In this document: piece by piece, positions 1-35,759 of the stretch
Layout of the letters: every line of letters begins with the position of its first letter
How positions within the stretch are numbered: the first letter of the stretch is position 1
From: Parvularculales bacterium
GTDB taxonomy: Bacteria > Pseudomonadota > Alphaproteobacteria > JAPOUT01 > JBAJNM01
DNA length: 35,759 nucleotides
Direction of reading: 5' to 3'
Assembly: GCA_036881865.1 (NCBI GenBank)
Contig: JBAJNM010000015.1
Location: 1-35,759, forward strand
Program-made: the position numbers and the translations under genes
Notes under the pieces: generated by a model
Databases searched by the model: none
The model's input: only the letters and a program-made list of their open reading frames with translations
What the model was told of the DNA's origin: nothing

Positions 1-1233
1 CCACCATGTATCCACAATAGGGCACCGGCCTCCCCCTACCTCCCGGTGATACCACAACCATGCTTCCGGATTAATTGGCTCCCCTACCGTACCAAGCAAT
101 CTTAACGTGTCCCGCTTGGTGGCCTTAACAGGTTCCACCCCTTCTCGCATCAACGCGCGAATGGCCGTTGGGGCCGTATAAAAAATGTTTACCCCGTGCT
201 TGTCACACACCTGCCAGAAACGCGAAGCATCAGGATAATTAGGTACTCCCTCAAACATCAACGTCACAGCCCCGTTGGCCAGCGGCCCATAAAGAATGTA
301 ACTATGCCCCGTTACCCAACCCACATCTGCCGTGCACCAATAAATATCTCCCTCGTGATAATCAAAAACTATCTCATGGGTAAGAGACGCATAAACCATA
401 TATCCACCAGTGGTATGCAACACTCCTTTGGGCTTGCCCGTTGACCCCGATGTATAAAGAATAAAGAGGGGGTCTTCAGCGTTCATCTCTTCAGCGGGAC
501 AATGGTCCTCAACGCTTGCTACTGTCTCATGATACCAAACGTCACGTCCAAGTTGCATTGGCGTATCCGTTTCAGTGTGCTTTACGGTAATAACACTCTT
601 TACGTTGGGACATTGCTCAAGAGCTGCATCCGTATTGGTTTTAAGCGGAATAACCCGCCCGCCCCTGATGCCCTCATTGGCCGTAACAACATAATCAGAC
701 CGGCAATCTAAAATACGACCCGCCAGAGCCTCGGGCGAAAAACCGCCAAACACGACAGAATGAATCGCCCCAATGCGCGCGCAGGCCAACATGGCATAAG
801 CGGCCTCCGGTATCATAGGCATATAGATGGTTACCCGGTCACCTTTCGTAACTCCGCACTTTTTGAGAACGTTGGCGAACCGGCACACGTGAACATAAAG
901 TTCCTTGTAGGTAATCTTTTTATCATCCACAGGGTCATCCCCTTCCCAGATGATCGCAGTCCGGTCACCGTGGGTTTCAAGATGACGGTCTACGCAGTTG
1001 ACGCAGGCATTCAATGTGCCATCCTCAAACCACCGGATGAAAAGATTGTCAGCATCCCATGATACATTACGCACCACAGACCACGGCTTCATCCAATCAA
1101 GGCGGGAAGCCTGCTCGTTCCAAAATTTTTCAGGGTTCTCAATGCTTGCCGCATACATCTCCTGATAACATGCTTCGTTGATATGGGCGCGGGTGGCGGT
1201 ATCATCTGAGACGGGAAATAAATCATCTGCCAT
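1..1233 (-). CDS. acs: Acetyl-CoA synthetase, N-terminal part (cut by window edge)
   Basis: This AMP-forming enzyme activates acetate to acetyl-CoA through acetyl-AMP in the cytoplasm. The leftward frame starts at ATG 1233 ([10 protein letters not shown]) and stays open for 411 codons to base 1, so about the last third of a family of roughly 650 residues lies outside the window. Visible family signatures are the P-loop-like adenylation motif [12 protein letters not shown], the upstream segment [12 protein letters not shown], and [14 protein letters not shown]. No stop interrupts the frame. The Shine-Dalgarno site is weak. The ATG codons just upstream are in another frame that ends quickly, which supports ATG 1233. 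An array of TTTACG elements lies 28-87 bases upstream and may be its control region. Recognition of the family is firm; expression control is inferred. Confidence 0.95.
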
Positions 1234-1260
1234 AGTGCATTTCCATGTGGGGGACTGTAT

Positions 1261-1320
1261 TTTACGGTGAATTTACGGTAGAATTTTACATATTTTACGT
1301 GTAGTTTTACGTATTTTATG
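1261..1320 (-). promoter_or_regulatory. Array of six TTTAC(G/A)-like elements upstream of acs
   Basis: Five TTTAC(G/A) copies begin at 1261, 1272, 1285, 1294 and 1306, and a sixth related TTTATG begins at 1315. Read on the acs strand they are CGTAAA-type elements. Successive starts are 11, 13, 9, 12 and 9 bases apart, close to one helical turn. Such spacing suits cooperative binding of a regulator on one DNA face, so this may be the acs operator or promoter. No regulator is identified and a low-complexity AT stretch remains possible. Confidence 0.4.
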
Positions 1321-1393
1321 AAGTTTTTATTGTGACCAAAGGGGACGGGAATCGCAAGAGGCGAATCGCTCCCAAAGAGCAAGGGAGGGGTTA

Positions 1394-1800
1394 GTCATTC
1401 TCAGAGTGCAGGGGGCAGGATGGCGGCTTCGTGGTGATTGCTTCAACTTAATTGCTCTCCAAAGCGCAGTAGTGGGTCGGTCATTCTTAGAACGCAGAGG
1501 GGATGGCAGCTCCATTGTGGCTTCTTCAGTCATTCTCAAGGGACGAGGGGAGAGACAGCAACCCCTCATAGCGCAAAGGGAAGAACAGCCCCGTTGCAGG
1601 ATAAGGGGAGGGATGAGCCGCAAGAGGGCAGTCATTCTTAGAACGCGGAGGGGATTGCAGTTCCGCCGTGGGGCTTCAACTCAATCCTTCCCAGAAGGCA
1701 AGGAGATGAGACAGTCATTCTCAGAGCGCTGGGGTGGGGTCGTAACTCCGTTGTGGGGGTTTCAACTCAATCGTTCTCGGAGCGCAAGGGGCGGGAGAGC
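1394..1800. repeat. Cluster of degenerate GTCATTCT-type interspersed repeats
   Basis: The spacer between acs and gpsA is built from imperfect copies of GTCATTCTCAGAGCGC followed by a G-run. Copies start near 1394, 1480, 1529, 1631 and 1714. A related CAACTCAATCGTTCTCGGAG form starts near 1443, 1677 and 1763. Between them recurs a linker like GGCAGCTCCATTGTGG. Short open frames on both strands here are artefacts of the repeat. The last copy runs into the 3' end of gpsA and supplies its final codons and stop. It resembles the widespread GTCATTCTGAGCGAAG class of intergenic repeats; membership of that class is inferred by eye. Confidence 0.6.
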
Positions 1801-2768
1801 AGTCCTGTTATGGCCGCTTCAACATCTATATCTCCGGCGACAAGGGAAGCCACCGCTTCGGCAATTGGCATCTCGACTCCCAGCCCCCCCGCTAAATCCC
1901 GCAAGGCCAGCGCCGTATGCACTCCTTCGCTGACCGAGCGGCGCTCTGCCAGAACATTCTCAAGAGTCAGCCCTTCTCCCAACGCTACCCCTAAAGACAT
2001 ATTACGCGACGACACACTTGATCCGGTTAAAACCAAATCTCCCAAGCCCGATAATCCGTTTAATGTTTCCGCCTTCCCCCCCAACGCCATACCCAGACGG
2101 GCCAACTCAGAAAAGCCGCGCGTCAATAAGGCCGACCGTGCGCTTTCTCCAAGGCGGCGTCCCTGCACCACACCACAGGCAATGGCCAGTACATTTTTTA
2201 CGGCCCCCCCAATTTGGGCACCAATAATATCTTCGCTCACGTAAGGACGAAACAACGGCGTTGCTATGGCGTGTGCCAAGGCCTTTCCGTGGGGTACCGG
2301 CGCGGCAAGAGTAACCGCCGTCGGCAGCCCCCGTGCTACCTCACCGGCAAAACTCGGACCTGATAAAACCCCCACAATCACAGATGGCGCTTCTTCGGCT
2401 AACACCTGAGACATAAGAAGTCCTGTTTTTTGCTCAATGCCTTTTGCGCAAATGAGAACGATAGTCTTTTCCGCCAAATGCGGTGCTAATTCCCGCACCA
2501 CACCCCGCAGATGCTGCGCCGGACAGACCAGCAAAATTAAATCCGCCGCCGCCGTTTCGGACAATGACGTAGTGGCCTTTATATTTTCCGGTAAAGCAAT
2601 CTCCGGCAAAAACACCGAATTTTCATGCGTCCCATTGATGGCCTCCGCAACCTCCGGCTCTCTGGCCCATATCATAACCTCCCGGCCCGCCTGAACACAC
2701 ACCACGGCAAGGGCCGTCCCCCATGCGCCAGCACCCGCAACCGCAATGCGTTGAATAGTCCGCGCCAT
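1767..2768 (-). CDS. gpsA: NAD(P)H-dependent glycerol-3-phosphate dehydrogenase
   Basis: GpsA reduces dihydroxyacetone phosphate to sn-glycerol-3-phosphate for phospholipid synthesis in the cytoplasm. The 333-residue protein has the normal family length. It begins with a Rossmann dinucleotide site (VAGAGAWGTALA, about residues 9-20). It contains the catalytic-lysine helix GGAVKNVLAIACGVVQG and the RSALLTRGFSEL segment near residues 190-225. The gene lies 5 bases after the tsaD stop on the same strand, so the two are probably cotranscribed. Oddity: the last residues (LLSRPLRSEND) are encoded by a copy of the repeat family that fills the acs-gpsA spacer, so the C-terminus may have been replaced or extended by a repeat. 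Confidence 0.96.
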   Translation of the reverse strand: MARTIQRIAVAGAGAWGTALAVVCVQAGREVMIWAREPEVAEAINGTHENSVFLPEIALPENIKATTSLSETAAADLILLVCPAQHLRGVVRELAPHLAEKTIVLICAKGIEQKTGLLMSQVLAEEAPSVIVGVLSGPSFAGEVARGLPTAVTLAAPVPHGKALAHAIATPLFRPYVSEDIIGAQIGGAVKNVLAIACGVVQGRRLGESARSALLTRGFSELARLGMALGGKAETLNGLSGLGDLVLTGSSVSSRNMSLGVALGEGLTLENVLAERRSVSEGVHTALALRDLAGGLGVEMPIAEAVASLVAGDIDVEAAITGLLSRPLRSEND

Positions 2769-2773
2769 CTCAA

Positions 2774-3862
2774 CTATCCCGCCAGTGCCTGTGTTGTGAC
2801 AAGCTCATCAAGAGGCCACCGCGCCCGTGGCGCCATATCCAGCGCATCGTTCTTATATCCCCGCGCCAGACGCTCCGCCCCCGCCCAGGCAATCATGGCG
2901 GCGTTATCGGTGCACAATGCAGGTGGTGGCATGTGACAGTCAAAACCATTCTCCTCCACCAGACGCACAAGATGCTCCCTCAACACGGCATTGGCCGCGA
3001 CACCTCCCGCCACCACCAAGCGATTACCGTTATTACCGCCAAGCTCACCGGCAAACATATCCATGGCACTTTTTGTTCTGTCACACAGGCAATCCGCGAC
3101 AGCATCCTGAAACGCCGCCGCCGTATCGGCTTGCAGCGTGGCATCTTTCACGGGGTTTGTCTCAACAACCCGCCGCACGGCCGACTTGAGTCCCGAAAAT
3201 GAAAAATCCGCCCCCGGCTGCCCGACAAGCGGACGCGGAAGAGTAAACCGTGAAGCATTGCCCCGGCGCGCCACTTTTTCTACTGCCGGACCACCGGGCC
3301 AGCCCAAGCCTAACAACCGGGCGGTTTTATCAAATGCCTCCCCTGCCGCATCATCAAGAGTTGTTCCATATATACGGTAATCTCCCACTCCCTTAACCGC
3401 CAGCAACTGGGTATGTCCGCCCGATACCAACAACAGCAAATAAGGAAACGCCGTATCACCGGTCAAACGCGCCGTCAGAGCATGGCCCTCCAGATGATTC
3501 ACCCCCACAAAAGGCACCCCCCGCGCCAACGCTATAGCCTTGCCCATGGTCAGGCCCACCATGACCCCGCCTACAAGCCCGGGTCCGGCGGTAGCCGCAA
3601 CAGCCTCAATGTTCCCCTTGGTCAGCCCGGCCGTATCCAGCGCCCTTTTAATCAACCCGTCCAAGTGAAGAATATGGCTACGGGCGGCAATTTCCGGCAC
3701 TACCCCGCCATAAGGGGCATGTTCTTTTGTCTGGGAGAGGATTTCATTGGCTAAAATTGTGCCGGTTCCCTCAGCCTCCCAACGTACAACGGCCGCTGCC
3801 GTTTCATCGCAGCTGGTTTCAAGGCCAAGCACCACAAAAGCAGAAGGGGGAGAAGACGGCAT
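2774..3862 (-). CDS. tsaD: tRNA N6-adenosine threonylcarbamoyltransferase TsaD
   Basis: TsaD transfers the threonylcarbamoyl group from threonylcarbamoyl-AMP to A37 of ANN-decoding tRNAs, working with TsaB and TsaE. The 362-residue frame shows the Kae1/YgjD ASKHA fold: N-terminal [16 protein letters not shown], the metal-binding HxExH motif in [14 protein letters not shown], the VSGGHTQLL phosphate loop, [17 protein letters not shown], and the C-terminal [12 protein letters not shown]. The start at ATG 3862 leaves a short leader before the conserved core, as is usual. It is upstream of gpsA in a two-gene leftward unit. In many Alphaproteobacteria tsaD faces hemC directly; here about 2.4 kb carrying other genes separates them. 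Confidence 0.97.
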
Positions 3863-4100
3863 AGATCAATCCACAAAACCTAAAGAAGGGGCTTATTTAA
3901 TATGTCACAAAAACGCAGGACTTATATTCTTAACCGGACAAGTAACAATTTGGTTCTTTTCAAGCTTGCGTCCACTTTAAATAATTTCCCAAACCTTTCC
4001 AACACCCTGCCATGATTTTTGCTAATTTTATATATAGTTATATATCAATCCCGTTTCTCAGGAGTTCATCATTCCAAATTTCCCTGACCTCTATCCAATT

Positions 4101-4820
4101 TTGTGGAGAGACAAATTGGATTTTACCGATCTTGATGCGTTGTACAGAGAATATTTTTGTTTGCGAAAGAATGCACCGTCCCGTACTTCACGCGGGAAAA
4201 AGTATTTTGTTGGTCATGACGGTATTCCTTCGACACGCGGTCATAGTAACCGTCGTGAGGAACATAGCGCTATTGCGCTTGTGAATCTTCAACACCATTG
4301 GAAATATCCGCCCGGAGGCGGTTTCCGGTTTCTGGATTATCAGGTTTCTTTGAGAACACAACAGACGGATACGGGTGTTGGCAAGGTCGATATTGTAGGA
4401 ATTAGAGATGACGGGCGATTGATTCTCACCGAGCTCAAGGTCGAGAGCAAACAGAGCAGAAGTAGTGATACACCTTTTTCAGCGCTTCTTCAGGGACTAC
4501 GCTATGCAGCCATCGTCGAGAAGAATCTGGAGGTGATTGCACACGAAGCAAAGGGTTGCTTTGGTGTTGAGGTGAAACAGCTACCGCCCATTGTACAGCT
4601 TCTGGCAACGGTGGAATGGTGGCAACAACAAAGTTTCGACTTCACCGCTCCCGGAAAATCGCAGGAGAGGTTTGCGTCTCTTGTTGATGGGATTGAGAAC
4701 AAAACAGGTGTCTGTGTCGAGTGTCAGGCATTCGATTGTTTGAAAATCTCTATTGGTTCGGGTGGTAAGAAACCCCGGCTTGATCCGAAGCCCAATTTGG
4801 AAGCCGTGCCGTTGCGATGA
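4101..4820 (+). CDS. PD-(D/E)XK nuclease-like protein, first of an overlapping pair
   Basis: The protein is unnamed, 239 residues from TTG 4101. Its core matches a PD-(D/E)XK nuclease arrangement: an N-terminal acidic helix (RREEHSAIAL), then GVGKVDIVGI with Asp97, then LILTELKVE with Glu111-x-Lys113. The role is probably DNA cleavage or nucleic-acid binding in a defence or repair setting; this is inferred. Start choice is uncertain. TTG 4101 lacks a ribosome site, whereas the same frame is open from 4038 and a good AGGAG (4060-4064) sits six bases before ATT 4071, which would add PNFPDLYPIL. The gene overlaps the next by ATGA, implying translational coupling. The pair interrupts the tsaD-hemC junction, suggesting acquisition. 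Confidence 0.6.
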   Translation: MWRDKLDFTDLDALYREYFCLRKNAPSRTSRGKKYFVGHDGIPSTRGHSNRREEHSAIALVNLQHHWKYPPGGGFRFLDYQVSLRTQQTDTGVGKVDIVGIRDDGRLILTELKVESKQSRSSDTPFSALLQGLRYAAIVEKNLEVIAHEAKGCFGVEVKQLPPIVQLLATVEWWQQQSFDFTAPGKSQERFASLVDGIENKTGVCVECQAFDCLKISIGSGGKKPRLDPKPNLEAVPLR

Positions 4821-5761
4821 GTTACAAAGACGACGTTAGTGAGAGGCTGTGGGCCTGGGCGCAACGCAAACACGAAGGACAACTCGACGGCATTGAGAAA
4901 GAAGGACGTCCTCCCGTATTGCTAAAAGAATTTGAGGCGGAGAATATATTGATTGCGCCTGACGGTTTACATGCCGAAGAGGTTCGTGCCGCCATACCAA
5001 AAGGGAAAAGACATCGCTGGTTTAGGAGTTTGCGCAGTTCGCAGGCGTTGGCGCAGAGCGTATTCGCCAATGTTAAGGCTTATGGTCGTCTGGATCTTTT
5101 GCAAAGCGTCAGAGCAGAATGTGGCCGTCCGGCTTTTTATCATGACAATCAAAGTTGGACTCTCGACCTTGAACAAAAAATCACCACCTTAAACGAACCT
5201 CGTCCTACCGAAATCGATGTGCTGTTTCAAAGTTCTGACAGACGTGTTGCTGTGGAATGTAAATTTATGGAAACCGAGTTTGGGACCTGCTCCCGTACGG
5301 GATTGTCTAAAGATGACGCGCAATATTGCAATGGTAATTATGAAATTCAGCAAAGCCGCAAGGAGCGTTGCGCTCTTACCGAGATAGAAATTAAATATTG
5401 GCAATATCTCCCTGAGTTATTTGATTGGTCGTCGGATATGGATTATGCACCTTGTCCCTTTGGAGAAACATATCAATTGGCGCGCAACGCTCTTGCCGCT
5501 ATGCTCTCACCTACAGGCGAGTTTGACCTGACAAGCGGTCACATGCTTATCGTGTATGATCAGCGTAATCCGGCGTTTCAAACGAGAGGTTCCGGCGAAC
5601 AACAATGGCAGAAGGCTTTGGCTTCGTGTCGTGTTCCCGGTTTGCTACGGCGTATAAGTTGGCAGAGATTACTCTCAGCTTTTACCGGAGTGGAGGAGTT
5701 GAAGTGGCTTCCGGATGAATTGGAGCAGAAGTATGGATTCCTTTTTTGCCCGGAAGAATAA
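4817..5761 (+). CDS. PD-(D/E)XK restriction-endonuclease-like protein, second of the pair
   Basis: This 314-residue protein has a nuclease core at PTEIDVLFQSSDRRVAVECK, giving Asp134 and Glu147-Cys-Lys149, the D...ExK pattern of PD-(D/E)XK enzymes. The following stretch FMETEFGTCSRT resembles uncharacterised restriction-endonuclease-like families (I am reminded of the PGN_0703 type, from memory). A larger C-terminal part (residues about 180-314) is rich in aromatic residues and has no motif I recognise. Its ATG overlaps the stop of the upstream nuclease-like gene, so the two products are probably made together and may form a complex. No methyltransferase is adjacent, which argues against a simple type II restriction pair. 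The function remains unproven. Confidence 0.6.
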   Translation: MSYKDDVSERLWAWAQRKHEGQLDGIEKEGRPPVLLKEFEAENILIAPDGLHAEEVRAAIPKGKRHRWFRSLRSSQALAQSVFANVKAYGRLDLLQSVRAECGRPAFYHDNQSWTLDLEQKITTLNEPRPTEIDVLFQSSDRRVAVECKFMETEFGTCSRTGLSKDDAQYCNGNYEIQQSRKERCALTEIEIKYWQYLPELFDWSSDMDYAPCPFGETYQLARNALAAMLSPTGEFDLTSGHMLIVYDQRNPAFQTRGSGEQQWQKALASCRVPGLLRRISWQRLLSAFTGVEELKWLPDELEQKYGFLFCPEE

Positions 5762-5784
5762 TCCACTGATTTTTAGGTGGCATA

Positions 5785-5808
5785 TTAACCGGCCGCAAAT
5801 GCGGTTAA
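5785..5808. repeat. Inverted repeat TTAACCG...CGGTTAA after the nuclease pair
   Basis: TTAACCG (5785-5791) pairs with CGGTTAA (5802-5808) around a 10-base loop; an alternative inner hairpin is CCGCAAATGCGG. It lies 24 bases after the stop of the second nuclease-like gene and before the convergent small gene. There is no T-run, so it is a poor intrinsic terminator. It could still end transcripts or act as a binding site. Confidence 0.35.
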
Positions 5809-5848
5809 CGCTCCTTAGTGATCTTTAGAATCCGCTTATTACCCGGAC

Positions 5849-6022
5849 TCAGCGTCTCCGGTACGGGTCGTCCTCCGGATTGTAACAATCTCCATAATCG
5901 GCTGCTACTCCCGAACAATTATACCAATCACCGGCATTAGCGGGAGCGGCCGTAAAAATCACGGGGCCGCTAAAAGCGAAGGCCATTACAAGGGCCATCG
6001 AAAGTATTGTTAGATTCTTCAT
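5849..6022 (-). CDS. Small exported peptide (57 aa) with signal peptide
   Basis: The frame starts at ATG 6022 because AAGGAGA lies a few bases upstream; a longer frame from 6055 has no such site. The product begins MKNLTILSMALVMAFAFSGP, a typical signal peptide with a Lys-containing n-region and hydrophobic core, ending with a probable signal-peptidase I site at APANA-GD. The predicted mature part is only about 23 residues, polar and acidic with two cysteines (YNCSG and GDCYN) and an Arg-rich end, so a disulfide in the periplasm is possible. It is convergent with the nuclease pair and divergent from hemC. I do not recognise a family. Confidence 0.6.
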   Translation of the reverse strand: MKNLTILSMALVMAFAFSGPVIFTAAPANAGDWYNCSGVAADYGDCYNPEDDPYRRR

Positions 6023-6263
6023 TTTCTGTCTCCTTACGAGTTCGTGCCGGGTCATTTCTCATGGCAAAAATACCCTGCCTACGTAGTGATGATACCATCA
6101 AACGCCTTTTCGGTTGATTACCGGATCGTCAATTTCTCGTGACTTAAATATATAATTCATCAGAAAAGAGACACTCGCATTCACCGAAAAACCGGTCTAT
6201 ACTGGCTCATAACACGTTTTCTCATTCTCTTATCCAAATTCACTTTCGCATTATTGTTTTCTG

Positions 6264-7208
6264 ATGCAGCGTCCCCTGCGTATAGGCACCCGCACCAGCC
6301 GTTTATCCCTAGCCCAAACGCAAAGCGTTGTGTCCCTGTTGCAGACAGCCCACGGCCTTGACACCCGGGATATAGAGGTTGTGCCCATCAAAACCCGGGG
6401 CGACAAGATAACGGACCGCAAACTGGCAGATATCGGCGGCAAGGGTCTGTTTACGGCAGAGATGGAACAAAGGCTGCGCGATAAAACTCTGGATATCGCC
6501 GTTCACTCCATGAAAGACGTAACCGTGGATTTGCCCGACGGGCTTATTATCGCCGCCCTGTTATCCCGCGCCGACCCCCGAGATGCGCTGGTCTCAAATC
6601 ATCCACCAAGCAAAGACGGCAAAACCGGCCTTGCAGCCCTGCCTCCCAACGCTCATATCGGTACGGCATCGGTGCGGCGCACGGCCCAGATCAAACACCT
6701 CCGCCCGGACATTTCCACCGGGTTGTTGCGCGGTAACATAGACACACGTCTGAAACGCCTTGAAGAAGGTGCAAGGGACGGTACAATGGATGCCACCATT
6801 CTGGCGTTAGCAGGGCTGGAGCGCATCGACAGGACAGATTGTATCAGTGCTATTCTGGAGCCTGACGAAATGCTCCCCGCTCCCGCTCAGGGCGTCATCG
6901 GTATTGAATGCCGGGCAGATGACACCGCTATCCATGACCTCCTGACTCCTCTTCATGATTCCTCCACCGCCTTTTGTGTTGTGGCGGAGCGCGCCTTTCT
7001 TGGTGCTCTTGACGGCTCCTGCCATACCCCCATAGGGGCGCTGGCCACATTGTCCGGTACCCGGCTCAGACTACGGGGGCAATTACTCTCCTTGGATGGA
7101 AGCCGGTGCGAAACCATCGACATCACCGGCCATCCCGATGAAGCAGAAACCATGGGGTGCAACGGCGCTGAAACGGTACGCCAGCGCATGACAACCCACA
7201 ATGAATGA
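6264..7208 (+). CDS. hemC: Porphobilinogen deaminase (hydroxymethylbilane synthase)
   Basis: HemC polymerises four porphobilinogen units to hydroxymethylbilane in the tetrapyrrole pathway. The 314-residue protein has the usual length and signatures: the N-terminal IGTRTSRLSLAQ, KTRGDKITDRKLADIGGKG, the DIAVHSMKDVTVDLPDG substrate loop, and FLGALDGSCHTPIGALA, whose cysteine carries the dipyrromethane cofactor. ATG 6264 places the conserved start a few residues in, so it is the natural choice. It overlaps hemD by 8 bases, making one transcription unit with hemD and the two membrane-protein genes that follow. The roughly 240-base spacer upstream contains a TATACT (6198-6203) that could be a -10 element, but no clear -35 was found. 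Confidence 0.97.
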   Translation: MQRPLRIGTRTSRLSLAQTQSVVSLLQTAHGLDTRDIEVVPIKTRGDKITDRKLADIGGKGLFTAEMEQRLRDKTLDIAVHSMKDVTVDLPDGLIIAALLSRADPRDALVSNHPPSKDGKTGLAALPPNAHIGTASVRRTAQIKHLRPDISTGLLRGNIDTRLKRLEEGARDGTMDATILALAGLERIDRTDCISAILEPDEMLPAPAQGVIGIECRADDTAIHDLLTPLHDSSTAFCVVAERAFLGALDGSCHTPIGALATLSGTRLRLRGQLLSLDGSRCETIDITGHPDEAETMGCNGAETVRQRMTTHNE

Positions 7209-7935
7209 TGCACCCTTACTCCTTATCACCCGCCCTATAGCGGATGCCAAACCCCTAAGCGAGCGTGTGAGAACTCTGGGATACGATACTCTTATTCATC
7301 CCCTGCTTGATATTCACCCGCTACCAACAGCGGCAATGCCTCTTGAAGGTGTTCAGGCCCTGCTGGCCACAAGTGCCAATGGTATCCGCGCTCTGGGGCA
7401 TCACCCTGCTATCGCTACGGCACGCCCCTTGCCGCTTTTTGCCGTAGGACCTGCAACAAAAGAAGCCGCCCGCCACACAGGATTTACAGATATCCATCAA
7501 TCCGCAGGTGACGGAGAAGCGCTGGCCCAACTGGTCATGGAACATCTGAAACCTTCCAGCGGGCCCCTTCTTCATCTGGCAGGACAAATCACCTCCGGCA
7601 TTCTCGCCCGGCGCCTATCGGCACAGGGGTTTGAAATGCGCCGCTCAACCCTTTATGACGCACGGCCCGTAGAAACCCTTTCCGCTGATGTCTGCGCCCG
7701 CCTCAAGGACCATACAATAAACGGCATCCTGTTTTATTCAGCGCGCACCGCAGACGTCTTTATGACGCTATACGGCAAAGCCGGTCTTGGCGTGTCAGTT
7801 CTGTCATCCATAACCGCCTATTGTCTGGCACCTCCTGTAGCCCGCACCCTTCAATCAGGCGGCTTCGGAACGATTGTCACGGCCCCCCATCCTGACGAAC
7901 AAGCGCTTTTGAGTTGTCTTCCCCCTATATCCTAA
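7201..7935 (+). CDS. hemD: Uroporphyrinogen-III synthase
   Basis: HemD closes linear hydroxymethylbilane with inversion of ring D, giving uroporphyrinogen III. This family is poorly conserved. The assignment rests on 244-residue length, the overlap with hemC, and typical landmarks: N-terminal LLLITRPIADAKPLSERV, LLATSANGIRAL, LFAVGPATKEAARHTGF, LLHLAGQITSG, and NGILFYSARTADVFM in the second domain. ATG 7201 overlaps the end of hemC by 8 bases, which implies translational coupling. It is followed after about 110 bases by the mitofilin-like gene. Confidence 0.93.
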   Translation: MNDAPLLLITRPIADAKPLSERVRTLGYDTLIHPLLDIHPLPTAAMPLEGVQALLATSANGIRALGHHPAIATARPLPLFAVGPATKEAARHTGFTDIHQSAGDGEALAQLVMEHLKPSSGPLLHLAGQITSGILARRLSAQGFEMRRSTLYDARPVETLSADVCARLKDHTINGILFYSARTADVFMTLYGKAGLGVSVLSSITAYCLAPPVARTLQSGGFGTIVTAPHPDEQALLSCLPPIS

Positions 7936-8044
7936 AGGCTCAAAAAGCGGGCGGCTTTATATATATCCGGAATTAAGACGGGATTGGCCTGCAGAACGCT
8001 ACACGATGCAGGTATTACACCCCCTAAAAGTGCTATGATGTGCC

Positions 8045-9043
8045 ATGACCGGCCCTACAACCGAACAGGACACACCTAATCGGACCTCAAACAATGAGGA
8101 CCCGGCCAACACCCAAGGCAAGGGCACAACAAAAACCCCGTTGCCCCGGGAAGGTAGTGATCAAAAGAGTCAGCGTGGCAGCACATCCCGACTAACACGA
8201 GCATTATGGACACTCCTCATCGTTGCGGGGGCCGGAGCCGCAACGGCCTTCATTGCTCATTGGCAGGGGTGGATTGAACCACGGCAAAACATGCCGACGG
8301 AATATGTCTTCTCTACACCGGCACCCGCATCTAATCCTGCACGGATTCCAACACCTACCCCCACTCCTGCTCCCGCACCCGCCCAAATTCCCGTCACGGC
8401 TCAAGCGCCCGCACCCGCTCAGGCACAACCCGCGCCTGCTCAACCCGCCGTCCTGACGCCTGAAACCGACTACAGCATTGCTTTAGCCCTCGCCGTTCTC
8501 GTTCAGGCGGCAAACAAGCCGACGTCTTTTCTGGGCGAAATTGAAATGGTAAAAAAACTAACGCCTGACACCGAGCACAATAAGAACGCCCTATCCCTTC
8601 TTGATGGACTGGACACTATCGCCCGTACCGGTGCCCCGACACAGACCATGCTGCACGTCCGGTTCACACACACCATTCCCGATATCATTAAAGCCACACA
8701 AGAAGACGCCGAAAGCAATGCCAGCTACGGTCAATCATGGGTTGCACGGCAGTTGGAGCGCCTTGTTACTATCCGCCCCATAGGCATGGTTACCGGAAAC
8801 ACCACAAGCGCCATTGTGGCACGGGCGGAAGTTCATCTTGATAACAACAACCTTGAAGACGCTATTTCAGAAGCCGCCGCCCTGCATGGAGAAGCAGGCA
8901 ACGTAGCGGCGCCATGGCTCGAGCAAGCCCGGGCGCGCGTCTTCATCAACCAACAGATCAATGAGTTGGCCCAACAGACATTGACACGGTTTACGCCTTA
9001 TAATTCATCCAGCTCTTATGACGGGGCGCTTCAAGCGCAATAG
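8045..9043 (+). CDS. Mitofilin/Mic60-like inner-membrane protein
   Basis: This 332-residue protein sits between hemD and hemY, where Alphaproteobacteria usually encode a homologue of the mitochondrial cristae protein Mic60. It has a polar, charged cytoplasmic N-terminus (residues 1-55), one membrane span (ALWTLLIVAGAGAATAFIAH), a Pro/Ala/Thr-rich linker (about residues 90-140, repeated APA and PTPT units), and a helical C-terminal region ending in a mitofilin-signature-like segment (QSWVARQLERLVTIRP to the end). The expected role is inner-membrane shaping and contact with the outer membrane. The family is known for intracytoplasmic membranes; the identification here rests on topology and position, since sequence conservation is low. 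It overlaps no gene and precedes hemY by 12 bases. Confidence 0.8.
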   Translation: MTGPTTEQDTPNRTSNNEDPANTQGKGTTKTPLPREGSDQKSQRGSTSRLTRALWTLLIVAGAGAATAFIAHWQGWIEPRQNMPTEYVFSTPAPASNPARIPTPTPTPAPAPAQIPVTAQAPAPAQAQPAPAQPAVLTPETDYSIALALAVLVQAANKPTSFLGEIEMVKKLTPDTEHNKNALSLLDGLDTIARTGAPTQTMLHVRFTHTIPDIIKATQEDAESNASYGQSWVARQLERLVTIRPIGMVTGNTTSAIVARAEVHLDNNNLEDAISEAAALHGEAGNVAAPWLEQARARVFINQQINELAQQTLTRFTPYNSSSSYDGALQAQ

Positions 9044-9055
9044 GAACAGCAACCC

Positions 9056-10225
9056 ATGTTGAGACTGACAGTTTATCTCATTCTAGCGATAGCGATTCTG
9101 ACGGGTGGCACATGGATCACCACCTACGCAGGCCACATTGTTATTGAATGGACCGGTTCTGAAAACACCGGCTATGAAATCAGTCTACACACGCTAACGG
9201 CTCTGACCATTCTGGCGTTTTGTATTCTGGCGGTTATATTTTTATGGCGGCTGTTTGTGTTTTTGTCGGCAAGCCCGGGACGCATCGCCGCAAGCCTTAA
9301 AAGGCGGCGGCAACATCAGGCGGAGACTTTACTTGCACAAGGCCTTGTGGCCGTAGCGGCAGGAGAGATGGTGCAAGCCGGCCGTCTGGCAGACAGGGTA
9401 GCAACCGCCATAAAAGATAAAACCTTAGAGAAACACTGGCACGGCGTTGCCGAACTTCTTCAGGTTCAGGCCGCCCAGACCAGCGGCGACGGAGCAAGCA
9501 CCGAACGCCGGGGACGCGCCCTTCTGGAGAATCCGGAAACAAAACCAGCGGGGCTACGGATCTTAACCCTCAACGCCATCAGGCAGGGAAACACAACCGA
9601 CGCACTGGAATGGGCACAACAGACACAAAAAGAAAATCCCAAAACTCTTTGGGCAACGCGGATGATTTTTGATCACCATGCTACGGAGGGCAACTGGAAA
9701 GAGGCTGAGCAAATTTTGAATAAGGCTACCCGTCACGGCCTGTTCACCCGCACCGATATTGTGCGCCGCCGTGTTGTTATCCACACTGCCCGCGCCCTTG
9801 AACAAGAACAGGCCGGCGCTAGAAAAAGTGCACTTAAGACAGCTATGGAGGCGGTGAAACTGGACCCAGAGTTTGCTCCTGCCGCTACGCTTGCCGGACG
9901 GCTTTTAACAGAAGACGGACGTTTGAAACAGGCCAACTCCATTCTAACGGCAGCGCGTGTTGCCGGCCCTTCCGCCACCGCTACCCATTGGGCATGTGGC
10001 TTGTGCGGGCATCATGCCGACAATTGGCATGCCGTATGCCCCCATTGCGGCCAGTTTGACTCTTTGTCACCGCAGAAGACATCAAACAGGCCGGATGAAA
10101 AAACAAGCACACACACCAAGCCCCCGCCGGCACCTGAACCATCCCCACTCTCCGACGACCTGAGGGGTCCGCCCCGCCAACCCGATGACCCGGGCCCCAC
10201 AACAAACCCCTCGTTACTCAAATAA
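9056..10225 (+). CDS. hemY: HemY-like TPR membrane protein with zinc-ribbon tail
   Basis: The 389-residue protein has two N-terminal membrane spans (residues about 5-22 and 45-70), the hallmark of the HemY N-terminal family. Helical TPR-like repeats (about residues 90-300) follow, including WATRMIFDHHATEGNWKEAE. The C-terminus carries a zinc-ribbon-like Cys set, WACGLCGHHADNWHAVCPHC, then a Pro-rich tail. HemY proteins of this kind are encoded in haem operons but their exact function is not settled; they are not the oxygen-dependent protoporphyrinogen oxidase that shares the symbol. It is the last gene of the hemC-hemD cluster, 12 bases after the mitofilin-like gene. The Cys tail is typical of alphaproteobacterial members. 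Confidence 0.88.
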   Translation: MLRLTVYLILAIAILTGGTWITTYAGHIVIEWTGSENTGYEISLHTLTALTILAFCILAVIFLWRLFVFLSASPGRIAASLKRRRQHQAETLLAQGLVAVAAGEMVQAGRLADRVATAIKDKTLEKHWHGVAELLQVQAAQTSGDGASTERRGRALLENPETKPAGLRILTLNAIRQGNTTDALEWAQQTQKENPKTLWATRMIFDHHATEGNWKEAEQILNKATRHGLFTRTDIVRRRVVIHTARALEQEQAGARKSALKTAMEAVKLDPEFAPAATLAGRLLTEDGRLKQANSILTAARVAGPSATATHWACGLCGHHADNWHAVCPHCGQFDSLSPQKTSNRPDEKTSTHTKPPPAPEPSPLSDDLRGPPRQPDDPGPTTNPSLLK

Positions 10226-10340
10226 CTGCACAACAATTTTCTCCGTCGCTTATCTGCCTATAGTGCAGCGAACAGTTAACGCCAAGACGAAGCAAAAAGG
10301 GATGAAAAAGAGGTCGAAAAAAAGTATCATCACCCCCGTT

Positions 10341-10413
10341 GCCGCCATAGCTCAGTTGGTAGAGCGGCGCATTCGTAATGCGTAGGTCGGGTGTTCGAGT
10401 CACCCTGGCGGCA
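10341..10413 (+). tRNA. tRNA-Thr (anticodon CGU)
   Basis: The sequence folds as a 73-nt cloverleaf. GCCGCCA pairs with TGGCGGC in the acceptor stem, GCTC/GAGC form the D arm, and GCGCA/TGCGT enclose the loop TTCGTAA with anticodon CGT. GGGTG/CACCC enclose TTCGAGT in the T arm. The discriminator is A. The genome continues CCG, so the full CCA end is not encoded. Confidence 0.97.
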
Positions 10414-10446
10414 CCGGATTTTGAGTACTGCCGTATAGTAGCACTC

Positions 10447-10483
10447 AAAAAGGGGCAAGTTCTTGAGAACTTGCCCCTTTTTT
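10447..10483. terminator. Strong bidirectional intrinsic terminator after tRNA-Thr
   Basis: AGGGGCAAGTTCT (10451-10463) pairs perfectly with AGAACTTGCCCCT (10466-10478) around a 2-base loop. It is flanked by an A-run on the left and a T-run on the right, so it can terminate in both directions. It lies 33 bases after the tRNA and ends that transcript. Confidence 0.93.
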
Positions 10484-10754
10484 ATGGAACTAGGTGTAAA
10501 AAAATGTAATTCGTTACTGTAGGCATTCATTATATCTGTCAGTAAACGCGTTGGATTATCATTAACTATGTCAGTAAAGCACGTATTTTTAATTATTTTA
10601 AACCTTAATATTCACTAAATCTGTCAGCATGATCTGCCCCCATTTCATTGGTCCACCCTGAATATTAGTAAATATGGAAAATACAGTGCTACCATTCTTT
10701 GGCCACCTGAGATTAGATTTTCTCTAATTTAGACCGTTACCAGAGGCGATCACC
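10484..10754. other. AT-rich spacer with short repeats upstream of the GST gene
   Basis: No gene is seen. TGTCAG recurs at 10537, 10569 and 10622. A segment TGCCCCCATTTCATTGGTCC (from 10635) is loosely echoed by TGCTACCATTCTTTGGCCAC (from 10687), both ending in a CCACC(C)TGA context. They may be operator copies for the GST promoter or the remnant of an insertion-sequence end; neither is proven. Confidence 0.3.
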
Positions 10755-11540
10755 ATGACAGACCTTCGAATCTTTACATATCTCCCTAACCCCCGCCTTT
10801 ACAAAGCAACCATAGCCGCACGCTTTAGCGGTGCCACGATAGATATTGTCGGCGACGCACCGCCTGAACTAGCCAACTGGCTTTGGGATTATGACGCACG
10901 AAAACTGACGGATGAAGAGAAAGATGAGCTTGAACCCTACGCACGCAAAGCCCGGGTAGGGTTCGATGGGGTACTATACAAGTCAGACGCTTTTCTCGTA
11001 GCGAACCCGTTTGGAACTGTTCCTGCGGGTTTTGGAAACAACGGGCAAACTGGATTGTTTGAATCCAATGCCATTATGAAGGCGGCTGCGCGTTCCGGTC
11101 CAAATGCGGGAACGCTCCTCGGCGGTGATGCGATGGGGCAATCACGAGTCGACAGTTTTCTGGACAGAACGCTTGTCTTTGCCAGAGATATGCAACGCTA
11201 TTTGCTTGCCGATGAGCAGCGGATCGAGGCACTGCACGCTGAAAGCAGTAACTCTCTCATAACCTATGCGACAGGACTAAATCAGGCGCTTAAGGGATCA
11301 TCATACATCGCAGGAAACGAGCTAACATTAGCGGATATCGCCGTAGCGTGTGAACTGTGCCAAATGACCAATGAGCGCCGAATTATAGATCAATTCAAAC
11401 ACCTCGCTCCGGAGCCGCTGATGCCACTCTTATCTGAATTTGAAGAGTTGGGGATTCATGTACGTAAACTTTCCAAAAACCCAAAATTTTCCGAAGACCT
11501 TTCACGCTACTTCAAAAGATTACTTTCCGTCTGGGATTAG
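10755..11540 (+). CDS. Glutathione S-transferase family protein
   Basis: The 261-residue protein shows a GST layout. An N-terminal thioredoxin-like domain starts LRIFTYLPNPRLYKATIAA and, after an insertion, resumes at FLVANPFGTVPA with the cis-Pro-type segment and the LFESNAIMKAAAR glutathione-contacting loop. An all-helical C-terminal domain follows, with the conserved SYIAGNELTLADIAVACEL motif. It resembles the elongation-factor-1B-gamma-like branch of the superfamily. Expected activity is conjugation of glutathione to electrophiles in the cytosol. It has an AGAGG ribosome site. It converges with the MAPEG gene, another glutathione-linked family, and lies next to the epoxide/aromatic-type cluster disrupted by the transposon, so a shared detoxification role is plausible. 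Confidence 0.85.
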   Translation: MTDLRIFTYLPNPRLYKATIAARFSGATIDIVGDAPPELANWLWDYDARKLTDEEKDELEPYARKARVGFDGVLYKSDAFLVANPFGTVPAGFGNNGQTGLFESNAIMKAAARSGPNAGTLLGGDAMGQSRVDSFLDRTLVFARDMQRYLLADEQRIEALHAESSNSLITYATGLNQALKGSSYIAGNELTLADIAVACELCQMTNERRIIDQFKHLAPEPLMPLLSEFEELGIHVRKLSKNPKFSEDLSRYFKRLLSVWD

Positions 11541-11584
11541 CACGGTAAAGATTGTCAACGATCAATCCGGAGTCGTTAACCCGG

Positions 11585-12004
11585 TTAGAAGAGTGATATC
11601 AGGCCTGCAAAATTGAATATTAGCGCCAGCGCAATGAGCCAGGTGACCACCCAGGTCACAATGTTGCCCCCGGCGCGTCCCGGCGGTAGACCTTTATCAA
11701 GGACCTGAATGCCCTGAGCGTGCGCTAACCGCGCAACAAAAAGCGTTGCACCGAGGATATGAATCACCATCGGAGACGCACCCAGAAGAGCCATAAATCC
11801 CAACCCAACCAGAAGAACCGGCACATGTTCAGTAGCATTCCCATGTGCACGCACTGCCCTTTCAAGCTTAGGATCATCACCCACACCCGTACCAACGCCC
11901 AGCTTCATGCGAAGTCTCGTGACATGAATACCCAAAAACCATATCAGCAGCATGTGCGCCGCAACCCATAGGCTAGCTGCCGTTAACGCATCAATATTCG
12001 TCAT
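11585..12004 (-). CDS. MAPEG-family membrane protein
   Basis: The 139-residue protein has the length and pattern of the MAPEG family (membrane-associated proteins in eicosanoid and glutathione metabolism). It has four hydrophobic spans, with the conserved RAHGNATEHVP motif between spans 1 and 2 and RLAHAQGI between spans 3 and 4. Some members have glutathione transferase activity. The start at 12004 has a good GGAG ribosome site. The gene begins 28 bases after the SDR stop on the same strand, so it was probably the last gene of the operon that the transposon interrupts; its transcription may now depend on a promoter inside the element. Confidence 0.88.
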   Translation of the reverse strand: MTNIDALTAASLWVAAHMLLIWFLGIHVTRLRMKLGVGTGVGDDPKLERAVRAHGNATEHVPVLLVGLGFMALLGASPMVIHILGATLFVARLAHAQGIQVLDKGLPPGRAGGNIVTWVVTWLIALALIFNFAGLISLF

Positions 12005-12032
12005 GTTCTCTCTCCTTCTCTCTCCGGTATGC

Positions 12033-12665
12033 TTACCATTTCTCCGCGAATGGGCGAATTGTATATTCAGAACTCCAGGTAGACCTTGGTTGATGGGCTA
12101 CATGAAATACCTCGCCTACAATATCATCCGGTTTACAGAAGAAATCATCGGGTTTATCCGGATAACGCTCCCGCGTCCAGGCGACGTCGATGACAGCATC
12201 AATGGCAATATAAGCCGCATGAATACCCTTGGGGCCGACAGACCGGGCAATGCTCTCCAGCAGGATACGCTGTGCCGCCTTTGTGGGTGCAAAGCCCGAA
12301 AAATTGGCAATGCCGCGGTAGGCCGATGTATTTCCTGTTGCGATAATCGCACCACTTCCGGCCTCAATCATGGCAGGAGTACTTAATCGTGCAAGATGTA
12401 ACAAAGCCATTGTGTTGATCCGGAAGTTTTTCTCGAGTGCTTCCGGTTCGATGCTCATGAAATCACCGAAGACGCCGCCAACCGCGTTGTGGATTACCAC
12501 GGAGGGAGAGCCAAGCCGCTTTACAATCTGATTGAAAGTATCGATGAGGGCAACCGGATCAGATACGTCACACACAAACGCACCGGCACCCTCAAGCTCA
12601 TCACTGTAACCATTCAAACGCGAAGCGTCTCTGGCAAGCATCGCAACCTGATAGCCACCTTCGAG
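12033..12665 (-). pseudogene. SDR-family oxidoreductase, 3' part split by the transposon
   Basis: This is the larger piece of a short-chain dehydrogenase gene, 210 codons plus stop. It begins LEGGYQVAMLARDASRL directly after the target-site copy at 12666-12673. Visible parts are the adenine-pocket segment VCDVSD, the structural loop VVIHNAVGG, the serine segment ATGNTSAYRG, and the active-site helix. The usual YxxxK is FAPTK here, so the catalytic tyrosine is replaced by Phe, as in one atypical SDR subgroup. The missing first 22 codons, with the glycine-rich TGVGPGTG motif, lie at 23732-23797. Rejoining the pieces with one target copy gives an uninterrupted 232-residue protein. The internal ATG 12641 lacks the cofactor site, so this piece is probably inactive. 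Confidence 0.92.
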
Positions 12666-12673
12666 AAATTTTT
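12666..12673. repeat. Left copy of the 8-bp target-site duplication
   Basis: AAATTTTT directly abuts the left inverted repeat and is identical to 23732-23739 next to the right one. An 8-bp duplication is the size made by IS1595-family transposition. Confidence 0.95.
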
Positions 12674-12714
12674 GGGGATTATACGCTTAAGTTGACGGGT
12701 ACTATATGTTGTGG
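12674..12714 (+). repeat. Left terminal inverted repeat of the transposon
   Basis: The 41-bp repeat matches the right end except for GT in place of CC at positions 26-27. A subterminal palindrome, ACTATATATAGT, follows at 12746-12757 and recurs near the right end. Confidence 0.95.
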
Positions 12715-13054
12715 TTTGGCTCATTTCCTGAATTTTTTATTTGGCACTATATATAGTAGCGTCCAAAATGGAATATGGAACCGGTTTCAGCCAGAGTATC
12801 TATGATGCTCAACCACCGCATCAGCATACGGTACTGTGCGGTCTTGTTTCCTCCACCATTTTATATGAAAATGTTCAATCAAAGAGCATCTTAATCTAAT
12901 GCCATATATTTTTCATGAGGCGCTGTTTGTGGCTTACTTGCATCATTTATTCAGGGATTATGTGCTAAAATGAGAAGAGGACAGCCGACAGCCGACAGCC
13001 TAATGAAGAGGAAGAGATCGGCACAGTCCGGATGGGCACGGGCAATAGCTCGTC
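12715..13054. other. Left subterminal region of the transposon, no gene
   Basis: These 340 bases hold the palindrome ACTATATATAGT (12746-12757) and three perfect tandem copies of GACAGCC (12980-13000) shortly before the methyltransferase gene. I see no convincing gene or promoter. The palindrome is shared with the right end (23676-23687) and could be an accessory transposase-binding site. Confidence 0.45.
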
Positions 13055-13546
13055 ATGAGTCGGATTTCAGAACCGACAGTCAATGTCGAATTAGGTAATG
13101 TTCTTAGAAAAAAACATCCGCAATGGAATGACTCTAACCGAATTATCGCCGAGCAAACGGGCGTTATTAAAGGAGAAGCTGGTCTTCAACCAGATATTAT
13201 TGTTTCTCACCCTAATGGATTGCCAGTAAGCGTTGAGACTGAGTTCCATCCCGCACCAACTGTTCAGCAAGATGCTATCGCCCGCTTGGGTAAGAAACTG
13301 GCAAGCACTGATAAGGTGATTGAGCAGCCATTTCTGTGCGGATTCCTGCCAGACTTAAGACTGTCGATCAACAAAAACTCAAACAGGAAATTGAAGAGAT
13401 GGAGGTGGAGTTCTGTGTCTTTTCTGGCTCCCCTGAAAAACCAGTTCGCCAGCCGGAAACGGGCTGGATATTGGGTGATGTTGACAGCCTCGCATCCTGT
13501 ATTGAACTCACGGCACTTTCAGAAAACAGAATTGAAGATAGCATGA
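13055..13546 (+). pseudogene. N-terminal domain of the large methyltransferase, cut off by a 1-nt frameshift
   Basis: From ATG 13055 the first 91 residues look like a genuine domain, containing LQPDIIVSHPNGLPVSVETE and DAIARLGKKLASTDKVIEQ. This D...ExE pattern is similar to nuclease-like domains placed in front of DNA methylases. After codon VIEQ (about 13326) the frame turns into unrelated sequence, while the neighbouring frame continues naturally as AISVRIPARLK. Inserting one G in the GAGCAGCCATT context would join the two into one protein of about 980 residues. The remaining residues of this frame (to 13546) are out-of-frame readthrough. There is no homopolymer tract, so slippage is not obvious; a real deletion or a sequencing error are both possible. 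No clear ribosome site precedes the ATG. Confidence 0.75.
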
Positions 13547-15999
13547 ATGTTCTGGAGAACGGCATAGAGCAAGCAGCCAGATTGTTACGTGATGAGTGCG
13601 CAAACTCTCCTCATCCTTTGGAAGAAATTGCTAAGATATTACATCAGCAAGAATGCGAACAAACTACTCGGATGGCGATGGCGATTATTGCCAATGCGTT
13701 CACATTCCATCTGTCTATTGAGGGCACACAGCAAAATATTCAGGGCACACCTCAATATATAGAAACCCTTGAAGCACTATGGAGCGGAAGTAAGGCACAT
13801 CGAAAAGAGAATATTCTGGAGCATTGGAGGTTTATTTACAATCATATAAACTATTGGCCAATCTTTAAGATTGCTTCTGATGTTCTCACTCCAATACCCA
13901 ATAGAATTTTCGGTAAGATTCTTGATAGGTTGTATAAGGTAGCCGTTGAACTTGATCATCTTGGTGCCACCAGTCAGCATGATATGTGCGGCCGGATTTT
14001 TCAACGTCTCATATCAGATCGCAAGTTTCTAGCTACATTCTATACTTTACCAACTTCTGCCACTCTTCTGGCCGAAGTTGCGGTTTCACGTCTTAATGTG
14101 GACTGGGCTAATGATGAGAAATTGAAAAAATTACGAATTGCCGATTTTGCTTGTGGAACCGGTGCACTTCTGAATGCTGCCTACGGGGCCGTATTGACGC
14201 GCTATAGACGAACCGGAGGAAACGATAAAGATATACATGCAGGAATGATTCAAGAAGCGCTTTTCGGTACAGATATAATGCCTGCTGCATCCCATCTGAC
14301 TGCTACAGTTCTATCAAGTGTGCATCCAGGTGTTCCATTTAAAGACACCTCTATTGAAACCCTGCCTTATGGAGAAGTTCAATTAGAGACAGGCCCTAAA
14401 ATTGAAATTGGAGCTCTTGGTCTGATTGAGGAAGAAGCAATATCTCTGCTTTTTGATACCGGCCGGAAACGTGTGATTGGGAAAGGCGGCAGCTCTAAAA
14501 AAAATTTGGAGTTGCCTCATGGCACTTTTGATCTTGTTATTATGAATTCTCCGTTTACAAGCCCAACTAATCATAAGTTGCCCGATGTAGATGACATAAC
14601 CGCTGTACCAGTGCCATCATTCGCTGGCTTGGGAACAAATAAAGACGATCAGAAAAAGATGGCGGAGCGCCTAAAGAGTCTCAATACAAAATCTCAGGCT
14701 GGCCATGGCAATGCGGGTCTCGCCAGCAATTTTATTGATGTTGCGAACGCTAAAGTTAAAAATGGTGGTGTTATTGCTCTGGTGCTTCCAGCCGCATTCG
14801 CACAGGGAGACGGGTGGTCTTCTGCCCGCCAACTTCTCAATCGTCACTACCAAGATATAACTATCATCAGCATTGCTAACACGGGGGCTAAAGACAGTTC
14901 TTTTTCCGCCGACACAGGAATGGCTGAGGTACTGATTATAGCAACAAAAAACGAATCGTCTTCTCCAACTACTGACCCGACGTGGCTCTATATCAACCTG
15001 TTTCATCGTCCTAAAACGATGTTGGAGGCGGTGACAGTTGCGCGGGAAATAAAGAGGATAAACTCCTCTACACCATACGGTAATATTTACATTGGTGATG
15101 AGGATAAAATTGGCAACTATTTTTGCGGAGCTATTGATAATACGGGTTGTGCAGGCATAAGAGAGTTTAATGTGATTAATGCTGGTGTAAGCCTTAGCAA
15201 AAACCAGATACAGTTACCTCGTAACTATTCGGTGCAGAATCTTCCGTTGACACAACTCAATAATTTGGGAACTAGAGGTCTGGTAGACCGAGACATCAAC
15301 GGTGCAAAATCTTCCAATACTGGTCTCTGGCGAGGGCCCTTTGATATTACAAAAATACAACCTAATACCACAACAACCTATCCAGTTTTATGGGGACACG
15401 ATGCGACAAGGGAAACGCGAATGGTTGTTGAACCAGACAAAGAAGGGATAGTTCGACCAGAATGTGATTACAAGGCGAAAGAACAATGGGATGAGATAGC
15501 TTCGTGCCTTCATTTCAGCCGCGATTTCCGAATCAATTCTCAGCCCTTGACCGCCTGTATGACGCCTGTTCTGTCAATAGGTGGAGCGGCGTGGCCGAAT
15601 TTTAAATGTGACGAAATTCGCTGGGAAAAACCACTTGTTCTGTGGGCTAATACTACTTTGGGTCTTTTATCCTTCTGGTGGTTAGGCACCCGACAGCAAC
15701 TAGGTCGGGCAAGAGTAACAATCAAAAGATTGCCGGCGCTTGTCGTACTCGACGTAAGACAACTATCTCCGACACAACTTAATCAAGCCGCTGACATATT
15801 TGATGAATTGAAGGAACTGACTTTATTACCTGCTAATGAGGCGTGGCGAGATGATAACCGGAAAACACTTGATAAGGCCGTATTGATTGATTTACTTGGG
15901 CTGGATGATGGCATAATGGAGGCACTGGGTCTTTTACGTCAACAATGGTGTGAGGAACCATCCGTTTATGGTAGTGAGAGAAAAAAACCTCATTCGTAG
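13336..15999 (+). CDS. Large N6-adenine DNA methyltransferase (main frame)
   Basis: This 887-codon frame carries the body of a class-I DNA methylase: motif I (IADFACGTGALLNAAYGAVL, Asp270 to Gly275 from GTG 13336), and motif IV as NSPF (residues 404-407, in FDLVIMNSPF) instead of the usual NPPF/NPPY. A long central region follows (GHGNAGLASNFIDVA, GGVIALVLPAAFAQGDGWSS), then a C-terminal part with target-recognition-like character (LVLWANTTLGLLSFWWLGTR). Expected activity is S-adenosylmethionine-dependent methylation of adenine in DNA. The first part of the protein lies in another frame from 13055, so GTG 13336 is merely where this frame opens; without the frameshift the protein would start at 13055. 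It is the first cargo gene, less AT-rich than the following operon, and may be a separate acquisition. Confidence 0.85.
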   Translation: MRIPARLKTVDQQKLKQEIEEMEVEFCVFSGSPEKPVRQPETGWILGDVDSLASCIELTALSENRIEDSMNVLENGIEQAARLLRDECANSPHPLEEIAKILHQQECEQTTRMAMAIIANAFTFHLSIEGTQQNIQGTPQYIETLEALWSGSKAHRKENILEHWRFIYNHINYWPIFKIASDVLTPIPNRIFGKILDRLYKVAVELDHLGATSQHDMCGRIFQRLISDRKFLATFYTLPTSATLLAEVAVSRLNVDWANDEKLKKLRIADFACGTGALLNAAYGAVLTRYRRTGGNDKDIHAGMIQEALFGTDIMPAASHLTATVLSSVHPGVPFKDTSIETLPYGEVQLETGPKIEIGALGLIEEEAISLLFDTGRKRVIGKGGSSKKNLELPHGTFDLVIMNSPFTSPTNHKLPDVDDITAVPVPSFAGLGTNKDDQKKMAERLKSLNTKSQAGHGNAGLASNFIDVANAKVKNGGVIALVLPAAFAQGDGWSSARQLLNRHYQDITIISIANTGAKDSSFSADTGMAEVLIIATKNESSSPTTDPTWLYINLFHRPKTMLEAVTVAREIKRINSSTPYGNIYIGDEDKIGNYFCGAIDNTGCAGIREFNVINAGVSLSKNQIQLPRNYSVQNLPLTQLNNLGTRGLVDRDINGAKSSNTGLWRGPFDITKIQPNTTTTYPVLWGHDATRETRMVVEPDKEGIVRPECDYKAKEQWDEIASCLHFSRDFRINSQPLTACMTPVLSIGGAAWPNFKCDEIRWEKPLVLWANTTLGLLSFWWLGTRQQLGRARVTIKRLPALVVLDVRQLSPTQLNQAADIFDELKELTLLPANEAWRDDNRKTLDKAVLIDLLGLDDGIMEALGLLRQQWCEEPSVYGSERKKPHS

Positions 16000-16082
16000 A
16001 AACTGCCCATATATTCTCCATATCACTATTCCACTGATGATAGCGTGAAAGGTGATTTGTTGTTTGTTCTTGGAGGGTTATT

Positions 16083-16175
16083 ATGGGCTGTCTGCATGAT
16101 CTTCATCAAGCACACCTTCATACGGACGGTTGTGAAAAAAGGCTGAAGCAAGAGATTTTCAAGTTGAATCACTAA
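16083..16175 (+). CDS. Possible 30-residue small protein or leader peptide
   Basis: A short frame (MGCLHDLHQAHLHTDGCEKR and 10 further residues) starts at ATG 16083, five bases after a strong GGAGGG (16072-16077). It is rich in His and has two Cys. It lies between the methyltransferase and the ParB-like gene, just before a TATAAT (16180-16185). The strong ribosome site is the only support; it could be a leader, a small regulator or chance. Confidence 0.3.
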   Translation: MGCLHDLHQAHLHTDGCEKRLKQEIFKLNH

Positions 16176-16253
16176 AGTATATAATGAACAAATATTCAGT
16201 GTCCTAATATCTGAAGGGTGTACCTGAACGCATGTTTAAGTGGAGAAATAAAT

Positions 16254-17468
16254 ATGGCGATGGAAAGTAAACACGCGCAAGAAATTGACGCTTATATAGC
16301 AGCAGATCCGGATTGCAAGAAGGGAAAGCAGAGATTCGAAATTAACGGAAAAATCGAATTCTTAGAGTCTTATGCCTTGCCCACTAGGTTATTGCGATAC
16401 AATCGTGATAACGGAAGGTTTAACCTTGAGATAAAAGAACACGAAATTAAAATTAATAGGAAGCTTGATCCTGAAGATAAAAAGGATGTGCAAGAAATTA
16501 AACGTCTGCTACTTGAAGACGATGCAAAGGCTGAAGCTGTTAAATTAAAGAATGACCTGAGAACATTGGGAGAGCAGCGAGAAGTGGCAGCCATCACTTG
16601 GGATGGTGTTGTCATTAACGGTAATAGAAGGATGGCCGTGATAGAGGAGCTAGATGCTGATGATCCTTCAGGCAAATGGCAAAAATTATGGGTAGCAAAG
16701 TTACCTAGGAATATATCTGATTCAGATTTGTGGAAAATTGAAGCCGGACTCCAATTGTCAAAGGCCAAAGTTGCAGATTATGGACCGGTAAATAATTTAT
16801 TAATGGTACGTCAGGGCGATGAAGCAGGACTCTCACCTAATGAAATTGCCAGAGCAATGTATGGATGGACTGCCGATCAGGTTGAAAAGGATCTAGAGCG
16901 ATTAAAACTAATTGATATTTTTTTAGAATTCATGGGACAACCTGAAAATTATGGAATAATAAAGAAATTTACATTATCTGAACATTTCCAAGATATACAA
17001 AAAACCATGCAGCAGTTAAAGACTGCGGGCTTATCTAAAAAACTACAATTAGAAGAATTAAAAAATATATTTAAGTTTTTAAGAGGTAACATTCTTCAGA
17101 AGGATGAAGCTTCCTTCACACATCTTCAAATAAGAAGAATTGGGAAAATGTTACAAGAACAAGGTACGAAAGAAGCCTTAACCAAAGATTTCAATAAATA
17201 CCCGGATAACACGCCTATTCCATCAGATCTATTAAATGATAATTTTGATAACGCTACCGATATTGCGAAAAATGAAGCAGATAAGGCAAAACCAGTAAAG
17301 CTCATAGAGAAAGCACTTGTGGCGTTAAGAACTATAGACCAAAAAAATGAAGCCTTTCTTTCTCCTGTTGATACAGATTCGTTAGTGAGACCGCTAAAAA
17401 CTATAGCAACATTAGCAAAGAAGATGAGTGCTAAAATAGAAACACATAATGATAAACATAGCGATTAA
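16254..17468 (+). CDS. ParB-like protein, first gene of the AT-rich cargo operon
   Basis: The chosen start is ATG 16254, eight bases after GGAG (16242-16245); a GTG at 16218 is in frame but lacks a ribosome site. The 404-residue protein has a ParB/sulfiredoxin-like domain: an N-terminal LESYALPTRLLRYNRDNGRF segment, then ITWDGVVINGNRRMAVIEEL with the GNRR box at residues 123-126, then EAGLQLSKAKVADYGPVNNL and a helix-turn-helix-like LSPNEIARAMYGWTADQVEK. The second half (about 230-404) is helical, Lys-rich and unrecognised. ParB-type domains bind DNA and in some families hydrolyse CTP or cut DNA; which applies is unknown. It overlaps the helicase gene by 20 bases, and a TATAAT at 16180-16185 may mark the operon promoter. 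Confidence 0.75.
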   Translation: MAMESKHAQEIDAYIAADPDCKKGKQRFEINGKIEFLESYALPTRLLRYNRDNGRFNLEIKEHEIKINRKLDPEDKKDVQEIKRLLLEDDAKAEAVKLKNDLRTLGEQREVAAITWDGVVINGNRRMAVIEELDADDPSGKWQKLWVAKLPRNISDSDLWKIEAGLQLSKAKVADYGPVNNLLMVRQGDEAGLSPNEIARAMYGWTADQVEKDLERLKLIDIFLEFMGQPENYGIIKKFTLSEHFQDIQKTMQQLKTAGLSKKLQLEELKNIFKFLRGNILQKDEASFTHLQIRRIGKMLQEQGTKEALTKDFNKYPDNTPIPSDLLNDNFDNATDIAKNEADKAKPVKLIEKALVALRTIDQKNEAFLSPVDTDSLVRPLKTIATLAKKMSAKIETHNDKHSD

Positions 17469-19284
17469 TAATCATAAATTAATAGTCAAAGATGAGACAC
17501 TGAAGCTTTTTAATTGGGAGCATCGTACTTTTTTTATCGTATTATTAGATTTTGAAGAAGATAAAGAACAATGCCAGTATTCTTTATCTGATAAAAATAA
17601 TTTTTCAGAAGTAATTAAGGACGTAGTACTTTATTTTGAGGAAGAAAATGAAAAGTATGAAGTTGATGAAAACGTCCAAAAAATAATATCAAAAATAAAG
17701 AAGCAAGAGGAAGATTTTAATCAAGCTAAATCTAATATAGATAAAAACGTTTCTGTATCTCTCACTGACTCATTTAAAAGACAATTAAAACCTTATCAGG
17801 AAGAAGGTGTGAAGCACTTTCTGAAGATAAGTAATGGGGCGAATTTTTCTGTTCCCGGAAGCGGTAAAACTACTATGGTTTACGCTTACTATAATCAATT
17901 AAAACTACAACAAGTTGTAGAAAAAATATTTGTTGTTGGGCCGTATAGTAGCTTCATGCCATGGGAAGAAGAGTCGAAGGAATGTTTCGGTCATAAACTG
18001 AAAACGGTTAGATTATCAGGCAACAATCGAGAAAGATCTTACTTTCAATCGACAAATTATGAATTATTTTTATGCGGTTATCAAACGGTAGTTAATGATT
18101 TGCGTTCAATTATTTCACTGTGCGAACAGCATAAATTCTTACTAGTCGTAGATGAGTCACATAACATAAAAAATATTAATGGTGTATGGGCAAATGCTTT
18201 ACTTGAAATAGCACCTTATGCAGAAAGGCGAGTTATACTATCTGGTACACCCATGCCCCATGGTTACATTGATTTATGGTCGCAAATGACTTTTCTATGG
18301 CCGGATAATAAAATTTTACACGTAAAAGCGGTGTATCAAAATCGTTGTAAAGATGAAAATCAACAAGAAAGAATTAAAGAAGATATTAGGCCCTTTTTTT
18401 ATAGGGTTAAAAAATCAGATTTAAGACTCCCGAAACAAAACTTCACTAGAGAAAAATACGAATTAAAACCTATACAAGCGCAAATATATTCTGCTTTATC
18501 AAAAAAATTGATATCCGATCTAGATTTGCAAATTGAAGATAGAATGAAGCTGAGGCAATGGAGAAAAGCAAAAATAGTGCGCTTGTTACAAGTGGCCTCA
18601 AATCCAGCACTACTTAATAAATATTCAGATGAATTTGAAATTCCAGCTTTATCAGCGGACGGCACATCATTGATAGATTTAATAGATAAATATTCAAAAT
18701 TTGAAGAGCCAGCAAAATTTGATATAGCGATATCTCTCGTTAAAAAACTATTATCTGAAGATAGAAAAGTGCTTTTGTGGACCAGCTTTGTACATAATAT
18801 AAAAATGCTTCAGATAAAATGTAACGAGCAGAACATTCCTTATTATTCTATCTACGGAGCTATTCCAAAAGATGATAGTGCTGATGTATACTTTAATAGA
18901 GAAAAACAAATTCGGTCATTTAAAAAAACAAATACACCATCTTTGTTAATTGCAAATCCCGCTGCATGCGCAGAATCAATTTCTCTGCATACGGTTTGTA
19001 ATAATGCAATTTATCTTGATAGAACTTTCAACTGTGGGCAGTTTCTTCAATCATTAGACAGAATTCACAGAATAGGTCTTAAAGATCAGGCCAATTATCA
19101 TATTTTAATAGCTAAATCGACAATAGACGAAACTATTGACCGCAGACTTGAAGAAAAAGAAGAAGCCATGAGAAACCTTCTAGAGGACGATGTGCCACTG
19201 GGAGATTATGAGGAACAAGAAGACGTTACGACAGAAGATTTTGAAGCAACTGTTGCAGATATTATATCTCAAGGCCAAAAATGA
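17449..19284 (+). CDS. SNF2-type helicase/translocase
   Basis: The 611-residue protein has a superfamily 2 motor: SFKRQLKPYQEEGVKHFL (Q-like region), Walker A with PGSGKT at residues 136-141, DESH at 235-238 (motif II), SGTP at 265-268 (motif III), LLWTSFVHNIKML at the start of the second lobe, LLIANPAACAESISLH (motif V) and FLQSLDRIHRIGL (motif VI). DESH and the SLDRIHRIG ending are typical of SNF2 proteins found in restriction and DISARM-like systems, which move along DNA without unwinding. The first 110 residues are a unique, acidic extension. It overlaps its neighbours by 20 bases (upstream) and 4 bases (downstream ATGA), so the products are made in coupled fashion. A role as the DNA-tracking motor of the system is inferred. 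Confidence 0.88.
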   Translation: MINIAINNHKLIVKDETLKLFNWEHRTFFIVLLDFEEDKEQCQYSLSDKNNFSEVIKDVVLYFEEENEKYEVDENVQKIISKIKKQEEDFNQAKSNIDKNVSVSLTDSFKRQLKPYQEEGVKHFLKISNGANFSVPGSGKTTMVYAYYNQLKLQQVVEKIFVVGPYSSFMPWEEESKECFGHKLKTVRLSGNNRERSYFQSTNYELFLCGYQTVVNDLRSIISLCEQHKFLLVVDESHNIKNINGVWANALLEIAPYAERRVILSGTPMPHGYIDLWSQMTFLWPDNKILHVKAVYQNRCKDENQQERIKEDIRPFFYRVKKSDLRLPKQNFTREKYELKPIQAQIYSALSKKLISDLDLQIEDRMKLRQWRKAKIVRLLQVASNPALLNKYSDEFEIPALSADGTSLIDLIDKYSKFEEPAKFDIAISLVKKLLSEDRKVLLWTSFVHNIKMLQIKCNEQNIPYYSIYGAIPKDDSADVYFNREKQIRSFKKTNTPSLLIANPAACAESISLHTVCNNAIYLDRTFNCGQFLQSLDRIHRIGLKDQANYHILIAKSTIDETIDRRLEEKEEAMRNLLEDDVPLGDYEEQEDVTTEDFEATVADIISQGQK

Positions 19285-20330
19285 ATTTACCCGAGACCAG
19301 TATACTTAACTTTTTCAATAAAGTGCTAATTTCATTGCAAGAATTAACAAAAGAAGAGAACACATGTTTGATTGAATCTCTTGTTAGGCAATGCCAATTG
19401 GTAGCTGTTGGTGGGCAAATAGGTGATTACCCATTAATTATAAAACAATGTCATCATTGTGGGCTTGTACAGATAAAAGATGATCAGGTAGCCATTTCTG
19501 TTTTAGGTGATCAATTTTTAAAAGAAAACAATCAAAAACATTTTGAAATTAACGAATCTCAAAAACAGCTAATTGTAAAAAAAATAGTATTTCATGGGCC
19601 ATGGAGTTCATATGCAAGACCAATTCTTGAACAATTTTCTTTAAATCACAACAGAGCCACTTATGAACTATCAATTGTTGATAAACCATTAACAACAACA
19701 CATGAAACAATCGTTCATTTCTTTATTTTTTTGGGGCTTTTATATCAAAAAGACAACCATTTGATTGTAGTCAATAAAAAGTATGCACGTTTGGTTTATG
19801 AATTAACTGCTGATAGGAAAGCGGTGACCGAGCAACAACTCGAAAGAAATTTAATGGAAAATAAGAAACTGGGCGCACAGGCTGAAGTAGCAGTCGTACA
19901 ATTTGAAAAAGAGAGATTAATAAAACTAGGAAATAAGATGCAAGCAGAACTTGTGCGACGCATCAGTATAATAAACGAGGCTGCCGGTTATGATGTGGAA
20001 TCATTCGATGGTGATTCGGATAATATATTTGCTAATCGCTTAATTGAAGTCAAAGCTAGCCGCGAAGACAAAGTTCGTTTTTATTGGACGAAGAATGAGA
20101 GAAACGTTGCCGAAGCAAAGGGTGATACATATTGGATATATATGTTAAAAAATTTTGAGGAAGGATGTTCGAATATATCACCTATAATGATTCAAAATCC
20201 TAATCATTTAATTGAACAACAGAATGAATACTTTTCCATGGAACCCTGTAAGTTTTTGATTCAAGCAGAACCCAATGTTGCTCTGAAAGAACATACTCAA
20301 AATGAGTTAAAGTGGTATCAAGTAGGTTGA
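19281..20330 (+). CDS. DUF3883-type PD-(D/E)XK nuclease-like protein
   Basis: The 349-residue protein has a C-terminal region with the DUF3883 pattern. It has a helix with acidic residue (LGAQAEVAVVQFEKERL), then AAGYDVESFDGDSD, then RLIEVKASRED with Glu256-x-Lys258, and FYWTKNERNVAEAKGDTYWIY. DUF3883 domains are PD-(D/E)XK-like and are common beside helicases and methyltransferases of defence systems. The N-terminal 180 residues look like winged-helix DNA-binding segments (for example HCGLVQIKDDQVAISVLG). Its ATG overlaps the helicase stop by ATGA and the methyltransferase-HNH gene starts 6 bases later. It is a plausible effector nuclease; activity is unproven. Confidence 0.75.
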   Translation: MNLPETSILNFFNKVLISLQELTKEENTCLIESLVRQCQLVAVGGQIGDYPLIIKQCHHCGLVQIKDDQVAISVLGDQFLKENNQKHFEINESQKQLIVKKIVFHGPWSSYARPILEQFSLNHNRATYELSIVDKPLTTTHETIVHFFIFLGLLYQKDNHLIVVNKKYARLVYELTADRKAVTEQQLERNLMENKKLGAQAEVAVVQFEKERLIKLGNKMQAELVRRISIINEAAGYDVESFDGDSDNIFANRLIEVKASREDKVRFYWTKNERNVAEAKGDTYWIYMLKNFEEGCSNISPIMIQNPNHLIEQQNEYFSMEPCKFLIQAEPNVALKEHTQNELKWYQVG

Positions 20331-20336
20331 TATCAC

Positions 20337-21482
20337 ATGAAGCCAAAAGCATTAAATAAAATATACGTTGGTGAATGTGAAGTACTTTTACCTGACACAA
20401 GGTTATTTCCGGATAGAAGTGTGAATTTAATAGTCACATCTCCTCCATATGCTGAAAAAAGAAAGATCTCCTATGGGGGTGTACGCGAGAGTGAATATGT
20501 TGAATGGTTTTTACCAATTGCAAAAGAACTCCACAGAATTTTGAAGGATGATGGATCATTTATATTGAATATAAAAGAGCATCCTAAAAATGGAGAGAGG
20601 TGCACTTATGTTTTGGAACTCGTGTTAGAGTTAAAAAAACAGGGCTGGTTCTGGATTGAAGAATATTGCTGGGTTAAAAAAAACGCTTTCCCAGGCAAAT
20701 GGCAAAACAGGTTCAGGGATTCTTGGGAACGGTGCTTTCATTTTGCAAAAAACAGAAAATTCAGGATGTATCAGGATCAGGTAAAAGTACCGATAGGTGA
20801 TTGGGCAGATAAAAGATTCAAATCAATGACTGAAGCTGATTTTGTTCGTCGTGTGTCTAAAAATAATAGCCATTTAGCACGCAATGTTTCAAATTGGTTG
20901 AATAAGAAAAAAGTTAATCCTTCAAATGTTTTGATATTTGAAGAGGAGCATAGGTTATATTTAAGCAATGTAGTTGAAACTGCTGTTTCAAAATCACTGA
21001 TAAATCATAGTGCAATTTTTCCTATTGAGTTGCCCACGTGGTTTATCACCCTGTTTACAAAAGAGGGTGATGTAATTTTGGATCCGTTTATGGGCTCGGG
21101 CTCAACTGCTGCGGCGTCTTTACTACTTCAAAGAAGGTTCCTAGGCACGGAATTATTTCCCAAGTATGCGAAAGCGGCAAACAAACATATAAAAGAGATA
21201 GAAACTGAAGTATTAAAAAAACACCAATACAAAGATAAGATTTGGAAACTAGCCAAGCCGATACGTGGCAAGGACCCGGAAATATATCGTCAGGATCCTT
21301 ATGGCAATGAGCTTCGCTATGACAGCTATGGTAAGAACAGTAAAAAGGGTTGGGTAATTGACCATATCAAACCGGTAGCCAGAGGAGGTAGCGAAGCCAT
21401 CCGGAATCTACAAGCCCTGAAAACATCAGTAAACCTAGCTAAGGGTGATTCCCTAAACAAGAAAAGCCGTCATAATCAGTAA
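20337..21482 (+). CDS. DNA methyltransferase fused to a C-terminal HNH nuclease domain
   Basis: The 381-residue protein starts with a beta-class amino-methyltransferase: motif IV TSPPY (residues 34-38), a central variable region (about 150-220) and motif I as DPFMGSGSTAAASLL with LGTELFPKYAKAA near residues 245-280. Such enzymes make N4-methylcytosine or N6-methyladenine. From about residue 320 a second domain follows, with YGKNSKKGWVIDHIKPVARG (Asp342-His343), then a conserved NLQALKTSVNLAKGD. This is a full HNH signature with the final Asn/Lys. The codons of this tail look less AT-rich than the rest, suggesting a later fusion. It is the last gene of the four-gene operon, and modification and cutting in one chain is unusual here. 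Confidence 0.85.
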   Translation: MKPKALNKIYVGECEVLLPDTRLFPDRSVNLIVTSPPYAEKRKISYGGVRESEYVEWFLPIAKELHRILKDDGSFILNIKEHPKNGERCTYVLELVLELKKQGWFWIEEYCWVKKNAFPGKWQNRFRDSWERCFHFAKNRKFRMYQDQVKVPIGDWADKRFKSMTEADFVRRVSKNNSHLARNVSNWLNKKKVNPSNVLIFEEEHRLYLSNVVETAVSKSLINHSAIFPIELPTWFITLFTKEGDVILDPFMGSGSTAAASLLLQRRFLGTELFPKYAKAANKHIKEIETEVLKKHQYKDKIWKLAKPIRGKDPEIYRQDPYGNELRYDSYGKNSKKGWVIDHIKPVARGGSEAIRNLQALKTSVNLAKGDSLNKKSRHNQ

Positions 21483-21576
21483 CAGAATTTAACATTGGCT
21501 TGTACCCGCTTCACGATAAGAAATTTTTCTCTCTTCGTGGTCCTCATTTACATTCTGTACCGCAATCTCAGGCTGG

Positions 21577-22146
21577 TCAGACAATCTGTTTAAGTATTCT
21601 CTGGGCAATTTTGCCATGTTTGTTGAACGCTGCCTGAAGCCGTCTATTGATCCACTTAAACCCATCTCGCGAAAGTCTGGCGGCCGCCTGTTGCCGTACT
21701 GACAAATGCGGATCTGTGTTCCCTATGCCGGATGCCGCATGCTCCTGTGTTGTTACAAACGAGTCCGAATCCAGCTTGTCCATCATTTCGTACAGAGAAA
21801 CTCCGTTCTCCATCTTCCCATCAACAAACTCGGCTTTATCGAGGCGGAGGTATAGGGGCCATTTCTTCTTCCATGGCCGGAGTTTGATGTCGGCGGGCGT
21901 AGCCTCGTCCTGACCGGGCCGGTGTGCTCTGGCAATGGCGCATCCGTAAATGTAAATGTCTTTCGGATCATGGGTCAGCCGGGAGATGAAAACTACATCG
22001 CCTTTCTGAACGCTGACCGGCCGCTTGTTTAGAGGATAGCCAACGGCCCAGTGGCAACCATCTTCCTCAATCACATCAATGGTAGGGGTGTCCAGCGGAA
22101 TGCGGTTTTCGTCACTCCCCTGAAACTTCACAATGGGCTGCATCAT
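21577..22146 (-). CDS. PUA/EVE-like protein of the transposon backbone
   Basis: The 189-residue protein has a first half that reads like a PUA/EVE barrel: CHWAVGYPLNKRPVSVQKGD, VVFISRLTHDPKDIYIYGCA, and PLYLRLDKAEFVDG. A helical, basic tail follows (SRDGFKWINRRLQAAFNKHG). EVE domains bind modified bases in DNA or RNA, which would fit an element carrying methyltransferases, but the fold assignment is by eye and uncertain. Its first ATG overlaps the stop of the 33-residue gene (ATGATG arrangement), so translation is coupled. It runs leftwards with the transposase and converges with the cargo operon 94 bases away; no terminator is evident between them. Confidence 0.55.
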   Translation of the reverse strand: MMQPIVKFQGSDENRIPLDTPTIDVIEEDGCHWAVGYPLNKRPVSVQKGDVVFISRLTHDPKDIYIYGCAIARAHRPGQDEATPADIKLRPWKKKWPLYLRLDKAEFVDGKMENGVSLYEMMDKLDSDSFVTTQEHAASGIGNTDPHLSVRQQAAARLSRDGFKWINRRLQAAFNKHGKIAQRILKQIV

Positions 22147-22244
22147 TTCTTCCCGCGATATTCCGGATTGTTCGGATTCTTCTGGTTGGCACGGTTATCT
22201 CTCCCGTCTTTTCCTCCTCCTTTACCGCCTTTAGATTTACCCAT
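22143..22244 (-). CDS. 33-residue Gly/Lys-rich peptide
   Basis: The start at ATG 22244 has an excellent AAGGAGG ribosome site, whereas the longer frame reaching 22385 does not. The product begins MGKSKGGKGGGKDGRDNRAN and ends NNPEYRGKK. It is very basic and presumably disordered, so nucleic-acid or RNA binding is possible. Its stop overlaps the start of the PUA/EVE-like gene, which fixes both frames. From memory, similar small peptides occur beside IS1595 transposases, but I cannot verify that here. Confidence 0.65.
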   Translation of the reverse strand: MGKSKGGKGGGKDGRDNRANQKNPNNPEYRGKK

Positions 22245-22457
22245 TGTCAATTCCTCCTTATGCGAATTTCTGGATTGTATCAATGTAGCCGGACCTATGG
22301 TGTTTGCAATGGGAACTGTATTTTCATAACTAAAGAATCCTGTAACCCTGCAGTTCATTTGGCTACTAAAGTTTATAATTACCAATGATTTTTACCCACT
22401 AAAGTATTGCTTCTATTTTTCCCTACCTAAGCTACCGCGTTTCGTTAATCTGCCAAT

Positions 22458-22477
22458 AGGCTTACTAAGCCTTTTTT
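22458..22477 (+). terminator. Weak intrinsic terminator at the transposase 3' end
   Basis: AGGCTT (22458-22463) pairs with AAGCCT (22467-22472) around ACT and is followed by a T-run, so it would stop rightward transcription entering the transposase gene. It overlaps the transposase stop codon. The stem is short. Confidence 0.4.
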
Positions 22478-23553
22478 CTTTGCTTCTTATAACGGAACTT
22501 GCCGGTATAGCGGCTACGGCGCTCAGGGTAGTACGCGCCTTCTTTACCTGAGCCCGAAGGCAAACCGTTGTCAGATGTCAGGGTCTCGTAATCAAGGCTA
22601 TGCCCCAGCATACGTTGAAAGATGATAGCCATCTGTTCTTCCGTATCAAGGTCGCGGATGTTCCAGCGTCCCGCAAACGCCTTGACGTAGCGCTGCAGGT
22701 GCTTCGGGGACATCTTGTGATGCACTCCCGTAATTGATCTTGTCAGATGCGACCAGGCAGACTCCGTGATGTTGGTCGAAGCCTGACGTGACATCCCGTC
22801 AAATGCATCGTATGGTTTCACATATTCTTTACGCGAATGGTTGACGGCAATACGCTTGCGCCTGACCTTCGAGTAGTGACGGGCCTCGTCCGTATAGATT
22901 ATGCTGTCTTCAGGGATAATCCTGTCTATGATCCGGGCAATGGTGCGGCTGCGGGTGTCAGGTATCACGTCCATCCAGACTTTTCTGGACTCCTTCTCCG
23001 TGATGCCGATTATAATCATCTTTGTCGCGCCCCCGTGACTGTTCGGAATCCTGTCAATTCTATGCTTGTTTGCCTCTAAACCTCCGATGTAGCATTCGTC
23101 AACCTGAAACTCGGTTCCGGTTGCAAACTCTTCCGGTACATCGTCGTAGACAAAGCCTTCCATCATGCGGTGGAGCATGTGCCATGCGGTTGCCTCCCGG
23201 ACTTCCAGATCCCGGTGTATCTTCATCGCCGAAATGGACTTGAGGTTGGTCATGAAATTATAGGCCAGCAATGTCCACTTCTCTACGGGAACTCTGGACG
23301 AGGCCATCAGTGTTCCGGTTTTAAGAGAAAAATACTTCCGGCAGTCCTTGCACCAGTAAGGCATGGATTTGTGGGTTGCGGTACTGGTCTCCGGACCCCC
23401 GCAATAGGGGCAGTGCCGTTCTTCGGGCCAGCGAAGGTCTGCCAGCCAGTCCGCGGCTTTCACCGGGTCTCCGAATTTTTTGACGGCTGAAACCATGCCT
23501 ATTCCTTTACGATGCGCCCGTCCCGGACTGTTGACATATTCTTGGTAAATCAT
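22465..23553 (-). CDS. IS1595-family (ISXO2-like) transposase
   Basis: The 362-residue protein is intact. It has an N-terminal zinc-ribbon (CPYCGG and CKDC, residues about 48-70), then the ISXO2-type DDE domain: FQVDECYIGG (first Asp), IYTDEARHY (second Asp) and NITESAWSHLTRSITGVHHK (final acidic/Asn region) leading to RYVKAFAGRWNIRD. A GGAGAG ribosome site precedes ATG 23553 and a TTGACA-N17-TAGGCT promoter lies 27-55 bases upstream. It should cut and join the 41-bp ends and make 8-bp duplications, as seen here. The Lys/Arg-rich tail (RYTGKFRYKKQRKKA) may bind DNA. Confidence 0.95.
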   Translation of the reverse strand: MIYQEYVNSPGRAHRKGIGMVSAVKKFGDPVKAADWLADLRWPEERHCPYCGGPETSTATHKSMPYWCKDCRKYFSLKTGTLMASSRVPVEKWTLLAYNFMTNLKSISAMKIHRDLEVREATAWHMLHRMMEGFVYDDVPEEFATGTEFQVDECYIGGLEANKHRIDRIPNSHGGATKMIIIGITEKESRKVWMDVIPDTRSRTIARIIDRIIPEDSIIYTDEARHYSKVRRKRIAVNHSRKEYVKPYDAFDGMSRQASTNITESAWSHLTRSITGVHHKMSPKHLQRYVKAFAGRWNIRDLDTEEQMAIIFQRMLGHSLDYETLTSDNGLPSGSGKEGAYYPERRSRYTGKFRYKKQRKKA

Positions 23554-23579
23554 GACGGCTCTCCTTTCAACTGAAGAAA

Positions 23580-23608
23580 AGCCTAGCCGATTCTTTGATG
23601 TTTGTCAA
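23580..23608 (-). promoter_or_regulatory. Transposase promoter built on an internal inverted-repeat copy
   Basis: On the leftward strand TTGACA (23608-23603), a 17-base spacer and TAGGCT (23585-23580) precede the transposase start by 27 bases. The TTGACA belongs to a 17-base copy of the terminal repeat (23604-23620), so the transposase could bind here and repress its own gene. The -10 match is partial. Confidence 0.55.
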
Positions 23609-23620
23609 CTTAAGCGTATA
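23604..23620 (-). repeat. Internal partial copy of the terminal inverted repeat
   Basis: GTCAACTTAAGCGTATA is identical to the corresponding part of the right terminal repeat (23709-23725) and in the same orientation, but the outer ATCCCC is missing. It lies 111 bases inside the right end. Confidence 0.85.
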
Positions 23621-23690
23621 GAGATGTTAGAGCAGGACATGGCCTATTGAGAAACCTTCTGTGATATGCTGAAACACTATATATAGTAAT

Positions 23691-23731
23691 CCACAACATA
23701 TAGTGGCCGTCAACTTAAGCGTATAATCCCC
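23691..23731 (-). repeat. Right terminal inverted repeat of the transposon
   Basis: The 41-bp repeat begins, read inward, GGGGATTATACGCTTAAGTT. It matches the left end with two mismatches. The palindrome ACTATATATAGT follows inside at 23676-23687. Confidence 0.95.
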
Positions 23732-23739
23732 AAATTTTT
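23732..23739. repeat. Right copy of the 8-bp target-site duplication
   Basis: AAATTTTT directly follows the right inverted repeat and matches 12666-12673. It is part of codons 20-22 of the interrupted SDR gene. Confidence 0.95.
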
Positions 23740-23797
23740 TAACGATAGAAAGTCCGGTGCCGGGTCCGACACCTGTTACCAGGCATGTCTTCGTCAT
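23732..23797 (-). pseudogene. SDR-family oxidoreductase, first 22 codons
   Basis: The frame starts at ATG 23797 with an AAGGA ribosome site. It encodes MTKTCLVTGVGPGTGLSIVK and two further residues, which include the glycine-rich cofactor motif TGVGPGTG of short-chain dehydrogenases. It then runs into the right end of the transposon, where the frame stops at 23627. Its continuation is at 12665 and below, joined exactly across the target duplication as VKKF-LEGGYQ. It lies 105 bases after the isomerase-like gene on the same strand. Confidence 0.92.
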
Positions 23798-23902
23798 GTT
23801 GTTCCTTTTGTTCCTTATTTCAGGGAACATTGCCTATATGGTTCCCAATTAAATTCACATCGTACATGCCTCAGGATTCAGTGCAGGCGGCGCTTTTGTC
23901 GA

Positions 23903-24376
23903 TTAACCGGCTTTGGCGAAAAAGCTGCGGCCCATATGCGCCGCTATAAACAGCGTGATAAAGGCGGCGATGACGGCCACACTATAGCCAATCACACCGA
24001 AAATATTCGACCCGCCCAGCACATTATCGGTGAACGACAAAGCACGGCTGCCCGAGGCATTGCCGAACCAGTAAAACACCGTATTGGCCCAACCGGCAAA
24101 AATGATGCCTTTTGAATAAAGCGCGGCACGGCCCCCCGCCAGTCCGCATTGCGGCAGGGCGAAAGCGAAAGCAATCATCATCACCGCATTCATAATGCCA
24201 CCGGCATGGGCGCGCACCCAGCCCTCCGTAGTGCCGAACACGGCGATATCGACAAAGATCGTCGGCAGGATTTCCAACCCGCCAATCAGGCTAAAGGCCA
24301 GCATAAAGCCGGCCAGCAAGCCGATGACCAGCACATACATGGCGTGGCCCAAAAGTCGTTTTTGATAAGCGTCCAT
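23903..24376 (-). CDS. Styrene-oxide-isomerase-like membrane protein
   Basis: The 157-residue protein has four hydrophobic spans and resembles StyC (styrene oxide isomerase) and hydroxylaminobenzene mutase in length and motifs: KRLLGHAMYVLVIGLLAG, IGGLEILP, EGWVRAHAGGIMNAVMMIAF and GWANTVFYWFGN. His57 in RAHAGG corresponds by position to the haem-ligating histidine reported for StyC (about His58), from memory. StyC turns styrene oxide into phenylacetaldehyde in the membrane (Meinwald rearrangement). The substrate here is unknown. The start at 24376 has a GGAAGGA ribosome site. The gene lies between the metal-dependent hydrolase and SDR genes in what was one operon; an SDR could process an aldehyde or ketone product, though that pathway is inferred. 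Confidence 0.72.
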   Translation of the reverse strand: MDAYQKRLLGHAMYVLVIGLLAGFMLAFSLIGGLEILPTIFVDIAVFGTTEGWVRAHAGGIMNAVMMIAFAFALPQCGLAGGRAALYSKGIIFAGWANTVFYWFGNASGSRALSFTDNVLGGSNIFGVIGYSVAVIAAFITLFIAAHMGRSFFAKAG

Positions 24377-24408
24377 TTTTCCTTCCCGGTGTTTGCTGTC
24401 AATGTGTA

Positions 24409-25320
24409 CTATCGGAGTTGCATGATCCGGCTCATGGCGGTGCGGTCTATGGCCAGTACATCGCCGCCCGCCGCATCATGTTTGCGCCAGGCAATCGCCA
24501 CCGGGCTTTGCTGACGATTGGCCAGCGGATGATTGCGCGGATTATAGTTCTTACGGAATACGGGTATGGTCTGCCACGCCATATCGGCCAATGTCCTGAA
24601 GCAAAAGCCCATATATTTTGCAACGCCGAACGGGTTTTTCAGCCAGCCCTCGATGCGCGCCATATGGGCATAGGCTTTCACCGTCTCGCCGGCAATGTGC
24701 CAGCCGGCGGCGACAACCATATATTTGCGGTACCATTCGTGCCCGCCGTAAAGCGCGCGATACACATCATGCGCCACCGCGCCGTGCTCGACTTCCTCAA
24801 CCTGATGCCAAACCCAAAGCGCTTTCATCACCGGATGGCTGTCGGCCATCCATTTGTCATAATTGCGCAGGATAATCAGCCCGGCCAGAAAGGTGAAGGT
24901 TTCATAACCGGCGGTGAAACCGACCATGCGCTTTTCGCTATCATGTCTGGCAGCATGGTCGAAATGCGCTTTCGCGGCGGCGTCCAGCTTGCCGGCTTTC
25001 GGATAGCGTCTGGCCATGAGTTTGTTGAAGGCGATGAAATTTCTTGCGTGATGGCCTTCCTGACCGCTCAACGCCACCATATCGCGGCGCAGCGTGTCGT
25101 CGGCGACCTTGTGTTTCACCGTGTTCATGGTGCGAACGAGATAGCGCTCAAAATACGGCACATGCAGGCCCAGCGCATTGATGAAGACAGAAAATTGCGG
25201 CGCGCTGTCGCTCCATACACAGTCTTCGGCGCTCAATCCGTCAATGTCGAAATCGAGCGGGCGCACCGGAAAATCATCCATCGGATGGTCAGAGGCAGTG
25301 TCTTTTCTTTTTTTCAACAC
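24409..25320 (-). CDS. Predicted metal-dependent hydrolase (PF10118 type)
   Basis: The 303-residue protein resembles the family of predicted metal-dependent hydrolases typified by COG3687. It has VRPLDFDIDGL near the start, an all-helical core with ALSGQEGHHARNFIAFN, EKRMVGFTAGYETFTF and the helix WHQVEEVEHGAVAHDVY. These Glu and His residues in EGHH and EExEH are arranged like ligands of a dinuclear metal site. The exact reaction is unknown. A possible further start is the Met at residue 14, but the first ATG is kept. It is first in a leftward operon, 32 bases ahead of the isomerase-like gene, and divergent from the MFS transporter gene. Confidence 0.82.
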   Translation of the reverse strand: MLKKRKDTASDHPMDDFPVRPLDFDIDGLSAEDCVWSDSAPQFSVFINALGLHVPYFERYLVRTMNTVKHKVADDTLRRDMVALSGQEGHHARNFIAFNKLMARRYPKAGKLDAAAKAHFDHAARHDSEKRMVGFTAGYETFTFLAGLIILRNYDKWMADSHPVMKALWVWHQVEEVEHGAVAHDVYRALYGGHEWYRKYMVVAAGWHIAGETVKAYAHMARIEGWLKNPFGVAKYMGFCFRTLADMAWQTIPVFRKNYNPRNHPLANRQQSPVAIAWRKHDAAGGDVLAIDRTAMSRIMQLR

Positions 25321-25455
25321 GGCTTATGCTCGTTCCAGATTGTCAGACCCTTAAAAGGCCAATCGTGAGACAAATAATGGGCATGAGCGGCCAATAGGTC
25401 AAGATACAGCAAGAACGGCCCGGCAGGCCGGTTACACGGGAGCGGGATAAGCAGA

Positions 25456-26691
25456 ATGGGAAAAAAGCCGTTTTTTGGCTGGTTTGTGCTGATTGGCGTT
25501 GGTTATAGCCTGTTTGTCGGGGCCGGCATGATTTTTTACGCCATGTCGGTGCTGCTGGAGACCATTGTTGCGGCGACCGGTTTTTCGGTCGCGCAAATAT
25601 CTTTGGCCAATACGATATTTCTTGTCGCCGGTGGCTTTGCCGGTATCGCCGTAGGTGAACTGATTGCCCGCTATGACCCGCGTTGGACGGTGGTCAGCGG
25701 CACGCTGCTCATGGCACTGGTGTTCTGGCTGTTGCCCATGGCCGGGACGCTACCGCAAATTTATGCCGTCTATATCGCCCTCGGAATCGGTTTTGCGATG
25801 ACGTCGCTGGTGCCGGCAACAACCCTGACGGCGCGCTGGTTTGTCCGCCGCCGCGCTTTGGCCATTGCACTGACCCATAGCGGGCTGTCACTGGGTGGTA
25901 TTTTTCTGACCCCGGTGCTGGCCGAATTGCTGGCCGCCGAGGGGCTGCTGGCGATGCGCAATCCGTGGACGCTGGGGCTGATGCTGCTCAATGCGCCGCT
26001 GGCCATCCTGCTGATGCGACCCGACCCGCAGGCGATGGGGCTGACGCCGGATGGCGATGTCATCGAGCCGGATAGCGACCACCCGTCAACCCGGGGGATG
26101 GTGTTGGCCGACGCGGTGCGCAGCCGGTTTTTCCGGCTATTCGCCATTGCGTCCATATTGGCGATGATGACGCAGGTCGGCACGATTGCGCATATTTTTA
26201 AATGGGGACTGGAGCGGGCCGATAGCGATATCGCCGCCATCACCGTCGCCTCGCTGGCCTTTTGCTCGCTCGCCGGACGGCTGGTGTGCGGCGTGCTGCT
26301 GGACCGGATGAACCTGTTCCGCTTTGTGTTGGCGCTATATTTGCTGCAGGGCCTCGCCATGTTTGGCATGGCAATTGCTGAAGGCGGCGTATTTGTTCTG
26401 TCTATGACTGTGCTGTTTGGCCTGATGGTCGGCAATATTCTCATGGCGCAACCTTTGCTGGTCGGGGCGGCTTTCGGCATGCGCGACTTCCCGCGCATTT
26501 TGAGTGTGCAGCAACTGGTGATGAATGGCGGCGTGGCGCTCGGCCCTATCCTGATCGGGCTGTTTTATGATTTTGGCGGCGGCTATCAAAACGCCTTCAT
26601 TTTTGTCGGCCTATGCAGCCTGATGGCTTTCGGCGCGCTGTGGCGGGCCGGCCCGCCGGAGCAGGTCATGGCACAACAGAGGCTTTCGTAA
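25456..26691 (+). CDS. MFS transporter
   Basis: The 411-residue protein has about 12 hydrophobic spans in the pattern of the major facilitator superfamily. It starts KKPFFGWFVLIGVGYSLFVG and has a conserved loop at VGELIARYDPRWTVVSG between spans 2 and 3, with SLAFCSLAGRLVCGVLLDRM in the second half. The sequence resembles monocarboxylate or oxalate/formate antiporter-like MFS carriers. The substrate cannot be read. It is divergent from the hydrolase-isomerase-SDR-MAPEG operon over a 135-base spacer, so uptake or efflux of the same compound is plausible. The ATG follows GGGAGCGGGA, a usable ribosome site. Confidence 0.9.
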   Translation: MGKKPFFGWFVLIGVGYSLFVGAGMIFYAMSVLLETIVAATGFSVAQISLANTIFLVAGGFAGIAVGELIARYDPRWTVVSGTLLMALVFWLLPMAGTLPQIYAVYIALGIGFAMTSLVPATTLTARWFVRRRALAIALTHSGLSLGGIFLTPVLAELLAAEGLLAMRNPWTLGLMLLNAPLAILLMRPDPQAMGLTPDGDVIEPDSDHPSTRGMVLADAVRSRFFRLFAIASILAMMTQVGTIAHIFKWGLERADSDIAAITVASLAFCSLAGRLVCGVLLDRMNLFRFVLALYLLQGLAMFGMAIAEGGVFVLSMTVLFGLMVGNILMAQPLLVGAAFGMRDFPRILSVQQLVMNGGVALGPILIGLFYDFGGGYQNAFIFVGLCSLMAFGALWRAGPPEQVMAQQRLS

Positions 26692-26856
26692 AAAATTACG
26701 ACCGCTTAAGGTGCAAAAGAAGAGCAAATCCTAATTGAGCTATGGCGCGTCCACGAATATACCGGACAACCACATTCGGCATCCGGATACAAACCGCCAA
26801 CGCCGGAGACGATCATCCCGATTGACCCGGATGAATCCACAGCATAGGCTTCCGCC

Positions 26857-27276
26857 ATGACAATCAAATCAGTTTTTGACAAATTAGGGCCCCGTCCCCC
26901 CTGCGGTGAACTCATCGACTGGACTCTTCTGGATTATGACAAAGATGAAGGGCGGATCGAAATTTCATTTTCGCCTCCTGAAAGTTTTGCCAATCCGCGT
27001 GGTTTTATCCAAGGGGGTTTTTTGAGTGCCATGCTGGACGAAACAATGGGGGGAGTGGTGATTATCGCAACCGATGCAAAATTCGCACCAACGACGATAT
27101 CCTTATCGGTAGACTTTATCCGTCCCGCAGCAATGGGGAAAGTGTTCGGGGTTGGAAAACTGGTCAATCTCGGAAAATCAATCGCTTTCATGGAGGCGGA
27201 ACTGCACGGTATTGAGGGTAAATTATTGGCCAAATCACAAGCCAGTGCGAGATTGTTTCCGCTTTCAGCGGAATGA
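26857..27276 (+). CDS. PaaI-family hotdog thioesterase
   Basis: The 139-residue protein has the hotdog-fold thioesterase pattern, with NPRGFIQGGFLSAMLDETMG followed by TTISLSVDFIRPAAMGKVFG. The Asp/Glu in AMLDE and the GG turn are the usual active-site area of the PaaI branch. It should hydrolyse acyl- or aryl-CoA thioesters in the cytosol. The acetyltransferase gene follows 4 bases after its stop, so the two are cotranscribed. The spacer upstream (165 bases) has no clear gene. Confidence 0.87.
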   Translation: MTIKSVFDKLGPRPPCGELIDWTLLDYDKDEGRIEISFSPPESFANPRGFIQGGFLSAMLDETMGGVVIIATDAKFAPTTISLSVDFIRPAAMGKVFGVGKLVNLGKSIAFMEAELHGIEGKLLAKSQASARLFPLSAE

Positions 27277-27280
27277 ACTT

Positions 27281-27994
27281 ATGAAGGTTGGAGATATAGT
27301 TGATAATTTTGTCGTTCCGCCACACCCTAAAGGCATTGTTTTAGATGGTGTAAGTGTAAGGTTGGAACCGTTAAAAGCAGACTTACACGCTAATGATCTG
27401 TTCGAATCATATTCCATTGATGAAGAGGGGGCGAATTGGCACTATCTGTCTTATGGTCCATTCGACACGCTTCAGAGTTTTTCAACGTGGTTAAAAGAAC
27501 AAGAGTCAAAGGACGACCCGACATTTTTCTCCATTTTCAGAAAAACTGACGAAAAAGCAGTTGGGGTAGCGGCTTATTTACGCATAAACCCGGATCATGG
27601 TTCAATTGAAGTTGGAGGTATAAACTATTCCCCTTTGCTCCAACGCACAAAAGAGGGCACAGAAGCTATGTATCTCATGATGAAGTGGGTATTTGAAAAT
27701 GGTTACAGAAGATACGAATGGAAATGTAATGCCCTCAACCTTAAAAGCAGAAGTGCCGCACAGCGTTTAGGATTTTCCTACGAGGGGGTTTTTAGACAAA
27801 TGATGATAACAAAGAGCAGGAATAGAGATACTGCCTGGTTCGCCGCTATAGACAAAGAGTGGGAAGTATTAAGTCCATGCTTCACAAAGTACCTATCTGA
27901 TGAAAATTTTACTGATGATGGTAAGCCAAAGATTTCACTGTCGTCGCTTACACAACCATTACTGTATAAAAAAGACGATATGGATTTTAGTTGA
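27281..27994 (+). CDS. GNAT-family N-acetyltransferase (RimJ/RimL-like)
   Basis: The natural start is ATG 27281, just after the thioesterase stop; a frame opening at 27152 would overlap that gene by 125 bases and read nonsense. The 237-residue product has the pattern of RimJ/RimL-type acetyltransferases: GVSVRLEPLKADLHANDLFE, FFSIFRKTDEKAVGVAAYLR, a motif A region ending QRTKEGTEAMYLMMKWVFEN, and NALNLKSRSAAQRLGFSYEG (acetyl-CoA site). The target amine is unknown. It overlaps the LOG gene by 4 bases (TTGA). Confidence 0.86.
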   Translation: MKVGDIVDNFVVPPHPKGIVLDGVSVRLEPLKADLHANDLFESYSIDEEGANWHYLSYGPFDTLQSFSTWLKEQESKDDPTFFSIFRKTDEKAVGVAAYLRINPDHGSIEVGGINYSPLLQRTKEGTEAMYLMMKWVFENGYRRYEWKCNALNLKSRSAAQRLGFSYEGVFRQMMITKSRNRDTAWFAAIDKEWEVLSPCFTKYLSDENFTDDGKPKISLSSLTQPLLYKKDDMDFS

Positions 27995-28605
27995 TAGACA
28001 CACCAATAAGATCAATCGCCATTTTCTGTGGTTCTGCATCAGGCTCTAAGCCCGTCTACGGTGATGCGGCGACGGCATTAACTGGCGTGTTGGCCGACCG
28101 GAATATCTCTGTTATCTCCGGCGGAGGCAAAGTCGGCCTGATGGGTAAAATTGCAGATGCGTGCCGTCATTTTGGAGTTCACCACACAGGCGTTATGTCC
28201 GGCAATCTCATAGAAAACGAGATATTGAGTGATGGGCTTGATAAAACTATTCGCGTGCAAACGATGCATGACAGAAAGCGGACAATATCAGAATTATCAG
28301 ACGGCTTTGTCGCCTTGCCGGGCGGCCCCGGTACATTTGAAGAAATACTCGAACAATGGACGTGGGCGCAACTTGGTCTGCATAAAAAACCGTGCGGCCT
28401 GTTAAACGTTGAAAGTTACTTTGATCCGCTTATCAAAATGTTTTCACAAATGGCCGAGCAGGGGTTTTTGAGTAAGCAATATCTCGACATGTTTATTATT
28501 AGCGATGAACCGGCTGCACTCATTGAGGCGTTTCAGTCCTATAACCCGCCGCCGTCCAAATGGAGTTCTTCCTATGGGGACCGCAGCTCCACACCGCAGA
28601 CGTAA
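27991..28605 (+). CDS. LOG-family nucleoside 5'-monophosphate phosphoribohydrolase
   Basis: The 204-residue protein belongs to the LOG family (once called lysine-decarboxylase-like). It has IAIFCGSASGSKPVYGDAA, SGGGKVGLMGKIADAC, and the signature PGGPGTFEEILEQWTWAQLG. Members release the base from nucleoside monophosphates, including cytokinin ribotides. It starts at TTG 27991, whose last bases overlap the stop of the acetyltransferase gene (TTGA), supporting this start. It is the last gene of the thioesterase-acetyltransferase-LOG unit. Confidence 0.92.
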   Translation: MIDTPIRSIAIFCGSASGSKPVYGDAATALTGVLADRNISVISGGGKVGLMGKIADACRHFGVHHTGVMSGNLIENEILSDGLDKTIRVQTMHDRKRTISELSDGFVALPGGPGTFEEILEQWTWAQLGLHKKPCGLLNVESYFDPLIKMFSQMAEQGFLSKQYLDMFIISDEPAALIEAFQSYNPPPSKWSSSYGDRSSTPQT

Positions 28606-28682
28606 GGCTTACGCCCGGCCTCAATCCGGCATTGACAGACTGTAAAAACGATTCTGTCTACCCGTCGGCTCCAGCCGTGACG

Positions 28683-29225
28683 TTATTCACCGCCGCTTTC
28701 TTTATCCGGAGTTGTACTTTCCGTCATTGCGGTACTACGCCAGTTATCCATATCAATAAAGACATCATCATCAAACTTTCTTAAATCCATAAATTCCAGT
28801 CCTTTGTAAAAGCGCAGGGGATATTGGGTAATAAGAACACTTTCAACCTCCCGGCTGCTAATAATGAAAAAATGGTAACCAAACAGATGCAGCAAAGGAT
28901 TCATATAAGATGTGCGTTCCGGCACCAGCAGCCAGAATATTATTAGCAAAAGCACAAAGACAAACGCATCAGGTGCAAGAAACGCCAGAACACAGGAGAT
29001 CAGATAGGGTATGGAGTAAGACTCATGATGCCGGTACATACGGTCTATAGCCCCCTCCGATATGGAAGTTTTCGCCATCAACCGCGTACCAAGATAGGCC
29101 ATATAGGTCGCCAGTAACACCAAACACAACAAGACCAGCGCTACCGCAAAATTGGCCCCCTGGGCAACAATAAATACCCAGACTGCCGGCAACAATGCCG
29201 TAGTTTTGAAAATTATCTTTTTCAC
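28683..29225 (-). CDS. Uncharacterised four-span membrane protein
   Basis: The 180-residue protein has hydrophobic spans at about residues 5-22, 24-45, 72-92 and 93-105, then a cytoplasmic tail of about 70 residues. The tail contains MNPLLHLFGYHFFIISSREV and VLITQYPLRFYKGLEF, a pattern I associate with small membrane proteins of unknown function, and an acidic end. It converges with the LOG gene. I do not recognise a named family. Confidence 0.55.
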   Translation of the reverse strand: MKKIIFKTTALLPAVWVFIVAQGANFAVALVLLCLVLLATYMAYLGTRLMAKTSISEGAIDRMYRHHESYSIPYLISCVLAFLAPDAFVFVLLLIIFWLLVPERTSYMNPLLHLFGYHFFIISSREVESVLITQYPLRFYKGLEFMDLRKFDDDVFIDMDNWRSTAMTESTTPDKESGGE

Positions 29226-29507
29226 TTCATCATTTCCTTATCAAGTTCTGCCGCCGGGCAACTCCAAAGGTGCGCCAGACACGACGCCGTAAATACGTCG
29301 AGCCGTCTCATTATCGGTTTCATGGTGCAGGGAACATTTAATTTTGCCCTTTTTCAACCGATTCTGCCCATAAAACAACCAGATTTTACCCGCAGGTCCA
29401 TAAGCGATTGTTTTATGGATATAAAAAAAACCCCGCTTTTGCAAACTGTTTTTGAAACCATCCTGATGACATAACGGGTAGTCTATTGCTTTACGGGTTA
29501 CTCTGCC
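29226..29507. other. Spacer with no supported gene
   Basis: A 67-codon frame (29241-29444, leftward) has neither a ribosome site nor recognisable content, so I do not call it. No terminator or repeat was found. The spacer continues beyond the next small gene to 29785, where the leftover sequence also shows no gene. Confidence 0.4.
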
Positions 29508-29654
29508 CTAAATGCTCTTCTTTTTGTCCTTATTATCCTTATTGTCTTTTTTGCCGTTTTTCTTACCGGAGCCTGGGACGATGGCCCCGGACGGAGATAC
29601 TATGGTGCGCTCTCGCTTGTTCCGGTTCGGTTTAGTGGTGTAAAACTTTGCCAT
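29508..29654 (-). CDS. Possible 48-residue basic peptide
   Basis: A leftward frame from ATG 29654 (MAKFYTTKPNRNKRERTIVS, then a Gly/Lys/Asn/Asp-rich tail) ends at TAG 29508. The tail of repeated KKDNKDNKDKKK is very basic and likely disordered. No good Shine-Dalgarno site precedes it, but a short upstream frame ends TGAATG, allowing translational coupling. Codon content is purposeful enough to mention, but support is weak. Confidence 0.35.
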   Translation of the reverse strand: MAKFYTTKPNRNKRERTIVSPSGAIVPGSGKKNGKKDNKDNKDKKKSI

Positions 29655-29785
29655 TCAGGTGTCGCTGACACCAAACTCTCCGGTCTTGTTCATTTCATAG
29701 CCGGGTTTTGAGTACGTTTTTATGGCATATCCGGTTTATGCTCCCCGAGAACAGTAATGTAGCGTGAGAGATATGGGAATAAATC

Positions 29786-30223
29786 ATGAGTGTCATTGTA
29801 AGACTTGCTAAAACGGAAGATCAACAGCGGTGTTCAGAGCTGCTTAATGTTCTTGCCGATGCCACCTCCGATTCCCATACAACGTTCAAACCGGAAACTT
29901 TTGAACGGTTAATTTCCAATGAGAGAGGCAGTCTGGTCGTCGCCGAAGAAAATGGAAATGTCCTTGGGATGGCCTCTGTTTCTTTCAACTTTGCCTTGAG
30001 GTATGACGGAGAATACTGCCAATTAGAGGAACTGGTTGTTGATCAGGATGCCAGAGGAAAGAACATTGGCGGGTTGTTAGTTGAAGAAACCATCAGACTG
30101 GCAAAGATAAGAGGGTGCAAAGAGTTCGGGCTTTATATTCTCGAATCCACCAGACACAATCAAACTTTTTATGAGAAGTACGGTTTTATTAAAGTGGGTG
30201 AAGAGATGAGACAACGACTATAA
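29786..30223 (+). CDS. GNAT-family N-acetyltransferase
   Basis: The 145-residue protein has the full GNAT core: SVIVRLAKTEDQQRCSELLN, VVAEENGNVLGMASVSFNF, EELVVDQDARGKNIGGLLVE (motif A, acetyl-CoA pyrophosphate loop DARGKNIGG) and HNQTFYEKYGFIKVGEEM (motif B). The substrate is unknown. A GGGA site lies just before ATG 29786. Confidence 0.9.
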   Translation: MSVIVRLAKTEDQQRCSELLNVLADATSDSHTTFKPETFERLISNERGSLVVAEENGNVLGMASVSFNFALRYDGEYCQLEELVVDQDARGKNIGGLLVEETIRLAKIRGCKEFGLYILESTRHNQTFYEKYGFIKVGEEMRQRL

Positions 30224-30329
30224 ATCAAATTATAAATTAAAGTTCCGACACCGCTACCGGACAGCAATGAATGTATTCAGCACCACCCCGCACGGACCAC
30301 CGTTATAGAACCGCGCCGGACTTCGCTTT

Positions 30330-32366
30330 CTAATTGCTTAAATCAATCGCCGGATTGCGGTCAAAGAAATTACGCGGTTTCAAAATAATCTCATCTACTT
30401 TTGACGGCATAACCGGCCAGTCTTCCGCCATGGGCGCGTGATGAAAGCCCAAAGTTGCCCAGGCAACAATATCGTTGCCGCCGAGGGTTTCGTTATCGGC
30501 AACATATTCCGGTATACCCAGCCAGGGTGCGGACTGGTTAACCGCAATGCCGGAGGCAAAAATTTCATTGCGTTTGAAACGCGTAACCCAGAGGTTTTTC
30601 CGCACCCAATGGGCCCGCTTAAACACCTCATCCGCCGGCGTGACCAGAGGTTTGATAGTCGGCATCATCAGCTGATATCCGGTCGGGTAACCCATCGCAT
30701 TTTTCTTATTGCTGCTTGAAAACAACAAAAGCGCAGGCCGGGAGGCCAGCATAATTGTTTGTGCCGTTTGCTCGTCTCTTATTTTTTGCGGGATGATCTG
30801 CCAGATACCACTGCGCAGCGCACTATTCGGCTGCGGCACCGGCTGTAGGCGCAAACGGGTGAAGTCATTATCAACACCGTCAATATCGAAATCGATGCGG
30901 TAACTGAAAAAATGATCATGATTAACACCGAGGCGGTGCGGTGCAATCAGCGTGCCGGTTTGCGTTTCCTGCGCCGCCGTCCCATCCTCCAATGAGGCGG
31001 ACAGAACCCCTTTGGCCGCATCGATACCGGTTGAGATTAGCCGGATGCGCAACTGCCCGTTCTGGGCAAAAACATAGTCCTGAAAATAATCATAATTGCC
31101 GATGGTCGCGACCATGCGCACCACCAGTTCGGTAGCCGTGCGCGATTGATGTGTCTCTATTCCCGGAATGCCGGCCAGAACCGTCTCGTCGTGCCGCCAG
31201 ACCGGATAACCGGGATCGTGCTCAAAAATGCAAATACGGTTGGCCGCTTCAAATGGTGCACCATTCGGCAGATGCAAAGTCACATTGAAAAAATCAGCGT
31301 GCGACGGGCAATCGGCCTGCTGCAATTCAGTTGCCAGATTACCGAATCCATATTCCCCCATATCGAAATAAGCACGGTAATACCAGTTCGGGTCATTATC
31401 ATGGTATGGCACGAACATTTCCGACATGGCAATTTCATACGCAACCGAGCGCAAGCCCGCCCCGGTCTGATGACCAACGCGATTGAGCACCGTGCCCTGA
31501 CGTGCATCAAAGCGCAGACGGAACTGCCAGCCCTGCCAATCAATACGGCTGCCACGCAGGCGATAATTAACGCCCTGAGGGCGCGTATTGACCACAGGCC
31601 GTAATGCGGGGCGGGCGCCGCTTGTAAATTCATCAGGGTCCAGATCATGCGGCGGCGGTGTTTTGCCGGCCATTGTGTCCGTCACCTCGACAAATTCGCC
31701 TTTGCCGAGATTATAGAGGAATGCCAGCCCCTCAACCGGACGGGCGTAAATGTTACTGCTCGGCAAACCCGTGCCGTCCGTACCGGCAATATTGAAGCAG
31801 TCGAGACGGACAATGCGGTCATTTCTGACATCAACTTTATCAGAAAAGAAACGGCCAATCGTGCGCGGCACACAAAGGCCCTCACCCGCTTCAACGCCGC
31901 GTTTTTCAAGCGCCGCAATAATGACCGTATCTTCCATCATGCTCGTAATCAACGGCTGCAATTCACCGGTGCTGGACAACATGGGCTGACCGCGGGTGAT
32001 TTGTGTGTTGTTCAACAGGCGCCCCGACATCAGGTCAACCTCAGCCAGCCGCGCCGTACCGTCTGCCAGAAACGTCACCTCGGCGGCTCGTCCGGCCGGT
32101 TCCCCTTCGCGCCAGTTAAGGGCTTCCTGTTTCTCGGGTTGTTTCAAACTGATCCGGGTGAAAAGCACGTCTTCGCCATACGTGGCTTTGATGACTTCCG
32201 CCGCCGACGCATATTCCGGTCCGGTCAGGGAGTCCCAGGGTGATGCCGTTAATGGCAGTTCGGCCACCAGTGTTTTCTGTTTTTCTTCAACGGACAGATA
32301 GGTCCAGCCAAAGGCTGCAATCAGAGCAACGGCTATAAGCAAAGCCAGATAGAACAACGTTCGCAT
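30330..32366 (-). CDS. Copper amine oxidase (primary-amine oxidase)
   Basis: This enzyme oxidises primary amines to aldehydes, releasing ammonia and hydrogen peroxide. The 678-residue protein has the conserved topaquinone site NYDY in VATIGNYDYFQ (Tyr425 is the residue converted). The catalytic-base region is AYFDMGEYGFG, the two-His copper motif is VNHDHFFSYRIDFD, and the third ligand lies in GFHHAPMAEDWPVMP, ending PRNFFDRNPAID. The N-terminus MRTLFYLALLIAVALIAAFG is a signal or anchor, so the enzyme acts in the periplasm, often on tyramine-like amines. GGGAGA precedes the start. It stands alone, divergent from a small coiled-coil gene. Confidence 0.95.
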   Translation of the reverse strand: MRTLFYLALLIAVALIAAFGWTYLSVEEKQKTLVAELPLTASPWDSLTGPEYASAAEVIKATYGEDVLFTRISLKQPEKQEALNWREGEPAGRAAEVTFLADGTARLAEVDLMSGRLLNNTQITRGQPMLSSTGELQPLITSMMEDTVIIAALEKRGVEAGEGLCVPRTIGRFFSDKVDVRNDRIVRLDCFNIAGTDGTGLPSSNIYARPVEGLAFLYNLGKGEFVEVTDTMAGKTPPPHDLDPDEFTSGARPALRPVVNTRPQGVNYRLRGSRIDWQGWQFRLRFDARQGTVLNRVGHQTGAGLRSVAYEIAMSEMFVPYHDNDPNWYYRAYFDMGEYGFGNLATELQQADCPSHADFFNVTLHLPNGAPFEAANRICIFEHDPGYPVWRHDETVLAGIPGIETHQSRTATELVVRMVATIGNYDYFQDYVFAQNGQLRIRLISTGIDAAKGVLSASLEDGTAAQETQTGTLIAPHRLGVNHDHFFSYRIDFDIDGVDNDFTRLRLQPVPQPNSALRSGIWQIIPQKIRDEQTAQTIMLASRPALLLFSSSNKKNAMGYPTGYQLMMPTIKPLVTPADEVFKRAHWVRKNLWVTRFKRNEIFASGIAVNQSAPWLGIPEYVADNETLGGNDIVAWATLGFHHAPMAEDWPVMPSKVDEIILKPRNFFDRNPAIDLSN

Positions 32367-32447
32367 ATCAATTTCTCCCTTTCAGCAGACAGTCTGGACA
32401 TATGATGCCTGAGATTATATGAAGAAGTAAAGAGATAGTAAGCCGTT

Positions 32448-32747
32448 ATGAAAAAAGCAGCCGACATTTATATTGATCCCACTTACCGCATAGGAGCCAG
32501 AAAGCGCTCAATAGAACTCTATGAAAGAAGCATACCGGAGACGAAGCGGCGGATTGAGTACACGGAAAACAAAATTAAAACAATCAAAGCCGGTAATATC
32601 GACAAGGTTCCTAAAAAAGACGACATACGTTTAATAAGGTCGCTTGAAAAGCAGCTTTCATACGCGAAAGAAAATTTGTCAAGCACGGAAAACAGGATTG
32701 ATGAACTCAAAAAAGAGATAGAAGAGATTGAGGCCGGGAATATCTAA
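32448..32747 (+). CDS. Small coiled-coil protein of unknown function
   Basis: The 99-residue protein is highly charged and almost entirely helical by pattern, with heptad-like Leu/Ile spacing in RSLEKQLSYAKENLSSTENR and IDELKKEIEEIEAGNI. There is no signal peptide or membrane span. The ribosome site is weak. It is divergent from the amine oxidase gene. Heptads support a real protein; function is unknown. Confidence 0.5.
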   Translation: MKKAADIYIDPTYRIGARKRSIELYERSIPETKRRIEYTENKIKTIKAGNIDKVPKKDDIRLIRSLEKQLSYAKENLSSTENRIDELKKEIEEIEAGNI

Positions 32748-32794
32748 TCGCGTCGGTTCGGTGAGCGGCCGGCACCGCCGTTATGAAATTTCCT

Positions 32795-33247
32795 TCATGA
32801 ACGCGTATATTTTATGAACGGCGTTTTAACCCCTATCTCATCATATAGTTTTCGGGCATTAGAATTGAAATCCTGTGTCATCCAGTAAACACCTTTTGCG
32901 CCCTTCTCATCAGAACGCGCATAAATCTGTTGAATAAGTTTTCCGGCGATCCCTATCCTTCTATAGCGTTTATCAACATAAAGGTCCTGAAGGTAACACG
33001 TCTTTTCCTCCTGCCAGAGATGCACATGATAGAGACAATGAACAATGCCGGCAGCATTCCCGTCGGCAAATGCCATATATCCCTCACAAGCATCAAAATC
33101 ATCATTAACAAGGCGGGAAAACGTTGTAGAAAATATCTCTTCACTTCCGGTGGTTTCATAAAAGTCCAGATAAGCTGCCCACAGAGGTGCCCAGCATTCC
33201 TTATCACCTGCGGATAACTTTCTTATAGAAATATCACCTGTTACCAT
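32795..33247 (-). CDS. GNAT-family N-acetyltransferase
   Basis: The 150-residue protein shows the GNAT pattern: ISIRKLSAGDKECWAPLW, CYLQDLYVDKRYRRIGIAGK (motif A with RRIGIAGKL) and VYWMTQDFNSNARKLYDEIG (motif B). It overlaps the upstream cupin gene by 14 bases, so the two are one operon. The acceptor is unknown. Confidence 0.9.
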   Translation of the reverse strand: MVTGDISIRKLSAGDKECWAPLWAAYLDFYETTGSEEIFSTTFSRLVNDDFDACEGYMAFADGNAAGIVHCLYHVHLWQEEKTCYLQDLYVDKRYRRIGIAGKLIQQIYARSDEKGAKGVYWMTQDFNSNARKLYDEIGVKTPFIKYTRS

Positions 33248-33608
33248 CTGTTTCCGTTACATCCTCTCCACCTTCCGGCCCGTAGAATATTACCCAGGTT
33301 TCCATTTCATCACCAAAATCTACAAACTTATGGGGCATGCCCGCAGGGACAAACAAAAAGTCTCCCGTTTTAAAATCCGTTTCTTCGTCCCCCATGATAA
33401 ATTTGCCCGTACCACGTGTTATTACATAACATTCATCCCGGTCATGAGGTTTTTGGCGATCTTCTTTCTTTGGACTATACAGTTCCACCTGAAGTTGCCC
33501 GCGCTCAAACCCTGTATGAAAACGTTTACCGGCATTTTCAGGAATATTTAAGCGCATATCCTCCGGTGTCAGTTTCATTCCTTTTGCGGACGGTTTATGT
33601 TTTTTCAT
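33234..33608 (-). CDS. Cupin-domain protein
   Basis: The 124-residue protein has a single cupin barrel: VELYSPKKEDRQKPHDRDEC and YVITRGTGKFIMGDEETDFK form the first half, GDFLFVPAGMPHKFVDFG the second, with metal-binding-type His/Glu/His residues (PHDRDEC, MPHKF). AGGTG precedes the start. It overlaps the acetyltransferase gene by 14 bases. The substrate is not evident. Confidence 0.88.
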   Translation of the reverse strand: MKKHKPSAKGMKLTPEDMRLNIPENAGKRFHTGFERGQLQVELYSPKKEDRQKPHDRDECYVITRGTGKFIMGDEETDFKTGDFLFVPAGMPHKFVDFGDEMETWVIFYGPEGGEDVTETDGNR

Positions 33609-33729
33609 GCTACACCTTGTCTCATTCTGTAGATTGATGCCGAAGGCCGGATGCTGTCAAATGAGTTAGGGTATCATGCCGCATTTAGAGGTGGAACACG
33701 GTGCCTTGTGAACCAGACTGAGGAAGTTT

Positions 33730-35759
33730 ATGCGGGTTTCGACCATATCTCTGTTTGCTGCACTTGCTCTTTGTAGCGTTCTTGCCTCCTGCGGCGGCGG
33801 CGGGGGCGGAGCACCGTCGGGTGGCAACTCCGGAGGCGTAACACCGCCCCCGGCAACCCAAACCTGTGGTACCGGCAGCACGTCTTCGTGCATCCATGGC
33901 TGTATAAGAAGTGACGGCGGCCCCGATGTCGCCCGTGATAGAACGGCACCCGGTTCAGTAAACCTGACCTGTAAGCGGGAACCGGCACAGACCTGCCAGT
34001 GCACACATGGCTGTACGGTCAGTACAGGTGGCGAACTTGTTAACAACGCTCCGCTGACAAATCTTTCAACCACAACAACAACAACGCTGACCTGTAAGCC
34101 CGAACCGACCCAGACCTGTTTGTGCACTGGGGGCTGTAGAAGTAGCGCCGGCGGCAATGTCGCCCACGGTAGAACGGCACCCGCTTCAGCAAGGCTGACC
34201 TGTGTGGCTGAAGCGAGCCCCCAAACCTGTAGTAGTCCACAGGGCTGTATGGACAGTGATGGCTACTTCGTAGCCTTCGGTAGTGCCGTATCCGCTTCAA
34301 TAACTCTGATCCCGTTGGGGGCGGCGACACAAACCTGTGGTACCGGCAGCACGTCTTCGTGCATCCATGGCTGTATGACCACTACAAACACCCTCGTAGC
34401 CAATGGTGGTGTGGCAACAGCTTCGGAAACTCTGAGGTGTCAGCTTGACCCGAACCCCCCGATCTGTGGTCAGTCAAGCGGTACGGCCGATTGCACCTTT
34501 GGCTGTACGGCCAATGGAAGCGTCTACGTACCCCTTAACACCGCGGCACCTGCTTTAACAACCACAACAACCCTGACCTGCAGGACCGAAGCACCGCCGG
34601 GCATGCAGATCTGTGAGTGTTTCCATGACTGTACGGGCGATGACAGCAACGAATACAACAACAATGCTCTGGCATCTGATTCTGTAAGGCTGACCTGTAA
34701 GACCGAAGCGGCCGAGATCTGTAAGTGTGCATTTGGCTGTACGGTCAGTGGCGGTGAACATGATGGTGACGATGTCCTTAAGGATGCCATGAAACCCCTT
34801 TCAGAAACAGCTACATCAGAGCTGATGTGTAAGTCGCAATCCCAGACCTGCAGTTGTGAATTTGACTGTGAGGACAGTGACGGCACCACCGTGAGACGTG
34901 GCTCCACAGCGTCCGATACTAACCCTCTGAACTGTAAGTCAAGAAGCCAGACCTGTAATTGTGACTTTGGCTGTACGACCAGTGACAACCGCGATGTCGT
35001 CAATGAAGGCACAGCGTCCGATACGGAAAGCCTGATGTGTAAGTATGACCCGAACCGTCCGATCTGTAATTGTGCATTCGGCTGTACGAACGATAACGGT
35101 CCCGATCTCATGAAGGATGAAACGGCCCCGGCAGCAACTACCAATACGAAGCTGACCTGTAAGACTGACCCGGACCCGCCGGAATGCGGGACGGTAGCAA
35201 GCGGCACGGACAGTTGTGACATGACCCTTGGCTGTGAGACCGTTGAGGGTAGTATCTACGTACCCCATGGCAGAGCGGCAGAAGCTCTAATGACGGAAAC
35301 AACGCTGCAATGCAGGACCGGACCGCCACCGGGCTTCCAATTCTGTGAGTGCACACATGGCTGTACGAGAGATGACGGTCAGCCCGCTATTAATGACCGT
35401 GAGTTGGCGCCCGTGGCAACAGGGCTGACCTGTAGGGGCGAACCGAATCCCCCGGTCTGTGGTACGGCACCCGGCACAGCTTCGTGTGGCTTTGGCTGTA
35501 CGAGCGATGCCACCCCGCCGCAGACCTTAATGTCCGGCGACACGGCGGACGCTTCAACAACCGGCATAACAACGCTGTCCTGTCAGTCTCGAACCCTGAC
35601 CTGTGGTTGCGACTTTGACTGTACGGACAGTAGCGGTGCTACCGTGGCCCTTAACGCCACGGCGACCGATACGGTAGACCTGACCTGTAAGGAAAACCCG
35701 AGCCCTCCGACCTGTGGTCAGACAAGCGACACGACCGCCTGTGCCCATGGCTGTATGGA
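33730..35759 (+). CDS. Cysteine-rich repeat lipoprotein, 3' end beyond the window
   Basis: From ATG 33730, with a GAGGAAG ribosome site, 676 codons stay open to the window end. The N-terminus MRVSTISLFAALALCSVLAS is a signal peptide ending in a lipobox (LASC), so Cys21 should be lipidated and the protein exported. After a Gly/Pro-rich linker come 15 full repeats and part of a 16th, each about 35-50 residues. The consensus is like QTCxCxFGCTxxDG...A...LTCK, usually with four cysteines per unit. Each unit could close two disulfides in the periplasm or at the surface. Two units share an exact 47-bp stretch. The fourth unit lacks the last Cys. I do not recognise the family; the antisense frames over this gene are shadows. 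Confidence 0.85.
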   Translation, partial: MRVSTISLFAALALCSVLASCGGGGGGAPSGGNSGGVTPPPATQTCGTGSTSSCIHGCIRSDGGPDVARDRTAPGSVNLTCKREPAQTCQCTHGCTVSTGGELVNNAPLTNLSTTTTTTLTCKPEPTQTCLCTGGCRSSAGGNVAHGRTAPASARLTCVAEASPQTCSSPQGCMDSDGYFVAFGSAVSASITLIPLGAATQTCGTGSTSSCIHGCMTTTNTLVANGGVATASETLRCQLDPNPPICGQSSGTADCTFGCTANGSVYVPLNTAAPALTTTTTLTCRTEAPPGMQICECFHDCTGDDSNEYNNNALASDSVRLTCKTEAAEICKCAFGCTVSGGEHDGDDVLKDAMKPLSETATSELMCKSQSQTCSCEFDCEDSDGTTVRRGSTASDTNPLNCKSRSQTCNCDFGCTTSDNRDVVNEGTASDTESLMCKYDPNRPICNCAFGCTNDNGPDLMKDETAPAATTNTKLTCKTDPDPPECGTVASGTDSCDMTLGCETVEGSIYVPHGRAAEALMTETTLQCRTGPPPGFQFCECTHGCTRDDGQPAINDRELAPVATGLTCRGEPNPPVCGTAPGTASCGFGCTSDATPPQTLMSGDTADASTTGITTLSCQSRTLTCGCDFDCTDSSGATVALNATATDTVDLTCKENPSPPTCGQTSDTTACAHGCM
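33859..33905 (+). repeat. 47-bp exact direct repeat, first copy
   Basis: It encodes QTCGTGSTSSCIHGC in repeat unit 1 of the lipoprotein and is identical to 34330-34376, 471 bases away. The identity at third codon positions indicates recent duplication or gene conversion. Confidence 0.9.
34330..34376 (+). repeat. 47-bp exact direct repeat, second copy
   Basis: It encodes the same QTCGTGSTSSCIHGC segment in unit 5 of the lipoprotein. Recombination between the two copies would delete exactly 157 codons and keep the frame. Confidence 0.9.

Follow-up and report, generated by a model that had tools for sequence, protein, structure and literature searches.

A recurrent and mobile two-nuclease gene pair at a tsaD-hemC junction, with a probable role in defence

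Two overlapping genes, called A and B here, were found between tsaD and hemC in the window, i.e. the whole 35,759-nt stretch of contig JBAJNM010000015.1 that was analysed. They form a real and mobile pair encoding two predicted nucleases. The function that we infer for it comprises mutual binding of A and B, cutting by both active sites, DNA as the substrate and a role in defence. With a probability of roughly 0.6, the two proteins make up a heteromeric PD-(D/E)XK endonuclease, carried as a mobile, methyltransferase-free cassette and acting most likely in anti-phage or anti-plasmid defence.

Gene A (4071..4820, + strand) encodes a 249-amino-acid PD-(D/E)XK nuclease-like protein belonging to an unnamed family and gene B (4817..5761, + strand), which has an ATG start, a 314-amino-acid protein with a predicted restriction-endonuclease fold of the REase-ARP family (PF22558). 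The stop codon of A and the start codon of B share an ATGA (4817..4820, + strand), visible in the sequence and also kept in two same-order relatives (L005 and L006). The pair is flanked on the left by tsaD (2774..3862, - strand, Pfam PF00814) and on the right by hemC (6264..7208, + strand, Pfam PF01379/PF03900). This junction is gene-free in three of three same-order relatives (G001-G003), where it measures 44, 44 and 108 nt. A scan of the junction for promoters and terminators returned no more than chance. A small ORF of about 57 amino acids with a signal-peptide-like N-terminus (5849-6021, - strand) was also noticed between B and hemC. No methyltransferase gene adjoins the pair in the window, and visual inspection of the ORF lists around the homologues showed none there either. 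The first-pass annotation had described two ATGA-linked genes with D...ExK cores, set between tsaD and hemC at a normally gene-poor junction, and all of this was borne out; its statement that they have no methyltransferase partner is correct for the pair itself and, within what was inspected, for its homologues, but the window does contain two methyltransferase genes 7.5-15 kb downstream, in a separate cluster.

The 5' end of gene A contains no ATG. An ATT at 4071 stands six bases past an AGGAG ribosome-binding-like site (4060..4064, + strand), this position aligns with the ATG or GTG starts of relatives, and a dead A paralogue in the same genome shows the same layout, with AGGAG, 6 nt and then ATA. 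On the strength of these three observations, 4071, which is also the start given in the first-pass annotation, was taken as the likely start of A. The first common start codon is a TTG at 4101, from which the Asp97/Glu111/Lys113 of the first-pass annotation had been counted; numbered from 4071, these residues are D107, E121 and K123. The non-AUG start (ATT in A, ATA in the paralogue) is possibly conserved and may limit expression.

D107, E121 and K123 are invariant in all 15 A homologues (34-62% identity), as is the helix motif GLRYAAI (Q141-GLRY), and the motifs NRREEH and LDYQ were noted in addition. A was without a family match in Pfam, NCBIfam and PHROGs, and sequence searches of the PDB with A and B gave nothing meaningful. 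Weak profile matches were obtained to Cas4, NucS and PDC-S11, all over the D...ExK region. The PADLOC PDC-S11 profile reached an E-value of only 0.002 with the window A and at best 1e-6 in the A family (dead paralogue), and PDC families are candidates rather than proven systems. The AF2 model of A (pLDDT 88, pTM 0.89) displays a core made of a helix (62-72), three strands (84-93, 105-112 with D107, 117-123 with E121 and K123), a helix (135-151) and a strand (174-180), which is the helix-strand-strand-strand-helix-strand order of PD-(D/E)XK enzymes carrying the D...ExK triad. When this model was compared with the PDB using Foldseek, NucS (2vld), SduA (8ps5, E 0.01), Exo5 and SfsA came near the top and Card1 and HamA lower; the top matches were mainly PD-(D/E)XK proteins, with low TM-scores, a best E-value of 0.0076 and none at or below 0.001. 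The fold was thus assigned on residues and topology, with Foldseek as support only, and on that basis the A product is a well supported PD-(D/E)XK fold and a predicted nuclease. SduA of Shedu is itself a PD-(D/E)XK nuclease acting in defence and is among the best Foldseek matches of A, but it is a single protein and the match is weak, whereas A has B as its neighbour or fusion partner. No Shedu model appeared among the PADLOC profile matches of A, and by profile A is neither NucS nor Shedu.

Gene B matches PF22558 with an E-value of 1.7e-24 and 87.3 bits (cut-off 27). Its residues E119, D134, E147, K149 and Q220, which include the D134/E147/K149 core as numbered in the first-pass annotation, are invariant in 20 PF22558 members ranging from close to very divergent. 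With invariant catalytic residues across distant homologues of both genes, chance motif matches were rejected. By all sequence criteria tested, including score and catalytic residues, B is a full member of PF22558; a PD-(D/E)XK core in B is predicted from the family and the model. Six cysteines (C102, C148, C158, C171, C185 and C213) are invariant in close relatives of B and absent from the most divergent group, and these could bind metal. A and B are not recognisable duplicates of one another (hhalign probability 0.4%).

A fast-evolving effector REase has been described in bacterial conflict systems, in contexts centred on ADP-ribosylglycohydrolase (PMC9503650). PF22558 is probably this domain, judging from its Pfam name and context; a literature search for 'REase-ARP' by name found no papers. 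The pair departs from the reported context: genes for an ADP-ribosylglycohydrolase, an ARPP, a Nudix/WYL regulator or a TY-chaperone were not seen nearby (its flanks are gpsA, tsaD, hemC and hemD), and B has a dedicated second nuclease, A, instead. The membership of B stands, since the ADP-ribose gene context is no part of the Pfam definition. PF22558 proteins without A also exist, at loci L020 and L022 and on Rhizobium plasmids. On Rhizobium plasmids (loci L036-L038, e.g. L036 5059-7246) a conserved set surrounds a distant PF22558 protein, with a DUF2726 protein upstream and, downstream, a small protein that is weakly similar to DUF6998 and carries a D...EIK motif. This set is possibly another multi-nuclease cassette, so PF22558 proteins may frequently act together with another nuclease-like protein.

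The association of A with B was then considered across genomes. Thirteen A loci came from a search of named genomes and a scan of the class added G279, after which the loci were profile-searched. A directly precedes B in six genomes, namely that of the window and two Hyphomicrobiales, two Pseudomonadales and one Bryobacterales (Acidobacteria) MAGs. In three Rhodobacterales (Aestuariivita, Roseinatronobacter and the cultured Antarctobacter heliothermus DSM 11445) the two are joined in a single protein of 576 amino acids, the Roseinatronobacter copy being incomplete at the edge of the fetched stretch. A divergent PF22558 relative follows A in G279 and in a Binatia MAG (L013, L025), and in a Caldilineaceae MAG (L029) a DUF6946 protein (2487-3302) lies 18 bases upstream of the A gene. 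The PD-(D/E)XK clan is CL0236. DUF6946 has been assigned to clan CL0236 (PMC10584680). Altogether, a second nuclease-type gene adjoins or is fused to A in 12 of the 15 intact A genes; in the other three, a PF22558 relative is found about 5 kb away (L033), A lies near a contig edge (L028) or there is no close partner (L026). PF22558 occurs in only 7 of 385 genomes of the class (~2%), so the company of A and a nuclease-type partner is not due to chance.

Distance matrices of A and B from nine pairs were strongly correlated (r=0.948, permutation p=1e-4), a value that shows shared history and not binding, since matched inheritance alone gives such a value. For the fused proteins, one alignment (A5), in which MAFFT had aligned the C-terminal end of A with B, was dropped and a trimmed one (A7) used. 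The model of the fusion reached a pTM of 0.54 with no confident interface between subunits, and Foldseek with this model gave weak, mixed matches. Taken together, the A-B pair is a real unit whose linkage is well supported. The first-pass annotation had proposed a heteromeric restriction or abortive-infection module, naming co-occurrence in other genomes as a test and structural models lacking a nuclease fold as grounds for rejection. The pair recurs, even as a fusion, and the models show such a fold; co-occurrence, fusion and fold support a heteromeric nuclease module well, which may act by restriction or by abortive infection.

Several observations indicate that the pair moves. In two Hyphomicrobiales relatives, from the same order as the window genome, it is inserted between the propionyl-CoA carboxylase genes pccB and pccA, with joints of 21 and 17 bases in L005; in the other (L006/L024) only the pccB side is available, as the contig edge falls inside B. 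The tsaD-hemC junction of both relatives is empty (44-base gap), as is that of G001, and conversely the pccB-pccA gap of the window genome is empty (11 bases). When the window is compared with L005, the two genes of the pair show 63-66% identity and pS of 0.62-0.68, against 58% for tsaD and 43% for hemC with pS of 0.77-0.81 and saturated silent sites. Because the pair is less diverged than tsaD and hemC between the same genomes, its common ancestor appears younger than that of the chromosome. Its GC content is 0.48 compared with 0.58 for tsaD/hemC. As judged from these sequence comparisons, the pair is mobile and horizontally transferred. The A family is patchy, being present in 5 of 385 genomes of the class. 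No close copies of the pair were found in the phage, plasmid and viral-contig collections searched. A phage or plasmid origin was rejected, with zero A homologues among the phages, plasmids and viral contigs of these collections; B homologues on plasmids are distant ones only, in Rhizobium, Sinorhizobium and Ensifer.

Ratios of dN/dS were 0.11-0.19 for A and B in most comparisons and 0.03 for pccB. For the young pair L030/L032, A gave a ratio of 0.63, from few changes and a dS of only 0.05. By this sequence measure, both genes are under purifying selection that is looser than on pccB.

The window genome holds the dead A copy mentioned above (L007 9123-9850, - strand; G000:C36:15071-15964), which has an internal TGA and a B truncated right after ATGAGT. 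It is bounded by 24-bp inverted repeats (TCAAACCGGACGTGTTGATGGGGG) and adjoined by a DruA (Druantia) gene. The 17-base core of these repeats has ten occurrences in the genome, allowing up to one mismatch, a recurrence that suggests IS or MITE ends. One fused A-B copy has a ParB gene on one side and an anti-restriction ArdC gene on the other. A life as sponge symbionts is probable for some relatives; bin names like CLI1 and RHO3 would be in keeping with Cliona and Rhopaloeides. An enrichment of restriction and CRISPR genes has been reported for sponge symbionts, together with evidence for lateral transfer (PMC8163846). As a separate observation, the window contains a second defence-like cluster (13336-21482), which encodes an 887-amino-acid Eco57I-type methylase-like protein, a 416-amino-acid protein without Pfam match, a SNF2/ZorD-DpdE-like helicase, a NOV_C-domain (DUF3883-type) nuclease-like protein and an N6/N4 DNA methylase with HNH; the gene set as a whole is not covered by any one named PADLOC system. 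An IS1595/ISXO2-type transposase gene (22465-23553, - strand) adjoins it.

Two different REase subunits encoded together are known from heterodimeric Type IIT restriction enzymes (BbvCI, PMC6326814) and from LlaJI (PMC1459862). The A-B pair resembles these in gene layout, but A and B are of other families and the pair comes without methyltransferase genes, for which reason it was not filed as a restriction-modification system. We propose that A and B would be two subunits of one endonuclease, each with its own metal-binding D...ExK site. Given a site in each subunit, the enzyme could make a double-strand break by two different active sites, or one subunit could break and the other recognise DNA. 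Since the pair is not accompanied by a protective methylase, discrimination of self from non-self would have to rest on something else. Candidates are features of phage or plasmid DNA, namely bases or structures that are modified or unusual, and an activation step.

The lack of a methyltransferase shielding the host DNA would also suit an abortive-infection or toxin-type nuclease, an inactive pair that infection would trigger to cleave DNA or RNA of the host itself. REases of this kind have been proposed as second-line suicidal effectors (PMC9503650), and the weak ATT start of A would hold levels low. Yet the pair has no conserved sensor, antitoxin or regulator gene beside it, and its location inside a metabolic operon in two relatives suggests continuous harmless expression, which makes a suicidal role unlikely in our view. 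Such a quiet, operon-embedded site would seem to fit restriction of foreign DNA better than a suicide toxin.

A division of labour is conceivable as well, one subunit cutting and the other being a nuclease-derived subunit for DNA recognition or regulation, like R1/R2 of LlaJI, where split duties have a precedent (PMC1459862). The constancy of A beside partners that vary (PF22558, divergent PF22558 or DUF6946) fits this arrangement, but all catalytic residues are kept in both subunits across the homologues, unexpected for a dead nuclease, and we regard it as improbable, at around one chance in eight or so.

The insertions, which are free of other cargo and fall between housekeeping genes (tsaD/hemC, pccB/pccA and immediately downstream of a thiolase gene), with joints of about 12-22 nt at the pccB/pccA and thiolase sites, might point to a selfish pair resembling a free-standing homing endonuclease, which would spread by cutting DNA at unoccupied intergenic sites and bring the host no advantage. 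This is very unlikely: the insertion sites are unrelated among genomes, while homing enzymes go back to one site, and the ParB-ArdC setting of one copy and the dead copy beside DruA speak against it. The view of A as a DNA-repair nuclease acting on mismatches, like NucS/EndoMS, is scarcely credible, because A, despite having its best structural and profile resemblance to NucS (a weak match over the catalytic core), scores about 12-16 bits (window A 11.8) with an equivalog profile whose cut-off is 216, shows no other sign of repair and has a patchy, horizontally transferred distribution unlike that of a repair gene.

The heteromeric defence endonuclease thus remains our preferred reading. A broader version of it is put forward tentatively and is rather doubtful: A would be the constant subunit of a modular, methyltransferase-free two-nuclease immune system, in which the nuclease partner can be exchanged (PF22558 types or DUF6946) and which passes among distant phyla. 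If the proposal is true, the pair would be a small defence cassette of two nucleases able to distinguish foreign DNA from its own with no methylase, and one whose constant subunit swaps nuclease partners and for which natural single-chain fusions exist. The unnamed A family would then gain a likely role and a partner, and PF22558, the role of which is only predicted, would gain a new context.
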